The notes beneath the pieces are model-generated. The model saw only the letters and a program-made list of their open reading frames with translations. It ran no database searches and was not told the DNA's origin. Below, in pieces: positions 1-64,000 of a stretch of 64,000 nt of DNA. Both the position numbers and the translations under genes were made by a program. Numbering within the stretch: the stretch's first letter is position 1; each line of letters begins with the position of its first letter. This DNA comes from Ischnura elegans. Its lineage: Eukaryota; Arthropoda; Insecta; Odonata; Coenagrionidae. The stretch lies in NCBI RefSeq assembly GCF_921293095.1, contig NC_060248.1, forward strand, positions 131,080,972 through 131,144,971, read 5' to 3'.

Positions 1-103
1 TGATAAAGATGATAATTTTTTTTTCAATTTGCAAATGACATGTTCACATGTTGAAACCATTTTCGGTGTTGTGTAAAATACAGGGTGGAGAAAAATTGTC
101 ACG

Positions 104-450
104 AATATAAATCATTTTTCAAATCGAAGGTTGACTTTGATGTATCCGAGCGGTTGAATCGACTTCCAAATCGTTTCGTAATAATTTGTCCATATATTTA
201 TGGCCTGGTATGGTTTTTGGAGAAGGCGACCGACAGCTTAAGCCTGAATCACACGAGCATTTTATCCGTCATTTCCGAGTGATCAATCACTATCGCGATC
301 ACTAGGCGAAATGATCGTCGCCGGCAATTGTTTTTCCCGATCACGATCGCGATGAGGATTCCCATCGCTATTTTTCATCACTCGTCCGGTCGCTTTTTCC
401 GTCGCGAAAACCGTCACTAAAACCTCATATCAGCCAATCGGAACGCATTC
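104..450 (-). repeat. SINE tail joined to half of a MITE; inverted partner of 4885-5237
   Basis: Read on the minus strand, this stretch has the same order as 4885-5237: part of a MITE whose end reads CGTGTGATTCAG, a short TTAAGC junction, and then a SINE-like tail with GTCGGTCGCC followed by CATACCAGGCC. The MITE end is at about 243. The two copies have the same MITE-tail junction, so they are duplicates and not separate insertions. Similarity stops near 450, where the MITE is cut off. The small open frame at 85-282 lies inside this repeat and has no coding support. Confidence 0.75.
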
Positions 451-484
451 GCACTATAGCAGAACGCATTATATTCGTCGAGAG

Positions 485-1252
485 ATTTAACCCTGGATAA
501 CTGATGCCATTACGAAGCAAAATTATCAACGACGTTTAGGTCGAAAACGCTCCATTACCATTGTGTAGCATTTTTAAACTACATAAACTTTTTATTAAGC
601 GCTGCGATTGGCCGCGAGTTTGCTGTTGAGCTAGTGTGCTTGCCTTGGAACACATCGCGATATATACGGCAGGAAAAGCATTCGAGAACTTGAGTTGTCT
701 AAAGCATCCGGCGAAACGGCAAACTCGCGACCGATCGCAGCGCTTGGCTAAAAGTTTATGTAGTTTAAAAATTATTCGTTGTCAACCTAAACATCATTGG
801 CAATTTTGATTATTAATGGCATCAACCAACCATGGTTAAAATTTCATGACAACATTTTTCTACGCACTCTCTATTTAATGTGGAAATTTTACCATTTTTA
901 TATTTAAATAACGATACAAAAGTTTGTGTGGTATAAAATGGTTCGTTTTCAACGTAATCATCATTGGCAATTTTGATTTATAATTGCATCAGCCATCCAG
1001 GGTTAAAATTTCGTGACAAAATTTTTCTACGCACTGTCCATTTACTGTGGCAGTTTTACCATTTAAACATTTTAATATCGAAACAAAAGTTTATGTAGTT
1101 TAAAATGATTCGTTTTCAACGTAAACATCATTGGTAATTTTGATTATTAATGGCATAAGCCAACCAGGTTTAAAATTTCGTGACAAAATTTTTCTACACC
1201 CTGCCTAATTATTGTGGAAATTTTACCATTTTTATATTTTAATATGGATATA
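485..1252. repeat. Foldback element with a 168-bp tandem repeat in its right arm
   Basis: The left arm (about 485-623) is inverted relative to about 719-850. Both carry the GCAAACTCGC and AAGTTTATGTAGTTTAAA motifs. From 750 the right-arm sequence is repeated head to tail three times, starting at 750, 918 and 1085 (units of 168 and 167 bp). Each unit runs from AAAAGTTT through CATCATTGG and AAATTTCGTGACA to a T-rich end. A related element is at 44441-45180. Nothing in it codes. Confidence 0.75.
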
Positions 1253-1255
1253 CAT

Positions 1256-1945
1256 TTGGTTAGAGGAGACACTGTTTTAATGACACCTCGCTTGATTACA
1301 CAGGCCAACAATGAAAAAACTTTTATTGAAAATACCTTATTCATATGTTTTTTAAGTTGCTGAATCCAAATGCGATGGTTTTAAAGTTGTATCACCCACC
1401 ATTTATTCACATTTTACAGTTAAATTTATGAAATCAAGCAATATTTGTAGAATTTAACAGCTTTTTTAAAGTTATAATAAAATTAAAAGTAGGTCTAATG
1501 AACGAAGATAATGGGGGATTACTGTTGGTACTTGACCGAGAAGTCCAGCAAGCGATTCATCGCAGAAAAAGCTACACAAGAAGCTTTAAGGAAAAAAGGG
1601 AAAGTAAATGTAGACCAAATCCAGTCGACAAGTGAACCCTGTATTATCACGCTATAGGAGATACAAAAAATTTTATCACGATGTAGTGAACAGTAAATAC
1701 AAACAATTTTATGATGTAACACAGTGTTTCATTGATTTCCCTATATACCGTATAAGGGTATTAGACTTAAATATTAAAATACATTATGCTTGGAAACTAT
1801 GGGTGATACAAAGAAACTAAGGCCAGGTTTAGATTCGGCACATAAAAATCTGTAAAGATGAGCTATTAAAATAAGTTTTCAAACAAAATTTGTTTGTTGG
1901 CCTGTGTTATTTTGACTGATTCCTTCACGTCGGAGTTTTCCCGAG
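1256..1945. other. AT-rich unannotated stretch
   Basis: Only short overlapping open frames on both strands are present. I see no repeat, domain or RNA signature. Confidence 0.5.
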
Positions 1946-1949
1946 CAGC

Positions 1950-2440
1950 TGACGGTGGGTGTGTGCATGATGGCACTTCCGTCCCAATGCACGTGGCGTT
2001 CCCTTCAACCCCCTCCGCCCATATCCCTCTCCCGCTTTTGACGGCGGCGCCGCATGGCACGGGGGCACTTTCCGCGACTTCCCCTGGCGTCGCGGCGGGG
2101 GGCTGCTACTCTAGGACAAGGAGGAGGTGGGGGGGCCGAGCGTCCGAGGCGTCCGGAGGGGAGGGGGGAGGTGAGGAGCACCCTCCCTCCCCTCCAGCGC
2201 ATTTGCCGTCGGTTGCCAGTCATCCGCTCGGGCAAGACCGAGCGAGACTGCACCGCGTGTGTGTCTCTAACTCTTAAGTGCGTGTTTTCTCCCGATCGTC
2301 TTCTGTCACGCACGGCGCTCAAGCTGGACCATCCAATAAAGAGGAGATCTCATGAAAGGCGTGGATAGGATAGCTGGACCCTCTCGTTGGCTGCTGGAAT
2401 CTGCTCCGATCCTCGTCGGCCGCTGATCTACGGGTGAGTC
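1950..2440 (+). promoter_or_regulatory. CpG-rich patch with candidate splice donor
   Basis: This is a GC- and CpG-rich island in AT-rich surroundings, with runs of G and C. Open frames occur on both strands at once, which is expected of GC-rich DNA and does not indicate coding. A good donor-like sequence, CGGGTGAGT, lies near 2430-2438. The patch could be the promoter and first non-coding exon of a plus-strand transcript. No TATA box or conserved protein was recognised. Confidence 0.35.
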
Positions 2441-2688
2441 TAGTCCGCGAATAGTCCAGCGAGAGGTGAAGGTGGCCGTGGTGTCGTCACGGTCGGAAGA
2501 TATTGCGAGTACTTGTCATCTATCTTTTGGTGAGGGTGTTGCCAAAATATTCCGACAACTCGATTTGACCCGAGTGGAGGATTCTGTATTCGCCCATTAA
2601 ATTAGCTGTCACCCAGCGTGTCTCACAAAATGGTCTTACAAGTGTCGTGACGAGAACCTGCGTTTAATTTGAATTCCTTCGGGAAAGT

Positions 2689-2955
2689 AATTGAGGGGGT
2701 GAGAAGCCAAGGGGTGCAAGCGATATTTTATTCTACACAGAGTTGAGTATAGAAATTAGACAAAGAAAACAAATTTGATCAACTAGATAGTTGGTAACGC
2801 ATTTGATTTTCTACGCTATGTTAGCACAAAATAGAGACTCATTCGTATCACTTGGCCAGCAAGTTTTTTAAAAATATTTCTTCCATAAATTTCTGTGCCT
2901 AACTCTGTTAGCAAAAGAATCACTTCTTCCCCTTGGCTACTCACCCCATCAATTG
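2689..2955. mobile_element. MITE with about 27-bp terminal inverted repeats
   Basis: The left end (GGGGTGAGAAGCCAAGGGG inside AATTGAG) is matched in reverse complement by the right end at about 2927-2955 (CCCCTTGGCT, then ACTCACCCC). A diverged relative at 52825-53051 has the same architecture and the same interior words (CATTTGA, GACTCA, CTAACTCTGTT). No coding capacity. Confidence 0.75.
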
Positions 2956-3407
2956 TAATAAGGGTTCTTAAGCAAATGTTATATTTTTATATAGAGACTC
3001 ATTCGTATCACTTGGCCAGCAAGTTTTTAAAAAATATTTCTTCCATCAATTTCTGTGCCTAACTCTGTTAGCAAAAGAATCACTTCTTCCCCTTGGCTAC
3101 TCACCCCATCAATTGTAATAAGGGTTCTTAAGCAAATGTTATATTTTTATATAGAGACTCATTCGTATCACTTGGCCAGCAAGTTTTTAAAAAATATTTC
3201 TTCCATCAATTTCTGTGCCTAACTCTGTTAGCAAAAGAATCACTTCTTCCCCTTGGCTACTCACCCCATCAATTGTAATAAGGGTTCTTAAGCAAATGTT
3301 ATATTTTTATATAGAGACTCATTCGTATCACTTGGCCAGCAAGTTTTTTAAAAATATTTCTTCCATCAATTTCTGTGCCTAACTCTGTTAGCAAAAGAAT
3401 CACTTCT
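2831..3407. repeat. 160-bp tandem array derived from a MITE
   Basis: Four units begin at 2831, 2991, 3151 and 3311, a spacing of exactly 160 bp. The last is partial and ends near 3407. Each complete unit is the right-hand part of the MITE at 2689-2955 plus 35 bp of its right flank (TAATAAGGGTTCTTAAGC onward). Units are nearly identical, so the amplification is recent or homogenised. Confidence 0.93.
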
Positions 3408-3728
3408 ATCATCTAGATGATTGAATCTATCGAATTCATGCCATACGTTGCGAGTGCAAACACTGTTGTAAACATTGGGAATAAATGAATCGCTCTACGC
3501 TCAAACCCGTGCTGCAAACGTAATTGAAAACCGATTCAAAAGTGAACAAGGTGACAGCGATAATCTCGCTTATATACGGAAGGAAATCTTCTCCATTGAG
3601 TTTGCTAGGACTGGCAGGGAGCCATGTGAACTCCAGGGCCAAGTGTGCACCATGATGCCATGAGATTATAACAGACATTGTTTTTGAAATAAAAATTGAC
3701 CGAGGTTTCTTGGACGAATATCTATAAC
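3408..3728. other. Unannotated stretch
   Basis: Opposed short open frames at 3436-3678 and 3475-3663 have no recognisable domain. Nothing else seen. Confidence 0.4.
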
Positions 3729-3890
3729 CTATACCACTTCTTTTTTTAAAGATAGCATCTTGGGCTTCGATGATTAATCTTTATCGTCAGGCGTAAATTA
3801 TTAACTAAATTCAAAGAACTTACACATGATGACCATTATCATTAATCATTGAAAACCGGGTCGCTTTTTTCAAAACAGAAGTGGTATTAG
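3729..3890. mobile_element. Small MITE-like inverted-repeat element
   Basis: The ends TACCACTTCTTTTTT and AAAACAGAAGTGGTA form terminal inverted repeats of about 18 bp around a non-coding core. A single similar end (TACCACTTCTTTTTT) occurs near 49273. No clear target duplication. Confidence 0.5.
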
Positions 3891-4590
3891 TGAGAGATAT
3901 TCAGCCAAGAAAACTTATAATGGAATACCACATAGTTTAACATAAGTTAATGAAATAAATCACTAATTTTCACTCAAATGTTTTAATAGTTATTTGATAA
4001 TTACTTTTTCAGTCCAAGTTATTGGAGGCAATAGTTAATAAATTTTAATCACGAAATATTGGAGCTATTTATTTTGACAGAATAAATCGCGGTTAGGATT
4101 CCGAATTTTAAGTATAGGTGCTCATTTATTTTTAATGAATATGGCATTAATTTATTGGGGGAAATAGTTATAAGTTCCTTGAACGAAATACTGTGGGTGT
4201 ATCATTAGACGGAATTATTCACGGTACTGTTTACGAACAGCTGATTGTGTATGTTGTGCCGTGAAAATTAGTTCCGGATTTTCCCCAGTAGCGGCTCTGG
4301 CGTGCTAGGAGTTTGCCTTGCGTATTGGTCGGAATGTTTTGGCAACACTACTCAGCCTACACAACCCTGAGTCGAAATATACGATTGAGCTGGAGGTATC
4401 TAAGAAACGACGCGTCGTTTCTTCGTCGCGACGTGGCGTTCTTTACGAGTGGTCGCAGAGATTTTTTCTACAGATTACCCGATCACTAGTTCAGTGATTT
4501 TGGAGCGCATTTCAAGACCAGCACTCCGTCCGTCGGATGGGACGTTTAAGATTTGGTAACATTGCCACTTCGCTCAGAGTTAACTAATGT
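3891..4590. other. Unannotated stretch with a perfect 22-bp palindrome
   Basis: No coding signal. A perfect 22-bp palindrome built from the half-site AAGAAACGACG is at 4402-4423. Confidence 0.5.
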
Positions 4591-4646
4591 CGACGCCGGG
4601 TTTCTCTCCACCCTTTCTTCTCCATCCGCCCCTCATGGCCTAAAGC

Positions 4647-5092
4647 CTGAATCACACGATCATTTTTTTTCGTCGCGAAAAATGGTCACTTGAGCGATCG
4701 CTTTCCTCAACGGGAAAAGCGATCGCTCTAGTGATCATTTTTCTGAATCACACGGTCCCTCCCGCCGTCGCTTATCGCATCACTTTCGATGCCACAGCTC
4801 GTTGTCATAGGACCCGCATAAAGTTTATCTATATCATTCCCACGTTTGTCAAACGTTGCGCTGCAATCGCTCCATACGGGCATGCGTTCCGATTGGCTGA
4901 TATGGGGTTTTAGGGACGGTTTTAGCGACGGGAAAAGCGACCGGACGAGTGATGAAAAATAGTGATTGGAATCCTCATCGCGATCGTGATCGGGAAAAAC
5001 AATTGCCGGCGACGATCATTTGCGAGTGATCATTCTAGTGATCGCGATAGTGATCACTCGGAAATGACGGATAAAATGCTCGTGTGATTCAG
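4647..5092. mobile_element. MITE with CTGAATCACACG ends, inserted in a SINE tail
   Basis: The ends CTGAATCACACGATCATTTT and AAAATGCTCGTGTGATTCAG are inverted repeats. The interior contains a strong hairpin at about 4693-4731 (GAGCGATCGCTTT and its complement). The flanks, 4600-4646 and 5093-5160, look like the two halves of a SINE 3' region related to 57380-57470. Single ends of the same family appear at 243 and 8877. Confidence 0.75.
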
Positions 5093-5254
5093 CAGGTTTA
5101 AGCTGTCGGTCGCCTCCTCCAAAAACCATACCAGGCCATAAATATATGGACAAATTATTACGAAACGATTTGGAAGTTGATTCAAACGCTCGGATACATC
5201 AAAGTCAGCCTTCGATTTGAAAAATGATTTATATTCGTTGGTAGTTAAATGTGT

Positions 5255-5600
5255 TTGGGCTTCTTCTTCTTGGGGGTGGTTGTGTAGTTTGTTCCGCCAT
5301 GGCCCGATTGGAGATATTGAGAATCATGGTCGCCAATGCGTCATTGGCTCAACAGCCGCGAGTTTTCGTGTGTTGTCGCGGTGACCCCCAAATAAACAAG
5401 TGGGAGGGGAGGTTGCCATGACTCCCCCCCCCCCCCCTCCGCTCTGATTCACTCGTCCCTCCCACCATAACGGCAGTCAGCTGTTCTTCGCGGTTTTCAA
5501 TGCCAGCCACTCCTCTCGGCTGGCCACGACCTAGGGTCGGAGTCGAGTCAGAGGCAGATGGTACTGCATGCCACGTGCAATATGAAGCCATTCCAGTCGC
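5255..5600. other. CpG-containing patch with a poly-C run
   Basis: Moderately GC-rich DNA with a 14-base C run at 5424-5437. The open frame at 5349-5657 on the minus strand has no recognisable domain and crosses the homopolymer. No promoter motif assigned. Confidence 0.35.
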
Positions 5601-6618
5601 TCGGCAATCCATATTATAAATGGGGAGGTATATAAAAATTGTGGTCGTTATCTCCAAGATGGTTGAGAAATTTCCGTGCAGGGCTACCTTTTCGGAGTAT
5701 CGCTGCAGTTGTAACTGTTAAATATTCTATGAGAAGAAGCGACCGGCAGGGGTTGCGAAGCGTTGCGCTCTTACCACGTTTTCACGAACTCGATATTTTG
5801 TCTGTTTTTGCTTTGGTACATCCAGACAAAATCTTCCAAATTTATCCCTCTTTCCGATTATCTATTGATTGAAAATTTTCAGGACTGGTCATAACAAGAT
5901 TACAAAGAATTCTTGCGCGATTTCTAGTTCTTCAGTGGCAATATGGGGTAAAATTTTCGACTATTAACATTTGTATGAATAGCTTAGTGGCAGCATTAAT
6001 TTTGTCGATTTAATTCTTCGCACTTAAAGGTGGCGTACTCTGGCGGAGTAAATATATGATGATAATTTTATATCACTCCTGTGTCAAATGCAAAGCGAAT
6101 GTTCACATCGTTTTTCGTTTTGAACATTTAGTCATTAATTGTCAAATTTAAGAATGGGGCCGTGGGCCAAGGCTAGGTGGCTGATTTTCTTCTTTTCATT
6201 TCCAATTACAACTTCAGTTTTTAAAATTTATTTTGCATGTTTTATGATACTTTACTGATAAACCCGCGATAACAATACTTTTCATATGATAATGGACCCC
6301 AAAAACTTGAACGTGCCGCAATATTATTATTTGTGGGGTTTTTACTTAAACGGATCCTTACTTGTTGAGTGGCTTTGCAATCTACTAGATTTATTTCCGA
6401 AATAATCAAGTAATAGTCAGCGGTAACCCGGAATCACCCGTATTTAACTGCTTATGCAATAATTTCAAGGAGGAAAAATTATTTAAACTCATCATAATAA
6501 AACAGTTGTAAACTACACACTTTCACAAGTTTTCTTGTATCTGCTCTTAACAATACTCAAAGATTAAGTATTTATTAGGAGGGCTTGGCAGGCGGAGGAT
6601 CCTAGCCTGGTGTAGGCT
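5600..6618. other. AT-rich unannotated stretch
   Basis: Only short random open frames. No repeat relationship to the rest of the window was noticed. Confidence 0.4.
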
Positions 6619-7285
6619 AATAGGGTAGTTTCCTTCATCAAAGAAAACGAAATGCATTGATTGCGATTCGTTACCCACCATTAGTGTATTCATAGTATAC
6701 AAATTATTTGGTTTTAGAAATCCCAGTTTAGACGAATGGCAATGGCCAATTTTAACCTCATTCGAAAAAAGCAAGTTTGGCGCCCATGTGATTCCACTCC
6801 ACGTGACGTCACAGGGACCTAGTTTCTATACGAGTAGATATAAGTTTTACATTGTTTGAGATTACCAATGCATGCATGAGGCACAGAGCTCAGGGAAACA
6901 TCTCTTAATAATCACACATTAAAAATACCTAAGTTCGGAAAGTTTTCCTTCGTTTGATAGGGGAATAATAATCCTTATTTAAGCCAAGCGCTACCTGCTA
7001 GCAGGATACTCAGCTACCTGCTAGCAGCCTGCGTCGTATCAGCGCTCAAGCCTCGCCCCAAGGTCACCTCGCACGCCTACAGCTGGAACCAGAAGTACGT
7101 CACACGGACTTTTCCCATCATTCCTACTTAGCCGTCGCGTTTTCGCGCGCTTGAAAGTTTTCGCTTCTCGTTTAATCGCGAAAAATAGATATCGTCATTT
7201 AAAAATCTGAAAGCGTGAAATGCGCACTACAGGAGTAATAACCTTTCGATTTAGGCAATAAAAATTAGTAGGAAACCACCCTATT
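6619..7285 (-). mobile_element. 670-bp inverted-repeat element, copy 1
   Basis: Bounded by AATAGGGTAGTTTCC and its near reverse complement GGAAACCACCCTATT. Three further copies at 10764, 25537 and 32822 are in the opposite orientation. The interior, conserved in all four, contains a CTGCTAGCAGGTAGC block, a CGCGCGAAAACGCGACGG block and a CACGTGACGTCA box. There is no transposase frame, so it is a non-autonomous DNA transposon of unassigned superfamily. Confidence 0.88.
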
Positions 7286-7735
7286 ATTTTCCTCATAAAA
7301 TATTTGCCGGTTTCTGTTTTGTTCTCAGTTAACCGGTTTCCTATTTGTTAAGTTTTATGAAGTGGGGCGATAAACAAACGAAGGAAGGTAGTACAACGTA
7401 ATCTGCGAAGTTTATTTTTATTACAACGAACGCCAATAACCAACTTACATCAACCTAATGATATTGAGGTGGAATACTTAGCATTATATTTTAGGCTCAT
7501 CGATCCTAGAATCGGTGCTATAAGACCACAAAGCATCAGTTGATTGGTATTTCTATAATGTGTAGTCCGAATGTATAAAGACAAAGTGCATAACACACAC
7601 TTACTCAACGTTCCCTCAATTTCATTTTCTACGGAACCAATTTTTTTCTCATAAATCGTAAATTTCCACGGAAATGCTTTTGAGAGGCAAATTAGTAGCA
7701 TCTAAAAATATCTTTTGTTTTAATTTGATCGTGAC
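7286..7735. other. Unannotated stretch
   Basis: Short open frames on both strands without recognisable domains. Nothing else seen. Confidence 0.4.
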
Positions 7736-7739
7736 ACAT

Positions 7740-7960
7740 GCAGAATTCATCTACACCTACGTGCTACCACACAAGCCGCCTCAACAGGCGTGTGGTAAGG
7801 GGTGTCAGCACACCAGCCATTTACAAATGATAATGAAACACGCATTTCACGAAACTCCTACTTATATTTACTAAAGTTCTTTATTGTTCGGGGGAATAAC
7901 ATATTACCATTCTTATCATTTGGGCAAAATATCTTTCTTAACTTGTTTAAATTTATTCTA
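7740..7960 (-). pseudogene. LINE 3' end, reverse transcriptase C-terminus (family A)
   Basis: On the minus strand, a decayed frame reads MLFPRTIKNF, the conserved FFPRTI motif near the C-terminus of many non-LTR reverse transcriptase ORFs. It stops and is then followed by the family's 3' untranslated region, including CACACGCCTGTTGAGGCGGC, and a TGTAGATG-type tail at about 7752. Related copies are at 27.8, 39.2, 47.0 and 48.2 kb (minus) and 20.2 and 30.6 kb (plus). The clade (CR1, L2 or Jockey-like) cannot be fixed from this piece. It is 5'-truncated, as is usual for LINEs. Confidence 0.68.
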
Positions 7961-9640
7961 CGAAAGGTTTGGAATAGGATACAAGGAATGGCCATTGAGT
8001 ATTTCGCTTTTGGGTATCTTTACAATCGTGTTTGACTTTCCATCGATCGCCTCCGCTGGTTTATTTGCTTTGTACCCTAAATAAGCATAAGTTCAGTATG
8101 AAGAGCTGCTAAAGACTTTGATACTTCGCGCTCGGCATTTTCTTGTGTAAATAAATATAACAAGAATTATTACATCATTAATTATATCATTGTGACGCAG
8201 ATGATATGATTTTGTACCCGCAGCATATCTTGAGCAACATTATGAACAATGAAATGAGAGACATGATTTGCGATGGGGATAGGTATATCCTTTTATATTT
8301 ATGGAAAATAATAGACCAGAATCAAAATTTTGTTGCAATTGCAATCGTAGTGCCATGTGTTACGTCTCGAGGCTTTTTCACAATATATTTTCTTTTCAGT
8401 CTTTACTTATATGGGAATGTCAGCATAAAAACAAAACCTACAATTTTCTTAATAATCTCCCCCAACATTTCCCCAAGAAAAACCTGGTTACCCAACGTAT
8501 CATTCATACATAAGTAAAATGTCAACATAACGAACATGATATAATTATGTGAACACAAACAGAATTTGATGAACGTTACCCATCATTATAATCCTACTCT
8601 TATTCAGGCTTACGGCTTTTATCCTAATTACTCTCCCTGTACACGTTAGAGGTAGGCGCCTGTTAGAGAGCCGTCGCGAAGTTTTCTTGAATTAAGTAAT
8701 TGCTATATTCGCGTATGACCTTCTAAGTAATTAACTCGCGAAATTAATTCTATAAGTGAATATTCGCGGAGACAAAATGAATTTTTGTTTGAATTGTGTT
8801 AAAATGCTTTGAAATGTGTACGTAAGTATATGTTTTAACTTCTCTCATGCACGCGTCTACTCATACGAATAGAGTCTGAATCACACGATGATTTTTCATC
8901 TACCCTCGAACAACGATGCGCTCATTAAGGCTGCTTGCTGGGTGGTATGTAGGTTTTTAGATATTTTGATGAATCACCATTCGTGAGTCGGCTATCGAGA
9001 GCATCAATTTTGATTTATTGAGTGTTACAGCTGCTCTTTTCCGCCCACCGTTCAATTAGTACGTCACTCTAAAATTAGGTGCGAACAATAGGCTTCGCCA
9101 GATGCGATCAGAAACTGACCTTCCTCCGCCAGCCAATAACCTGCGTATATAGGTTTCCCACTCATCAATTACCCGCTGTCCCGAGCTTCACATCCTCCGC
9201 CGACAACATCAGCACCATCTGTGTACACATGCCAAGCCATTGGGGAAGGCGAATGCAGGACGTCGATGTGTAGAAGAATGATTTACGCCCGAGATGAGAT
9301 TAGTTTGCACCCTGCCACTGGGTCGAATGTGATTAGTCTCGCCGTACGTGTAATCAGGGAAGAAAATTAAGAGAGATCGCATCTCTATTGCTCGAGCAGG
9401 TGTAATTGACGTTTTATTTCTTAAGTCTTCCACACTTAAGCTTCCATCTTGAGATTTTCAATTTCAGATTTTAGTTATCTTATATATATTTCAATATTTT
9501 AGCATTACTTATACACATGGCAGCATTAGCCTATGCCTTAAATACGAAAAATATATAAGGTGAATTTTTTAATACATGATCTTATACTGTCCTGGTGGAT
9601 CGTATTTACGATGTTTTCTCGATCTGTAGAACAGGTATAG
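7960..9640. other. AT-rich unannotated stretch
   Basis: No coding or RNA gene recognised. One isolated MITE end of the CTGAATCACACG family lies at about 8877-8900 (CTGAATCACACGATGATTTT). Small open frames at 8206-8517 and 9079-9433 overlap on different frames or strands and show no domain. Confidence 0.4.
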
Positions 9641-9656
9641 GTTTATAAATGCGGAC

Positions 9657-9688
9657 GTCTCGTTAGCTAAGACTGCCACCATCTTCAG
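9657..9688 (-). other. Degenerate hammerhead-like motif of a Penelope-type remnant
   Basis: The minus strand reads CTGAAGA, a stem-loop-capable stretch (GGTGGC paired with GCTAAC, one mismatch), and then GAGAC in place of the usual GAAAC. This is the spacing seen at the other candidate motifs in the window. Inference from pattern only. Confidence 0.35.
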
Positions 9689-9765
9689 GCCACGAAAGGA
9701 CTTATTTTTAATTCTGAAATTAAATTTTCTTATCGCTATTGTTTGCGGCGAACAGGTAGGTATTT

Positions 9766-10131
9766 ATGAAGGGTATGGTTATGCAAGAGTTTAAAGAAAT
9801 GGTTAGAATAGAGTCTGAGGTGGAGTTTTGCGCTTTACGGAGGGGGAACGTGAGAGGGCACTTAGGAGGGAGGACGAGAGAGAAGTGGAGGACTTTGAGA
9901 TGTGGGTGTTTAGAAGAATGGAGGAGAGGAGAGACAGGTGAGATAGATGAGATGCGGAGGAGACAGAAGGTCTGGATGGAGCGAGTACTGAGCGGGGAGG
10001 GGATGTTGGAAACGGTGTTGGAGGGAAGAATGCAGGGTGAACGAGGGAGGGGAAGGAAGAGAATGGGGTTTTTAGATAAAATGAAAGTGAGATTTGAATT
10101 AGCCCTATGGCGGGATTTTTTCAATATGTAA
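9766..10131 (+). pseudogene. LINE reverse transcriptase C-terminal remnant (RTE-like type)
   Basis: Two frames together match the C-terminal tail of a widespread endonuclease-reverse transcriptase family. FEMWVFRRM is read from 9891, and after a frameshift a second frame has RRRQKVWMERVL, then GMLETVLEGRMQGERGRGRK and FLDKMK. The family pattern is a variable FEMW.RRM block, RRRR, GHVLRHDGLLKTVLEG and a basic GRGRPR tail. The shifted frame and loss of the GHV core show that it is dead. A second copy is at 56640-57060. Clade assignment is uncertain. Confidence 0.68.
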
Positions 10132-10139
10132 AAGATTTA

Positions 10140-10763
10140 AAGACCGGATCCTTACCTGTACCTAAAATACATTTTTTAAAGTATGAAATACAGGTAAATC
10201 CTAGTCTAAGCAATACGAGTCTATTCAGACGTTCAGGACTCACGGGAAATCACGAACGAATGCTTTATTTATGTAACTAATTATGGCTTGCCTTTCAAGA
10301 TTGAAAAATGAGAAGACATTTCAATTGAAAAGAATTGTAAATCTATGAACATGGTATTCTACCAGGCACAATTATGAAGGTAGCCTTCAGTAATTATTAA
10401 GGTATCCTTAAAAGTCATTTAATGATGCCTGGAGTAATAAAATTCGTTCAAAGTGGTGATTCCGAGAGCCAAGCACGAGGCTCAATGGTTTGCCACCGCC
10501 TTCATAGAGAAAGCACGTTTACGAAGGCCCTCTCCCCCTCAGGGATTTCCGTAATCAGGTGATGGTTTTTCGAGCGAGAGTTATGTGAATGTCGGCTATC
10601 GATCCACACAGACGCGGAAACAGAAACTTACCTGCGTCGGACCCCAACCGAAAGGCGAGGTCGTGACTCATCCATAATGCTAGTGCGTTATCGAGGCTTC
10701 GAATGGAAATGTAGGCACACAAGAAAACGCGGAAGGACTACGGGTAATTCATTATCACTGAAC
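10140..10763. other. Unannotated stretch
   Basis: No coding, RNA or repeat signal was recognised in this interval. Confidence 0.4.
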
Positions 10764-11439
10764 AATGGGGTGGTTTCCTATTATTTTTTCATTACCTAAA
10801 TCGAAAGATTATTACTCCTGGAGTACGTATTTCACGCTTTTAGATTTTTAATGACGATATCTATTTTTGGCGATTAAATGAAAACTGAAAATTTTCAAGA
10901 GCGCGAAAACGCGACGGCTAAGTATGAATCATGGGAAAAGCCCGCGTGACGTCATTCTGGTTCCCACTATTGCCGTGTGAGGTGACCTTGGGGCGAGGTT
11001 TTGAGCGCTGATACGATGCAGGCTGCTGGCAGGTAGCAGAGTACCCTGCTAGCAGGTAGCGCTTGGATTAAATAAGGATGATTAATACCTGTTAATACCC
11101 TATCAAACGAAGTAAACTTTCCAATCTTAGGCAGTTTTAATAAGTGATTATTAAGACATGTTTCCCTGAGCTCTGTGCCTCATGCATGCGTTGGTAATCT
11201 CAGACGATGTAAAACTCCTATCTACTCGTATAGATACTAGGTCCCTGTGACGTCACGTGGAATGGCATCGCATGGGCGCCAATCTGGCTTTTTTTAAATG
11301 CGGTTAAAATTGACATTCGTCTAAACTGGGATTTCTAAAACCAAATAATTTGTAAATTATGAATACACTAATGTTGAGTAACGAATCTCTATCAATTTCT
11401 TTGCCTTTTGTTTTCTTTGATGAAGGAAACTACCCTATT
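10764..11439 (+). mobile_element. 670-bp inverted-repeat element, copy 2
   Basis: Starts AATGGGGTGGTTTCC and ends GGAAACTACCCTATT. Contains the same interior landmarks as copy 1: GAAAGATTATTACTCCTGGA, the ACGCGACGG block, GCTAGCAGGTAGC and TGACGTCACGTG at about 11250. Non-coding. Confidence 0.9.
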
Positions 11440-13970
11440 CTAAACAAACACTTTTCGTTTATTTTGTGAAAAGAATTTAGTTTTCATAGATAGCTTCCAT
11501 AAACTTTAAAAAAGCAGTATAATGGGAAGCAGAACGTTTAAAAGTCAATGACTACGTTTTGATATTAATGCTTTTTTAAGCTCTACTATCCAATGTTAGT
11601 ATCATTTTCAAGTAACTACAGTGAAACGATTCATCTGCTAATAACACAGAATAACACTGTCTTAGTTGAACACTCGCATATGAGTCTTCCTGGCCTAAGG
11701 AATATTCAAGTTTATTTTTGTTAATATTTTAATATCAAGCCAATAACAAAAATGAAAATAGAAAAAATATGCTCCTATGGGCAAGAAAATTAACGAGAAA
11801 TGAATTAATAATGGAATTCAATTAAAATTAAATAGCTGTTTAATTCAAATGATTATTTGACAAAACTGTTTTCATATGTTTTCTTATGTCACAAAAACAT
11901 TTTTACTCGGGCAACGGAAATATTGGCACAGATTTGAACAGCGAAATAGGCGCTTTCAATAAAAGCTTGTTTACTGTATAACTAGTTGGATCTCACTTAT
12001 AAGTAGAAGCTTCCAGTTTGTAAGTTATCCATTCTAAGATGATGAACGAGAAATTTTTACTAATTTTGTTATTCCTGAAGGAAAATGTGTCTTTCGTCAT
12101 TTTTTTCCACTGAATCATAATGTTTTTGGGATTTTATTTTTCGTTGTGACAGAGAAACTCAAGGGTGGAGTTTTACCGAGTAATAGATGCCGGAAAGGAG
12201 TGATGTTTTTTTCGCATCTTACTCCCTTTCTATTTTCAATGCTGTTCATGCTCATATTACCCCATCTTACCCCACTGCTCCCTTCAATTTAGAGCAGAGA
12301 TCTTCTTTGGAAACTATCCAACCCTTAAATTAAGGTTCTTTGGCTTAGTCAAGGGTAATGAGTGTTGCACATCCACTTTTAATATTTTGAAATGTTCTTT
12401 TGAAACTCCCATGCCCAGAGCACATTTTTGTAGCGCTGAGAGAAGACATTTTTTAGGCGTTAAATGTGAATTATGCTACGACAAACACCGCGATGAATTC
12501 TGGTTTTACTCTCGGTTAAATAATACAAAGAATGACTTGAATGTATATCGGGAAAATTAGTTTTCTATATCTCAAGCACGTTTTCTATTAATCTCTCGCT
12601 CCGGTCATTGGATATGATATGGCATTCGGATTCCGGATTCATAATATGACATGAAATGATCCATCGATTTTAGTATATTTACTGCCTGACATTTTGCCGT
12701 CGTCAAGCTATAAGTATATGGAAAAGTACTTTTTCTGACGTTGCATATGCAGTTTATGTGATAAATATCTAAACAACATAAATCAATGATCTTTCCATTC
12801 TATTCGAACCTACAACATAAATCAATGGCTAAGGGCTCAGTTATGCTAATGCGATCGTTTATATTTGATGTTACCGTTCCTATAAATCTATTAAGGGATG
12901 TTATATAACGCAAATAGAGTAATGTTAATATAAATTGTAAATAATATTATGCTCACAGGGAATATATTGTAAAGCAGGCGCATTATCCATTTTTAGGTGT
13001 AATTGTATAATATTAAATTAAGTTATTCTACATATAAATATATATAATGTGTACCTATATTGTATATTATAAAACTAAAATTATTGTATATTTGTAGCTG
13101 CTGCATTTAGCATGCAAATTGAGGTGTTTATCACATTGCATACCCTCTACATTACATACTTTGGGATTTCTTCTGCATCTTTTTCGTGAGTTATTATATC
13201 TCGCTTGCATCTTGGAGCCCCTCAGTGGCTATAGTATCACATTTGACTTATAGAAATATTCACAGTCACCTACAGTCGTGATTTTATTAACCAAATGTGA
13301 ATTAAGTTACGAGTTATCCTCTTACCAAGTCTACATACAAGTCGCATAAATCTCATGACATTAGCATTTGTAAAACTTCTTTTAAAAACCAGATGCCTTC
13401 CATTTGTTTGTATCATGTGACTAATTTTCCAAAAGTGTTACACCGTGTGGAAATGAATCTGCTGAAAAAATTTCCTCATGGATATTATGGATTATTTCAA
13501 ATCACACCAATATCCATTTTTAACATATTCTATGCCTATTTATGTTTGAGGCATTTTATTGTTGAAGAAAGATCAAGAGAATTGTGGTTAAGTCTCAAAT
13601 AGATTGAGAAATTTATTCGAAAAAATGATCAGCATGGTTATTAATATTTTGTACATTGAAGCGGTTCCAAGTGTATTTTAACAAATTTTTAGATCAGACA
13701 GCAGTGATTGGACGGCGGTAAAATTAAACCTCTGTGTTTCAGGCGTTCCTCCGTGGAAACTTTCCAGTATCCTTCTCTACCTTTTTTGTAAGGGTATCCC
13801 TGAAATGTAACCGGGGAGTATGTGTGTGATTTCCTCACTGCAGTCTTGATTTATTCCGAGAGCAAAGTCTCCAGTTCCGTGTTTGAGTTGCGAAGAAAAT
13901 AATCCCCGAGGCCACGGCATCACGCTCGCCGCCAAATCTGTATCGCGTTGCCGTTGGCCGGCTTAACTCT
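11440..13970. other. Long AT-rich unannotated stretch
   Basis: More than 2.5 kb without a supported gene. Short frames such as 13393-13602 have no recognisable domain. Around 13010-13090 the sequence is very AT-rich with TATATA runs. Confidence 0.45.
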
Positions 13971-13974
13971 CCGT

Positions 13975-14132
13975 TGAGCCACACGGATATACGTATATCC
14001 ATCGCTAGAGGATGCTGAAAAGAAAAACTGGACGGTTTCACGAGCTGGATAAAAAGAATTGAAGAAGTATGTAACCATTTCCCAGAAGCGAAGTGGTGTC
14101 TTTAGAGCCCCAGTGGCGAGCGACCTGGTTCA
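13975..14132 (+). repeat. Dispersed repeat, copy 1 of a direct pair
   Basis: Shares about 130-150 bp with 14715-14845, including GAAAAGAAAAACT, GAGCTGGA, GTAACCATTT and GTGGCGAGC. The copies are in the same orientation, about 735 bp apart, and diverged by substitutions and small indels. Identity of the element unknown. Confidence 0.75.
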
Positions 14133-14714
14133 TTTGACCCTAGAGGGATATAAAACCGCCATAGTGAATCCCGAATGATAGTTACCATCTTCAGTGATAT
14201 CTTCTTACACGAAAATATGGTCAATACAGTCGGCGATGGCAAAAAAGACCATAGTCTCATCATAGTGACTACCCTTGACAACTTCAGATATAATTTTCAC
14301 GTTTTTGACTGAAAAACATCTCTATTTCGCGTCATTTATCGCATGCATGGCGTAAAATAAAGCTACGTGTTGCGGGTTGCATACCCACGAAAACAGCTTT
14401 CGGGAACACGATGAAAGGTCATTTTCTCGATAATTAAAAGGAATAGAGCTAACGTATTTGGTTTAAAATATCAAGGAAAGATCAATGCTGTACTCCATTG
14501 GAAAACATTAGTGCTTGCTGAAACCAAATTTAAATTATTTACATTTTTAACGTTTTTCGTTAAAAATTTCGAAATTTCAAGACAAAATGGCGAACAGAAG
14601 ATATTAACCGATTTTGAAAAAAAGTAATACCTCTGATACCCTACCGGGTACGCAACTTTTTCCGGGTATTACGATTCGCTCCTTTAAAAAAAGTGGCAAA
14701 ACGAGGCACCCTAA

Positions 14715-14845
14715 TATATCTCCACCATTAGAGAATACTGAAAAGAAAAACTTGAAGGCTCCATGAGCTGGAGAAAAGTATTGTAACCATTTTCCAGGAG
14801 CGACGTGGTGTCCTTAGAGCCACGGTGGCGAGCAACGTGGTTAAG
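14715..14845 (+). repeat. Dispersed repeat, copy 2 of a direct pair
   Basis: Partner of 13975-14132. The intervening sequence is non-coding and shows no terminal repeats of its own. Confidence 0.75.
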
Positions 14846-14849
14846 GGGC

Positions 14850-15440
14850 CTCAAAAAGCAAACACACCTTTAAAAAGTGAGAGAAAACATTAGTATTCAT
14901 ATTAGCTACCAGTATCTAGGTGGTTGCTATGGTTTGGTCTAATATCATTCGTCATTGGTGACCCCTCTCTTCATCCATTCAAACTTTTATTTTTTTGGCA
15001 TTCGGTTTGAATCACATGACAAATGATTACGTAATACGGGCCTTGAATGTAGGGGAAACAGTTGTAAAAAATATCCACAATGGCTCTCAGAAACAAATGA
15101 TTGGAACTTAAACCTCCTCTAACACGAATGAGCCGCTAGAGACTCGGAGGATAAGTGTTAGGACTCGATTGCTTGGACCTATTAAGAATAGATATATCTT
15201 TCTGAGACGACTCGGAGATCATCAACGTGGAACCTCACCGTGTATCAAGTTCCGACAGATGCGTTAAATTAAGAGGGAATTGGGTGTAGGAATTCATTTT
15301 TCCCGTCGTAATCATCAATCGTAATGATAAAGGACTTGAGTAATCGCTAGATGGTACCCAATTCGAACGCGCATCTCCCTTTTATTTTTCTTCTTTTCCG
15401 TGAACGGCTGATATTCTGGCATCCCCCGTCTGTTGAGACG
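14850..15440. other. Unannotated stretch
   Basis: No coding or repeat signal recognised. Confidence 0.4.
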
Positions 15441-15730
15441 AATCGCAGGAGGGGGTAGTGTGTAGATGTGAGTGGATAGCACAAAGACGGATCATATCAT
15501 TCCCTCTCTCTTCCTCAGATGCTTCGGTCACCGACTCGCGCGTGGAGGGGGTGGAAATGCGCTCTCCCTCCCACCCCCTCTCCATCCACGTTATATTTAA
15601 ATCTCTTTCCTGCGCCAAGGCCAATCCCATGGCATATTCCAGTTCCCACACTCTTCGCGACCTTTCTCTCCTCACCCTCCTCTCTACGCCCTCGTTATTG
15701 GCAAAGTGGAGGATGTGTCCACGGTGACGG
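15441..15730. other. GC-richer patch with opposed open frames
   Basis: Overlapping open frames on both strands (15382-15675 minus, 15458-15727 and 15519-15743 plus) reflect base composition. None shows a domain. Could be a small regulatory island, but no motif decides it. Confidence 0.3.
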
Positions 15731-16640
15731 GAAATATTTTTGACGGTTTTCCTTCGCCTTATTGCACTGCCGTATTAACTTCTGCATCGAGTTAACGGGC
15801 CATTCTGAAGTCCACCCAAATGCCATTCGCGATGCGAAGAAAAATAGTCAGAATTGTCTTTTTTTCGCTCAATTTAACATAAAAAGCCGCCGTTTAGCAA
15901 ACTTTGTATCTCTGTTGCATTTAATATTATTTTTATAATCTAAAATAAGAGTTATGAGTTAGACAAATAAAGATAGAAGTTCACCGGAAACAAGATTGCA
16001 TGTCAAATTTCATTTCAAGGGGAGTTCATGTCCGTTACTGTCGCCTGTGCTAATGCAGCATAACTTTTCAAATTATAAAAATAAATTTCCTTTCCTTTAA
16101 ATTTCCTTCCGAAACTAGGATCGTGAGAGTGTCAAAAATGAAAAAGTTGGTTCGTGGACGGCTCCTGCAAAAATGCTTTCATTCTATAGATGAATGTTTT
16201 GAATTTGAAAAAATTGCGTTGTCGCTCTGTTTTATATTGCAATCATTTTACTGTGCATGTACTTCGCGGAATCCCTGTATCACACGCCATAGATCATGGA
16301 CATTGGCAACGAGTCGTAGACCATGTCATCCCACTACCCACTCTCTTCATGCGCAAAATAATGTTTCGACAACTCCAAGAAAGGTAATAGTAAACAAGAT
16401 TAAATGCGGGTCTGCAAATAACAGTATAATCTTTCTTTAAAGAATGGAAGGGATTTAGATAGCTTGAGGTTTAACGGCAAAGAATTCCCGAATCTAGTAG
16501 CAGTAAGTATAAAATAGTTGAAATATAAGTACTTTGGTGCGAGGTTGAGGAATTAAGAGGAGGTCGGCATTAAATCGGGTGGTCATCGCCTCAACTCTGT
16601 TGCGGGGGATGAATAGTTCGCACATGTATGCTGAAATTTC
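15731..16640. other. AT-rich unannotated stretch
   Basis: Frames at 16123-16440 lack recognisable domains. Nothing else seen. Confidence 0.4.
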
Positions 16641-16650
16641 CTAGTTTTGG

Positions 16651-16790
16651 AATATAGGGTGGGTGGAGCACTTGAATGCCGACCTAAGAGTCCCCGGTTT
16701 GAATCCTTGGTGAGGCCTTCGGTCATTCCTAATCTAAATCCTCGCGGTACAAGGAAAAGGAACTAACCCCCTATCATTAATTTGTGAAGT
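16651..16790 (+). repeat. Degenerate tRNA-derived SINE
   Basis: A box-B-like GGTTTGAATCC is at 16696-16706, preceded about 35-45 bp upstream by a box-A-like TAGGGTGGGTGG. This is the layout of a tRNA-derived RNA polymerase III promoter. The cloverleaf is not intact. Confidence 0.5.
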
Positions 16791-16799
16791 TCATACGCC

Positions 16800-19415
16800 T
16801 GTAGTCTAATCCCGGATGATCTCTACCCTCACCCAGACTTACCAACCACCGATTTGAACCTCAAAGAAAGTGATCAATTACTCTATCATGCTAAGGAATC
16901 GTTACGCATTCACCAAAGATTTATTCACCGTGTGAGGAAAGTCTTTCAGAATTATTTACTTATCTCACCCAAGGGAAGGGAAATTGTGTGTCTCTTTAAG
17001 GTAAACTTGGTATTTTCACAGAGCACAACTTTTACATTTATTGATGTCCTAGCTTATTTTGAAAGAAAATCATATAATACTCGAAGAAAGAGTGGGTTTA
17101 CATTTTCATTTGATAAGGAGTGGATATAACTCCCTGACCCACGCACAAAGATGGCAATACTTTTAAAATAATAAAAATGCTTGTCTACAATATATTTCTC
17201 ACTGAAGCTAGGCCAGAGAATGTGCCAAAATTCAAAGTTCTTCCTTGCGTCTGGCTCTCACAGAAAGGCCTTGCAAGGTCCCTTTTATAGTGAAAAATTG
17301 TGTTTTCGATCTGTTTTTACTCGTAACCGTGGTGGTCTATCATTTTTAATAATAAAAGGTTTTGCGTGATAAAACCTTGAATTCGCTGAATTCGATGAAG
17401 AACGAGCCCGTGGAGGTGGAAAATCAATGAAATCTTGATTCTAAAACCCTTCCCACCAACTATATTGAACCCTAAGTTGGAGTATTTATAAATTTTGCAT
17501 CACTTTTAAATACTGCATTCTTTGATTTAATCATTGAACCATTTAGTTTATCTTTCATCCGGTATTAAAATCAACGTCCAGTAAATCAGGTGTAAACGTA
17601 ATTTTCCAGCCTTGAGCTCTATAAAACGACAAAAGTGGTAGTGAAATTGTTGGAAAATACAAATTTTTGATCCTTTAACTACAAAATAAAGTGCCACTAA
17701 GTTAACTCGCCAACGACTGAATCAATGTCCTGCTCAGAATTGTTTTCAGAATTGTGCTATTTTTATATGTTTTGTTTACGAGGCGATGGAATTACAATTT
17801 GGTCCTTGTCAATAAATTTTGGCTTTGAATTAAATTAAAAAAACTTTTAAGGCTTCTAATGTAAGGCTTCTAAAGGCATCTAATCTATTTCTAAAGGCTT
17901 CATCAAACCTCTCCCATAACCTCCTCTGCGTAGCACTTCCTCTGACATATCCCATCGATCATCAAAGCACCACCATCATTTTTAAGCTTTGACCTTCAAA
18001 ATCTCCGCTGCTATCATTCTCCATTATATCAATCTTTACTTTTTTTCGTACCATTTCATCCCAATTTCCGTTTGAAGTTTTTATGGCCCATCTCAGATTT
18101 AATCAGTGCCTGCTCACGATGTCTGATTTTTTTTCAGCTGACTTTAGCTTTACAGCTGACAATAGCTTTTTAGCCTCTATTTTTAGAATTGGATGTAGAT
18201 GTCGATCCCTCAGCTAAGGAACAGCTTCTATATCGGGAGAGGAGCTCCCAAAGATTTTCCGTTGTCAATCCCATTAGTCAGAAGAAATACTTTACCCACG
18301 ATAGGCCATGTGTCGTACAGTGTGGTCTGTGTCTAAACTCTTCGAAACATTCAGCCAAGGATATTGTTAATATATTTGATGCGCTTACCCTCCACTCTAC
18401 ACTGAAATATGCAGTGTATGCGTAACATTTCATATTTTTTCTAAATTTAAATGTACGGATTAAAAAAAGTTTTTTTCTCTAAAGTCCGGCGGAGTGCATA
18501 AATTTTATTTATTTCGGTCCTAATTCGATGCATAAGAAATTCGTTACGCAAATTTGTGCCACGCAGGGGAAGCGGGAGTAATATCATTACGCATTCTCAA
18601 ATAGTCATATACTTATCTGACTCGTCTAAGGGTTGAGCGTGGATGAAATATTTATAATCCCCATGAGAATGCTTCCTTCGATTGTTTTTTTTTCTGACGC
18701 GTTCGTAATTCAGCCGCGGCGTGTCGCCACATGTTTTCGCGCGAGCGTTGCGTCCTGCGTCTAGCGCTTGGAAAATATTTGTCCCGCCCGTGCCAACTTG
18801 TGCTTCGCAACAGAATTAATACGCCCCCTACGGCTTCATCCCCCTCTCCTCCCAACCCCCTTCCCTCCCACACACCCCACCCCTCCACAACCACCCTCTC
18901 TCTCTCTCAGAAGTGTGTATTATTGCCGAGGATAAATTGGCTGGGGAGTAACTCTTTTTGAAAGTCTCCTTGATCGCCGATTTGTTTTCTTGTTTTGCAT
19001 TTGGATTTAAAGTGAAGAAATGAGTAAACCTGATTTCACTTGTATACTTACTTATACCTTCAGGCTCAATCTAGTGTAGTCATAGAATAGTAAAAAAATA
19101 AAAGTTCCCACCAATTTTCCACAAATATCATACTTAGCACTTCATCATTACTTACTCAGTCGATCCATTTTATCGTCAACATTCTTCCATAGCTCCACAT
19201 TTCGAATGACTTTGACTTCTTTGCAGCTGCCAACGTCCAAGCCTCGCTTCCATAGAGAAACATGCTTAATATAAAGAATCTGATGAATGTTTTCCTTACT
19301 TCTTCGCTTGTATTCTCAGCTGTAAGAAGATTCTTTTTTTGTGGAATGCTGTTTTAGACTTCCAATTTACTTAACTTTCGAAAGAAATAAATCGACTATC
19401 GTATTTTCCAAACCT
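16800..19415. other. Unannotated stretch
   Basis: Short frames at 16854-17129 and 18189-18425 have no recognised domain. A small CpG-containing patch with a CT-rich run lies near 18690-18915. No RNA gene seen. Confidence 0.4.
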
Positions 19416-19419
19416 GCGA

Positions 19420-19459
19420 AACTTAAAAATTCCCGTTACTCTCTGAAAATCCTCGTATG
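19420..19459 (-). mobile_element. Solo mariner-type terminal inverted repeat
   Basis: The sequence TTCCCGTTACT followed by CCTCGTA is close to the reverse complement of the mariner-type end at 53943 (TACGAGG, then AATAACGG). It matches the common mariner end pattern TACGAGGTGTG with a downstream TAACGGGAATTTTT. No partner end or transposase is recognised nearby. The 171-codon frame at 19341-19856 runs through it and is therefore unlikely to be a gene. Confidence 0.5.
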
Positions 19460-20125
19460 GCTCCGTCCCCTCCAAACCTTCTACCCCATCGTCCCCCTCC
19501 TTCCATGGGGAGTTGTTGATGGCGAAGGAGAAAGACGTTTGAGCGCGAGGGTTTCCTGTTGTCCGCCCAACCGACCAGACTCCCAGCCCAGAGTTCCTTG
19601 CTCCCTCGCCGCTCATGTTTTTTCCCCGCAGTGTAACCCTCATGCTTCCCGATGGGTTTCGCACGAACCAAATCCATGGAACGCGTTAGCTGCGCTTTTA
19701 TGTATTTGGATGGGAAGGGTCGGAGTTGGTGGTGTTCCCAGCGGTGGAAATCCTAGAACTGTCATGGATTTAAAAGCTAGCATGTCCCTCGCTGTCTGGC
19801 ACTGTTTTATCAATTTTCTTGACATATTGTTAGTTATACCGGCGTTATCACCATAAAGGCTATTTAAAGTAGACTTTTCTCCACGCCACCCCACAAAATT
19901 TCCGTGGTAGACGTGATCACGAGATGAAAATAAATAAAATAGCTGCAAAACAGATAAATTTAAAATGAGTTCCTTTCCTCGCACTATTATGGATAGCAAT
20001 CGTATCTCGAATGATAAAATTGATGGTGTCACTCACTAAGTCGACTCATTGAAGGTTTTACTTTCCATTGTTCTCACCTCCCATGAATTTACCATAGGAA
20101 TTACTAGCCGTTCGCCAGTTCACCT
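19460..20125. other. Unannotated stretch
   Basis: Frames on both strands overlap. No conserved domain, repeat or RNA signature recognised. Confidence 0.4.
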
Positions 20126-20179
20126 TTTACATGAATATGGGCGTCTATTTTGTTATTATACGTAGTATTTTTATGATCT

Positions 20180-20285
20180 TGTGGTCTGCATGTGAGGGTA
20201 CTCTAGCATGCTGTATGCTTGTGATTGATCATCCCCTGCCAAACACCATAGAGGAGAGTCGCATCGTATTATGTAGATGTAAAAA
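20180..20285 (+). mobile_element. LINE 3' end (family A), plus strand
   Basis: Matches the tail region at 30600-30735: GCATGCTGTATGCT, a pyrimidine-rich block, a GAGGCGGC-like word, and the end TTATGTAGATGTA followed by an A-rich tail. Only the 3' untranslated end is left. Confidence 0.55.
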
Positions 20286-20289
20286 ATTA

Positions 20290-21820
20290 ATAGACTTACG
20301 TTTTATTTGGTGGACTATTTCAACCATGATGATAGAACACATAGACTTTTGTAATTTGGCACACATTAATCAAACTTACAACGACCTAGATTTGAACGGG
20401 TAACCGTCGGTGTATTTTCGATTAAAGTGAGGAAAATTACAACATTTTTTGTGTTCTTCTATCATCATGGTTTGTCCGCACCTTACATATTAAAATTTCA
20501 TAAATAAGAGAATAGCGAGGAAAAAAAATCAAATTGGCAGCACAGAAAAATATTTCCAAGGGATTGCTCCATATGCTCCGTAAATGTCAAGATGATTGCA
20601 TCAATTTTAATCAATACACAAGTAAACAAGTCACGAAAAACAAGTCAAGTGGGAGTTAAGCATCCTCTCGGAAACGTTCTTGCATGTCTCATTCATTGAG
20701 ATATTCTATGTGGGCAATTAATTTCGTCAGCGAGTAGTTTTTTAGACGGAAACTGGAGAAATGTTTGAATGTAGGTTTCATAAAATATTTGATGATATTT
20801 GGTACATCCTACACTATACGAGCAGGCGTCGGGAGTTTTGTCTTTGCTTGTGTCCGATATGTATCAGTGCTTTTTTATTTTTATCAGTGATTTTTTGCTT
20901 TTTCGCTTAGCGTTTTTGGATTTATTTATTTTCTTTATATTTTGAGCTACTGAACACAATACTCTATCTCACCGTGGGATTAATTCAATGGCTTGTGAAT
21001 GATTGCTGCAGAGGATCAACACATTCTCTCGTAAATGAAGGTGCAATGAATTCATTGCAGGCTTGACGTGGTGCAAAAACAAATATCCATGAGAAATAAC
21101 CATAAAAATACCATTAGCAATTTTTAAAATTAAAATTATTTTTATATGATAATTTTCATAAATTATTATATTTATTTTCTCATGGGTGAGACGTTATCGA
21201 TTATTCAGTAATGTATGTCTCCCATGAACAATCAATGTGTGTCTCCCTTCAACATTAGACTTTACTGAATGTTTAGTCACTCCTATCTATTGGCTGTAAA
21301 AACCCTAGTAAAGATGAAAGAATCGTGGAAAAAATCGAATGCTTAATATATTTTGAAGCTGGTTATCTGTCATCCTTAGAGCTTAGTATTTTAAATATGT
21401 TAGAATTCAATTCTCTATGTGATTGATGGTGTCTTGTGTGTTGGTGTAATTGTGCTTGTGGTTTACTTATGAAATTATCTAGTACATATCCATGCAGAAA
21501 TACCCGATGAAAATATTATTTCATCACGGCTTTCATAATTCCATCGATTTTGCGAATAGTATTGCCATAAATTCCATTTCTCGGAATTCTTAGGTATGCT
21601 TATAATATTATTTGAAATTCTCTGCTTCTTTCTCTATTTGCATGAGAGCTATCTCGCTTTTCTCTGCTACGAGAGCTATCTGCATATCTCGCTTTCTCTA
21701 GCATCTCTTTCATAGAATATATAATTTTCCAAAGCAATTGTTTCCCATTGGAGAATATGAAAACATTTTTGAGCTCTAAATTTAACTCAAGAACCGTACG
21801 TTGCAGGTACAGAGTATAGT
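20290..21820. other. AT-rich unannotated stretch
   Basis: About 1.5 kb with no supported gene or recognisable repeat. Short CTATCTCGCTTTCTC duplications occur near 21645-21705. Confidence 0.4.
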
Positions 21821-21824
21821 ACAG

Positions 21825-21991
21825 TGTTTCCCCTTCTTACATTCAAGCATGAATGATGGCGTCATTCGGATGGAGGAGGGACATCTCTCGGTGAATTTCA
21901 GAAGGAAACCTGCGAGAAGAGACGTGTGTGTACTGTATATGCCTCCATCCGGATGACGCGATCATTCATGTTTGATATGTAACGAGGGGAA
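21825..21991. mobile_element. Foldback MITE with about 50-bp arms
   Basis: The left arm (TTTCCCC, then CATGAATGATGGCGTCATTC and GGATGGAGG) is matched in reverse complement by the right arm (CCTCCATCCGGATGACGCG, ATCATTCATG, then GGGGAAA). The arms leave only about 60 bp unpaired, so the element can fold into a long hairpin. Non-coding. Confidence 0.8.
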
Positions 21992-22097
21992 ATGAAATAA
22001 ATGTGAGCCACGGGGAAAGATACAAATGGGATATGGGGGAAACGGTCGAAAACGGCGTTTCAGTCTTGTGCTAGGCGTTTGCTAACAATATTACATT

Positions 22098-24444
22098 CAG
22101 TGGCGGCTTGCCCATAAGGACTCTCGGACGCCGCCCCTCCCAGATATTTTAAAAATTAAAAAAATGTTAATATCCATTAATTTATAATTACACATTTAAT
22201 TAATCAGTGTTTTTTCAGTCGCATACATTGAAAGTGTAGGAAAAACACGCAAATAAATAGCGCGAGACGTTCGTATTTGTAGCCGTGGGGCGCTGGCCAG
22301 AACGTCCCAATCCATCCCCATGCAGTTATATGGAGAGTGGTAGTGGAGGGGGTCGCTGGTGCTATGGCGCGTCTAACGTTGTGTCTTATGGAAGTCTTGG
22401 GACGTCGTCCGAGAATGCGCAGAGCGACGAGTGAGTTGACATCGCTGCGCAGGCCGGCGGGCGTATAATCTGGCGTCTACTTGGTGCTGCAACAGAAAAG
22501 GGACCTACGGAATCAGAATGGTCACTGTACTGGGTGTAGCTATACGATTTTAATTTTTAATTACTGGTAGGTATTGCTACAGAAAATAAATTATCTCATT
22601 ATGCTTGCGTTTTTGGGTGTTTGAATTCCGGAAGACATAAAATCCAACCAGTTAAAGGCCGTATTGACGTAGGAAAACTATTCTCGAGTATTTGCCACAG
22701 TTCTATTATGATTACGAATTTCAAAAACCTTGGGGAAACTAATATTATAATATTTAGGCCTTAACAATGTATTCATATCTTCCCGATGATTAGAAATGTG
22801 GTACCTATTTTTCAGATGAATTTATTAAAAGGCCTGCAGTATTGGGAAAAATCAGTTAACATTCCCCACTGATTTATAATTTAAGAAATAGGTGCGTGCG
22901 TGATAGGGTGAAGGATTGAACATGATTTAACCCGTAAAACGTGACTTTAAATAGAGTCATTCAATGAATGCCAAGAAGTGCCGCGTACAATGCATCTTTT
23001 GTGTGTAGATTCATCATTTTTCTAGCCGTCCTTGCTCTATTAGTTCATGTTCACCTAATTCCTCAGCGGCAGAGCGGTAGCTGTCTGACGGAAAATGTCC
23101 ACTTGGGTCTGATTTAAGTGGCTTCGAAGAGTTCATATCATGATGCGGAGATCCTTACAGCTCCCATCTGTGGCTCAGAGTCGTCTTCTTTTACGATCTA
23201 GAATTTATTTTCTATTATATCATGGCAATTATTTCGAAGACATGGTTATTCCAAGTGCGACCCGTTGGCGTTTCGTGTATTTACCACATATGAATCTTAG
23301 ACTCAAGGAGATGGTCCGTGACGTCTTCTGTTTGCTTAAATTCGTCCCTCAGCTGAATCAGCATTAGTGGACCACGACTTCTATCTCCCTTGAGTCGTCC
23401 TTATAGTAACGGCAAGACTCTCGGAAAGAACGGAGTGAAATGAGTTCAGGCATCATTTTCGAGGAGTTAACTGTGAATAATTGCCGATTAAGAAGTTTCT
23501 TAGTGCTGTGTGTACATTCAAGAAGACAATTTTAATTAATCAACAGTGCTCGTTTTTGATTTAGGGAAATATAGGGAAAAATTGTCCCAATTCTGTGTCC
23601 AGCCATCTTGTTCTTTTTGATCGTATTTTTCGTCGGCCTATTTTGTGTCGTCCCTTGTTTATTAAGTCCCATGTTTATTATAGACTAGTACCTTTGCCAT
23701 GTGTTCCATCGGAAAGACATTGACGTTCGGCGCTGGTTTCAACGAACGTGTAATTGATCACTTTGCTGGACAAAAGGAAAGAAGGATGGACTTCTGCAAT
23801 ATAACTAAAGGAATGTGAGTATTTCAGATTTTGTTAAAATTGTGTGTTTAATTATTGATTTTAAATCATATTGTATTCAAGAAGCAACGCGAACACCTCA
23901 ATCAAAGTTTACATCTGCAATAGCAAAGCGCGCGCATTCTAGTAGTGTTTGTTGCCTAGTGGAAGTCAGTGACACTCCCCTCCCTCCTCAGGTGTTACAA
24001 GTGTCATTGCTACATAAATCATTGCAAATATTGTATAGATTTGACAAATAACGCATTATGATTGCAAAACGAGCAACAGAAGTGTATTGCGGGCATATTC
24101 GCCTAAAGAATGTAGGCGCTAAAACCGAAAGTTACGTATTTTCGTTTGCATTTGCAAAATATCGCAGCAAATATATTTTTATCCTTCAAGATCATTGATC
24201 AGTATGATCGAGAGTCCGGACTAAGCCGATCCGTATGACCGAGAGTCTTCTGCATTAAGTATTTATTAATCAAGCTTTATTAGGAAAACTAGGTATTTTT
24301 GTTGAAAAAAACGGAACATATGGCATCACAAAATTTAATTCCTAGATTGCCGTAAAAACTTAATAAAATACACGAAATATTAAAAATTTATGACCCCCCG
24401 GTGGAGTGCGCCCCCCCTAGCATTTGACTCACGAGCCGCCACTG
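22098..24444. mobile_element. hAT-type DNA transposon, 2347 bp, with perfect 8-bp target duplication
   Basis: The ends CAGTGGCGGCT and AGCCGCCACTG are inverted repeats. They are flanked on both sides by the identical octamer ATTACATT (22090-22097 and 24445-24452). An 8-bp target duplication with a CAG-TGGCGGCT terminus is the hAT hallmark. The interior is long enough for a decayed autonomous or internally deleted copy, but no intact transposase is present. Confidence 0.88.
23140..23367 (+). pseudogene. Possible hAT transposase remnant
   Basis: This 75-codon frame inside the hAT element contains PSATRWRFVYLPHMNLRLKE. It resembles the conserved S-x-TRW block of hAT transposases, which lies between the catalytic region and the insertion domain. 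The match is short, and the frame is isolated between stops. No zinc finger and no C-terminal dimerisation segment were recognised. Position inside a hAT element supports the guess, but the similarity could be fortuitous. Confidence 0.35.
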
Positions 24445-24614
24445 ATTACATTAATTGCCAAAAGAAAACAATTCCTGTGCAATTGAACCATGGATATTTG
24501 GTTACCTTGGCTACTGCTTAGTCCTCTACGCCATCCAGTTCCATAATCCCCATGGCAACTGTACCAAGGCTCATGGTACTCGACACCATCTTGTAGTATG
24601 AGCCTCGGTAGGTA

Positions 24615-24700
24615 ATAGGAATTATGTTCTGCGCAGTGACCCGGAAAGCCAAAAAATCGTGGTTCGATACCCGGTCCGGGGTGTTATTTTTCATAGAAAA
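24615..24700 (+). repeat. Degenerate tRNA-derived SINE head
   Basis: A good box B, GGTTCGATACC, is at 24661-24671. A weak box-A-like sequence lies about 40 bp upstream, and a GC-rich stem (CCCGGTCCGGGG) follows. No complete cloverleaf. Confidence 0.45.
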
Positions 24701-24792
24701 TCATGAAATTTCACCAAAGTTCACGGGGAAAGCTCGATATATTACACACCCGGGATGATGTTGAGCGTTCTCATTACCGAGAGGACAAATGC

Positions 24793-24814
24793 CAGCGGAT
24801 TGAGCGCTCGAAAC
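24793..24814 (+). other. Degenerate hammerhead-like motif
   Basis: CAGCGGA is followed by a perfect self-complementary GAGCGCTC and then GAAAC. The layout equals that of the better motifs at 30.8, 31.1, 55.3 and 60.0 kb, but the first core differs at two of seven positions. Confidence 0.3.
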
Positions 24815-24829
24815 GTTAGTTGAGGAACC

Positions 24830-25536
24830 GAAAACTATGCTGCATAACCGAGAGGAGACCATCAGAGTTTGTGATAGCTTTAGGTACTTGAACGGAATAT
24901 ATTCATGGACCGGAATTTTCTGCGTGGCAAAGTAATTTTATTTAAGTATACCGGGACTAGCCACGGTGATAACTTTTACGGAGTCACCCGCAATGCACAA
25001 ATTGTGCGAAAAATCCACAGAGTAAAAAAAATCATTCGCCTTGACCTTAATTTTATTTTTAAGTGGAACCGAAATTTGTGCGCGAACACATCTCTCCAAC
25101 TTGACCAGTCTTGTTGTCTTTTTTCTTGACATGTTATATTTTTAAACCTCATCTTGTAATGGTCAGGGTAAACTGACTTGTCAACATTTTCATTTATCAG
25201 AAATACATTTATAGTACAGCTGATAAAATACCGAGGCACAATGTTCATATTTCAGATGAAGGAAAAAGTTTAGTCTACATCTACTAAGAATATCACGGTG
25301 ATAGTGTAAGTTTTCCAGTGCGGTCGAAACTTAGTGGTTCTTGAATGTGCACAACTTCGGCGAGTAGAGGGGAGAGTGGATGTGGTGGGGAAATTTGGGA
25401 GGGAAGCTTAGGAATGGGTCAAGATCCTAGCAAAAACGGTGACTGACTGTACACCCGTCGCTGAAAAAGACCGTCCGAGCGATGATAATGCGTCGACATA
25501 ATATTAATAAATGAAGATACTGATGTGCTTCACATC
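24830..25536. other. Unannotated stretch
   Basis: Opposed short frames around 24905-25250 without domains. Nothing else recognised. Confidence 0.4.
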
Positions 25537-26205
25537 AATAGGGTGGTTTCCTATTATATTTTTATTGCTTAAATCGAAAGATTATTACTCCTGGAGTACG
25601 CATTTCAGGCTCTTAGATTTTCGAATGACGATATCTATTTTTCGCGATTAAACGAAAAGTGAAAATTTTCAAGCGCGCGAAAACGCGACGGCTAAGTATG
25701 AATGCTGGGAAAACCCCGTGTGACGTGGTTTCTGGTTCTCGATGCCGCAAATTGAGGTTACCTTGGGGCTAGGATATGTGCGCCGCTGAGATTTAGGCTG
25801 CTAGCAGGTAGCAGAGTACCCTGCAAGAAGGTAGCGCTTGGCTTTAATAAGGATTATTAATACCTTATCAAACGAAGGAATCTTTCCGACCATAAGCAGT
25901 TTTAATAGGTGATTATTAAGAGATGTTCCCCTGAAGTCTGTGCCTCATGCATGCATCGGTAATCTCAGACGATGTAAAACTCCTATCTACTCGTGTAGAA
26001 ACTAAGTCCCTGTGACGTCACGTGGAGTGGATTCGCATGGGCGCCAATCTGGCCTTTTTCAAATGTGGTTAAAATTGACCATTAGCATTTGTCTAAACTG
26101 GGATCTCTAAAACCAAATAATTTGTATATTATGAACACACTAATGGTGGGTAAGCATTCGCAATCAATGTATTTCTTTTCATTTGATGAAGGAAACTACC
26201 CTATT
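25537..26205 (+). mobile_element. 670-bp inverted-repeat element, copy 3
   Basis: Bounded by AATAGGGTGGTTTCC and GGAAACTACCCTATT with the same interior landmarks as copies 1, 2 and 4, including TGACGTCACGTGGA near 26015. Non-coding. Confidence 0.92.
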
Positions 26206-27780
26206 ACTTGAATTCGGGCTCCGTCATCAATGGAGCATTTTTGGTTAAGGTGCAATATCTGGGGCCATAACTTACGTAGATCCGAGTTGGATGCGGCTCA
26301 CCCTCGGAAAGGTCGCTCATTCGCAACCATTTCCTCGAGTCGCATAGCCTCCTTGGCCTCACTACTCGGCCCTCAGGGCGAGGGACTCCCTCCATTCCTG
26401 CAACTGACCGCTCTTACTGAAATTTTAACTTTTGCAACTACGAAACGAAACAACAAATGATTTTTTGCATAGTATTCCAGGCCATCGTACGATGAATTAA
26501 GTATTATAACCGCGCTTCTGCGATAGAAATCAACGGTTTTGTGAACTTAGGTAAAAATGTGGCTGTGGACCGCCGAAAAATGGCAACAGCGCTTAAGAAT
26601 GGGTAAGTTAGCGGGGTATCCGAGTGAGTTTCAAGGATGTTTTGCCCGACCCAGATGTTGCACCTTTACCAGATGTTGTTTTACCAAGAGTTTGTCGTGA
26701 AAAATGGCTTTGTCGTCGACGCGACCTAAAAAATAACGCATTAAAACAGAATTTTCTAATCAATAGGCATCTTATTCAGAGCGTAATTATTACGTCATAC
26801 CAAAGCGTAGGTCAGCTACTGGTGACATCACTCGGTGGCGGGGTGCATCAACTCCTCCGAGGTCGCCGTGCGGCGTTTCCCAAGGTCGCCCGCCTTTCCT
26901 TTGTGGAGTGAGAGATAGGGTTGGCGCGGGGCCAGCCGCGTGCTCTATTTGAGGAACAGCGGCCGCGAGTTTATGCATATATATTGTGTTTATGTCCTCC
27001 CTCAAAACAGCTGGCTCTCGCCTCTCCGCGATATTTTGCGCGCGTCAATTTGCATTTGTGCGTGCAGTTCCGTCTTAATGTGACTAATGCGATGGACATC
27101 CGAAGGACTCGATCCACCCTCACGATTGCATGCGAACAAATGACTTGACTTTTATTTTGTTTTGGCTGGTTCGGGTGAAGCCACAATCTGGCCCCCTCTT
27201 GCCCCGAGCCAGAGCTCATTTACATAGGTATGTAAGTTCATTCTTACAGTACAAAATATGATATCGGTGTGTATTATTTTCTTCTTTTAGTACATTTGGT
27301 TCAGCTTCGAGGACATCTAATGGTCATTGGATGTCGGGCTGGTTAAGTCTTTTCTTTGCTTCATTCGAGTTCATCTCAGGAAATCCAGCATATACGATAT
27401 GTATATAAAAAATTTAAAAATATTAATAATTAATTGAAGCAATATAAAAAACAAATACCTTGAATATACATAAAAGTATAGGAAGCATTCTCACCAATCA
27501 GTGAAGGACATGAAAATAAATCAGATGCTTAAAAGTTGGAATATAAACGTTAAAACATTATAACATTCTGGTAATTAGAATGAAAATTTAAAAGAAGTCA
27601 AAAAAGGACTTTTGAAAATAAATTGATTCAAACAAAATAAAATTTTGTTATATATGAAACCCGCTTGCTAGTCGAGGCCTTTGTGACTCAATTTTGAAAG
27701 GAAAGTGTTAATGATTGCGTATATTCGTGGCACATTGAACCTATTCTACTAGATAAATAAGAGCAGGAGATATGTTTCCA
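26206..27780. other. Unannotated stretch, GC-rich then AT-rich
   Basis: Frames at 26204-26460, 26624-26911 and 26790-27219 lie on opposite strands and overlap. No domain recognised. The part after 27230 is very AT-rich. Confidence 0.4.
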
Positions 27781-27789
27781 TATTTTACT

Positions 27790-28335
27790 TCATCTAAATC
27801 AACGCATTACCCCCTCGAGGCACCATGATAGGCGTGTGGTGGGGGATGTTAAGACGTCAAGCGTTCACATAAATAAGAAAAGGTGTGCGTCATCACCAGG
27901 ATTCAATAGATGCCCTAAAATCTCAATACATGGTCATGAAAAATATACAACCATGAAAATAAAAAAGAAGCAAAAGGAACTGGCTTAGGAAAGATAATAA
28001 AGCAGAGATACTGCATATTATAAATCCCGGGCAGTGCTATGAACGAATGAAGGCCATGAGTTACTTGGGGAAAATGGGATAGCCACTTACAAATAAAAAA
28101 TTAATGTTCTAAAGAAGTTCCGTCTAGCATTTGTTATTGTCCTTTATTATTCGAGGGAAAACCGAATCCCCATACCCTTCGCCGTTCGTCATAGGATCTC
28201 TCCTTTAAATTATAGTTTCTCTCGGACCTGGAAATATAATGTGGTTCTAGTATGATGTTCCCCGTGTCGCTCTTAAAGATATCCATTCTCAATTGCTCAA
28301 GCACTAGCCTAGCGCGCAGCCTCCGTGTCCCAAGC
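27790..28335 (-). pseudogene. LINE fragment (family A), minus strand
   Basis: On the minus strand the order is a decayed protein segment, RRLRARLVLEQLRMDIFKSD then ILEPHYISRSERNYNLKE, followed by the FFPRTI-equivalent region (GFGFPSNNK) and a 3' untranslated stretch with CACACGCC. A TAGATGAAG-type tail closes it near 27790. The protein segment matches those at 39228, 46990 and 48185, which supports one family. The piece is 5'-truncated and interrupted by stops. It probably derives from a non-LTR retrotransposon ORF2 C-terminus. Confidence 0.68.
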
Positions 28336-29080
28336 GGTTCATTTGATTCACATTATTCTTCTATATTACCACAGTTCCAAAGCCTGCACCCTCGATGTCA
28401 GCGCTGCTGCCATTGCCCTTAGCTCACTTCAATAGAGAATCATACCCCAAATGTAAGATGTGAGTGCTAAGAAAAAAAGTCGAAATACTCGCATTAGGTC
28501 ATCATTTAACTTTTTTTATCCTTAGTTTTTAAAATTTCGAATATTTTGTGTATTCCTGAATCTTGACCCTGATAAAAAATGTGATGATGATATTTTTGTC
28601 TTTATTATGCTCATTGAACATTATTTTGTTTAGATATGAAATTTTCCTCTTTCCTATAAAAACGTTTCGCCTAATCCATCGCTTTGATTGACCTCTTCTT
28701 TTTCACCCAAAATCGCCCGCCATCTTTACTTCTTCCTCCTTCTCATGCTGCATACCTACGTTTTTCACCGAGGCCGGTCGCAAGCATTAGATTATTTTTA
28801 CGAGACTCATTTTCGCGTCATTTTAGTTTGTTCGGCTCACGTTTATTCCACAACCTTTGCTTCTTTTTCAAAATTATTTTCTCCTCCAATCAACGCGATG
28901 CATCCTTGTGGCAACCAGAAAAATGCGCTAAAATCCCGTAATTAGGTGGATAATGAAAGAGTTATCGACAACAAAATGTTTCAAATGTCATCAGCCAGCG
29001 GGGACACGAAGAAGCAGTCGTAAGGTGCACTTTTTGCTAAAAATAGAGCAAGCGGTCTTTGAGTTATTGGACTACAGTCG
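28336..29080. other. Unannotated stretch
   Basis: The frame pair at 28684-28945 and the 141-codon frame at 28953-29378 have no recognisable domain and overlap a minus-strand frame at 28981-29262. Confidence 0.4.
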
Positions 29081-29089
29081 CGATTGTGA

Positions 29090-29670
29090 CAGTATTTTGC
29101 CTCGGATGGTAGATGGGTGCGGTGGAGGGCATCAGGTCTGCCGACCTTTCCTCTTGCCCCTTGACCGCCTAGGTGCCCGCTACACCGGCGAGACGTCAGA
29201 GAGCATAGCTTGTAGGATACGAGGAAAGACCCCAATTGCATCCTCGTATGGGCTTGTCTCATCCTTGTTCATCCAACGATTTGATCTTTGGATTTTTCTC
29301 TTTTATAGAAAATCTTCCAAAATCGTTGGCACAATAAATTATGGTTTCGCTAGTGGTGGGTCCTGGTCGCTTTCATAGCAGCGAGGGCATTACCCTATCC
29401 CGCCCTTCCATCCCTACCCCTACCCCGGAGGCGTCGATGGGCTCCTATCGCGGCGGCTCCCCTATCCTTTTTCCTTCCCATACCACTCCCCTCCCCGGGT
29501 GCGTGGGTATAGCAGTCGAATTACTGGATCCCGGCCCTTGGTGCGTTGTAACCTTCTGAGACCCTTGCGTTCCCCCCCCTTGCGTTCTCATTCGTTGTCC
29601 ATCCTTGTGTGGGCTTTCGCGGTGCGGTGAAGGTTTAGCGGAGAGGCTTACGGGATAAGAACCGCGTGTG
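29090..29670. other. GC-rich patch
   Basis: C-rich and moderately CpG-rich with open frames on both strands. No TATA box, splice pattern or domain was identified. It may be a regulatory island, but this is not demonstrated. Confidence 0.3.
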
Positions 29671-30560
29671 TCCATCTTTGCAGAAAAATAAGTTGCGTCA
29701 GTATTGTAGCCGGCTTATTCAAGTTGATGAAGGGCAGAGAAATGGATTCGACCGTATTTTATACATATCCGTCGAAGTCGGCCATCTTGTCATTGGTCCA
29801 TATAGGAGGCCGGAGACTTCTCATCCTTCATCCTTCTCCCCTGCTCTTTTCCGTTTTCTTTTTCTTCCGAGTTGGTTTGAGTACTCTTTACCACGCGTTC
29901 GATAGTTGGTATCCGTCTTCCCTGTTGGAAGATTTCCGTTGATTTCATAAACTCTACCGTTTCTCCAATCGAACTGGCGAAACTTGTGAACAAAGATGGA
30001 CGCACGGAGTGCATATCGCGTAAACCTCTCCGCTGAATCATCCCAAACTACATTTTACGAAGGACCGTTTATTTATGAGACAACCGCGGGCCGGATATAT
30101 TTTCATTCCCTACTTTACGCCTTCCCTATATTCTGAGTGGAAATGTTACCGATGAGTTTTTGACATGAGTACCTACCATGGTTTACACCTAGTGACTGCT
30201 TTTGCTGACATGGCGCACATTCCCTTCTATAGTTTTTCGTAGATGACCGGGGGCCTTAGACGTCACCAGGAGTCTATTTAGGCGGTGTACGGGGTAGTAT
30301 TCTAAGATGTAGATGAAAGGTGAACGGTGCATTCACATATAGTGCCGCAACCTTGAGATACGCATGCTGTATCCCATGCCATTTATCATTTTGTCCAGGC
30401 TGTTCCTCATCATCTTCTTCTCTGCGTCCTCCTTTATCTTCACCAATTACCTCTTGACCTTCATTCCTTCCTTCATAGCACTGCATGGGATGTATGATAT
30501 GCAGCTCCTCTACTTTATCCCCTTTCCTAAGCAAGTTCCTTTTTGCTCCTTTTTGTAATT
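29671..30560. other. Unannotated stretch with fragments shared with 31.3 kb
   Basis: About 30105-30175 resembles 31345-31410 (ATTC, CCCTAC, a GTGGAAATGTTACC-like word, then a TGAAATG or TGACATGAGTACCT word). This suggests an undefined dispersed repeat. A GATGTAGATGAA word near 30306 may be an extra LINE tail. No gene is seen. Confidence 0.35.
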
Positions 30561-30599
30561 ATTATGATTGTACATATTTCATGACCACGTATTCAACTT

Positions 30600-30740
30600 T
30601 TAGGGCGCACATTTCATGCTGCATGCTGGTGATAACGTACCCCTTTTCTGTTTTATGTAAAAGCTTGGTGTCCTAACACTCCCCACCACACGCACGTTGA
30701 GGCGGCTTGCGGTGCATTATGTAGATGTAGAGAGATTAGA
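30600..30740 (+). mobile_element. LINE 3' end (family A), plus strand
   Basis: Contains CATGCTGCATGCTGG, the CCACCACACGCACGTTGAGG block and GGCTTGCGG, ending in ATTATGTAGATGTAGAG. The reverse complement of the block is seen at 7780 and 48240. Only the 3' end is retained. Confidence 0.65.
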
Positions 30741-30819
30741 TTTTCTTTTTGCTCTTATCTTGACCTTATTTAATTAATGATAAAATAACTCCTGGAGTAT
30801 AGGTCATATATAATGCAAC

Positions 30820-30848
30820 GTTTCGGTTTATTTTAAAACCTTCATCAG
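30820..30848 (-). ncRNA. Candidate hammerhead ribozyme core
   Basis: The minus strand reads CTGATGA, a stem-loop (GGTTT paired with AAACC), then GAAAC. Both conserved hammerhead core strands are exact. The third core element (the cleavage triplet) and stems I and III were not resolved by eye, so activity is unproven. Confidence 0.5.
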
Positions 30849-31111
30849 GGCTATGAATGAAAAAATTAGAGTACAATAAAATAAAATGATATACAATATT
30901 GATACATAAATAAAGGTTACAAAAGAGTTTTTTACAATAATAAAATTAAAATAATATGTGCAAAACTAAGGTATGTCAAAGTTCTTGTGTATTCCCTTCT
31001 CATTTATTTTTTAAAATTATATTATTGTAAAAAAACTCTTATGCTACCTTTATTTATGTATCAATATTGTATATCACGGAATTTTATTGTATAATTTTTT
31101 CATTCATTGCC

Positions 31112-31139
31112 CTGAGGAAGGTTTCAAATAAACTGAAAC
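31112..31139 (+). ncRNA. Candidate hammerhead ribozyme core
   Basis: CTGAGGA is followed by a short stem-loop (GGTTT and AAACT) and GAAAC. It is the right-arm counterpart of 30820-30848 and differs by several substitutions. A TATA-like TGTATAATT lies about 25 bp upstream. Confidence 0.48.
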
Positions 31140-31200
31140 GTTTGCTAACAACTTTTTTGCATCATATGCATTTGATCTATACTCTAAGAATTATTTAATC

Positions 31201-32815
31201 ATTGATGTAGACGACATAATCGAAGTCTTCCCACTTCGCTGGTTACCCTTCCCCGGCTGAGTCTATAAGTCGTGTAAAGTTTTGAAAACTACGTCCTCGG
31301 GATGGGAAGGATTTTTGATAGGATTAAGGGAAAGGGGGGTGGGACACCCATATTCACCCCCTCCCTACGTTCAGTGCGGAAATTTCACCAGTATGTTTGA
31401 AATGGGTGCCTCTTCTTTTCATTCAGTAATTTCTTTTACTGACAACGGACTCGAATTATTCAGACTGTATGGAGTTACCCTCCAGAGGCCGAGTCTGCAT
31501 GTTGACAGACCTTTTCTCATACGTCCTCAGAGGGGATCTATTTCAAACCAACGCTTCACGGGCGTATTGTTCGGGACCGTATGAAGCAGGCGTTGCTCTT
31601 CATACAGGCCTCCTATACAAAATCCGTCTCTTTCGAATTCAAATGGTTGGATATCCTCCGGAATTTCCCTCCGTTGTGGAACCCGCGCCACTGATAAACT
31701 TATCATGAATACGGAAGAGAAACAAGAAATGTAGTCACTAGGCAAAAAATGGAGACCTTAAATTATTAGGAAGGCCATTATGTAGTGTGGAAATCCATTT
31801 GCTGAGATGTAGATGAAGTTCGGTCACTACCGACATTTGGATTTCAACCGGATCTCACCAGAATGGTCTAGATCACTGTCTCAATCCCCAAATATATATT
31901 TTTTGTGGTTCTAAGTGCTTACCGGTGTAGTGATGGATATATGTCGGTCAAAATGGATTAGTCGAGCAATCGATTTTTGATGTAAATGAACAGCTGAGAT
32001 TTTCATCAAAAATCGAAATCTGAACCATTAGATAGATTAAACGAAAAATCGACAGTTCGCTTTTGAAAAAAATAAAGTATGGAAAAAATACGATGCGTTT
32101 TATTATTAATTCGAAAAACACTAAAAACGCACACTTGAGTAGTAAAAAAAATCCCAGAAAATCTGCTTCGAATGCATGCTTGAATTTTTAGCAGAAAATC
32201 ATAACAATACACGCTCATTAAAGTTTGGGAATCGCCGCTTTGAACCATTCTGATTCACTAAAATTTTACAGGAAACTTCAAATAGTAGAATTGCTTTCTT
32301 GATGATCGAGGGTGTGATTTTTCAGTCTTACGGATCTTAGAGAAATGATGCGAGGTGGATGTGCAAGCTTGCGCGATTGTTTGCTTCATAGTGTTTCAAC
32401 TTAATTTTGGGTATCAGCCAACTGCCATCCTTCTAACTTCCCACCTTTTTACCGAGCGAAGAGTACGGCCTTGGGGAATTTATTTTTTTTCAATCAAGGT
32501 ATAATTAGGGGTATTAACCAAAATGTATGAATATGATGATGTGATCTATCAAATTCATTAGTTTTCAATGCTATTCCTTGCGATGAAAAACATTAAACGG
32601 CAAAATATTGGAAAAATGTGGATCGCATTGCACTCATTACCGCGCTGCGGACATTTTTGAAAACCGATAAAAATTCGACTCAAGTGGCAACAGAAATCAG
32701 CCTTTGATGGCATGGATTCGGGCCTCCTCTATGCAGTCCCCTTGACTAAAAATATTGATCTTTTTACTCCAATAAAGGAGATATCACGGGCTGAAAAAAT
32801 CACCTGGATAGACTA
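31201..32815. other. Unannotated stretch
   Basis: Frames at 31282-31745 overlap on both strands with no domain. A GAGATGTAGATGAAG word at about 31806 resembles the LINE tail. The rest is AT-rich and featureless. Confidence 0.4.
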
Positions 32816-32821
32816 GTATGG

Positions 32822-33493
32822 AATAGGGTGATTTCCTATTATTTTTTTATTACCTAAATCGGAAGATTATTATTACTCCTGCAGTACGCATTTCACGCTC
32901 TTAGATTTTTTAATGTCGATACATATTTTTCGCGATTAAATGAAAACTGAAAATTTTCAAGCGCGCGAAAACGCGACGGCTAAGTATGAATGCCGGGAAA
33001 TCTCCGTGCGACGTCGTTCTGGTTCCCGCTGCCGCAAGTGAGGTGACCTTGGGGCGAGGCTTTGAGCGCTGATACGATGCATGCTGCTAGCAGGTAGCAG
33101 AGTACCCTGTTAGCTGGTAGCGCTTGGCTTAATTAAGGATTATTAATACCCTATCAAACGAAGGAAACTTTCCGACCTTTGGCAGTTTTAATAGGTGATT
33201 ATTAAGAAACGTTTCCCTGAGCTCTGTGCCCCATGCATGCATTGGTATTCTCAGACGATGTAAAACTCCTATCTACTCGTATAGAAACTAGGTCCCTGTG
33301 ACGTCACGTGGAGTGGCATCGCACGGGCGCCAATCCGGTCTTTTTCAAATGCGGTTAGAAATTGACCATTGCCATTCGTCGTTAACTGGGATTTCTAAAA
33401 CCAAATAATTTGTATATTATGAATACACTAATGGTGAGTAACTAATCGCAATCAATGCCTTTCGTTTTATTTGTTTAAGGAAACTACCCTATT
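32822..33493 (+). mobile_element. 670-bp inverted-repeat element, copy 4
   Basis: Bounded by AATAGGGTGATTTCC and GGAAACTACCCTATT with the full set of family landmarks, including TGACGTCACGTGGAGTGG at about 33298. Non-coding. Confidence 0.92.
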
Positions 33494-34890
33494 GGGAAGT
33501 CAACTCCGGAGACGACATCTATGTGATTAAGAAACAGCTCGACTAAATTTCAACCCCACATGTGCGCCAGTGTGTTGTTATAGTTCCGTAGAAGAATAAT
33601 AGATGGCGTACAGTAAACGCTAATTTTCTTCCCTATGAACGCCCCAAGGTCGTGAAACTAATTTTTTCTTTGATCCCTATTCATGTCGATTGCTATTTTT
33701 TCTCTAAACTGGCATGTTGTAACGCCATTTGTAACCCTCTTACAACTATCCATGCTAAATCTCAGAACCCAAAAGACGAGGGTAGTTCCGCGTTACATAA
33801 ATTTGCTCGCGACTAGCTAGCAGTGGAGAAATCATTTAATTAAAACTAAAAGAACCACGAGGATTCGTCTGGGACACCTCACGCAAGGGATCCATAAACC
33901 AAAAAAAAAGAGAATCATTTCTATAAAACAAATCGTACCACAACTTGGGCATTTACTTGACAATTGCACCTTTTGGGTTTTCTACAAAATGACAATGCCA
34001 TTAAACAAAATAAGATTTACCCTGATCCACACTAACGACTCCAATCCACTGACCCCCAAAACATCACAAATACCCCTGCACTCGACGAACCTCACACACA
34101 TGAATAAATAAATTGGAGACAAATGTCCACTGAATAGTCCCAAATATGGGTGCCCCCAAAATTACAACAATAAATTGATCTTTCCCCTTTAAACCAAAAT
34201 AAAACCAACAGCCACATACCTTACGCTCACACACACACAATCATACAACCCACATACTCCGAAGTCCATGCTTCAACACTGAGAATTAATTCACGTCAGG
34301 AGAGTTCAAGTTAGGTGCGTCCAGCGGGAAAGTTGCAGACCGAGAGAGCGGTCTCCTTCGCTTCGCTGACTACCTAGCACCCACAGTGTTGCCGTTCTTC
34401 TCAACACCGCGTAGCAGACGACACAATTTGTCGTCTGTTCGGCCCGCGCGCGCTCTTCTCCATACGCGCGGGTCTTTAAACTGGCATCGCAGTTGGACCG
34501 CTGGCCGCCCGTCGGCCAAGTTACTCCGCCGTGGTCAGCCGCGGAAGTAAAGTGGCGATCTTCTTCAAGACTGCCCTCAGAGAGGACCAATCTCTTCGCT
34601 GCAGTCCTGCGGCATGCCTGTAAACTTCCAATTCATCTCCCTCTCCTCTCAAAATTCATGCTCCACAAACACATAAAAGAAAACAAAGAAAACACATTAA
34701 CACACATCACACACGTAACGTAAGTGGCTATCTGGCCTCAATGCTCCCCCATTTTGGGACACGCGAGACGATACCGAAGAACAAAAGAAACAAGTGTAAT
34801 GATTAATTACATAATGAAAGTAAAGTGGATTGAAGTCCCAAAAAGAACATACATATTCATAGTTTCAATCAATAATCTCTTTACATTATT
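33494..34890. other. Unannotated stretch
   Basis: AT-rich to 34290, then a GC-richer block (34310-34620) with opposed frames and a small palindrome, AGACGACAAATTGTGTCGTCT-like, near 34420. No gene recognised. Confidence 0.35.
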
Positions 34891-34893
34891 TCC

Positions 34894-34921
34894 ATATATA
34901 TATATATATATATATATATAC
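34894..34921. repeat. TA dinucleotide microsatellite
   Basis: About 13-14 uninterrupted TA units. Confidence 0.95.
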
Positions 34922-35030
34922 ACTTCGAAATGTTCCTCGGCGAGGTAAATATCATTAAAAAAAACCCTAGGATGGGCAGTAACAGAACACACAATAAAGA
35001 ATAGAAACTCAAACTCACTAAATAACTAAA

Positions 35031-35058
35031 TTTTCGGTGGCATTACCACCTTCCTCGG
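35031..35058 (-). ncRNA. Hammerhead-like motif downstream of the PLE coding frame
   Basis: The minus strand reads CCGAGGA, a perfect hairpin (GGTGG, loop, CCACC) and GAAAA. It lies about 115 bp past the stop codon of the PLE frame at 35172-35999, across a pyrimidine-rich leader. One core base (CTGAGGA to CCGAGGA) and the last base of GAAAC differ from consensus, so it is probably inactive. It ties the motif class in this window to a PLE. Confidence 0.42.
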
Positions 35059-35171
35059 AGTTAGGTAGAAGACTGTAGGTAGAGGGTAAAGGATAGCTGA
35101 GGGAAGGGGAAATAGAGGGGAGGTAGGGTCCAAAGAGGGGGGGAAAGAAGTGGGTTGAGGCAATTAAGGGA

Positions 35172-35999
35172 TTAGCGGTGGATGTTTAAGCCGGGAGGAA
35201 GAAATGCTTTGAATAGCCAAATGTAACTTAATTCAATAGAATTAAGTTTGAGTGGGTGGTCTGTGGGGGGAAGGGAGGCTAAAACTGAAACATTGTAGCA
35301 ATCATTGAAATGACGCTGATGAGCGGCCGCATGTTTCGCCACCGGGAAGGATGCAAAGTCAGAGGAAGAGCAAGATGCTCTGTGGTTATTGATTCTAAGG
35401 TTAAGGGGAGTTGATGATTTGCCTATATAAAAGGAGGGACAGTGCTTGCATTGAATAAGGTAAACTACATTTTTTGAAGTACAGGAGGCCGCAGGAGGTG
35501 GTGGTAGGTAGGAGACGAGATGACTGGGGATAGAAGGAGGGGTAAAAATTGGGCAGGTCTTACATCTAGGACGACCGCAGGGCGAAGGTGTGCTGATGGG
35601 AGTAGTGGGTGACTTCTGTAAGGGGTTAGTTGAGCGGAATAAATTTAAAAGGTTTGCAGGTCGTCTGAATGTGACAATAGGGGGTTTGGCAAAAAGATTG
35701 GCTGTCGCCTTGTTGTTTTTTAGAATAGGGAAGAGGTCTTTAAGGATAGATTGCAGGGATTGTATTCCAGGAAAGTAAGTGGTGCAGAGGGAAAGGTCTC
35801 GTGGTTTGATTCTATTGCACGGTTCTGGGGGGCATTTGTGTTTGAGAATTTTTTTACGTAGGAGGGACTCTGGGTAGCCTCTCTGGAGGAGGGAACGGTG
35901 AAGGTTGTGAAGAAAATTATTTAAGGCATCAGGATTATTACAGATACGGTGGCCTCGAATGGAAAGGGAATAGGGAAGGGAGCGTTTAGGACAAGGACA
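35172..35999 (-). CDS. Penelope-like retroelement, C-terminal part with GIY-YIG endonuclease
   Basis: An uninterrupted 275-codon frame, open at its upstream end and without a start, is read from 35999 down to a TAA at 35172-35174. Near its beginning is KRSLPYSLSIRGHRIC, then LLQRGYPESLLRKKI, a conserved region at the end of the PLE reverse transcriptase. A cysteine cluster CGRPRCKTC follows at about residue 145. The GIY-YIG nuclease comes next: VVYLIQCKHCPSFYIG, the arginine helix LNLRINNHR, a glutamate in NSIELSYIW and the terminal GLN motif. PLE proteins join a reverse transcriptase to this nuclease to prime insertion. Here the frame is cut at its 5' side near 35990, where it abuts an inverted piece of the neighbouring repeat, so the reverse transcriptase core is missing. 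The absence of stops over 828 bp suggests a young insertion. Confidence 0.88.
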   Translation of the reverse strand, partial: CPCPKRSLPYSLSIRGHRICNNPDALNNFLHNLHRSLLQRGYPESLLRKKILKHKCPPEPCNRIKPRDLSLCTTYFPGIQSLQSILKDLFPILKNNKATANLFAKPPIVTFRRPANLLNLFRSTNPLQKSPTTPISTPSPCGRPRCKTCPIFTPPSIPSHLVSYLPPPPAASCTSKNVVYLIQCKHCPSFYIGKSSTPLNLRINNHRASCSSSDFASFPVAKHAAAHQRHFNDCYNVSVLASLPPTDHPLKLNSIELSYIWLFKAFLPPGLNIHR

Positions 36000-36038
36000 A
36001 CGGTGCTGTGGTAGATGGAAAAAAGCCAGAAATCAGAG
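35990..36038 (-). repeat. Inverted 48-bp copy of the neighbouring repeat at the PLE truncation point
   Basis: On the minus strand this starts CTCTGATTTCTGGC and runs to TTGTCCTTGTCC. That is the same as plus-strand 36473-36521. It is joined directly to the PLE frame. The junction probably records the 5' end of the PLE insertion. Confidence 0.8.
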
Positions 36039-36043
36039 TTTAC

Positions 36044-36153
36044 CCGTTGTCCTTGTCCTTTTTCTATTCCATGTTCCTTTCCCTTTCTTTCCTTACCTGT
36101 GAATTTATATGCATATTTGCGCTTAAGGCGTCGTGTGAATGAATGAAGTAGTG
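36044..36153 (+). repeat. 110-bp direct repeat, left copy
   Basis: Runs from CCGTTGTCCTTGTCC to GAATGAATGAAGTAGT and is essentially identical to 36508-36617, 464 bp downstream. Confidence 0.93.
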
Positions 36154-36389
36154 TATCGGCCATATTGGCTTATTTCACTTGGGCTCAGCGTGCCCCGAAA
36201 CGCATGTTCCTGTCTCTTTCCTGCTATCGTGTGAGTGTGTATCTTTCCTTTCATCCTTGTGTCCTCGTCCATTCCTTCTGCTGGTGAGTGGTGAGCTGCC
36301 CCAGTGCCATCTATTGGTTACTCTTGTGGGCCAAAGCAAAGGGAGTTTACTGTATATAAACCCCCGCCGAAATCATGGTAAATCTAAGC

Positions 36390-36462
36390 GTCCTGGTAGC
36401 GCAACTGGTAGAGCACCTGGCCGGCAACCAGGAGGTTCTGGGTTCGAGTCCCAGTCAGGCCG
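36390..36462 (+). tRNA. tRNA-like sequence with intact pol III boxes; probable SINE head
   Basis: All 73 positions fit a tRNA layout. The acceptor stem pairs at six of seven positions, and the D stem has one mismatch. The anticodon stem CCTGG/CCAGG and T stem CTGGG/CCCAG are perfect. Box A (TAGCGCAACTGG) and box B (GGTTCGAGTCC) are good, and a T5 terminator follows at 36465-36469. The anticodon loop CCGGCAA has C instead of the universal U at position 33 and would give anticodon GGC, unusual for a eukaryotic alanine tRNA. It is therefore more likely a SINE or a pseudo-tRNA than a working tRNA gene. It sits between two 110-bp direct repeats. Confidence 0.5.
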
Positions 36463-36507
36463 CATTTTTACCCTCTGATTTCTGGCTTTTTTCCATCTAC
36501 CACAGCA

Positions 36508-36617
36508 CCGTTGTCCTTGTCCTTTTTCTATTCCATGTTCCTTTCCCTTTCTTTCCTTACCTGTGAATTTATATGCATATTTGCGCTTAAGGCGTCGTGT
36601 GAATGAATGAAGTAGTA
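36508..36617 (+). repeat. 110-bp direct repeat, right copy
   Basis: Partner of 36044-36153. It is followed by a short TA microsatellite (36615-36637). The pair encloses the tRNA-like unit and a TATATAA box at about 36354. Confidence 0.93.
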
Positions 36618-36639
36618 TATATATATATATATATATTTA

Positions 36640-39225
36640 TACATTAACTTCTCCCACCTGCTCTTCGACCTCCAACCTTCCCGGACGCACTTTACGCATT
36701 ACAATGTAGTCATAGTTATTAATTAGCTGAGCTTAGGAAATTTGTCCAATCGGCGGTAGTAAAAAAATGTCGCGTCTGTTCCTTCTAATTCCACACTACC
36801 ATTATTCTCAACCAACGTAAGGTGACCTCAGAACCAGCGTCCGTTCACACTTACCAAGGTTAGACACTGGCGGCATCTGATGAGTGGTAAAGTTAGTGCA
36901 AGTGAAAAATGAATCTACAAGAGCGAATAACCTGTTGGTAGGGAATAGAGAATGTGCAGGGAAAAGTTCTTGTGTTAATTGCAATGATTTTCAACGTATG
37001 TGCACATTATGAGCTGCTAATGAGTTAAAAATTGCATTCCAGCATCGTTAAGCATTGTTCATTGCTACGTAGAAGGTAATTCAAATGTGCTTGTCCAACT
37101 AATCATTTCATTGAGGGTGGCTTGCATTTTTCTACTGCTCTATTTAATACGAATTAAAGCGACTATTAGTGATAATTGGGTTGATATCAACAGCATATAC
37201 TACTACTTGCCCTTGATTCGGAAGTGTTGACAAATCATTGATGTAGGTGAAGAAAATCGAGGACCTAATCTTGAGACTTGAGCCTCAATTTGAGGCACAC
37301 CTGTGGTGATTTGGGATGGAGATACACTTTTTGCTGCATTAAAGTCTTTGCAATTATTGTTTTCTGATTTTGACAAAGAACATGATTCAATCTGAAGCTA
37401 TACAGTAAATTAAAACTATTTTACTTCAATTAAATGGGGGACGAATAACTTGCAGAAATGTGACTGGATTGTTGAAATTAAACTTATGAAATTAAACTTA
37501 TGAAATAAGAGAGAGAACATGGTATTTTTTGTGATATTCAGTATCACTCGACCTTTCTTACTTTATATTCTATAGTTATATCTAACTAGCCGTTAACCTG
37601 ATATTTTATATTGATATGGGAAGAACTTTTGCTCAAGGAAGTGATCATAAGTGATCTTTTTCAAACTGGGGCAAAGAACTCTTATAAAAACACTTAATAA
37701 CACTTATAATTGTGACCTTCGGATTTTTATTAAGGTAGTTTCGCACATTTTACATAATTCTAGCAAAATATTTATAGATTATTCAATCTGTCCGTAACAA
37801 TACAATGCGAGCTAATGGCTAATTCACTACGAACTATACAGAATATCGCATAACTTAAATCAGGTTTAAAATCTCATAATATGCAACAAACTACGGAATT
37901 AATCTATAACACTTTCCTTAGAATTAATACTGGCGAATATAATTCAACAATAACGGCCGTCTCCTCTTCGAATGCTTTACTTTCTGTTTTCTTTCCTCCT
38001 ATCCCACTTCGTTGCTGCTTCGCCTTCTTCTTTTTCTAACCAGCTTTTAACCAACTTGCGTTCACACACGCATAAACTACCGCCAACCATTGTCGGAAAA
38101 CGGTGGTCATAATCGCAACTACGGTTAACGGTAACTTGCGTGCACACCTCGTTTTGTAACCATGGTCAGGGCTAACCGGCGTAAAAAGAACGTAGTGTGA
38201 ACGGGGCATTAGTCCACGGAAGAATGATTGATGATGGTCGAGTGAGCGTTAATATTTTTCTATCAACGCCCCAAATCTTAGGCTACCATCTGAAGTTACC
38301 ACGGAATCGTTAATCGACATATCTAATCGTCGCAAGTAATGTCAAAGAAAAATTATTAACATCATCACTCGTGTTCATATACGGTATTAGTCCAATTAAA
38401 GTCCTTTAACACCCATTAATGTTTGGAATGCACCAATAAAGCGTCATCAGGAAAATGAGGTTGTCTAAACTATAATTACCTGTATACTCTTTTTCCAGTT
38501 TCTATTAAATCTGGTATTCGTTAGTATATTAAATTTTGTTTTTCTTTCGTTGGAGCAGAGAAATTAGTCAGGGGGGAAATATTAATATCCTTGACCTGAA
38601 TCTAAACTAGAATCTCCGAAAACAGCGTTGAGCGTCATTAAGAGTTGGTCTAAATTAACATCCTTCTTATCAAATAGTGTCAAGTCATGGCGGAAGATAT
38701 TTCTTCTTTGGAATTTTTTCCTTTTTCTCACTTTCAAGAGATGTCATCCAGCTTTATCTCTTCCTACATTGTCTCTGAAAATTCCTCGGAAGTTTGCGTC
38801 AGGCTAGATTGATTTTTGTTTTACAAATCTCAATGTTAACATTGTTTTATATAGAAGCTGTGTTGTCATTTAACAATTGAATGTCGTTTTCATGCTGTAC
38901 ACGCTGGCTCATAAAGGTCTCTTATGGTGATTTCTAGAAATATTATGCTAATTTTTTAAAGTTTTTTATTACTATTATTTTTATTCAAATTGCTTTAAGT
39001 GTCGGAGAATTCATCCAAACATGAAGTTATAATTATAATGAACCCATAAATCTTAGGTTATAACAAAGTCTTAGGTAATTAATTATCCCTATTAAAATTT
39101 TATCGATTTTTTCAATCAACTATAAGATGTAGGCGTTGTACCCTCATGTAATATTTTATATTTAGCCCTGAATATTGAAATCATTAAATTCCGAAACCCT
39201 TGCAAAATAAGATTATTTAATCATC
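36640..39225. other. AT-rich unannotated stretch
   Basis: No gene recognised over 2.5 kb. Inverted GTTCACACT words near 36850 and 38195 might mark a decayed element, but the ends do not extend. Confidence 0.35.
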
Positions 39226-39227
39226 CA

Positions 39228-39490
39228 AACTGAACGAATGAAGGCCATGAACTACTTGGGCAAAATGGGATAGCCGTTTTGAAATAAAAAGTAAATGCTC
39301 TAAAGAAGTTCCGTCTAGCATTTGTTAGTGTCCTTTATTATTCGAGGGAAAACCGAATTCCCATACCCATTGCCATTCGACAAAATATCTCTCCTGTAAT
39401 TTAATATTTTCTCTCGGACCTGGAAATATAATGTGGTTCCAATATGATGTTCCCCGTGTCGCTCTTAAAGATACCCATTCTTAATTGCAT
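39228..39490 (-). pseudogene. LINE fragment (family A), minus strand
   Basis: Very similar to the 28040-28300 part of the copy at 27.8 kb, sharing GAACGAATGAAGGCCATGA, AGTTCCGTCTAGCATTTGTT and GACCTGGAAATATAATGTGG. The minus strand codes for a decayed reverse transcriptase C-terminus. It lacks both the 5' part and the terminal tail. Confidence 0.72.
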
Positions 39491-40998
39491 TCGATATTTT
39501 TAATGGATACATAAATCAAGAAGTCGAGAAGGAAGATAATGTATGTAGACACCCTGACTTTTTTAATGCCGGTTTATAGAAAGAAATGGCAATACATTTA
39601 AACTCAGCATTAACGAAAAATTAGCTCAACACTTTTGGGGCGCTCGTAGAAAAAAAGTGAAAGAATTTTAGATGATCAATTATTCTTTTGCCGAACTATA
39701 GGAATTTCTTCTCTTGTAAATTTATTGCCTCCTTTAGGGCATAGCAGGTGCAAACAGGGTCTCATGAGCAAGAACACGTCTTCACAAATCGGTAACTAAG
39801 AGTTAACATTTAAGTATTTTGTGAAGATGGTGGAATCCTTGTACAGGGGCTGTTGAAGAGTATCAACACGATTGAGGGCTGCACATAGAGATGATTAGAG
39901 ACGCGCAAAATGTATTGAAATTGAGTTTCATTGTTTCTTTGCTGAATCGATTACATTTACAGAGTTTACTTCCCATTTCGTATTACACCAATGTTATTTT
40001 TCCCGCAATATATTCTACCATGATTCACGGTTTGAGCGAACAAAACGCAAATGAAAAGCGAAAGAAAAAATAAACGTGACCATGCGCGATCCAAATGTTT
40101 GCTCTAATTTTTCCTATGAACGCCACCCGTGACACATGGGCACTGAATCTCACGCCAAGGCATGGTTCATTACTATCTTTATATACCGGTCTTTGCACTT
40201 CAGATGTTTTCTTTCAAATTTAATCACACGCCTTCACGGTTTCCATGGAATCCCGAACGCCAAAGTGGAATGAGGGCGAGGAATTACGTGCCATTGGCAC
40301 TCGCTTCTATGAAATGCTCCATCCCACTCGTAGCATCCTGATGAAGTGATTTACGGCTCCTTTCAGCCGTCAGAGCCATCAATTTACGGCATGTGTCCTA
40401 ATAAAGGTCTTGTCACTCCCATTAACTCCAGGGAGATGAGGCCGTCCTAACTATAATTACTTGTACTAAAAATTTCTGCGGAAACTGGTAAATGAGAAGA
40501 CTGGTATGAATTTTTTATTCAATTTCTAATTGGGCGTCCATCACCTGTCACGTGGATACACGTGACAATATCCTCAAAATATACTCGAGTCTTGGTCTAT
40601 ATAGACTAAAAATCAATTTATCCATCAATCAGTGATAGGATTTTAGAGTTTTTTATTAGACTTTATGTTCGAATTTTGGACAAATTAGACTCTCCCGTCT
40701 TCATTTTCAATATACGTACTTTCCCTATGAAAAGCAATATACGCTACCGAGTGAACTGTGTTAGGTCTTCATTTTTAAAGATTTAGCCGAGTAGTAGTAA
40801 CTTCGCAAACTGTGTGTAAACTTTCATTCCTCGCCGGAGACTATGTGGAAACTCCTAATCGGTATAATTAGCTCAATTTGGGCCTTTTAAAATGTTCCAT
40901 TTCTCCGATTCCCAAATGACTCTTACCCTCGGTGACCTATTGAGTGTTTTGCTTAAAAATTTCGTCATTTCATTGAATTAGGTGTTTAATTACTTGTA
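39491..40998. other. Unannotated stretch
   Basis: No coding, RNA or repeat signal was recognised in this 1.5-kb interval. Confidence 0.4.
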
Positions 40999-41006
40999 TT
41001 TTTCAT

Positions 41007-41446
41007 TAGGGATGGACGGATCCAGATTCGGATCGGATCCTTGATTTTCGGAGCCGGATCTTTTTCGGATCGGATATTTTCGGATCCAAATGCATTTTCA
41101 AATTCCTGACGCTGAGATTCCCGCGATGATTGTTCAATCTCTTGGGAAGGGTCGAACTATGTGCCAGTCGTATTTTGCTATTTTTATTTTCCACGGCTGA
41201 AATTCTCCTACGTAACCTCTGTGAGAGCTTTCAAACAAAACAGTTCATGAGTAGGACAAGAATCGCATGAGACGGCGCATTCGATGATAGAATCGGAACT
41301 CTTTCCACCCTTATGGGGCGTTGCATTCACTGAAGCTATTATTTAAAATTTCGGATCCAGATCCGATGTCTTCCGCGACTTTGGATCCGACGAAGGGCAA
41401 TATCCGCGGATATTTGGATCCGAGGTATCCGATCCGACCATCCCTA
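41007..41446. mobile_element. hAT-type MITE rich in GGATC motifs
   Basis: The ends TAGGGATGGACGGATC and GATCCGACCATCCCTA are inverted repeats. They are flanked by TTTTTCAT (40999-41006) and ATTTTCAT (41447-41454), an 8-bp duplication with one mismatch. GGATC or GATCC words are repeated many times in the outer parts of both ends but not in the centre, as expected for subterminal transposase-binding sites. At 440 bp it has no transposase. The frame at 41321-41581 crosses its border. Confidence 0.85.
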
Positions 41447-44435
41447 ATTTTCATAATTGTTGCAACGATTTGCTTTCAATCTTTAAAAATTTGTGACGAA
41501 GTCATTTTTTTTATTTTTCACTTTCCTCGCATGAAGTTAATGGTTGGGTCGGATGATGATTTTAATTGCTTCCTAAAATAGTAAAATGTTATATTTACGG
41601 TAAATTTACACCACACTGCAAATTTTGTCTTCGTATGTTTTTAAATTGATTGGTGCGAGATCTTTTAGAAAAGCCAAAATATGGATGTGAAATTGATTGC
41701 ATGAACTTTGTATTTTCATTAGACTGAGAGTTCTTCCTAGGAATATGTACTGCTATAAGGTACTAAAAGCTTTTTTGTCTAAGAAGCGATAATATGCCTA
41801 AAGAAATGGATGGACACATCATATGTAATGGTCGTAGAGGCTACAGGGTCCTTATGCCTGAAGTGTGCCTCACTATATTCAAAAGATCCTTTTTTTCATG
41901 GGACCTAAATAATATTATAAACTACCAAACCAAATTAAAGAAGAGGCATTTTGTGCAAATGTTATTAGATTAGCTAATTAATGGTTAACGTCTTGCTAAA
42001 ACATTGAAAGTGTACTTTTTAACGATTAAGAGTTAGGTTGTATGTTAAAGAAATTTTGGTGTTTTTTATGCTAAAATATCCTTATGCATAATGAAATATC
42101 CTTCGTTCATTAGAGTAGTTCATCTAAAAAAACGTGTTGGTTGCTTGAAAAAATATATCTTTTACCTAGTAGGGAACCTAACTTCCAACTTAGTTTATAA
42201 ATGTTGCATGAGTCCATTTGGTTTTTTTATACTCAAAAGCAATTGCTATATTGTATCGGTCTGCGGATTCACCTAGTTATCCAAAGGTTCGTAGTCAGGG
42301 GTGACCGGTCCAGATGAATTTATCGCCCCGTTCGAGTTTAGGTGAACGACTTCTCCAGTTTAAAATTTGGCAACCTTTCCTCCGACATTCCACGAATAAC
42401 CTTCTTTGATCTCCCGTGGCCCTGGTTGTGTCCATCCTCACCCACCCAACTCCCGAAATTATTTTTTTTGAGATATGGAAGTGTCAAAATGCCCTCGGCT
42501 CATCTTTAGACCCCTCGGACCGTCGTCTCCTGTTTACGCATCTGGGTAATTGCACCATTGAACGCAAATGTGCGGCCCTGGAGGAATTGGCGCCACGTGC
42601 CAAGGCGAGGGAGGCCACAAGGGGGGATGCTATGAGTGGGTTGACCTCTAGTGACCCCCCGCCAGGTTATGCTTAATTTAAAAATCAATTCAACCGTCAA
42701 TCAAAATTGATGATGTTAGACTCATTTTCAATACAATTCCCGCAAAAGTTTTCAAGGTACCGAGTGATCTTCGTAAGATTCTTCATATTTTATAGATTTA
42801 ACCAAGCAGTAAGTTAACAAATTTTATTTTCATGCAATTTTCTATTCTTGTCTGAGACCATGAGGCAATCACTTACAGCTCTAGTGGGGCATTTTAAAAT
42901 CCTTCATTTTTTCAAATTTCCAAATTCAACTCCCCTTCTGTAACCTATGGTGTGCCCCTCCAATCTATGCCAAAGTGTGACCAAACAAGGAGTGGGGGAC
43001 GTGACTGTGAGTGTTGTCGTTTCCTTGGCAGCATCAAACTGCTCAAGTTGGCGTTTAGATGTCATTGACTCCTTGTTATAAAGTTAAAAACACTGAAGCG
43101 TCGCGTCGGCCCAAATGGACGCCATCACCCGTTTGACGAAATGAGAAACAACGTATTCAAAATTGAAAAACGGCGTCTAGAAATGCCAGCGATATCGTTG
43201 AGGGGAGCCAGCGCTGTCGCGAAGAGCTTCTTATTCATCTTACTTAATACTCTGTCACAAACATAAAGCATCGCCGGAGTAAATATGATCCTTAGAGCGG
43301 TAGATATGCTACTCATGGAAATTCTCCCCATACATAAACACTACAAAAAGATGCTTTATAATATGTTGGATCAATTTAACATAAGCAAATAAAATAATGC
43401 GCTATAAGTAATCCAATCCCTCATTTGTTTCAAGTACTATCTTTAAGATGTAATTATTTTTCGTTGTAACTCACTGCAGTAAAGAAGTTGAAGTTTTTGT
43501 TGAACATAAAGTTTTCAAAAAGATGGGTTTTGTATTTATTTTCTGATTGAAGTAATTTATCATAATACACCTTGTACATTGATGTTATAAGACATTCTAT
43601 GAACGCTCTTATTGCTTATGAGTAATTTAGTGTTAATACCCTGCATTGGGAAACGGAGAGCTTGAGATTTTATTTCCCTTCCCCTTTGTGTCGTGCAATT
43701 TCTGTGACATGGTTGAGGCATGGGCCTCGATGGTTGTAACCTCCTAAGGGCACCCGCTGCCATCATCCATGCAGGCTTTAAATTTCGCCACACACTTTTT
43801 CTCCGCCTTGTAAATGCACAGAATTGAGATGTGAAAATGGAAGGGTGAGCGTTCCCTCGAAAAGTGTATCCTCAAGGACTTCAGTCGAAAGATGAAGGTG
43901 CCGAGAGAGTTGGAGTTATATTTTTCCAGTTGAATGTGGTGCAAGCGATGCGAGAGGGTGTAGAGAAATGGAAGGGGTAGTAGAATATATACGCGGAGTA
44001 ACGACCGAGAAAGCGACGTGGGAGGGAGGGTTGCTATGGTGGAGGAGGGGAGGGGACGAAGAGAGGGCGAAGGGGGGAGGGGGGGGGTGGAAACACCGTT
44101 CCACTCGGGATTCCCACCGAGTCGGCTGCTCCATTACTGTCAACGTTTCAATTTGATACTTTTCCATCTTCCTCGAGGTTGATTGATCCGATTGATGATT
44201 CTTAGGACGATGCACGAGTATTCCACTGAAACGTCGGCATAAATGGAGAGAGTTTGACTCGGTTGGAAGCCCGATAAAGATTCACTGCAGCCATTAAGCC
44301 TATGATTAACGCGAGGAAGTATTCTCACGTTAATTATACTCCTCGAAGAAGTCCTATAACTCTGCTCTCATGTGTTCCTTAAGGGCCGTGATTCTTTCTT
44401 TCGTGACCTTTAAATGAATATAAAATGCAGATAAA
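41447..44435. other. Unannotated stretch
   Basis: Frames at 42416-42676, 43125-43331, 43560-43944 and 43916-44215 show no domain, and several overlap frames on the other strand. A G-rich run lies at about 44050-44090. No repeat was recognised. Confidence 0.4.
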
Positions 44436-44440
44436 AATTA

Positions 44441-45180
44441 TGTCACGAAATTCTAACCCTGGGTAGCTGTTGCCAGCAGGGACCAACATTGAAATGATGT
44501 TTAGGTCGAAAACGCACCATTTTCAAACTACAGAAATTTTGAGCCAAGCGTTCCGATTGGCCGTGAGTTTGCCATGTTGCCGGAACTCTGGACAAAGGCA
44601 AAGGCAAATAGAGGCAAAGCATTCCATGTCATGAATTTTCCAAGGCATCCAGCAACAGGGCCAATAAAATCGTGAAATGCGTGAAAATCGCAAATGCGAC
44701 ATAGATGCGATGACTGGACTTTTATGATATTTTTACGAAAATTTGCCTTTTCGACGGAAAAATTCGTAAATTTTGTGTCGAGCGCTGTTTAAATGCTCCG
44801 CCGACACTCACCGCATAATATTAGCATGTGAGCGACTGGCCAGCTGCTACACTTGGCTGGGACTCTACGTGGCCGCGAACTACAAGTGGGCGCGGGCAAG
44901 CGACGCCTCCGCCACTATATGTCTTATTCCTTAATTTATTATTGTTCTACAGCATAATTATTTGGAATATTCTGTATTTTGTCATAACTGTGTTTCACTA
45001 CATTTTATCCTCATCTACCTCACTATGAAAATAAAAAAATAGACGCTACAAAATGCGATAAACTGTTATTGAAAGTGCGATAAAATAAAAATGAAAGTGC
45101 GATTTCCACGTATCTCTAATCATTAGTAATCTTGGTATCGGCTGGTATCAGCTATCTTATAGAGTTAAAATTTCGTGACA
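44441..45180. mobile_element. Foldback-type element related to 485-1252
   Basis: The ends TGTCACGAAATTCTAACCCT and the near-complement AGAGTTAAAATTTCGTGACA (18 of 20 pairs) bound 740 bp. The left part shares GATGTTTAGGTCGAAAACGC, AAGCG, GATTGGCCG and GAGTTTGC with 485-623. GTGCGAT- and AATGCGA-type words near 44690 and 45055 may mark a second element nested inside. Non-coding. Confidence 0.65.
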
Positions 45181-46080
45181 CAATCGTTCACCACCTAGTA
45201 GGTACGTATGTATAATCTTATTCTTTGGTTACCCCCAACCATGATCGCAGCCATGTTTCCTCCCTGCTCCATAATTTTGGTTCTATTTTTGGCCGGGAAT
45301 GACCCCATTGTATGGGTCGATTTAAAAAACATGGGATGCATACGTATATTATATGCGAGCGAACTGTCGTGGCTGGTGAAGGCTGGAAATAAGCATCTTC
45401 CTCCGGATATGAGCACCTTCCCCTTTTCCCTCCCCTTCCAGCAGAACCCTCCCTAAAATGGCCTTTTTCGTGCCATGTCGTGCGTGTTGCTTATCATCAG
45501 GATAGGATGAAGTCCACGCTGTAATCTCAAGTCGGGCGCATGAAGTACGGAATAAAAAAAAGAGGCCGGGTGGCGTCACCACATTGGTCTCGGAATACCT
45601 CAAGCGTCTCAATGGTAACGCGGTATTGCGTCACGTGACTTACATGCGATTAACGAATGACAAGCTATTGTTGCACATTTGAGTGTCAAAAAAAATCATT
45701 CGAGGGAAGCTCATTGATCTTCCAATCGTTTGTAAAATAAAAATGTTTTGATACGCTTTATTTCTTTTTGACGTTTGCTTAATAATTTTCCTCCCGGGTT
45801 CATTGATGCGTTAATTTCCCACGTCACGATATGCATATGATGAGTCGGTACACATGTTCACCGACGAGGGCGATAGCTACCCGCCCTCTTCCAATCCTTT
45901 TACTCTTTAAGGTCCGGCGTCGGACTCGGGGTCCGTCTCGACCTGCTTACACCCAAATCAGTTTGCTTTGCTCTTAATTTCATGGGAAAATCTTTTATCA
46001 TGCATTGAATGCATGCATCTCACCTGGCAATGCCTTTATCATCTCACCTGCCTCACGTACAAAATACTTTCTTCTGGTAA
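45181..46080. other. Unannotated stretch
   Basis: Opposed frames at 45195-45612 without domains. Nothing else recognised. Confidence 0.4.
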
Positions 46081-46084
46081 CCCG

Positions 46085-46325
46085 CCTTATCTGTAGAAAA
46101 GATTTATTTGGAAAAGAAATATTCATTTCATACCCACTAGAAATCACAGCTTTGACATTCGTATCCCCCTCATAGAACATCTCACCTCAATAAATCATTC
46201 ATTGTTACAGCGGCCAGAATATGGAACTCACTCCCGATAGAAATAAGAAATTTGCCATCAATACATGTATTTAAAAATAAAGTATATAAGTTGTTTAATG
46301 ATAGTTCATGGCAATTCCCAGTGTA
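46085..46325 (+). pseudogene. LINE reverse transcriptase C-terminus (second LINE family)
   Basis: The last part of a non-LTR retrotransposon ORF2 is open in one frame to a TAA at about 46325. It contains RNHSFDIRIPPHRTSHLNKS, then FIVTAARIWNSLPIEIRNLP, then VFKNKVYKLF. The AARIWNSLP block is the conserved C-terminal motif of Jockey, CR1 and related reverse transcriptase proteins. An upstream stop near 46090 in this frame and the missing catalytic domain make it a 5'-truncated fragment. The following 400 bp, ending in ATTGAATTGAATGA near 46725, look like its 3' untranslated region and simple tail. Confidence 0.8.
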
Positions 46326-46730
46326 ACTAGCCATGCTGACGTGATTTGAGTACTGATGTGATGAGGGGAGAATATATTATGTATTCATGATATAATTTTC
46401 TATTGGTCCTACGTTTTTCTGTTACACCTGAATATTTTTTAATAAATTGTAACAATGTTTCAAATGTGTTTAAAATGTCTGAAAATGTTGTGTGGCTAGA
46501 TACCCGGGTATCCGCATTCGGGATGCAATCGTAAGTATATATTTTTATAGGTTTATCTTTTGTTTTTGTTTTTAGTTTTATTTTCTCAATTTTTTCCATT
46601 TACTGAGTCTTGCTGTAGTGTTTTTTCTTTGAACCTTTGTCAAATGAGTTTTACTGAGTTGTTGTGCACTTGCAAATTATCTCATGGACCAAATGGCCCA
46701 CGATAAGAAATTAATTGAATTGAATGATCA
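46326..46730 (+). mobile_element. Probable 3' untranslated region of the LINE fragment
   Basis: T-rich DNA after the LINE stop codon, ending in short ATTGA repeats, a common LINE tail type. The minus-strand frame at 46327-46599 is unlikely to be real. Confidence 0.5.
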
Positions 46731-46994
46731 CCAATTGTTTCGCATTTTCCTACCTTGATGGTGAAAGAACTCGGCTACTTAGGAGTCTAACGAGGTAAAA
46801 TTCCTTCTATTTGCATGATGCGGTCCTTAACCTTGGCTGATACCCTCACGTGCTGGCGTGACTGGACTATATTCATTAGAAGCGCTATTTTAAACGTCCC
46901 ATTTTCCGCTGGGATTCTCAAATCTAAAATATGTGTAATTTTATGATGGAAAAAGTTACACAAATGTGGTAAACAAATTCCTATCAACTATACA

Positions 46995-47215
46995 TACATA
47001 TATGATTTTTGTCCATATTCACCGGAAGAATTTCCGAATTTAATGAACTCAAGAACAATAAACGAATTCACATTCCTATCCGTTCGGGAACACATCTCTC
47101 TTGATTTCTTGCTTGTGCCGGACCTGAAATTATAGTGTGGGTCTAATACGACATTATCCTCGTCGTTATGAAAGATATCCATTCTAAATTGCGCGCAGCC
47201 TCCGAGTCCCTAACG
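46995..47215 (-). pseudogene. LINE fragment (family A), minus strand
   Basis: Shares with the copies at 28.2 and 39.4 kb the words CCGTTCGG, GACCTGAAATTATA, GATATCCATTCT and GCGCGCAGCCTCCG. The minus-strand protein is the same C-terminal segment, including DPHYNFRSG. It is more diverged than the other copies. Confidence 0.6.
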
Positions 47216-48180
47216 GCTCTCAACATAATTCGCTGAATATCCGTGTAACGCTTCTATGTTTGATATGTGCGATAACTACTGCGGAAGTCCTCACTCCGCA
47301 TGCATGCACGAAATACGAAAAAAAAAGTTGCATGTACAGTCACGGAAGAAAGCGTACCTTACAACTGTGACCTGGATTCCTCATTGCCATGCGCGCTATC
47401 TCTAACATCGGTCGAAAGCATAAAATATGTTAATTTTTCTTCATAAGGGGGTGCGATGGAAAGTGAGTGTGTCCCTCTTAGCCATTAAGTCATAACCACT
47501 TGGGTTTTATGCCATCACGATGATAAGTTCGGGCGTCCATATCTGCCCTTGGTTGTATCTCTTCGACTTAGTCACGAATATATGTAGATGTAGTAACTTG
47601 AGTTTCGACTGAGGGTGCTGTCACTGCATTTAGGTTGTTATCAGCATTCGGAAAGGGGAAATTTTGTTCCACTGCAGTTGATTGTATGTTGTGTTAGAAA
47701 AATCTACTTGACCTAATAGCAGGAAAGTAATGCAACTTCGTATTTCTGTTTGGATCATTGCCTTTCGATAATAACATTGCCTTTGCCGCGAATTTATTAG
47801 CATCAACATGTCAAATGCCATCAACAGTCTGTGCGGTTGATTTCATTGGATCTCCCCTCAGTGTTTTTGACCTAATCAGGTTAAATTCTAAAATATTAAT
47901 AGGGGAGACCAGCAGATTACTACGAAAGTAATTGAACTTGCCGACCGGCTACGATACGTTTTTTTGCGCTTCTTTTTCGACGCGGAAAATTACCGGTCCA
48001 ATATAATAGAATGGAATTCTGAAACGAAGAAACTGTATTAATGGAACTTGATCCATACCGTTGTTCCAAAAAAAACTAAAAATGTGTCAGATAATCACTG
48101 AAAAAGTCTTCGGTCCAAATTCATGCAAAAAATGGGTGAAAAAGTTGAATGGACACAGGGAAAACACGAGGGAAAGCGCA
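47216..48180. other. Unannotated stretch
   Basis: No gene. A TATGTAGATGTAG word at 47581 may be a lone LINE tail. GGATCTCCCCTC and ATAGGGGAGACC near 47850 and 47900 form a small inverted repeat of unclear meaning. Confidence 0.4.
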
Positions 48181-48224
48181 CCATCTAACTATATATTTTG
48201 TTGTCTTGTACATATACACCTATA

Positions 48225-48540
48225 TACAACCCCGCTAGCCGCCTCAACAGGCGTATGTCAGGAGGTGCTATGACACCAGCCGTTTACAATTAAAAAAGAA
48301 TTGCTCTGAGGAAATTACGAACAGCATTTATTATAGTTCATTATGGTTCGGGGGAAAAACGAATTCGCCCCTCTATCCGTTCGGCAAAATATATCTCTTC
48401 ATTCATCACTTCTGCCGAACCTGGAAATACAATGGGGTTCTAATATGATGTAGGTACTCCGCGTCGCTTCTAAGAATATCGTTTCTCAATTGCTCAAGTA
48501 ATCTAAGCCTAGCGCGTGGCATCCGAGTATCTGGCGCCTC
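48225..48540 (-). pseudogene. LINE 3' end, reverse transcriptase C-terminus (family A), minus strand
   Basis: On the minus strand: MPRARLRLLEQLRNDILRSD, then a decayed FFPRTI-like region, stops, and a 3' untranslated region with GGCTGGTGTCATAGCACCTC and CGCCTGTTGAGGCGGC. It overlaps the same modules as 7740-7960 and 27790-28335, linking the protein part and the 3' end into one family. Several stops and frameshifts. Confidence 0.75.
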
Positions 48541-48769
48541 ATAGTCTGTAGTGTAGTTATCTATTGTTCTGAATATTATGGCTCTACTTCCAGTGGAAAA
48601 TCCAGTTTCTGTATTTGTGGCGAAAGCGAAGGGGTGGAATTATCTTCGTGTCTATAAGTTAGCGTGCCCGTAATCCACTCTCGTGAGGGTATAAAAAAAC
48701 TTACGTAGTAGTTACGATTTTATGGCACACGAGTTATCTCCGTTACCATCGCTACCCCAATAAAGTTGA

Positions 48770-49190
48770 ATGAACGTATTTTTACGTTTTCCACTGATGT
48801 CCATCGCGGATATTAATAGCACCCGTGGCGATAAATCATCCAGGTCACAAGCTCGAGGTGTACTTTTCAGGGATTTCCCAGTTCATCGATGCCACCAAGA
48901 ATGTACAGAAAGTCCAACCGGGTGGAGGCTCCTCGGCTGCCCACGGAGACCGAGTGGCCCTCTTGAACGTCGCAAACCATGGAGCCCATCGCTCGGTTGG
49001 GATCTCGAAAATCCTTTCTGCACTCAATTCGCCGGAAAACATCCAAACCTTCACCACCACGATATCTGTCATACCTTTTACATCTGCGATAACGCTCTTG
49101 TAGTACGCAGGAATATTACAATCGAGAGCTTTACTACTTCATCATCCGTAAAAAGTGAAGGGCTGTTTAATTTACTGTACACAATTTAAT
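48770..49190 (+). other. Unassigned region open in several frames
   Basis: The 139-codon plus frame from 48770, the 92-codon frame from 48825 and a 75-codon minus frame (48845-49072) are open together over about 250 bp. The local composition is more codon-like than the neighbours. I recognise no domain in any of the three. A donor-like or acceptor-like boundary is not obvious. It could be an old exon or a retrotransposon piece. Confidence 0.25.
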
Positions 49191-49546
49191 TTAATTTTGA
49201 TTCATTTCAACCCTTTGGTTCCACCATCAGGACAAATCGAGAAGACATATTGGATGGATAACTATTACTTATACCACTTCTTTTTTATCATATTATCGAA
49301 TTTTATCATTAAATATAATCCAAGAAACCTTAAAATGGAATACCATGCTGTTAGAACTAAGTTAGTGAATCAAATCGAGAAGTTCACGCACAGCTATCCT
49401 TAACTCACATATGGTTCGAGAGTAAATACATTGGCAAAAATATGGCATAAGTTTAGGGCAAAAATTTAATTTTTTTTCAGCGTGAGGTTTTCAGAAAGAT
49501 TTCTCGGGTGTCCATCCGGGTGTTTTTTTTTTCGTTGGATACTGTT

Positions 49547-49578
49547 GTTTCCAGGGCCATGTCAGCCATCTTCCTCAG
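49547..49578 (-). other. Hammerhead-like motif, Penelope-type remnant
   Basis: The minus strand reads CTGAGGA, a stretch with a short GGC/GCC stem, then GAAAC. Both core strands are exact but the stem is poor. Confidence 0.38.
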
Positions 49579-49599
49579 GGTAGAACTTAGGGCAAATAT

Positions 49600-50630
49600 T
49601 TTTTTTCCGAACATGTATGTATATCGATACTGCCGCTAAGCTTAAATCCAACGAGTGCGTCCACCGGGTTGCGGATGGTGGGTCGACCCCTAGATGTGGA
49701 GGTTAGCTGCGAGATTAGCGGGTTTATTCGTCAAATTTGCAGTCGTGGAAAATATGCGACGGCGTTCTGAGGAGGTATTGGTCGATCCATAGGTAAGGTA
49801 GTCCATTTAAATGATACGGAAACCTGTGAAGTTGCCGTGGCTGGAGGCCGCCAACAATTATGCCTCCCATTACCCAGGGAAGAGGGCAACAGCCCTTTTT
49901 CATGGGTGGAGACCATCTTAGTCGGTACAGCGATACACTAAATAAAATAGCGTGGTGAAATCACTACGGACGTGGTAATATCGACTTTAACGGCTGTAGC
50001 AATGCTACGTGGAAGGACACCACCACATTATTATCCTGAGGAGTCGAAACTACTCCACTCTTATTTATATCTTGACGTGATGGAATTCTCTGGAGTAAAA
50101 TATTCCGGTGATAAACCAGTCCCCCTAATATCTTTGGCTATTTTGAGCTTACGACCGCTCGGAAGAAACGCCCTCTTGTTTAATTCGATTTAAATGTCCT
50201 TTCCGTCAAATTTAAGCCACATGGTAGTTTGTGAGATATCGGGATATAAGGTAAACATATTTATAAGACATTAATAAACTAACTTTTCATAGTTTCCACA
50301 ATAATTTCAGAACTATTCTTCTGAGTAAAATAACAATAAAGTGTTATTGTACTTTTCCTCATTAAGTTTAACGTGCACGAAGAGTTTCGGATCACAGACT
50401 TATCATATTAAAAAGATATAATTTTAGATGATGGCTCCGACCGATGTCGAAAAAGATAAAATAGTTGTGGAAAAGTGCAATTAAATTTTATTTTAAGAAG
50501 TAAATGTTCCACTATGTTGCTCTTGAATCCGTTGAATTTATTCTTTCGAGTTTCTATGTCGTGTTCAGCATGCTGACTACTGCGCAGCCGCCTTGCGCTC
50601 TCTAATTAGGTATCAGTGTGTTTAGTTATT
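49600..50630. other. Unannotated stretch
   Basis: Frames at 49731-49916 and 49972-50193 have no domain. Nothing else seen. Confidence 0.4.
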
Positions 50631-50853
50631 AAGTAATTAACAGTGTTTACACATGCTCCACGGCAATTGAAATGAGCGCCCTCCGCCCGAGGGTTGGGGG
50701 GAGGGTCGAGTAGGAAATGCGGATTCCCCTCGCTCCCCTCTGTCGGTGGAGTGGGAAGATAGGGGGTGGGGGTGGGAGGTGGAGTGCGTGCGGAAGAAAA
50801 AAATATTAATGCGGCAGTAGTGGAGGTGAGCGGGGAGAATTTGGGCTCTGCTG

Positions 50854-50933
50854 ATTGGCGCGCTTCGCTCGCTCATTCCTCTCCCCCTCCCACTTTCCCA
50901 TCCCACGACTTGGGGCTATCCGTGGCATATAAT
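50854..50933 (+). promoter_or_regulatory. Candidate core promoter (CCAAT and TATA elements)
   Basis: An inverted CCAAT at 50854-50858 and ATATAAT at 50927-50933, in a CpG-rich setting and followed about 25 bp later by a GAGAGA tract. The spacing is typical of an RNA polymerase II promoter. Confidence 0.4.
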
Positions 50934-50957
50934 CGACTGAGTTGAGTGTGCTGCCAG

Positions 50958-50995
50958 AGAGAGAGAGAGAGAGAAAGAAAGAAAGGGAGGGAGGG
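50958..50995. repeat. GA-rich microsatellite
   Basis: AGAGAG repeats grading into GAAA and GGGA repeats. Confidence 0.9.
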
Positions 50996-51284
50996 AGACA
51001 GCGGGGCGGCGCCGTCTGGCGCCTCTTTCTCTCTCAGCTGATTCCACCTCCCCTCCCCTCCTCCCCCCTCCCAACCATCCGTCGATCGAAAGTCGTGGAG
51101 TCGGACCGACCGTCGTCTCATCTGCAGACCGACACTGTGCTCGCCGTGACCTCAGAGCGCACACAGCACGCTTATAGCTCCCTCCGCCTCCTCATCGCTG
51201 CGAATTCGTCTGAGGTTGCCATCCGCCGACTCCAGAAGAGGGAAGACCCCATCCTCAAGACCCGCACCCTTCGGCGCACTTGGG

Positions 51285-51755
51285 CTGAGAAACTTCGAAT
51301 ATTTTGTGATCCAACAGTACGTCTCGCGATCTGCAGCTCCGTTCTGGGGTCCTTCTGGAGGTGGCTCTCGGAGGAGGGCCAGATCAAGATTGGGCATCAC
51401 CGCGTACCCCTCCCCAAAGCCGCTTTTCCGGCACACTGGGAATGAGTAAATTTAAACTTCGCGATTCTTCATCGTTCGGTCTGTCATCGGCACAACTCGC
51501 GTTTCCCGTCCACTGCAGCGCCGTTTTGAGTTCTACTAGAGGTGGCCTTGGAGGTCCAGTTAAAGACTGGGCACCGTCGCTTACCCCCTCTCAAACCCTG
51601 TATCCTCGCTGAGTTTCCGGTACACTTGGAATGAGCAACTTTGAACTTTGTGATTCTCCATCAACTTCATCATCACGACACCAGTTTCCGCACACTGCAA
51701 CGCCTCTTCGAGATCTGCTGAAGGCGACACATCCAAACCTGGGATCCTAATCAGG
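51285..51755. repeat. Diverged tandem repeat of about 180 bp (three units)
   Basis: Units begin near 51290, 51457 and 51639. Each carries an AACTTYG start, a GTGATTC-like word, CACTGCAG or CACTGCAA, a GAG-TTCT-CTGGAGGTGGC-like word, a GGGCA-C-CCGC-TACCCC word and an end near CACT-GGAATGAG. The third unit is shorter. Substitutions and indels are frequent, so the duplication is old. Confidence 0.75.
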
Positions 51756-52824
51756 AGAGTCGTCATCTTCAGATTGTTTTGTAGTGCGTTCTAATCAAGA
51801 TCGTGCCAATCTGAAGATCTATGATACTTGTTCCTTCAGTTTTTTCTTACCGGTTTTTCAGTCCATTTTTAAAATGCTTTGCACCTCCGGTTTCGGTCCT
51901 TCAGGATAACGTCCACTGTTTGGAAATGTTGATTCACAGGCAGTGATCCGGTCAAGAAGTTGGCCGGAATTCGTGTGCAAAATATGAGGAAATAGATAAG
52001 TGCGGAAGGAATCCCGTTGACTTAGTCTTCTGAACCGAAAGAGACAGAGGAAGCCTTCATACCAATTTCGAGTTCGTTTTGGAATCGCAAAGCTTACTTT
52101 TTTACGTTTCATCCCGGATGGGCTCTGTCGATGAAGTTGTGGTGGAAACTTTCCGTAAGACTTGCCGCTCTGCAGATTTCTAGAGGGTCCTGTAGCCCAT
52201 TCCTTTGCTCTTCGGACCGAGTGACGCCGAAGGAGTCGAGAGAATGAACCTTTTACTGCACAGTTTTCGCTTCCTGGGGATGAAGTTAAAGCACGCGGCC
52301 AAATGAGAGTCATTCCCGGCCATTCGCTCGCAGCCCTGCCAGTTGCCATGTCGCCCGCGACGAGTGCTTTATCGATGGAGTCCGTTTGAATTAAAGAGGA
52401 TCCCTCACGTCACAAGTGGGACGAGGAGGAGAGGAGTTTGCGCGCAGGTGTGCATGAGTTCCCCTCCGAGCCGAAGGCCCCGCTTCGATCCCCGGCGAGC
52501 GTCCACCTGTGGATGAGGCTCGAGATGCGCGGCCGTCGAGATTCGGATTGCGCAGGTGAGATGAGTGAGGGGGGATGGGTGGGGGATTCTTCTTCCACGC
52601 TTGGAGTGCTTTCGTGGGCCCGGGCAAAGGAGACGCCGCCGCCTCTGTAGAAGGTGATGCGGTTTGCCGACCGCAGCTCAGGCGATCGTAGGTTGTGTCC
52701 TACCTGTGTGCCCTGGCATTCGCTGGCGGCGAGATTCATTTCCCTCATTTGTGCAAACGAGACGTTTCGGCGAACAACAGTCGTACACAGAAGGTCGCAA
52801 GCTCACAATTTTTCATCATCGTAC

Positions 52825-53051
52825 GAGGGAGTAAGAGGCCAAGGAGTACGGGTGATTTCACTTTCTAATCAGGGTTAGAAAAAAAACGAGGTGAACTAAA
52901 TATTTAGCAGTGCATTTGACTTTTGCTCGATGTCAGTAGAGAACAGGGACTCACTCCTTTCCCTTGTTATTTAGTATTTATTATGTAAATCTCTGTACCT
53001 AACTCTGTTTAGAAAGAAAATCACTCGTACCCGTCAGCTTCTCATTCCCTC
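52825..53051. mobile_element. MITE related to 2689-2955
   Basis: The ends GAGGGAGTAAGAGGCC, then GTACGGGTGA, and TCACTCGTACCCGTC, then CTTCTCATTCCCTC, form inverted repeats of about 30 bp. The interior shares CATTTGACTTTTGC, GGACTCACTC and CTAACTCTGTT with the 2.7-kb element. Single copy here, without the tandem expansion. Confidence 0.8.
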
Positions 53052-53560
53052 ATATTAAGTCAGTAATCCTAATTTTAAGTAATTCCCTAAATGCCTCACG
53101 TGGCAATGGATGCCCCTAAAACTGCCCCTAATCAAAGTGCCAACAAAACAATTATACGCTCTCTATGCTATGCTATTGAAGAAAATTATAACAGAGCTTT
53201 ATTAGTTTATGAGATTATTTCCATGAAAAAATAGTTTTATTTTAGTTAGGTACATATCTTATACTAATACATATCATTTTTCGTAGGTTTAAAGAAAACT
53301 ATTTTGAATGCTTTCGTTTCAATTCAGTACTGATTTTGCTTAAAGAATTTTGCAATTTTTGCTTCTAGGGAGGCTGCCCCTCGCTGGGTACACCCATGCT
53401 TGGGCTATTAGAGGCTCGATGCCGTCAATCGTGTTTTAACCGTCCCATGTGCTCACAAGGAATTTCTCTGTTATGAGTGAGAATAGATCTCGAAGAAATC
53501 AGAAGTTGGAATCAATTGATTGCGCATCCTAGCGGTTAGTTTTTGGAGCTCTTCCAACTG
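53052..53560. other. AT-rich unannotated stretch
   Basis: No coding or repeat signal recognised. Confidence 0.4.
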
Positions 53561-53830
53561 AAAATGCTGAACGTGGAAGTGCCGTTCGCTGACAATCACA
53601 CTCGACGACGCGTCGGTGCAGCGGGAACCATTTGTCAGTGTCGACGGTGGCGCTCGTGAGCGGTTGCAGAAACCGGATTCGGAGCTGTCCGGACACTGAC
53701 CTACGTGTGTTGGTGGATCGCGTTCCTGCGGAGGCCGCCGCTAATGCCGATGAACTCACCGTCTTCAGGAGCAACGACGCAGGCGGGGGGAAAACAGCCT
53801 ATTGTAAAACATATCCTCGGGCTTACTGAG
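53561..53830. other. GC-rich patch with opposed open frames
   Basis: Minus frame 53529-53774 and plus frame 53632-53829 overlap. Neither shows a domain. Composition suggests an old exon or island, without further support. Confidence 0.25.
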
Positions 53831-54050
53831 ACTGCTTCAAGCGTCACTGAAACATTTCATGGTTGAATTTATTTCACATGCAGATTTTTATCATAAATAT
53901 TGAAAACTGACGTAGGTTTCAGCGTCATATAGTCGGTCTTGGTACGAGGTGTGTTAAGAAAATAACGGTAATTATAATTTTTCGCGCCGTTTAGGCTCGC
54001 AGTAGGATAGATTTTTTGGGTTCTGTCCGATTTTTCGTTGTGATGGCAAC

Positions 54051-54073
54051 GTTTCACCTGTAGACATCGTCAG
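54051..54073 (-). other. Hammerhead-like motif next to a PLE fragment
   Basis: The minus strand reads CTGACGA, an 11-base spacer with a short TGT/ACA stem, then GAAAC and GTTGCC. Both core strands are exact. It points away from the PLE coding fragment that starts at 54096. Inverted terminal pieces like this are a known feature of PLE insertions. Confidence 0.4.
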
Positions 54074-54095
54074 GCCAGGCTGAAGTGAAACATGC

Positions 54096-54344
54096 TTAAA
54101 AGAACATGCTCGAGCACTGATGATTAGACAAGAAGAGAAATCGGCAATTGCTCAACGCGTTTTGTCAGACCCATAACATGCAATCAACTTTGATAAACCA
54201 AAACTCCTGGCCAAAGAAAAACGATATTTACCTAGAATAATCAGAGAAGCAGTGGAAATAACCAAAAGGCCATTCAATACGAATCGGGAAGATTGCTATG
54301 TCCTTTCCATCACTTGGAAACGCGTGTTTATAGACCCCAGATAG
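54096..54344 (+). pseudogene. Penelope-like element, end of the GIY-YIG domain
   Basis: One frame of 83 codons reads LKEHARALMIRQEEKSAIAQ, RVLSDP, a stop, HAINFDKPKLLAKEKRYLPR, IIREAVEITKRP, NTNRED and YVLSITWK, then ends at TAG. This is the conserved C-terminus of insect PLE proteins: K-SA-AQH, H-I-F---K-L, R--REA-EI-K and NREDGY-LS--W. One in-frame stop replaces a codon just before HAINF. It is a different PLE lineage from the frame at 35172, which has the cysteine cluster and GLN ending. The rest of the protein is missing. Confidence 0.85.
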
Positions 54345-54442
54345 ACCTGCCAACCCCCCATGCTTACCGGATGGGGGACTATTTAGCAAAGAGAGAGCGC
54401 GAGATATCAGTCACTCGTTTTTATATTTATTTATTTATTCAT

Positions 54443-54723
54443 CTACATTAATTTTGTCACCTTCAAAATAGTCCCCATTAGATATTCTTTAGATTAGATG
54501 CCTACAACCATTTATTTAACTTTTTCCACGTTTTCATCGGTTTTTGATGTGCTGGGGCGTTCGTCATCTTAAACGTCCATTGAGACCATCTTGGAAACGC
54601 TTATACCACACGCAAATTCTTGTTTTACTCATAGCAGAATCGCCATAGCCCTTTTTTTACATTTCACACAATTTTTTACACTTTGCTGATCATTCTTCGC
54701 TTTGTAATCATCCATTGATCCAT
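54443..54723 (-). pseudogene. Mariner transposase with deleted catalytic domain
   Basis: On the minus strand, starting at MDQ near 54723, frames with shifts give the mariner N-terminal helix-turn-helix region. It includes a CVWYK-FQDG-like stretch and then DDERPSTSKTDENVEKVK, the conserved linker after the DNA-binding domain. Immediately afterwards the sequence jumps to EYLMGTILKVTKLM and a stop, which corresponds to the extreme C-terminus (GDYFEGDKIN in family members). All of the DDD catalytic core is absent, so the copy is a decayed internal-deletion derivative. Confidence 0.72.
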
Positions 54724-54994
54724 TTCTTTTAACAGAACGAAAATCGCTGCGCTTATAAAAACACGTTTAGCATTAGAGGCTACCACAGAAAAAGTAAAAA
54801 ACGAATGCCGTGGAAAATTTTATAATAATTTAGGAAAATTTATGCCAACATAATAGTAATAAAAATTGACAAACAGACTCTCTAAACAAGTGAAATTTAA
54901 AAATTCCCGTTATTTTCTGAACACACCTTGAACACTCATAAAGAGAGGCGTAGGATTTAAGTTCAACAGATTCAGGCTTCAATTGGTGGAAGTA

Positions 54995-55365
54995 TTGAAA
55001 TAAATAAAATATCGTAGCACTTTTCCACAAGTCTTCTCAACCCCCCCCCCCCCCCCCTCCCGTTTTTCTGTGGTTCCTCCCACGTGTCGTTCATTTACAG
55101 TTATGACTGAAGTCCTCCTTCCAACGTGGGTTCCCCACATCCCTTAGTTGTATCTTTTCTCACCGTCTCCACTCTGTACGCCTGTTCCCAACCCCTTTTT
55201 CAAACCTGTCAAATCCTCCCCAGCCCCCTTTCTCAAGGGTATAAAGGTGATTTTCAAATGTTTTACAGTGTCTTGCACCAGATGATGGCTCAGTGAGCCG
55301 AAACGCGTTGTATGCAGTCAAAAATTTGTGGAAAAGTGCTACGATCTTTATTTATTTAAATATTA
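54995..55365 (+). mobile_element. Penelope-like terminal region with flanking inverted repeat
   Basis: About 34 bp at 54995-55031 (AAATAAATAAAATATCGTAG then CACTTTTCCACAA) recurs in reverse complement at 55327-55365. Between them are a 17-base C run (55041-55057), a pyrimidine-rich leader, TATAAAG at 55240 and a hammerhead-like motif at 55279-55304. The same order of pyrimidine-rich tract, TATA box and motif is present at 59840-59985. Confidence 0.6.
55279..55304 (+). ncRNA. Candidate hammerhead ribozyme core
   Basis: CAGATGA is followed by a strong hairpin (TGGCTCA paired with TGAGCC) and GAAAC. The first core strand has A for T at its second position (CTGATGA expected). A TATAAAG box lies 38 bp upstream. 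Confidence 0.45.
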
Positions 55366-56630
55366 CGATTTAATATAGAAAACCTGTTGGTTATTAACCC
55401 TTTATGACTCAATGTTGCTTCTAAGCAACATCAAAAAATTTTAAACTTTCAGCTCTATTTAGGAGATATCTAAACTAAATATTATTTTGTAGTGTAAATT
55501 TTAATGACGAAATATTTAGCTGCCAGGATAATTATCATTTAGTGTAAAATTTTCAAGTTTTCAAAATGAAAATCTTGAAATTTTATTTCTCCGAGAAACA
55601 GCTCTGGGTTAGAAAGGGTTAATATTTAAAAAATGTGGAATATACTAATTTTATCTCATCAACAAAAAGATGATTTTGATTATACCGTAGTCTCAGCGGT
55701 CGTCGTGGTACGACCCGTGGCATGAGACCGAAAGGACTGGAGTTGTCTATTCCAACGTCCGGCATCCGGCGCGCTGCGTCTTTTGAAATTTTGCGACGAT
55801 TTGAAACCACATCACGAAAAGAGAAGTACTGAGTGTTGAACTTAGCTGAACTGTGTGTATGTATATTCAAATCACTCTCATTAGCACATTAGCGTGTGGA
55901 ATCTCACCTTTGCCGTCCTTAATTAGCTTCCTCTGAAGTAACTCTACAGACCATACCGGTGAGTCAGAGCGTTAGTTTATTGTTCGTTTCCTCCTCACGT
56001 TGTCATCACAGACAGCTAGATGCATCGAAAATCATTAGTAAAATAAGACTCTAAGGAATTCATACAGTTCAATCTTTATATATTTAAGATGATTACACGT
56101 CTTTCAGGTATTCGAGTCGACTTTAAAGCACCATTTTCATGGAACAACAGTGATTTGCATGATTCATTTCTTTGCTGATCACTCAAAAGTAGTAGTGTGA
56201 AATTTTATTTTCATGGTGACATCAAAATCTCGACAGTTTTTTGTAAATTTGGATAACTTTTATCATAGAGTAAGTATATACTTCCTCTAGGCTTATATTC
56301 TCCAGCAGTAATCAACACTTTTCCAGAGCTAAATCCCGCAAAGGGAGTATTTTGATTTCCTTATGAAAATGACATGTTCCTACTCCGTTTCGCACGCCAA
56401 CCTACTCAAAGCAGTAAACCTTCGCGCAGAGCGAAGAGTACTGAGTTCACCCCTCCGTCAATTTCACCTCACTCACTCGTTGCTTCTACTAGAATCTCGA
56501 ATTGCTTTGATGTGAGGGTAGAGATCACCCTACACTATGCCACTGGCTAGTCAATGTCACTCATTTAGGATAGGAGGAGAGGTCCTTTCTGTGGGTCGCC
56601 TTGTCAGACGTGTACGATATTATTTCCCGG
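55366..56630. other. Unannotated stretch
   Basis: AT-rich. The minus frame at 55619-55870 has no recognised domain. Nothing else seen. Confidence 0.4.
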
Positions 56631-56639
56631 GGACTCGCT

Positions 56640-57060
56640 ATGGCTTCAAAGAAATTTGAATGCACGAGTGGTATGTCTAGTAGGCGTCAAGTTTCACTAC
56701 GGGGGCGAGGTTTGGACGTTGACGGATGCAGAGAAGTCAAAGGGTGAAAGCATTCGATATGTTATACTACCGAAAAATTATGAGGATAAAATCGATCGAC
56801 CGAGTAAGTAATGAGCAAGTGTTGAGAAGATTGGGAGAAAAGAGAAGTCTTCTGAAAACGCTGAGGAGAAGACGGTATAACTTAGTGGGCCACGTTACGT
56901 GGCATGATGGCCTGATGAAAACAATCTTAGGATAGGTGGACGGGAAGAAGGGCAAGGGACGGCTCCGCATGAGGTTACAAAGGATGTGAAAGAGAAGAAA
57001 TACGTTGATATGAAATGGCTAGCAGACAGGGGAGCGGATTGGAGAGCTACGACAAATCAA
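56640..57060 (+). pseudogene. LINE reverse transcriptase C-terminal remnant (same type as 9.8 kb)
   Basis: One frame reads VGVKFHYGGEVWTLTDAEKS. After a frameshift near 56740 the next frame reads KAFDMLYYRKIMRIKSIDRV, SNEQVLRRLGEKRSLLKTLR, RRRYNLVGHVTWHDGLMKTI, LG, a stop, then VDGKKGKGRLRM. This is the tail of an endonuclease-reverse transcriptase (YGAETWTL, then FEMW-RRM, RRRR-LVGHV-RHDGLLKTILEG, then GRGRPR). A CAG-to-TAG change explains the stop between LG and VDG. Better preserved than the copy at 9766. Confidence 0.85.
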
Positions 57061-57189
57061 TATTAGGATTTTGGACTTATGATGATAATGGTGAGCAGTG
57101 AGTAGGTGAGTACACTATTGAGTTTGTTCGCCAAACGCTCTCCCCACTGCGTTACCAAGCATTACCAACACTAATTCATCGGGGATCGG

Positions 57190-57475
57190 GTGTATGCGGT
57201 GGCTAGGGTGTTGACTTCCCACCTTATGGGTCCGAGTTCAAATCCAGGAGGTGGCAGAAATTTTTTAGCCTTCCCGATCCTCGCCTGAGTGCTTGTGGAT
57301 GATATTTCCATGCAGCAGACGTTAAGCCGTGGTCCCCTTGGCGCCTTTTGCAGAGAGTAGAATAGTATATATGTTGGGTTTTTCTCCACACTTCCTTCTC
57401 TACCCTTTCTTCATGGTGCAAATAATCTTGGCTTCCGGTCGCCTCCTCCAAATAACATACCACTAGTCAATGGAT
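57190..57475 (+). repeat. tRNA-derived SINE
   Basis: Box A (GGCTAGGGTGTTGAC, from 57201) and box B (GAGTTCAAATCC, 57234-57245) lie 33 bp apart. A body follows, ending in CTCCAC-CTTTCTTCATGG and GGTCGCCTCCTCCAAA with CATACCA. The 3' part is shared with 4600-4646 plus 5100-5150 and with 190-240 (reverse), which identifies those as tails of the same SINE family. Confidence 0.75.
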
Positions 57476-57479
57476 CCGT

Positions 57480-59390
57480 CATAATGTTTTCCAAGCCACC
57501 GCGCAGCGGTTTGTATCCGGAAAAAAGGCGGATGAAAATAATTTTATTCGACTCCATTGAAACTCTTTTTGATCTGTGATAATATTTCTAGGGTATCCCA
57601 CTTCATGCTTACTTTTTAAGTAAAAAAAATTATAAATTTTATAAATTGGTTTGAAGTAGTGCTATTTCCTAAACAAATGCCAAGTATTTTGTTCGAAAAT
57701 GGTGCGTTTTAAATTATTTTGTTTTGGCTTTACGTCGCCTTAATATATGCGAGGCACCACTGGAATTTTAAATGCCAGAAACCTTTCTCGCAATCTTTTT
57801 GAAATTGTAATAATTGATGTAGGAACTAAATCAGGAATCATTAAAAGAGGAATCATTTTTTCTTCAAAATTCGGATCACTAGTCTTGAACGTGAACTCCT
57901 TCAGTCCCAATGTACTTTTTTTTCGCGAGTTTCCTGAACCTTGAATGCATTGATACGAGACTTTCCCAATATTCATCGAGTTTATCTCCACAGCAGAAGG
58001 GCATCGTCATGGATTTCACACACCTCCCTACAAGTACCCGACTTCCCCTCCCTACCTCCCCTCCAACATCAAATCCATATCTCTCCATGTATAGATAACC
58101 GTCATCTCTCCATTCATCTATCCTATTCTTCCGTCTCGTGATATTCCAGCCCTTTCGTTGTGGTGATTCGACAATGACGCAAGCTTGTGGATTTGAGATT
58201 CTACGAGCAACATTCAGCGAGGAAACCATTCGCCTTACTTTGCACTCACCGATCAGATCAGTAGTGGTTCACACATTACGCCGTGAGCTCGAGGGTGAAG
58301 CTCAATTTTACGGAAATAGGAATAGCACTGTTATGAGCGAATTAAAATCATCGAGTCAATTGTTTAATCACCGTACTTACCTTTATGATTTCCGAAGAGG
58401 ATGGAGTCGTTGTTCAATAAAAATGAAAACAATATTCCTTTTGAAGTAGAGCACATCTCTAACATATATGCATACAAATCCATGACACCTTCTCCTAACG
58501 GGATGATCCTACTGCATGCAAGACGCTGCTCGTTTCTTGAAATGTCCTCTGCGTCGATGCGTCTTCCACGAAAGTTTCCAAAACACGTGAATTGAATGAA
58601 AAGTGAAGAATTGTTGACGCGACTCCAGGAATACAAGCTGGTCGCCTCCTGCATAACGCCTCAGAAGTCTTTATCTATGTATTCTGAAGACCTTTGTACG
58701 GCCATCTGTGGAATTTCTATTTAAATAATATCCACTGCGTCACAGCGTCTTCGCAATTAGCCCCCTCAATACGGATATGGATGACCTTTTCACTCCTGCG
58801 AATGTCGTCCATTCTATACTCGGCCAGATCTGCGAAACGCGAATGCTTCATGGTTGTCCGCTGTGGGAGTAAATAATCCTCAATCACTAATTCTTATATT
58901 TTTCCAATCATCACTTCGTATACTATATCTCCATCTAATTCCTGCAATCAAATTGACAACAGAAGCATTCCAAGCAAGGGATGAAGTGACATGAAATCAA
59001 TCATGTCGATAAGCCAGCAATCTTTACTCTATCTCTAAGCAACGGTTGCTATATTTATTTCCTCTGAGTAAATAGAAAAAGATGTTTATTTCATTTGGTC
59101 ATTGCATTTGTAACAGGAGAGGGAACTGTATAATCTAATTTTAAAAACATCATCCATTTCAATGGCACGCGAAAAATACTATCAAAATTCTGGAGTTAAA
59201 AGAAATGGTAAGTGTTTGTTTGACTGATTTCCGTATAGTAATGTGATTATGACTATTATTTTGAGATCTTTTGCATATGAATGTTATTTTTACCGTTTTT
59301 CATTTTCATTCAATGAGTGTTTCATTCAGTGAGAGCAACTATCATTGTCATTTGGATTAAAAACCTTGCTTATTGTTAGAATGATAGGTC
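57480..59390. other. Unannotated stretch
   Basis: Frames around 57740-58654 overlap on both strands without domains. The 103-codon frame at 58138-58449 and the 116-codon minus frame at 57879-58229 are the longest, and neither is recognisable. Confidence 0.4.
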
Positions 59391-59391
59391 A

Positions 59392-59392
59392 C

Positions 59393-59429
<37 letters not shown>
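59392..59429. repeat. ATT trinucleotide microsatellite
   Basis: About 12 ATT units. It lies inside the spurious frame 59345-59569 and accounts for its leucine run. Confidence 0.95.
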
Positions 59430-59839
59430 GTCTGTTGGTATTAAATAGATTTTTGACACGCATGAGGTTAGCTCGTTTGCAATATTCCTCACATTTCTAT
59501 TCCTTTCCTATTTCTATTGTTTCTATTTACTCTATCGTGACAGAGACTAAATTCACACTCTCACCGTGAAAGGAAGATTAGGCCCTCTTTCATTTCCTTT
59601 TCCTCCTGCGATCTGCTGTATTTTATTCAGTATTTACAAATTGATCTCTTACGTGGTGGAAACATTTTTTACGAGATTAATGTCTTTCTGGAACATAATG
59701 TTTTGCAAGTGGTATTACGGACTTTTACGACCCCTCGAAGTGGCTCTTCTCGTTTTATTTATTTCATAAATCCAAGAGGCACCTAGTTCTCTAAAAAAAT
59801 TTGAATTTTGTTAATTTCCATAATTTCCATACCACATGA

Positions 59840-60000
59840 CCAAGGTTTTTTCCCCCCTCCCTCTTCTCTGTTAACCAATCCGTTCAACCTAATTACCTTC
59901 CTCCCTACCCCTCCTTGCCTGGTATAAAAGGATGTGATGGACCTCTGTAGAGTTCACCTGAGGATGACGTCTAACGTTGAAACCATGGTCGTGAATAAAT
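59840..60000 (+). mobile_element. Penelope-like terminal region with TATA box and hammerhead-like motif
   Basis: A pyrimidine-rich tract (59845-59930), GGTATAAAAGG (59931-59941) and, 25 bp later, CTGAGGA (59958-59964) with GAAACC. No coding portion is attached. The arrangement matches 55058-55305. Confidence 0.5.
59958..59983 (+). ncRNA. Candidate hammerhead ribozyme core
   Basis: CTGAGGA, a hairpin (ACGT, loop, AACGT) and GAAAC. Both core strands are exact. Stems I and III were not resolved. Confidence 0.48.
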
Positions 60001-60004
60001 ATTA

Positions 60005-60610
60005 ATGTGAAAGTACAAAGTTCTTCTTTCTTAATTTAATTTTGTTAATTGGGCAAATGGTAGTTCATCCTGACATGGTTTAAGCTTTAATAGTCTGAAT
60101 CATAGTTCGTACACGGTCATGGTTTATTCTGTTATACAGTTTTATAAGAAAATCCTCTCTTGTACTCAATCTTGAATTAGTAGGTTACTTGGGCTAACAT
60201 GTTAGTTTATATATAGATCAGAGGCTCATAATCAGACACAATTAGATTTAATAAACTTTTTACTTTTGAAATTTTATCCTACTCTTGCAAAAGCTGCAAT
60301 TTGGCATGATCTTGGAGTTTGAATGACAAAAAAAAATATTGAAGTCTATAAGTCTCATTGAGAAGTGTTCACACTTTACATCTTACTTTAGGCCCTGGAT
60401 AAGTCTTATATATCCTAAAAATTAAGGAAATCATTTCTCAAAAGTCTCCAAATTTCTCGTGGTAAATTTTGTGGAATCACTCCTCAGAAATGGAAAAACT
60501 GGAATGAATGGGATTGTTGGGGTGGTTGGGAGTGAATTTTGAAGTTGTAACCGTATTTTATCCAATCTGTTAGTGAATATATCCACTGAAGTCTCGTTTT
60601 GGTTTTTGCA
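60005..60610. other. AT-rich region upstream of the exon
   Basis: No gene or repeat recognised. Probably intron or upstream sequence of the gene starting at 60612. Confidence 0.4.
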
Positions 60611-60611
60611 G

Positions 60612-60650
60612 GTGCCATGGAGGACACCAAGCGCCAATTCATTCCCAAAG
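60612..60650 (+). CDS. Probable first coding exon of a host gene (partial)
   Basis: A 39-nt exon follows a T-rich acceptor (GGTTTTTGCAG ending at 60611) and precedes a strong donor (AAAG then GTAAGAG from 60651). It carries ATG at 60617 in a GCCATGG context and encodes MEDTKRQFIPK, ending in phase 1. The next strong acceptor in the window is at 63991. Joining there keeps the frame open (lysine, then GRD). I do not recognise the protein. Non-coding 5' leader exons would lie upstream, possibly in the CpG-rich region at 50.6-52.7 kb. The longer frame that starts at 60599 is an artefact of reading through the acceptor. Confidence rests on the splice signals, the start context and the codon pattern, not on homology. 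Confidence 0.55.
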
Positions 60651-60659
60651 GTAAGAGAG

Positions 60660-61236
60660 AAATGTTAATGTTATGTCTACTCACCGATTCTCCTCTTAAA
60701 AATCGTTTTAATTTTCATCCTTCCCGGTTTGACTATTTACAAATTAAAATTCGTTTAGTTGAAACTAAGTCGTTAAATTCTCGTGCTTTGATCACTTCCA
60801 AAGGTGAAATTTTTATGTTTTAAGTGGACTGTAATGATTTTGAACGACGTAATTAACTATTACCAAAAATAAATTTTGCGACGACACAAACCTAAGCCCT
60901 GCGGGCGTTTGCCACTGCCATCCTGATGACTTCATTCTCACTCAGGCGTTTCCATTTATTCTGCACGACGTTCAGAGAAAGACTCACTAAGACGTAAATT
61001 CACTCCTGTCCACGGAGTAAAAACAAAGGAAAAACTAAAACCGAAAGTTTTGTGGCACTGCCAAGAAGTGGCGCGACTCAACTTGGACAATTCAAGAAAC
61101 ACAACAGAACAGCTGCCCCTTCACATTGTGAAACCAGAAGATGAATTTGTCCCCATTTATTTACCCTTATCCTCCGCTACTATCAAATATGCATTTTCCA
61201 AATTGTTGAGTTATATATTATATGATTATAACGTGT
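60660..61236. other. Intron sequence, no feature
   Basis: Lies in the predicted first intron of the gene at 60612. Frame 61050-61241 has no domain. Confidence 0.4.
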
Positions 61237-61238
61237 AT

Positions 61239-61906
61239 TAGTGCGGTACCTCAAAACTGAGACTTGGGTTGACCTGTCAGACCTATTGCGCGGAAAAAAA
61301 ACTTTATAAGTTCATAGAAAGTTTCGATTTATTACTCCTCTTATCTCTATGAAAAAAATATGAATGAATTGATTCAGATGGAAATTCGCAATTGATAGCA
61401 AAAAAAAATTCGAAAAGCTTAAAATTTATTTCTATGAATCCGTCATGACATTAGTGTGTTTTTATTGGATATATTCTATTTCATCACTCCATCATTAATG
61501 TAACCCTCTTTAGAATCATCCCTGCAATTTTTAAAAGTAGATTATGTAGATACTTATAGAGACGAAGAGCAGAAGAAGGTTTTGGTCTCTCAGTAATACT
61601 TTATCTTTATTTAAACTCCCAAATTTGGAATATCAACTTCTATTTCTTCTTTACATCATTTTCAAATTGTATAACACTTTATTTCTGTTTTTCAACGTAT
61701 CCTGACTTCATTGAAATAAATTTTAACCTTTTCGAATTTTTTTTACTATCAATTGCGAATTTCCATCTAAATCAATTGCTTCATATTTTTTTCATACAGA
61801 TAAGAGGAGTAGTAAATCGAAACTTTCTATGAACTCATAAAGTTTTTTTTCCGCGCAATAGGTCTGACAGGTCAACCCAAGTCTCAGTTTTGAGGTACCG
61901 CACTAA
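61239..61906. mobile_element. MITE with about 200-bp terminal inverted repeats and TA target site
   Basis: GTGCGGTACCTCAAAACTGA and its exact complement at the other end open inverted repeats of roughly 200 bp. They are interrupted only by a few mismatches and indels. A TA dinucleotide flanks each end (61239-61240 and 61905-61906), as expected for Tc1/mariner-type insertion. The central 250 bp are AT-rich and non-coding. High arm identity suggests a young element, here within a predicted intron. Confidence 0.88.
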
Positions 61907-61937
61907 TTAGCTCCAGGGTCGGATGAAGTGTCTTTGG

Positions 61938-62126
61938 TACTTTCCAATCGCGTATCTGCGCTGATCTGTTTTAAACTGTTTAGCTCGGAGCGTGTTCCAA
62001 TCGCAGGTGTGACGTCATCTGCGCTAAACGGATGGGAACACATCCTGCACCCTTGTCCGTCTGCGCTAGTGTGTTTCAATCTGTTGCGATGTGAGCTAAT
62101 CTGCGCAAGGTGATTGGAAAGCACCC
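61938..62126. mobile_element. Small MITE next to the long-armed MITE
   Basis: The ends TGGTACTTTCCAATCGCG and GGTGATTGGAAAGCACC are inverted repeats. The interior has repeated ATCTGCGCT-type words in both orientations. CTTT flanks both ends and may be part of a target duplication. Confidence 0.6.
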
Positions 62127-62129
62127 TTT

Positions 62130-63985
62130 ACTTTCGCTATTATAATTATTTCGCCTTAATATTTAATGAAAATTTCAATTGTGGCAAACGCATTATTTCC
62201 CCCAATTTATAAACAGGAAATGAATGACACACGGCTTATCCGACTTTTGATTTAGTTTTCATGGCATTGCCTCTCCTCGCACTCGTTTGAAGATGTTGCA
62301 TCTGAACAAACTGGCCACCTCAAAAGCACTTTATATCCAGTCCTTTTCCTTAACAAATATTTAACTCCTCCTCCACTTGACCTTCATTGCACGTTACACT
62401 TCAAGTACTTGTTTTCCAACGTCCCCTTGAATTTCCAATGCAATACAACGTAATTAATGCTCTTAACTCTTCTCTCTCTTGAAAAACGGCTTTAATTGAT
62501 CGGTAATCTTCGATATATGTTTGTGTATTTCCTCAGCATCAGCTTTCCAGATTGATTGCGTTTTCACCGAGCACTTTAGCTACTGCGAATCACACATTCC
62601 CATGTTAGAGGCGGCAATCATCTCCAATATTTCTTCACTCATCTTCTTTGATTAGTATGGCAATTTCCTCTCCCCTTTCCGTCAGCTCCACTCACCAAGC
62701 AAACTCTTTCGGGTCCTCTTCTTTTTTTATCGTGTTTTTCTTCGAATACTTCATGCAATCTCCGTACATCGATGTTTCTTCTTGCTCTTCTCTGCTTTGC
62801 ATTATAACGTGCTTCAATTTTTCCTCCTGCTCTGTTCAATCCGTTTCTACAAGTTCAAACCTTACCAACAGTACCTTGGCGTGAAAAATAATTTTCCGCT
62901 CAAATTTATTATTTGAATTGTTCCTTAATCTGTCTTCAAAACTTCTCAAACTTATGGAAAGATATTGATTTCTAAAATCAGTCACTGACTGAAGTTTTGT
63001 CGACTTCAGGCAATACTTCTTAGCCATACTTTGTGCTTATAGCGAAAAAATCGTTGCCTGTCTGCATTTGAAGTTGAGTTTTCATGAATTGACAGTAAGA
63101 ACGTACTTAATCCCCGTACATTTAAATTAATGTATTACATTTAACATTGTTTTGTGGTATTTCATTTTCATATTGTTGAATTTGCTTGCATTTTATCTCT
63201 TGGGATTGTTGGAATACAAATAGTACAGCAGGGCAAAATAATTATGCTTAAAATCATTATTAAACTCCTGGGTTGTGTATGTATTAACACTGAGGAAAGC
63301 CTGAATGTGCCCAGGAAGAAAGATGTGCTTGGAATTAATCGTGAAGATAAGCGCGGAAAGTATGAATAGGGACAAGTTGATGTTTCCGCGGTAGAAGTTG
63401 CCGAATTACTTCTACAGTACAGTGTTCGCAGAGTACATTTGGATATCTATTTCTATTACTTTTTGGAGACAAAATATTACTGTCCACAGCATTCAAAAAT
63501 GTGAGATTTAAGTAACCTTATTTTTTTAAAGAATATATTTTTACTGTGTTATTTACCTGTCGATGTTTGTGCAAATTTGTGAGAATTTTGCGAAATTTTT
63601 GAGTGTAATTTTGTGAAATTTCTCTCATTGGCCCGGGAAGAGTTTATCCATTAGACAAACGTAGTTTGAATCAGCTACGGTTTAGAGGGGTACTCCTCCT
63701 CCGATGTTACTAAATGTATAAATGGTAAAAATAGCTTTCCAATGCAAGTTTTTATTTTATCAGTTAAAACAAAGCGTTCGCTTTTGACGCATGCATTTCG
63801 AGTCCTCCAATTACCATTAAGTGGCATTGCATACTCTTCCGGCGTTCCAAATAGTAGTGAACACCCACACTAAATATGTTTGAGTTTTGGTGTTCAGTAC
63901 TATTTGGAGCTATTTAGGTTACATGCTTTGCTTTTAGTTAATTGACACTGCTCACTGACAGTTGGTCCTCCCTCTCTCTCTCTGT
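62130..63985. other. Intron sequence, no feature
   Basis: AT-rich and without recognised genes or repeats. Opposed frames near 62639-62884 and 63154-63375 have no domain. It belongs to the predicted intron 60651-63991. Confidence 0.4.
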
Positions 63986-64000
63986 TTTCAGGTCGGGACA
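63966..64000 (+). CDS. Splice acceptor and first bases of the next exon (partial)
   Basis: A long pyrimidine tract (CCTCCCTCTCTCTCTCTG) is followed by TTTTCAG ending at 63991, then GTCGGGACA to the end of the window. The tract and AG make this the strongest acceptor noticed. In phase with the exon at 60612 it would add Gly-Arg-Asp after Pro-Lys. Confidence 0.5.

Follow-up and report, generated by a model that had tools for sequence, protein, structure and literature searches.

A probable relic of a Penelope-like element with head-to-head pseudo-LTRs and decayed hammerhead motifs in Ischnura elegans

Identity and anatomy of the inverted repeat

The inverted repeat of about 425 bases analysed here, located in a stretch of 64,000 nucleotides of the Ischnura elegans genome (hereafter the window), is very probably an old and dead insertion of a Penelope-like element (PLE) consisting of pseudo-LTRs (pLTRs) only, two of which are joined head to head with a decayed hammerhead in each. 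The first-pass annotation of this DNA had described two diverged, outward-facing arms, each with a CTGANGA, hairpin and GAAAC core, and these are confirmed. Its attribution of the arms to PLE pLTRs is borne out by the remains of a GIY-YIG domain that relatives carry 5' of the arm, by a one-sided tail, by target duplications and by head-to-head pairing, and the derivation of the motif from a PLE hammerhead by the pairing found across 57 arms and by a complete motif between tandem PLE frames; a PLE origin and a hammerhead origin of the unit are both supported. The inverted arrangement, which had been taken for a known PLE one, likewise agrees with what a report on rotifer elements describes (PMC3846280). 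The motif can in this way be assigned to a PLE hammerhead that has decayed within an insertion now dead.

The insertion extends from 30735 to 31203. Its left arm, a pLTR on the minus strand (30776..30957), has its 5' end at the centre of the unit about 109 nt before the core, and the right arm, a pLTR on the plus strand (30958..31203) that carries no tail, is delimited by arm alignment, tail scores and dissection of the arm ends. The head-to-head breakpoint is best estimated at 30957..30958, where the plus arm reaches to -159 and the minus arm to -109 from the core. A 3' tail of about 41 nt (30735..30775, minus strand) lengthens the left side only, the tail score being 34 on the left versus 5.5 on the right. 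The word GATGTAGA at 30724..30731, separated from the tail end by the three bases 30732-30734, recurs as an exact 8-bp match at 31204..31211 and is likely to be the target duplication of this copy. An apparent 16-bp direct repeat, TTATTTAAT..AATGAT, was also considered as the duplication and dropped, since comparison of copies showed it to arise from the near-palindromic ends of the element.

The two arms are 89.5% identical over 181 ungapped columns (30773-30958 versus 31001-31206), and the folding energy of the unit taken as single-stranded RNA is -174.7 kcal/mol, compared with -66.6 +/- 5.0 in 100 shuffles (z -21). A TATA-like word had been claimed for each arm, and an inner TATATC is indeed common to both, but the outer TATATAT beyond the core is found in the left arm only, the right arm having CATATG there. 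The left arm carries first-subfamily letters around stem II and in its outer part and the right arm partly second-subfamily letters, a mixture that could reflect two templates or age. We observed no coding frame within the unit.

Hammerhead cores of the window arms

In the left arm CTGATGA, stem II and GAAACGTT occupy 30817..30848 on the minus strand, with 2 of 5 stem I pairs present and 1 of them contiguous, and in the right arm CTGAGGA, stem II and GAAACGTT occupy 31112..31142 on the plus strand, with 3 of 5 stem I pairs and none contiguous from the junction. Both were found, at 58.9 and 84.5 bits respectively, by a covariance model (R1) built from the aligned arms of the family, an input of which these two arms are themselves part. 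The predicted ribozymes are both broken, each in a different way, since the left arm is without 16 nt that include the 3' strand of stem I, and since the right arm holds the stem I strands UUGCC and UGCUA, in which the first pair and one other are broken. Of the hammerhead-like motifs originally noted, the CUGANGA...GAAA core is thus present in both arms, but the stem I that would close it at the cleavage site is absent from both.

A descriptor demanding CTGANGA, a stem II of at least 4 pairs and GAAA matched the 64-kb window four times, two of the matches being the arms, against a mean of 0.22 (maximum 2) in 60 simulated windows. With gathering scores as threshold, Rfam 15 matched no hammerhead anywhere in the window, and it matched none in 30700-31280 at E up to 10; the model check that had been proposed accordingly came out negative with Rfam, whose test has low power here. 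At four motif loci, both window arms included, the stem I energy was no better than with shuffled flanks, and for this reason we make no claim of a ribozyme from the window alone.

A minimal hammerhead in the family

Arms of the family read TTCATTCATAGCC-CTGATGA-AGGTTTTAAAATAAACC-GAAACGTT-GGCTAACAACTTTTTTGCAT, while a second subfamily differs in that TAGTTTTAAATAAACT links the core to GAAA. UAGCC located 5' of the core pairs with GGCUA located 3' of GAAACGUU to give stem I, GAAACGUU precedes the putative cleavage site, and stem III has shrunk to the self-complementary ACGU. The alignment (A2) comprises 57 arms, two of them those of the window and the other 55 taken from copies; of two identical arms only one was kept (59 to 58), 3 of the 58, which are all the arms of L062, were left out, and L046 and L047 were dropped as duplicates of the loci L041 and L043.

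From their letters these 57 arms share a predicted minimal type I hammerhead that is almost without stem III and has a covarying stem II. Both stems are paired in 86.8% of 568 cells, as opposed to 14.6-52.3% when the strands are slid by 1 to 3 columns. Cells changed on both sides number 22 versus 2.3 in shuffles (0 of 500 shuffles reach 22), and the covariation score is 0.137 versus 0.098 (0 of 500 as high), where the shuffle test may be inflated by the relatedness of the arms, which the slid control retains. Two out of five covariation measures are weak, namely the number of pairs with a change on both sides (4 versus 1.8, with 23 of 500 shuffles attaining this value, and 6 at a slide of -1) and the number of further pair types (11 versus 9.6, reached by 92 of 500). 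The compensatory changes are seen in the first pair of stem II (29-48), which is AU in 22 arms, GC in 19, GU in 13, another combination in 2 and a gap in 1; in stem I, 22 of the 57 arms have lost the pair 10-60. Exact CUGANGA occurs in 33 arms, GAAA in 49 and at least 3 contiguous stem I pairs in 38, and every hammerhead part is present in 17 of the 57 by a loose test of completeness (core, GAAA, U16.1, H17, a stem I of 3 or more pairs counted from the junction and a stem II of 4 or more). PLE hammerheads of the minimal type I, reportedly described by Cervera and de la Pena in 2014, are said to combine the core letters with a near-absent stem III, as is the case here.

Similar motifs accompany other PLEs. 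A third R1 match in the window (35023..35063, minus strand, 22.7 bits, E 0.016) holds 10 of 10 model pairs, several of them by other letters, and lies 3' of the frame of a separate, 5'-truncated PLE of another family (35172..36032, minus strand), in which Pfam recognises a GIY-YIG domain (PF01541, E 2.1e-5, 25.2 bits against a cut-off of 22.6) and which is 50% identical to P0001, a sequence carrying PF00078. Over 20 PLE loci R1 matched L068 and L074 (25.0 bits, E 0.006, one broken pair) and L081 twice (22.7 bits, E 0.022), with nothing convincing in the remaining 17. Outward-facing hammerhead-like cores 15-28 nt apart stand head to head in L081 (3405-3503) and L082 (3449-3464).

It might be argued that there is no ribozyme at all and that the conserved letters serve protein binding or coding instead. 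This would agree with the lack of an Rfam match, with an open frame that runs through the motif in one subfamily and with the single-sequence folds of three members, whose minimum-energy structure is not exactly a hammerhead and whose advantage over shuffles is moderate (z -1.5 to -3.3). However, the pairing is specific to its register and maintained by compensatory changes, other PLE loci keep the same pairs with different letters, and the open frame shuts after 5 codons in a tandem PLE array described below, all of which makes this explanation very unlikely. The same closed frame in the array also led us to reject the idea that one subfamily is a frameshifted, non-autonomous lineage. As to Rfam, it found no hammerhead in 5 loci, though 4 of these hold an arm that is complete by the loose test, and none in L088, L074 and L081 at E up to 10. 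Since it is silent even in loci with complete members, its silence says little, and it appears that Rfam models can miss PLE ribozymes that are almost devoid of stem III, so that an absent match is weak evidence.

Copies in the genome

A search for further copies with target duplications had been suggested, and it gave a positive answer. The unit is multi-copy in the 1.72 Gb host genome, a 426-base query yielding 1900 first-look candidates, of which 40 were scored with 89 matches, and one arm alone as query yielding 1795 candidates, of which 40 were scored; 20 copies with flanks and 20 longer stretches were retrieved. In each of the 15 resolved copies among the 16 two-armed ones compared (window copy included), one end continues as a tail for about 41 nt beyond ATCATT, with which the pLTR ends, and the other does not, the tail scores being 17-38 at the tailed end versus 4-11 at the other. 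Target duplications of 8-14 bp, with at most 1 mismatch and a score of at least 8, are present in 12 of 15 copies versus 1 of 210 mismatched flank pairs, the untailed end being fixed at the pLTR end with a slack of a few bases and true and mismatched pairs being treated alike; L039 was excluded from this count, and L030, L033 and L037 are without a convincing duplication. An earlier count with loosely placed ends had put 6 of 15 above the 95% level of the null.

A large inverted repeat in a small, non-coding and multi-copy unit is also what one would expect of a DNA transposon of the foldback or MITE type, bounded by long terminal inverted repeats. Such an element is nevertheless extremely unlikely here, in view of the tail being one-sided, of the duplications varying in length, of the centre and the arms varying in length too, so that there are no fixed terminal repeats, and of the GIY-YIG frame upstream of the arm in relatives.

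Measured from the core, the arms of the 15 dissected copies have an upstream reach of 56 to 213 nt, and the breakpoints differ in all 15, no pair of ends being shared, with ties of up to 7 positions. Single-arm stretches, 17 in number after the near-duplicate L054 was left out, have a common upstream sequence and are truncated at the 5' side at points from 0 to 434 nt upstream of the reference. Since the breakpoints differ in the 15 copies and the truncation of single arms varies as well, the inverted pair seems to be made anew at each insertion and not to be inherited or copied as one piece. The sum of the arm lengths is nearly constant (245-296 nt for the 15 copies), which was ascribed to selection by query length, as another query gives spacings of 35-316 nt. 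That other query, a peptide leading to the second subfamily, gave 1094 candidates, and among its 150 hits all 11 close pairs (at most 2 kb) are head to head with the minus arm on the left and the plus arm on the right, 35 to 316 nt apart, with no neighbours in direct order within 2 kb. L062, which is outside the 150-hit count, has two minus and two plus arms, two of them in direct order about 310 nt apart.

These observations bear on the proposal of the first-pass annotation that the unit might be a non-autonomous, ribozyme-bearing derivative able to move by itself. Such a derivative would be retrozyme-like, the inverted pair with its ribozymes being what moves. The two-armed copies, the hammerheads of the family and the target duplications would all be in line with such a self-replicating element, but the breakpoints differ in every dissected copy, single-arm relatives end at varying points, both window ribozymes fail and direct pairs within 2 kb are missing among the 150 hits, though L062 has one direct order; we therefore regard it as extremely improbable. 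Independent movement is also left unsupported by the lack of any frame seen in the unit and by a stem I that cannot pair in either core. Because no coding frame was seen, no stem I can pair and the breakpoints differ, the insertions look as if made singly from PLE RNA.

Furthermore, metazoan retrozymes resemble the unit in being small, non-coding and equipped with a type I hammerhead, but differ from it in having canonical hammerheads, tandem repeats and circular RNAs (PMC7229834), whereas the hammerheads here are minimal and the units dispersed and often inverted. Tandem monomers of the retrozyme type with a canonical hammerhead were not encountered, there being 0 direct neighbours within 2 kb among the 150 hits.

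Relatives with coding capacity

The coding evidence for PLE parentage consists of the GIY-YIG endonuclease part of relatives. By tblastn a GIY-YIG remnant lies upstream of the arm in L048 and L086, in relatives and not in the window unit itself, and L087, whose likeness to L086 is 92% across 523 bp and which holds the endonuclease end without an arm, has an open frame of 147 codons that Pfam recognises (PF01541, 23.7 bits against a cut-off of 22.6). Known GIY-YIG proteins matched 3 of 4 upstream segments by tblastn, the failing one being that of L061, versus none of 200 shuffled ones; the broken piece of L048 gave no Pfam match, and a protein search with the endonuclease end of L087 gave no match. 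The L087 frame used as query yielded 9181 candidates, of which 150 were scored, including relatives with about 79% endonuclease identity and open frames of up to 852 codons.

Among the relatives is a tandem array of three PLEs at a spacing of 3003 bp with frames of 573, 573 and 464 codons. Between the array frames (L088), the endonuclease end and its stop give way to a pLTR with about 65% likeness to the arms and then to the motif ACATAGCC-CTGAAGA-TGTTTTTAAAATAAAAC-GAAACGTT-GGCT, which R1 scores at 56.6 bits with no broken pair, and the same hammerhead motif is found 3' of the 852-codon frame in L089. As its pLTR is only about 65% like the arms, the array represents a relative and not the parent. 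The designation of the parent as Penelope/Poseidon-like is a guess made from endonuclease letters rather than from a tree. Tandem PLE arrays with a spacing of about 3.3 kb and open frames mostly of 953 codons also occur elsewhere in the host genome, at C52:1160-15730 and at C5:3805582-3824808, the latter containing a change of direction.

Origin of the head-to-head arrangement

Head-to-head PLE pLTRs and PLE hammerheads are already in print (PMC3846280 for the former; PMC11167929 and PMC7229834 for the latter), and a literature search with few of the subscription journals in its coverage returned no account of the present family. In Adineta vaga, Penelope elements likewise have a pLTR beside an inverted pLTR, mostly head to head and with the inverted one shorter, a tail on one inverted pLTR, duplications of 8-10 bp and solo pLTRs, but their copy numbers are very low (PMC3846280), whereas about 1900 first-look candidates and frame-less pairs are found here. 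The Poseidon element PAc of Anolis carolinensis is comparable in that reverse transcription starts at two adjacent places in relation to the tail, in that both target strands are cleaved and extended and in that targets are A+T-rich, yet the PAc frame begins at stem II (PMC11167929), as opposed to the L088 array, where the likely start codon lies 260 nt 3' of the core. Validation of the later insertion steps is left to further work in the same 2024 in vitro study (PMC11167929).

The head-to-head pair could have come about as follows. A PLE protein would nick the target and prime on both strands, reverse transcription would start from two neighbouring places near the 3' end of the pLTR RNA, with one target strand extended from the tail end and its partner from the pLTR end, and the cDNAs of the window copy would halt on the upstream side of the core, at distances of about 109 nt and about 159 nt from it, before their 5' ends were joined. 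The window copy would then derive from PLE RNA that was reverse-transcribed in trans, presumably through a PLE protein, and the ribozyme of a live element might serve to cut a tandem transcript between the frames. We infer the two-strand priming step and consider it, taken by itself, reasonably probable. That the division of labour is fixed, with one strand primed at the tail site, its partner where the pLTR ends, about 41 nt further upstream, and never both at the same site, is a more tentative and on the whole doubtful proposition. The tailed arm is the one shorter at the 5' end in 12 of 14 resolved copies (the window and L026-L038, the exceptions being L031 and L033; binomial p 0.013), a relation noticed post hoc among copies that were picked by their likeness to the window unit, and together with the single tail in 15 of 15 it could be a possible trace of a PLE dimer acting on both strands.

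Alternatively, the second arm of a PLE insertion may stem from self-priming of one folded-back cDNA. The authors of the rotifer study infer this, with an antisense template, from palindromes at inverted PLE junctions (PMC3846280), and the unequal 5' reach of the arms would fit. By our reasoning, however, the plain fold-back form predicts two tails and a longer tailed arm, as opposed to the single tail of 15 of 15 copies and the shorter tailed arm of 12 of 14, although the form with an antisense template is unaffected by this. A weak further point against self-priming is that the arms of one copy are mostly not nearest to each other, arm identity within a copy being generally not above the level between copies, but all of them are old. 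Altogether we find self-priming unlikely and prefer priming on both strands. The many PLE insertions of this genome in which both ends are readable would permit a test of two-strand priming by PLEs.

Other features of the window and of neighbouring loci

The region of the truncated PLE of the other family (34900-36640) contains on its 5' side a perfect inverted repeat of 51 bp (35988-36038 / 36473-36523) and a 113-bp direct repeat at 99%. A further PLE-like remnant at 55007-55349 is bounded by a 29-nt inverted repeat (55007-55035 / 55321-55349) and has CAGATGA, a hairpin and GAAACGCG at 55279 on the plus strand, a motif that R1 did not report at E up to 10. A scan of viral contigs gave 0 matches, and further such scans gave 17 matches in one and 7 stretches without a relative in another. 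A dispersed repeat of about 670 bp with 84-88% identity occurs at 6619-7285, 10764-11439, 25537-26205 and 32822-33493, one of the copies being inverted.

Genes for tRNA predicted by ARAGORN adjoin PLE frames in the window (36390-36463) and in 4 of 20 loci of the P0001 family, at 3639 and 4102 in L074, at 360 and 1014 in L077 and L079 and at 3766 and 4242 in L081. They are of the type Ala ggc, but Ser gga in L081, and Rfam agrees for the window, L074 and L081. The pairs of L074 and L081 stand in direct order with spacings of 463 and 476 bp respectively, those of L077 and L079 are opposed, and the word TATAAACCCCCGCCGAAA is found 5' of the tRNA genes in the window and in L081. It may be that PLE pLTRs have captured tRNA genes here.
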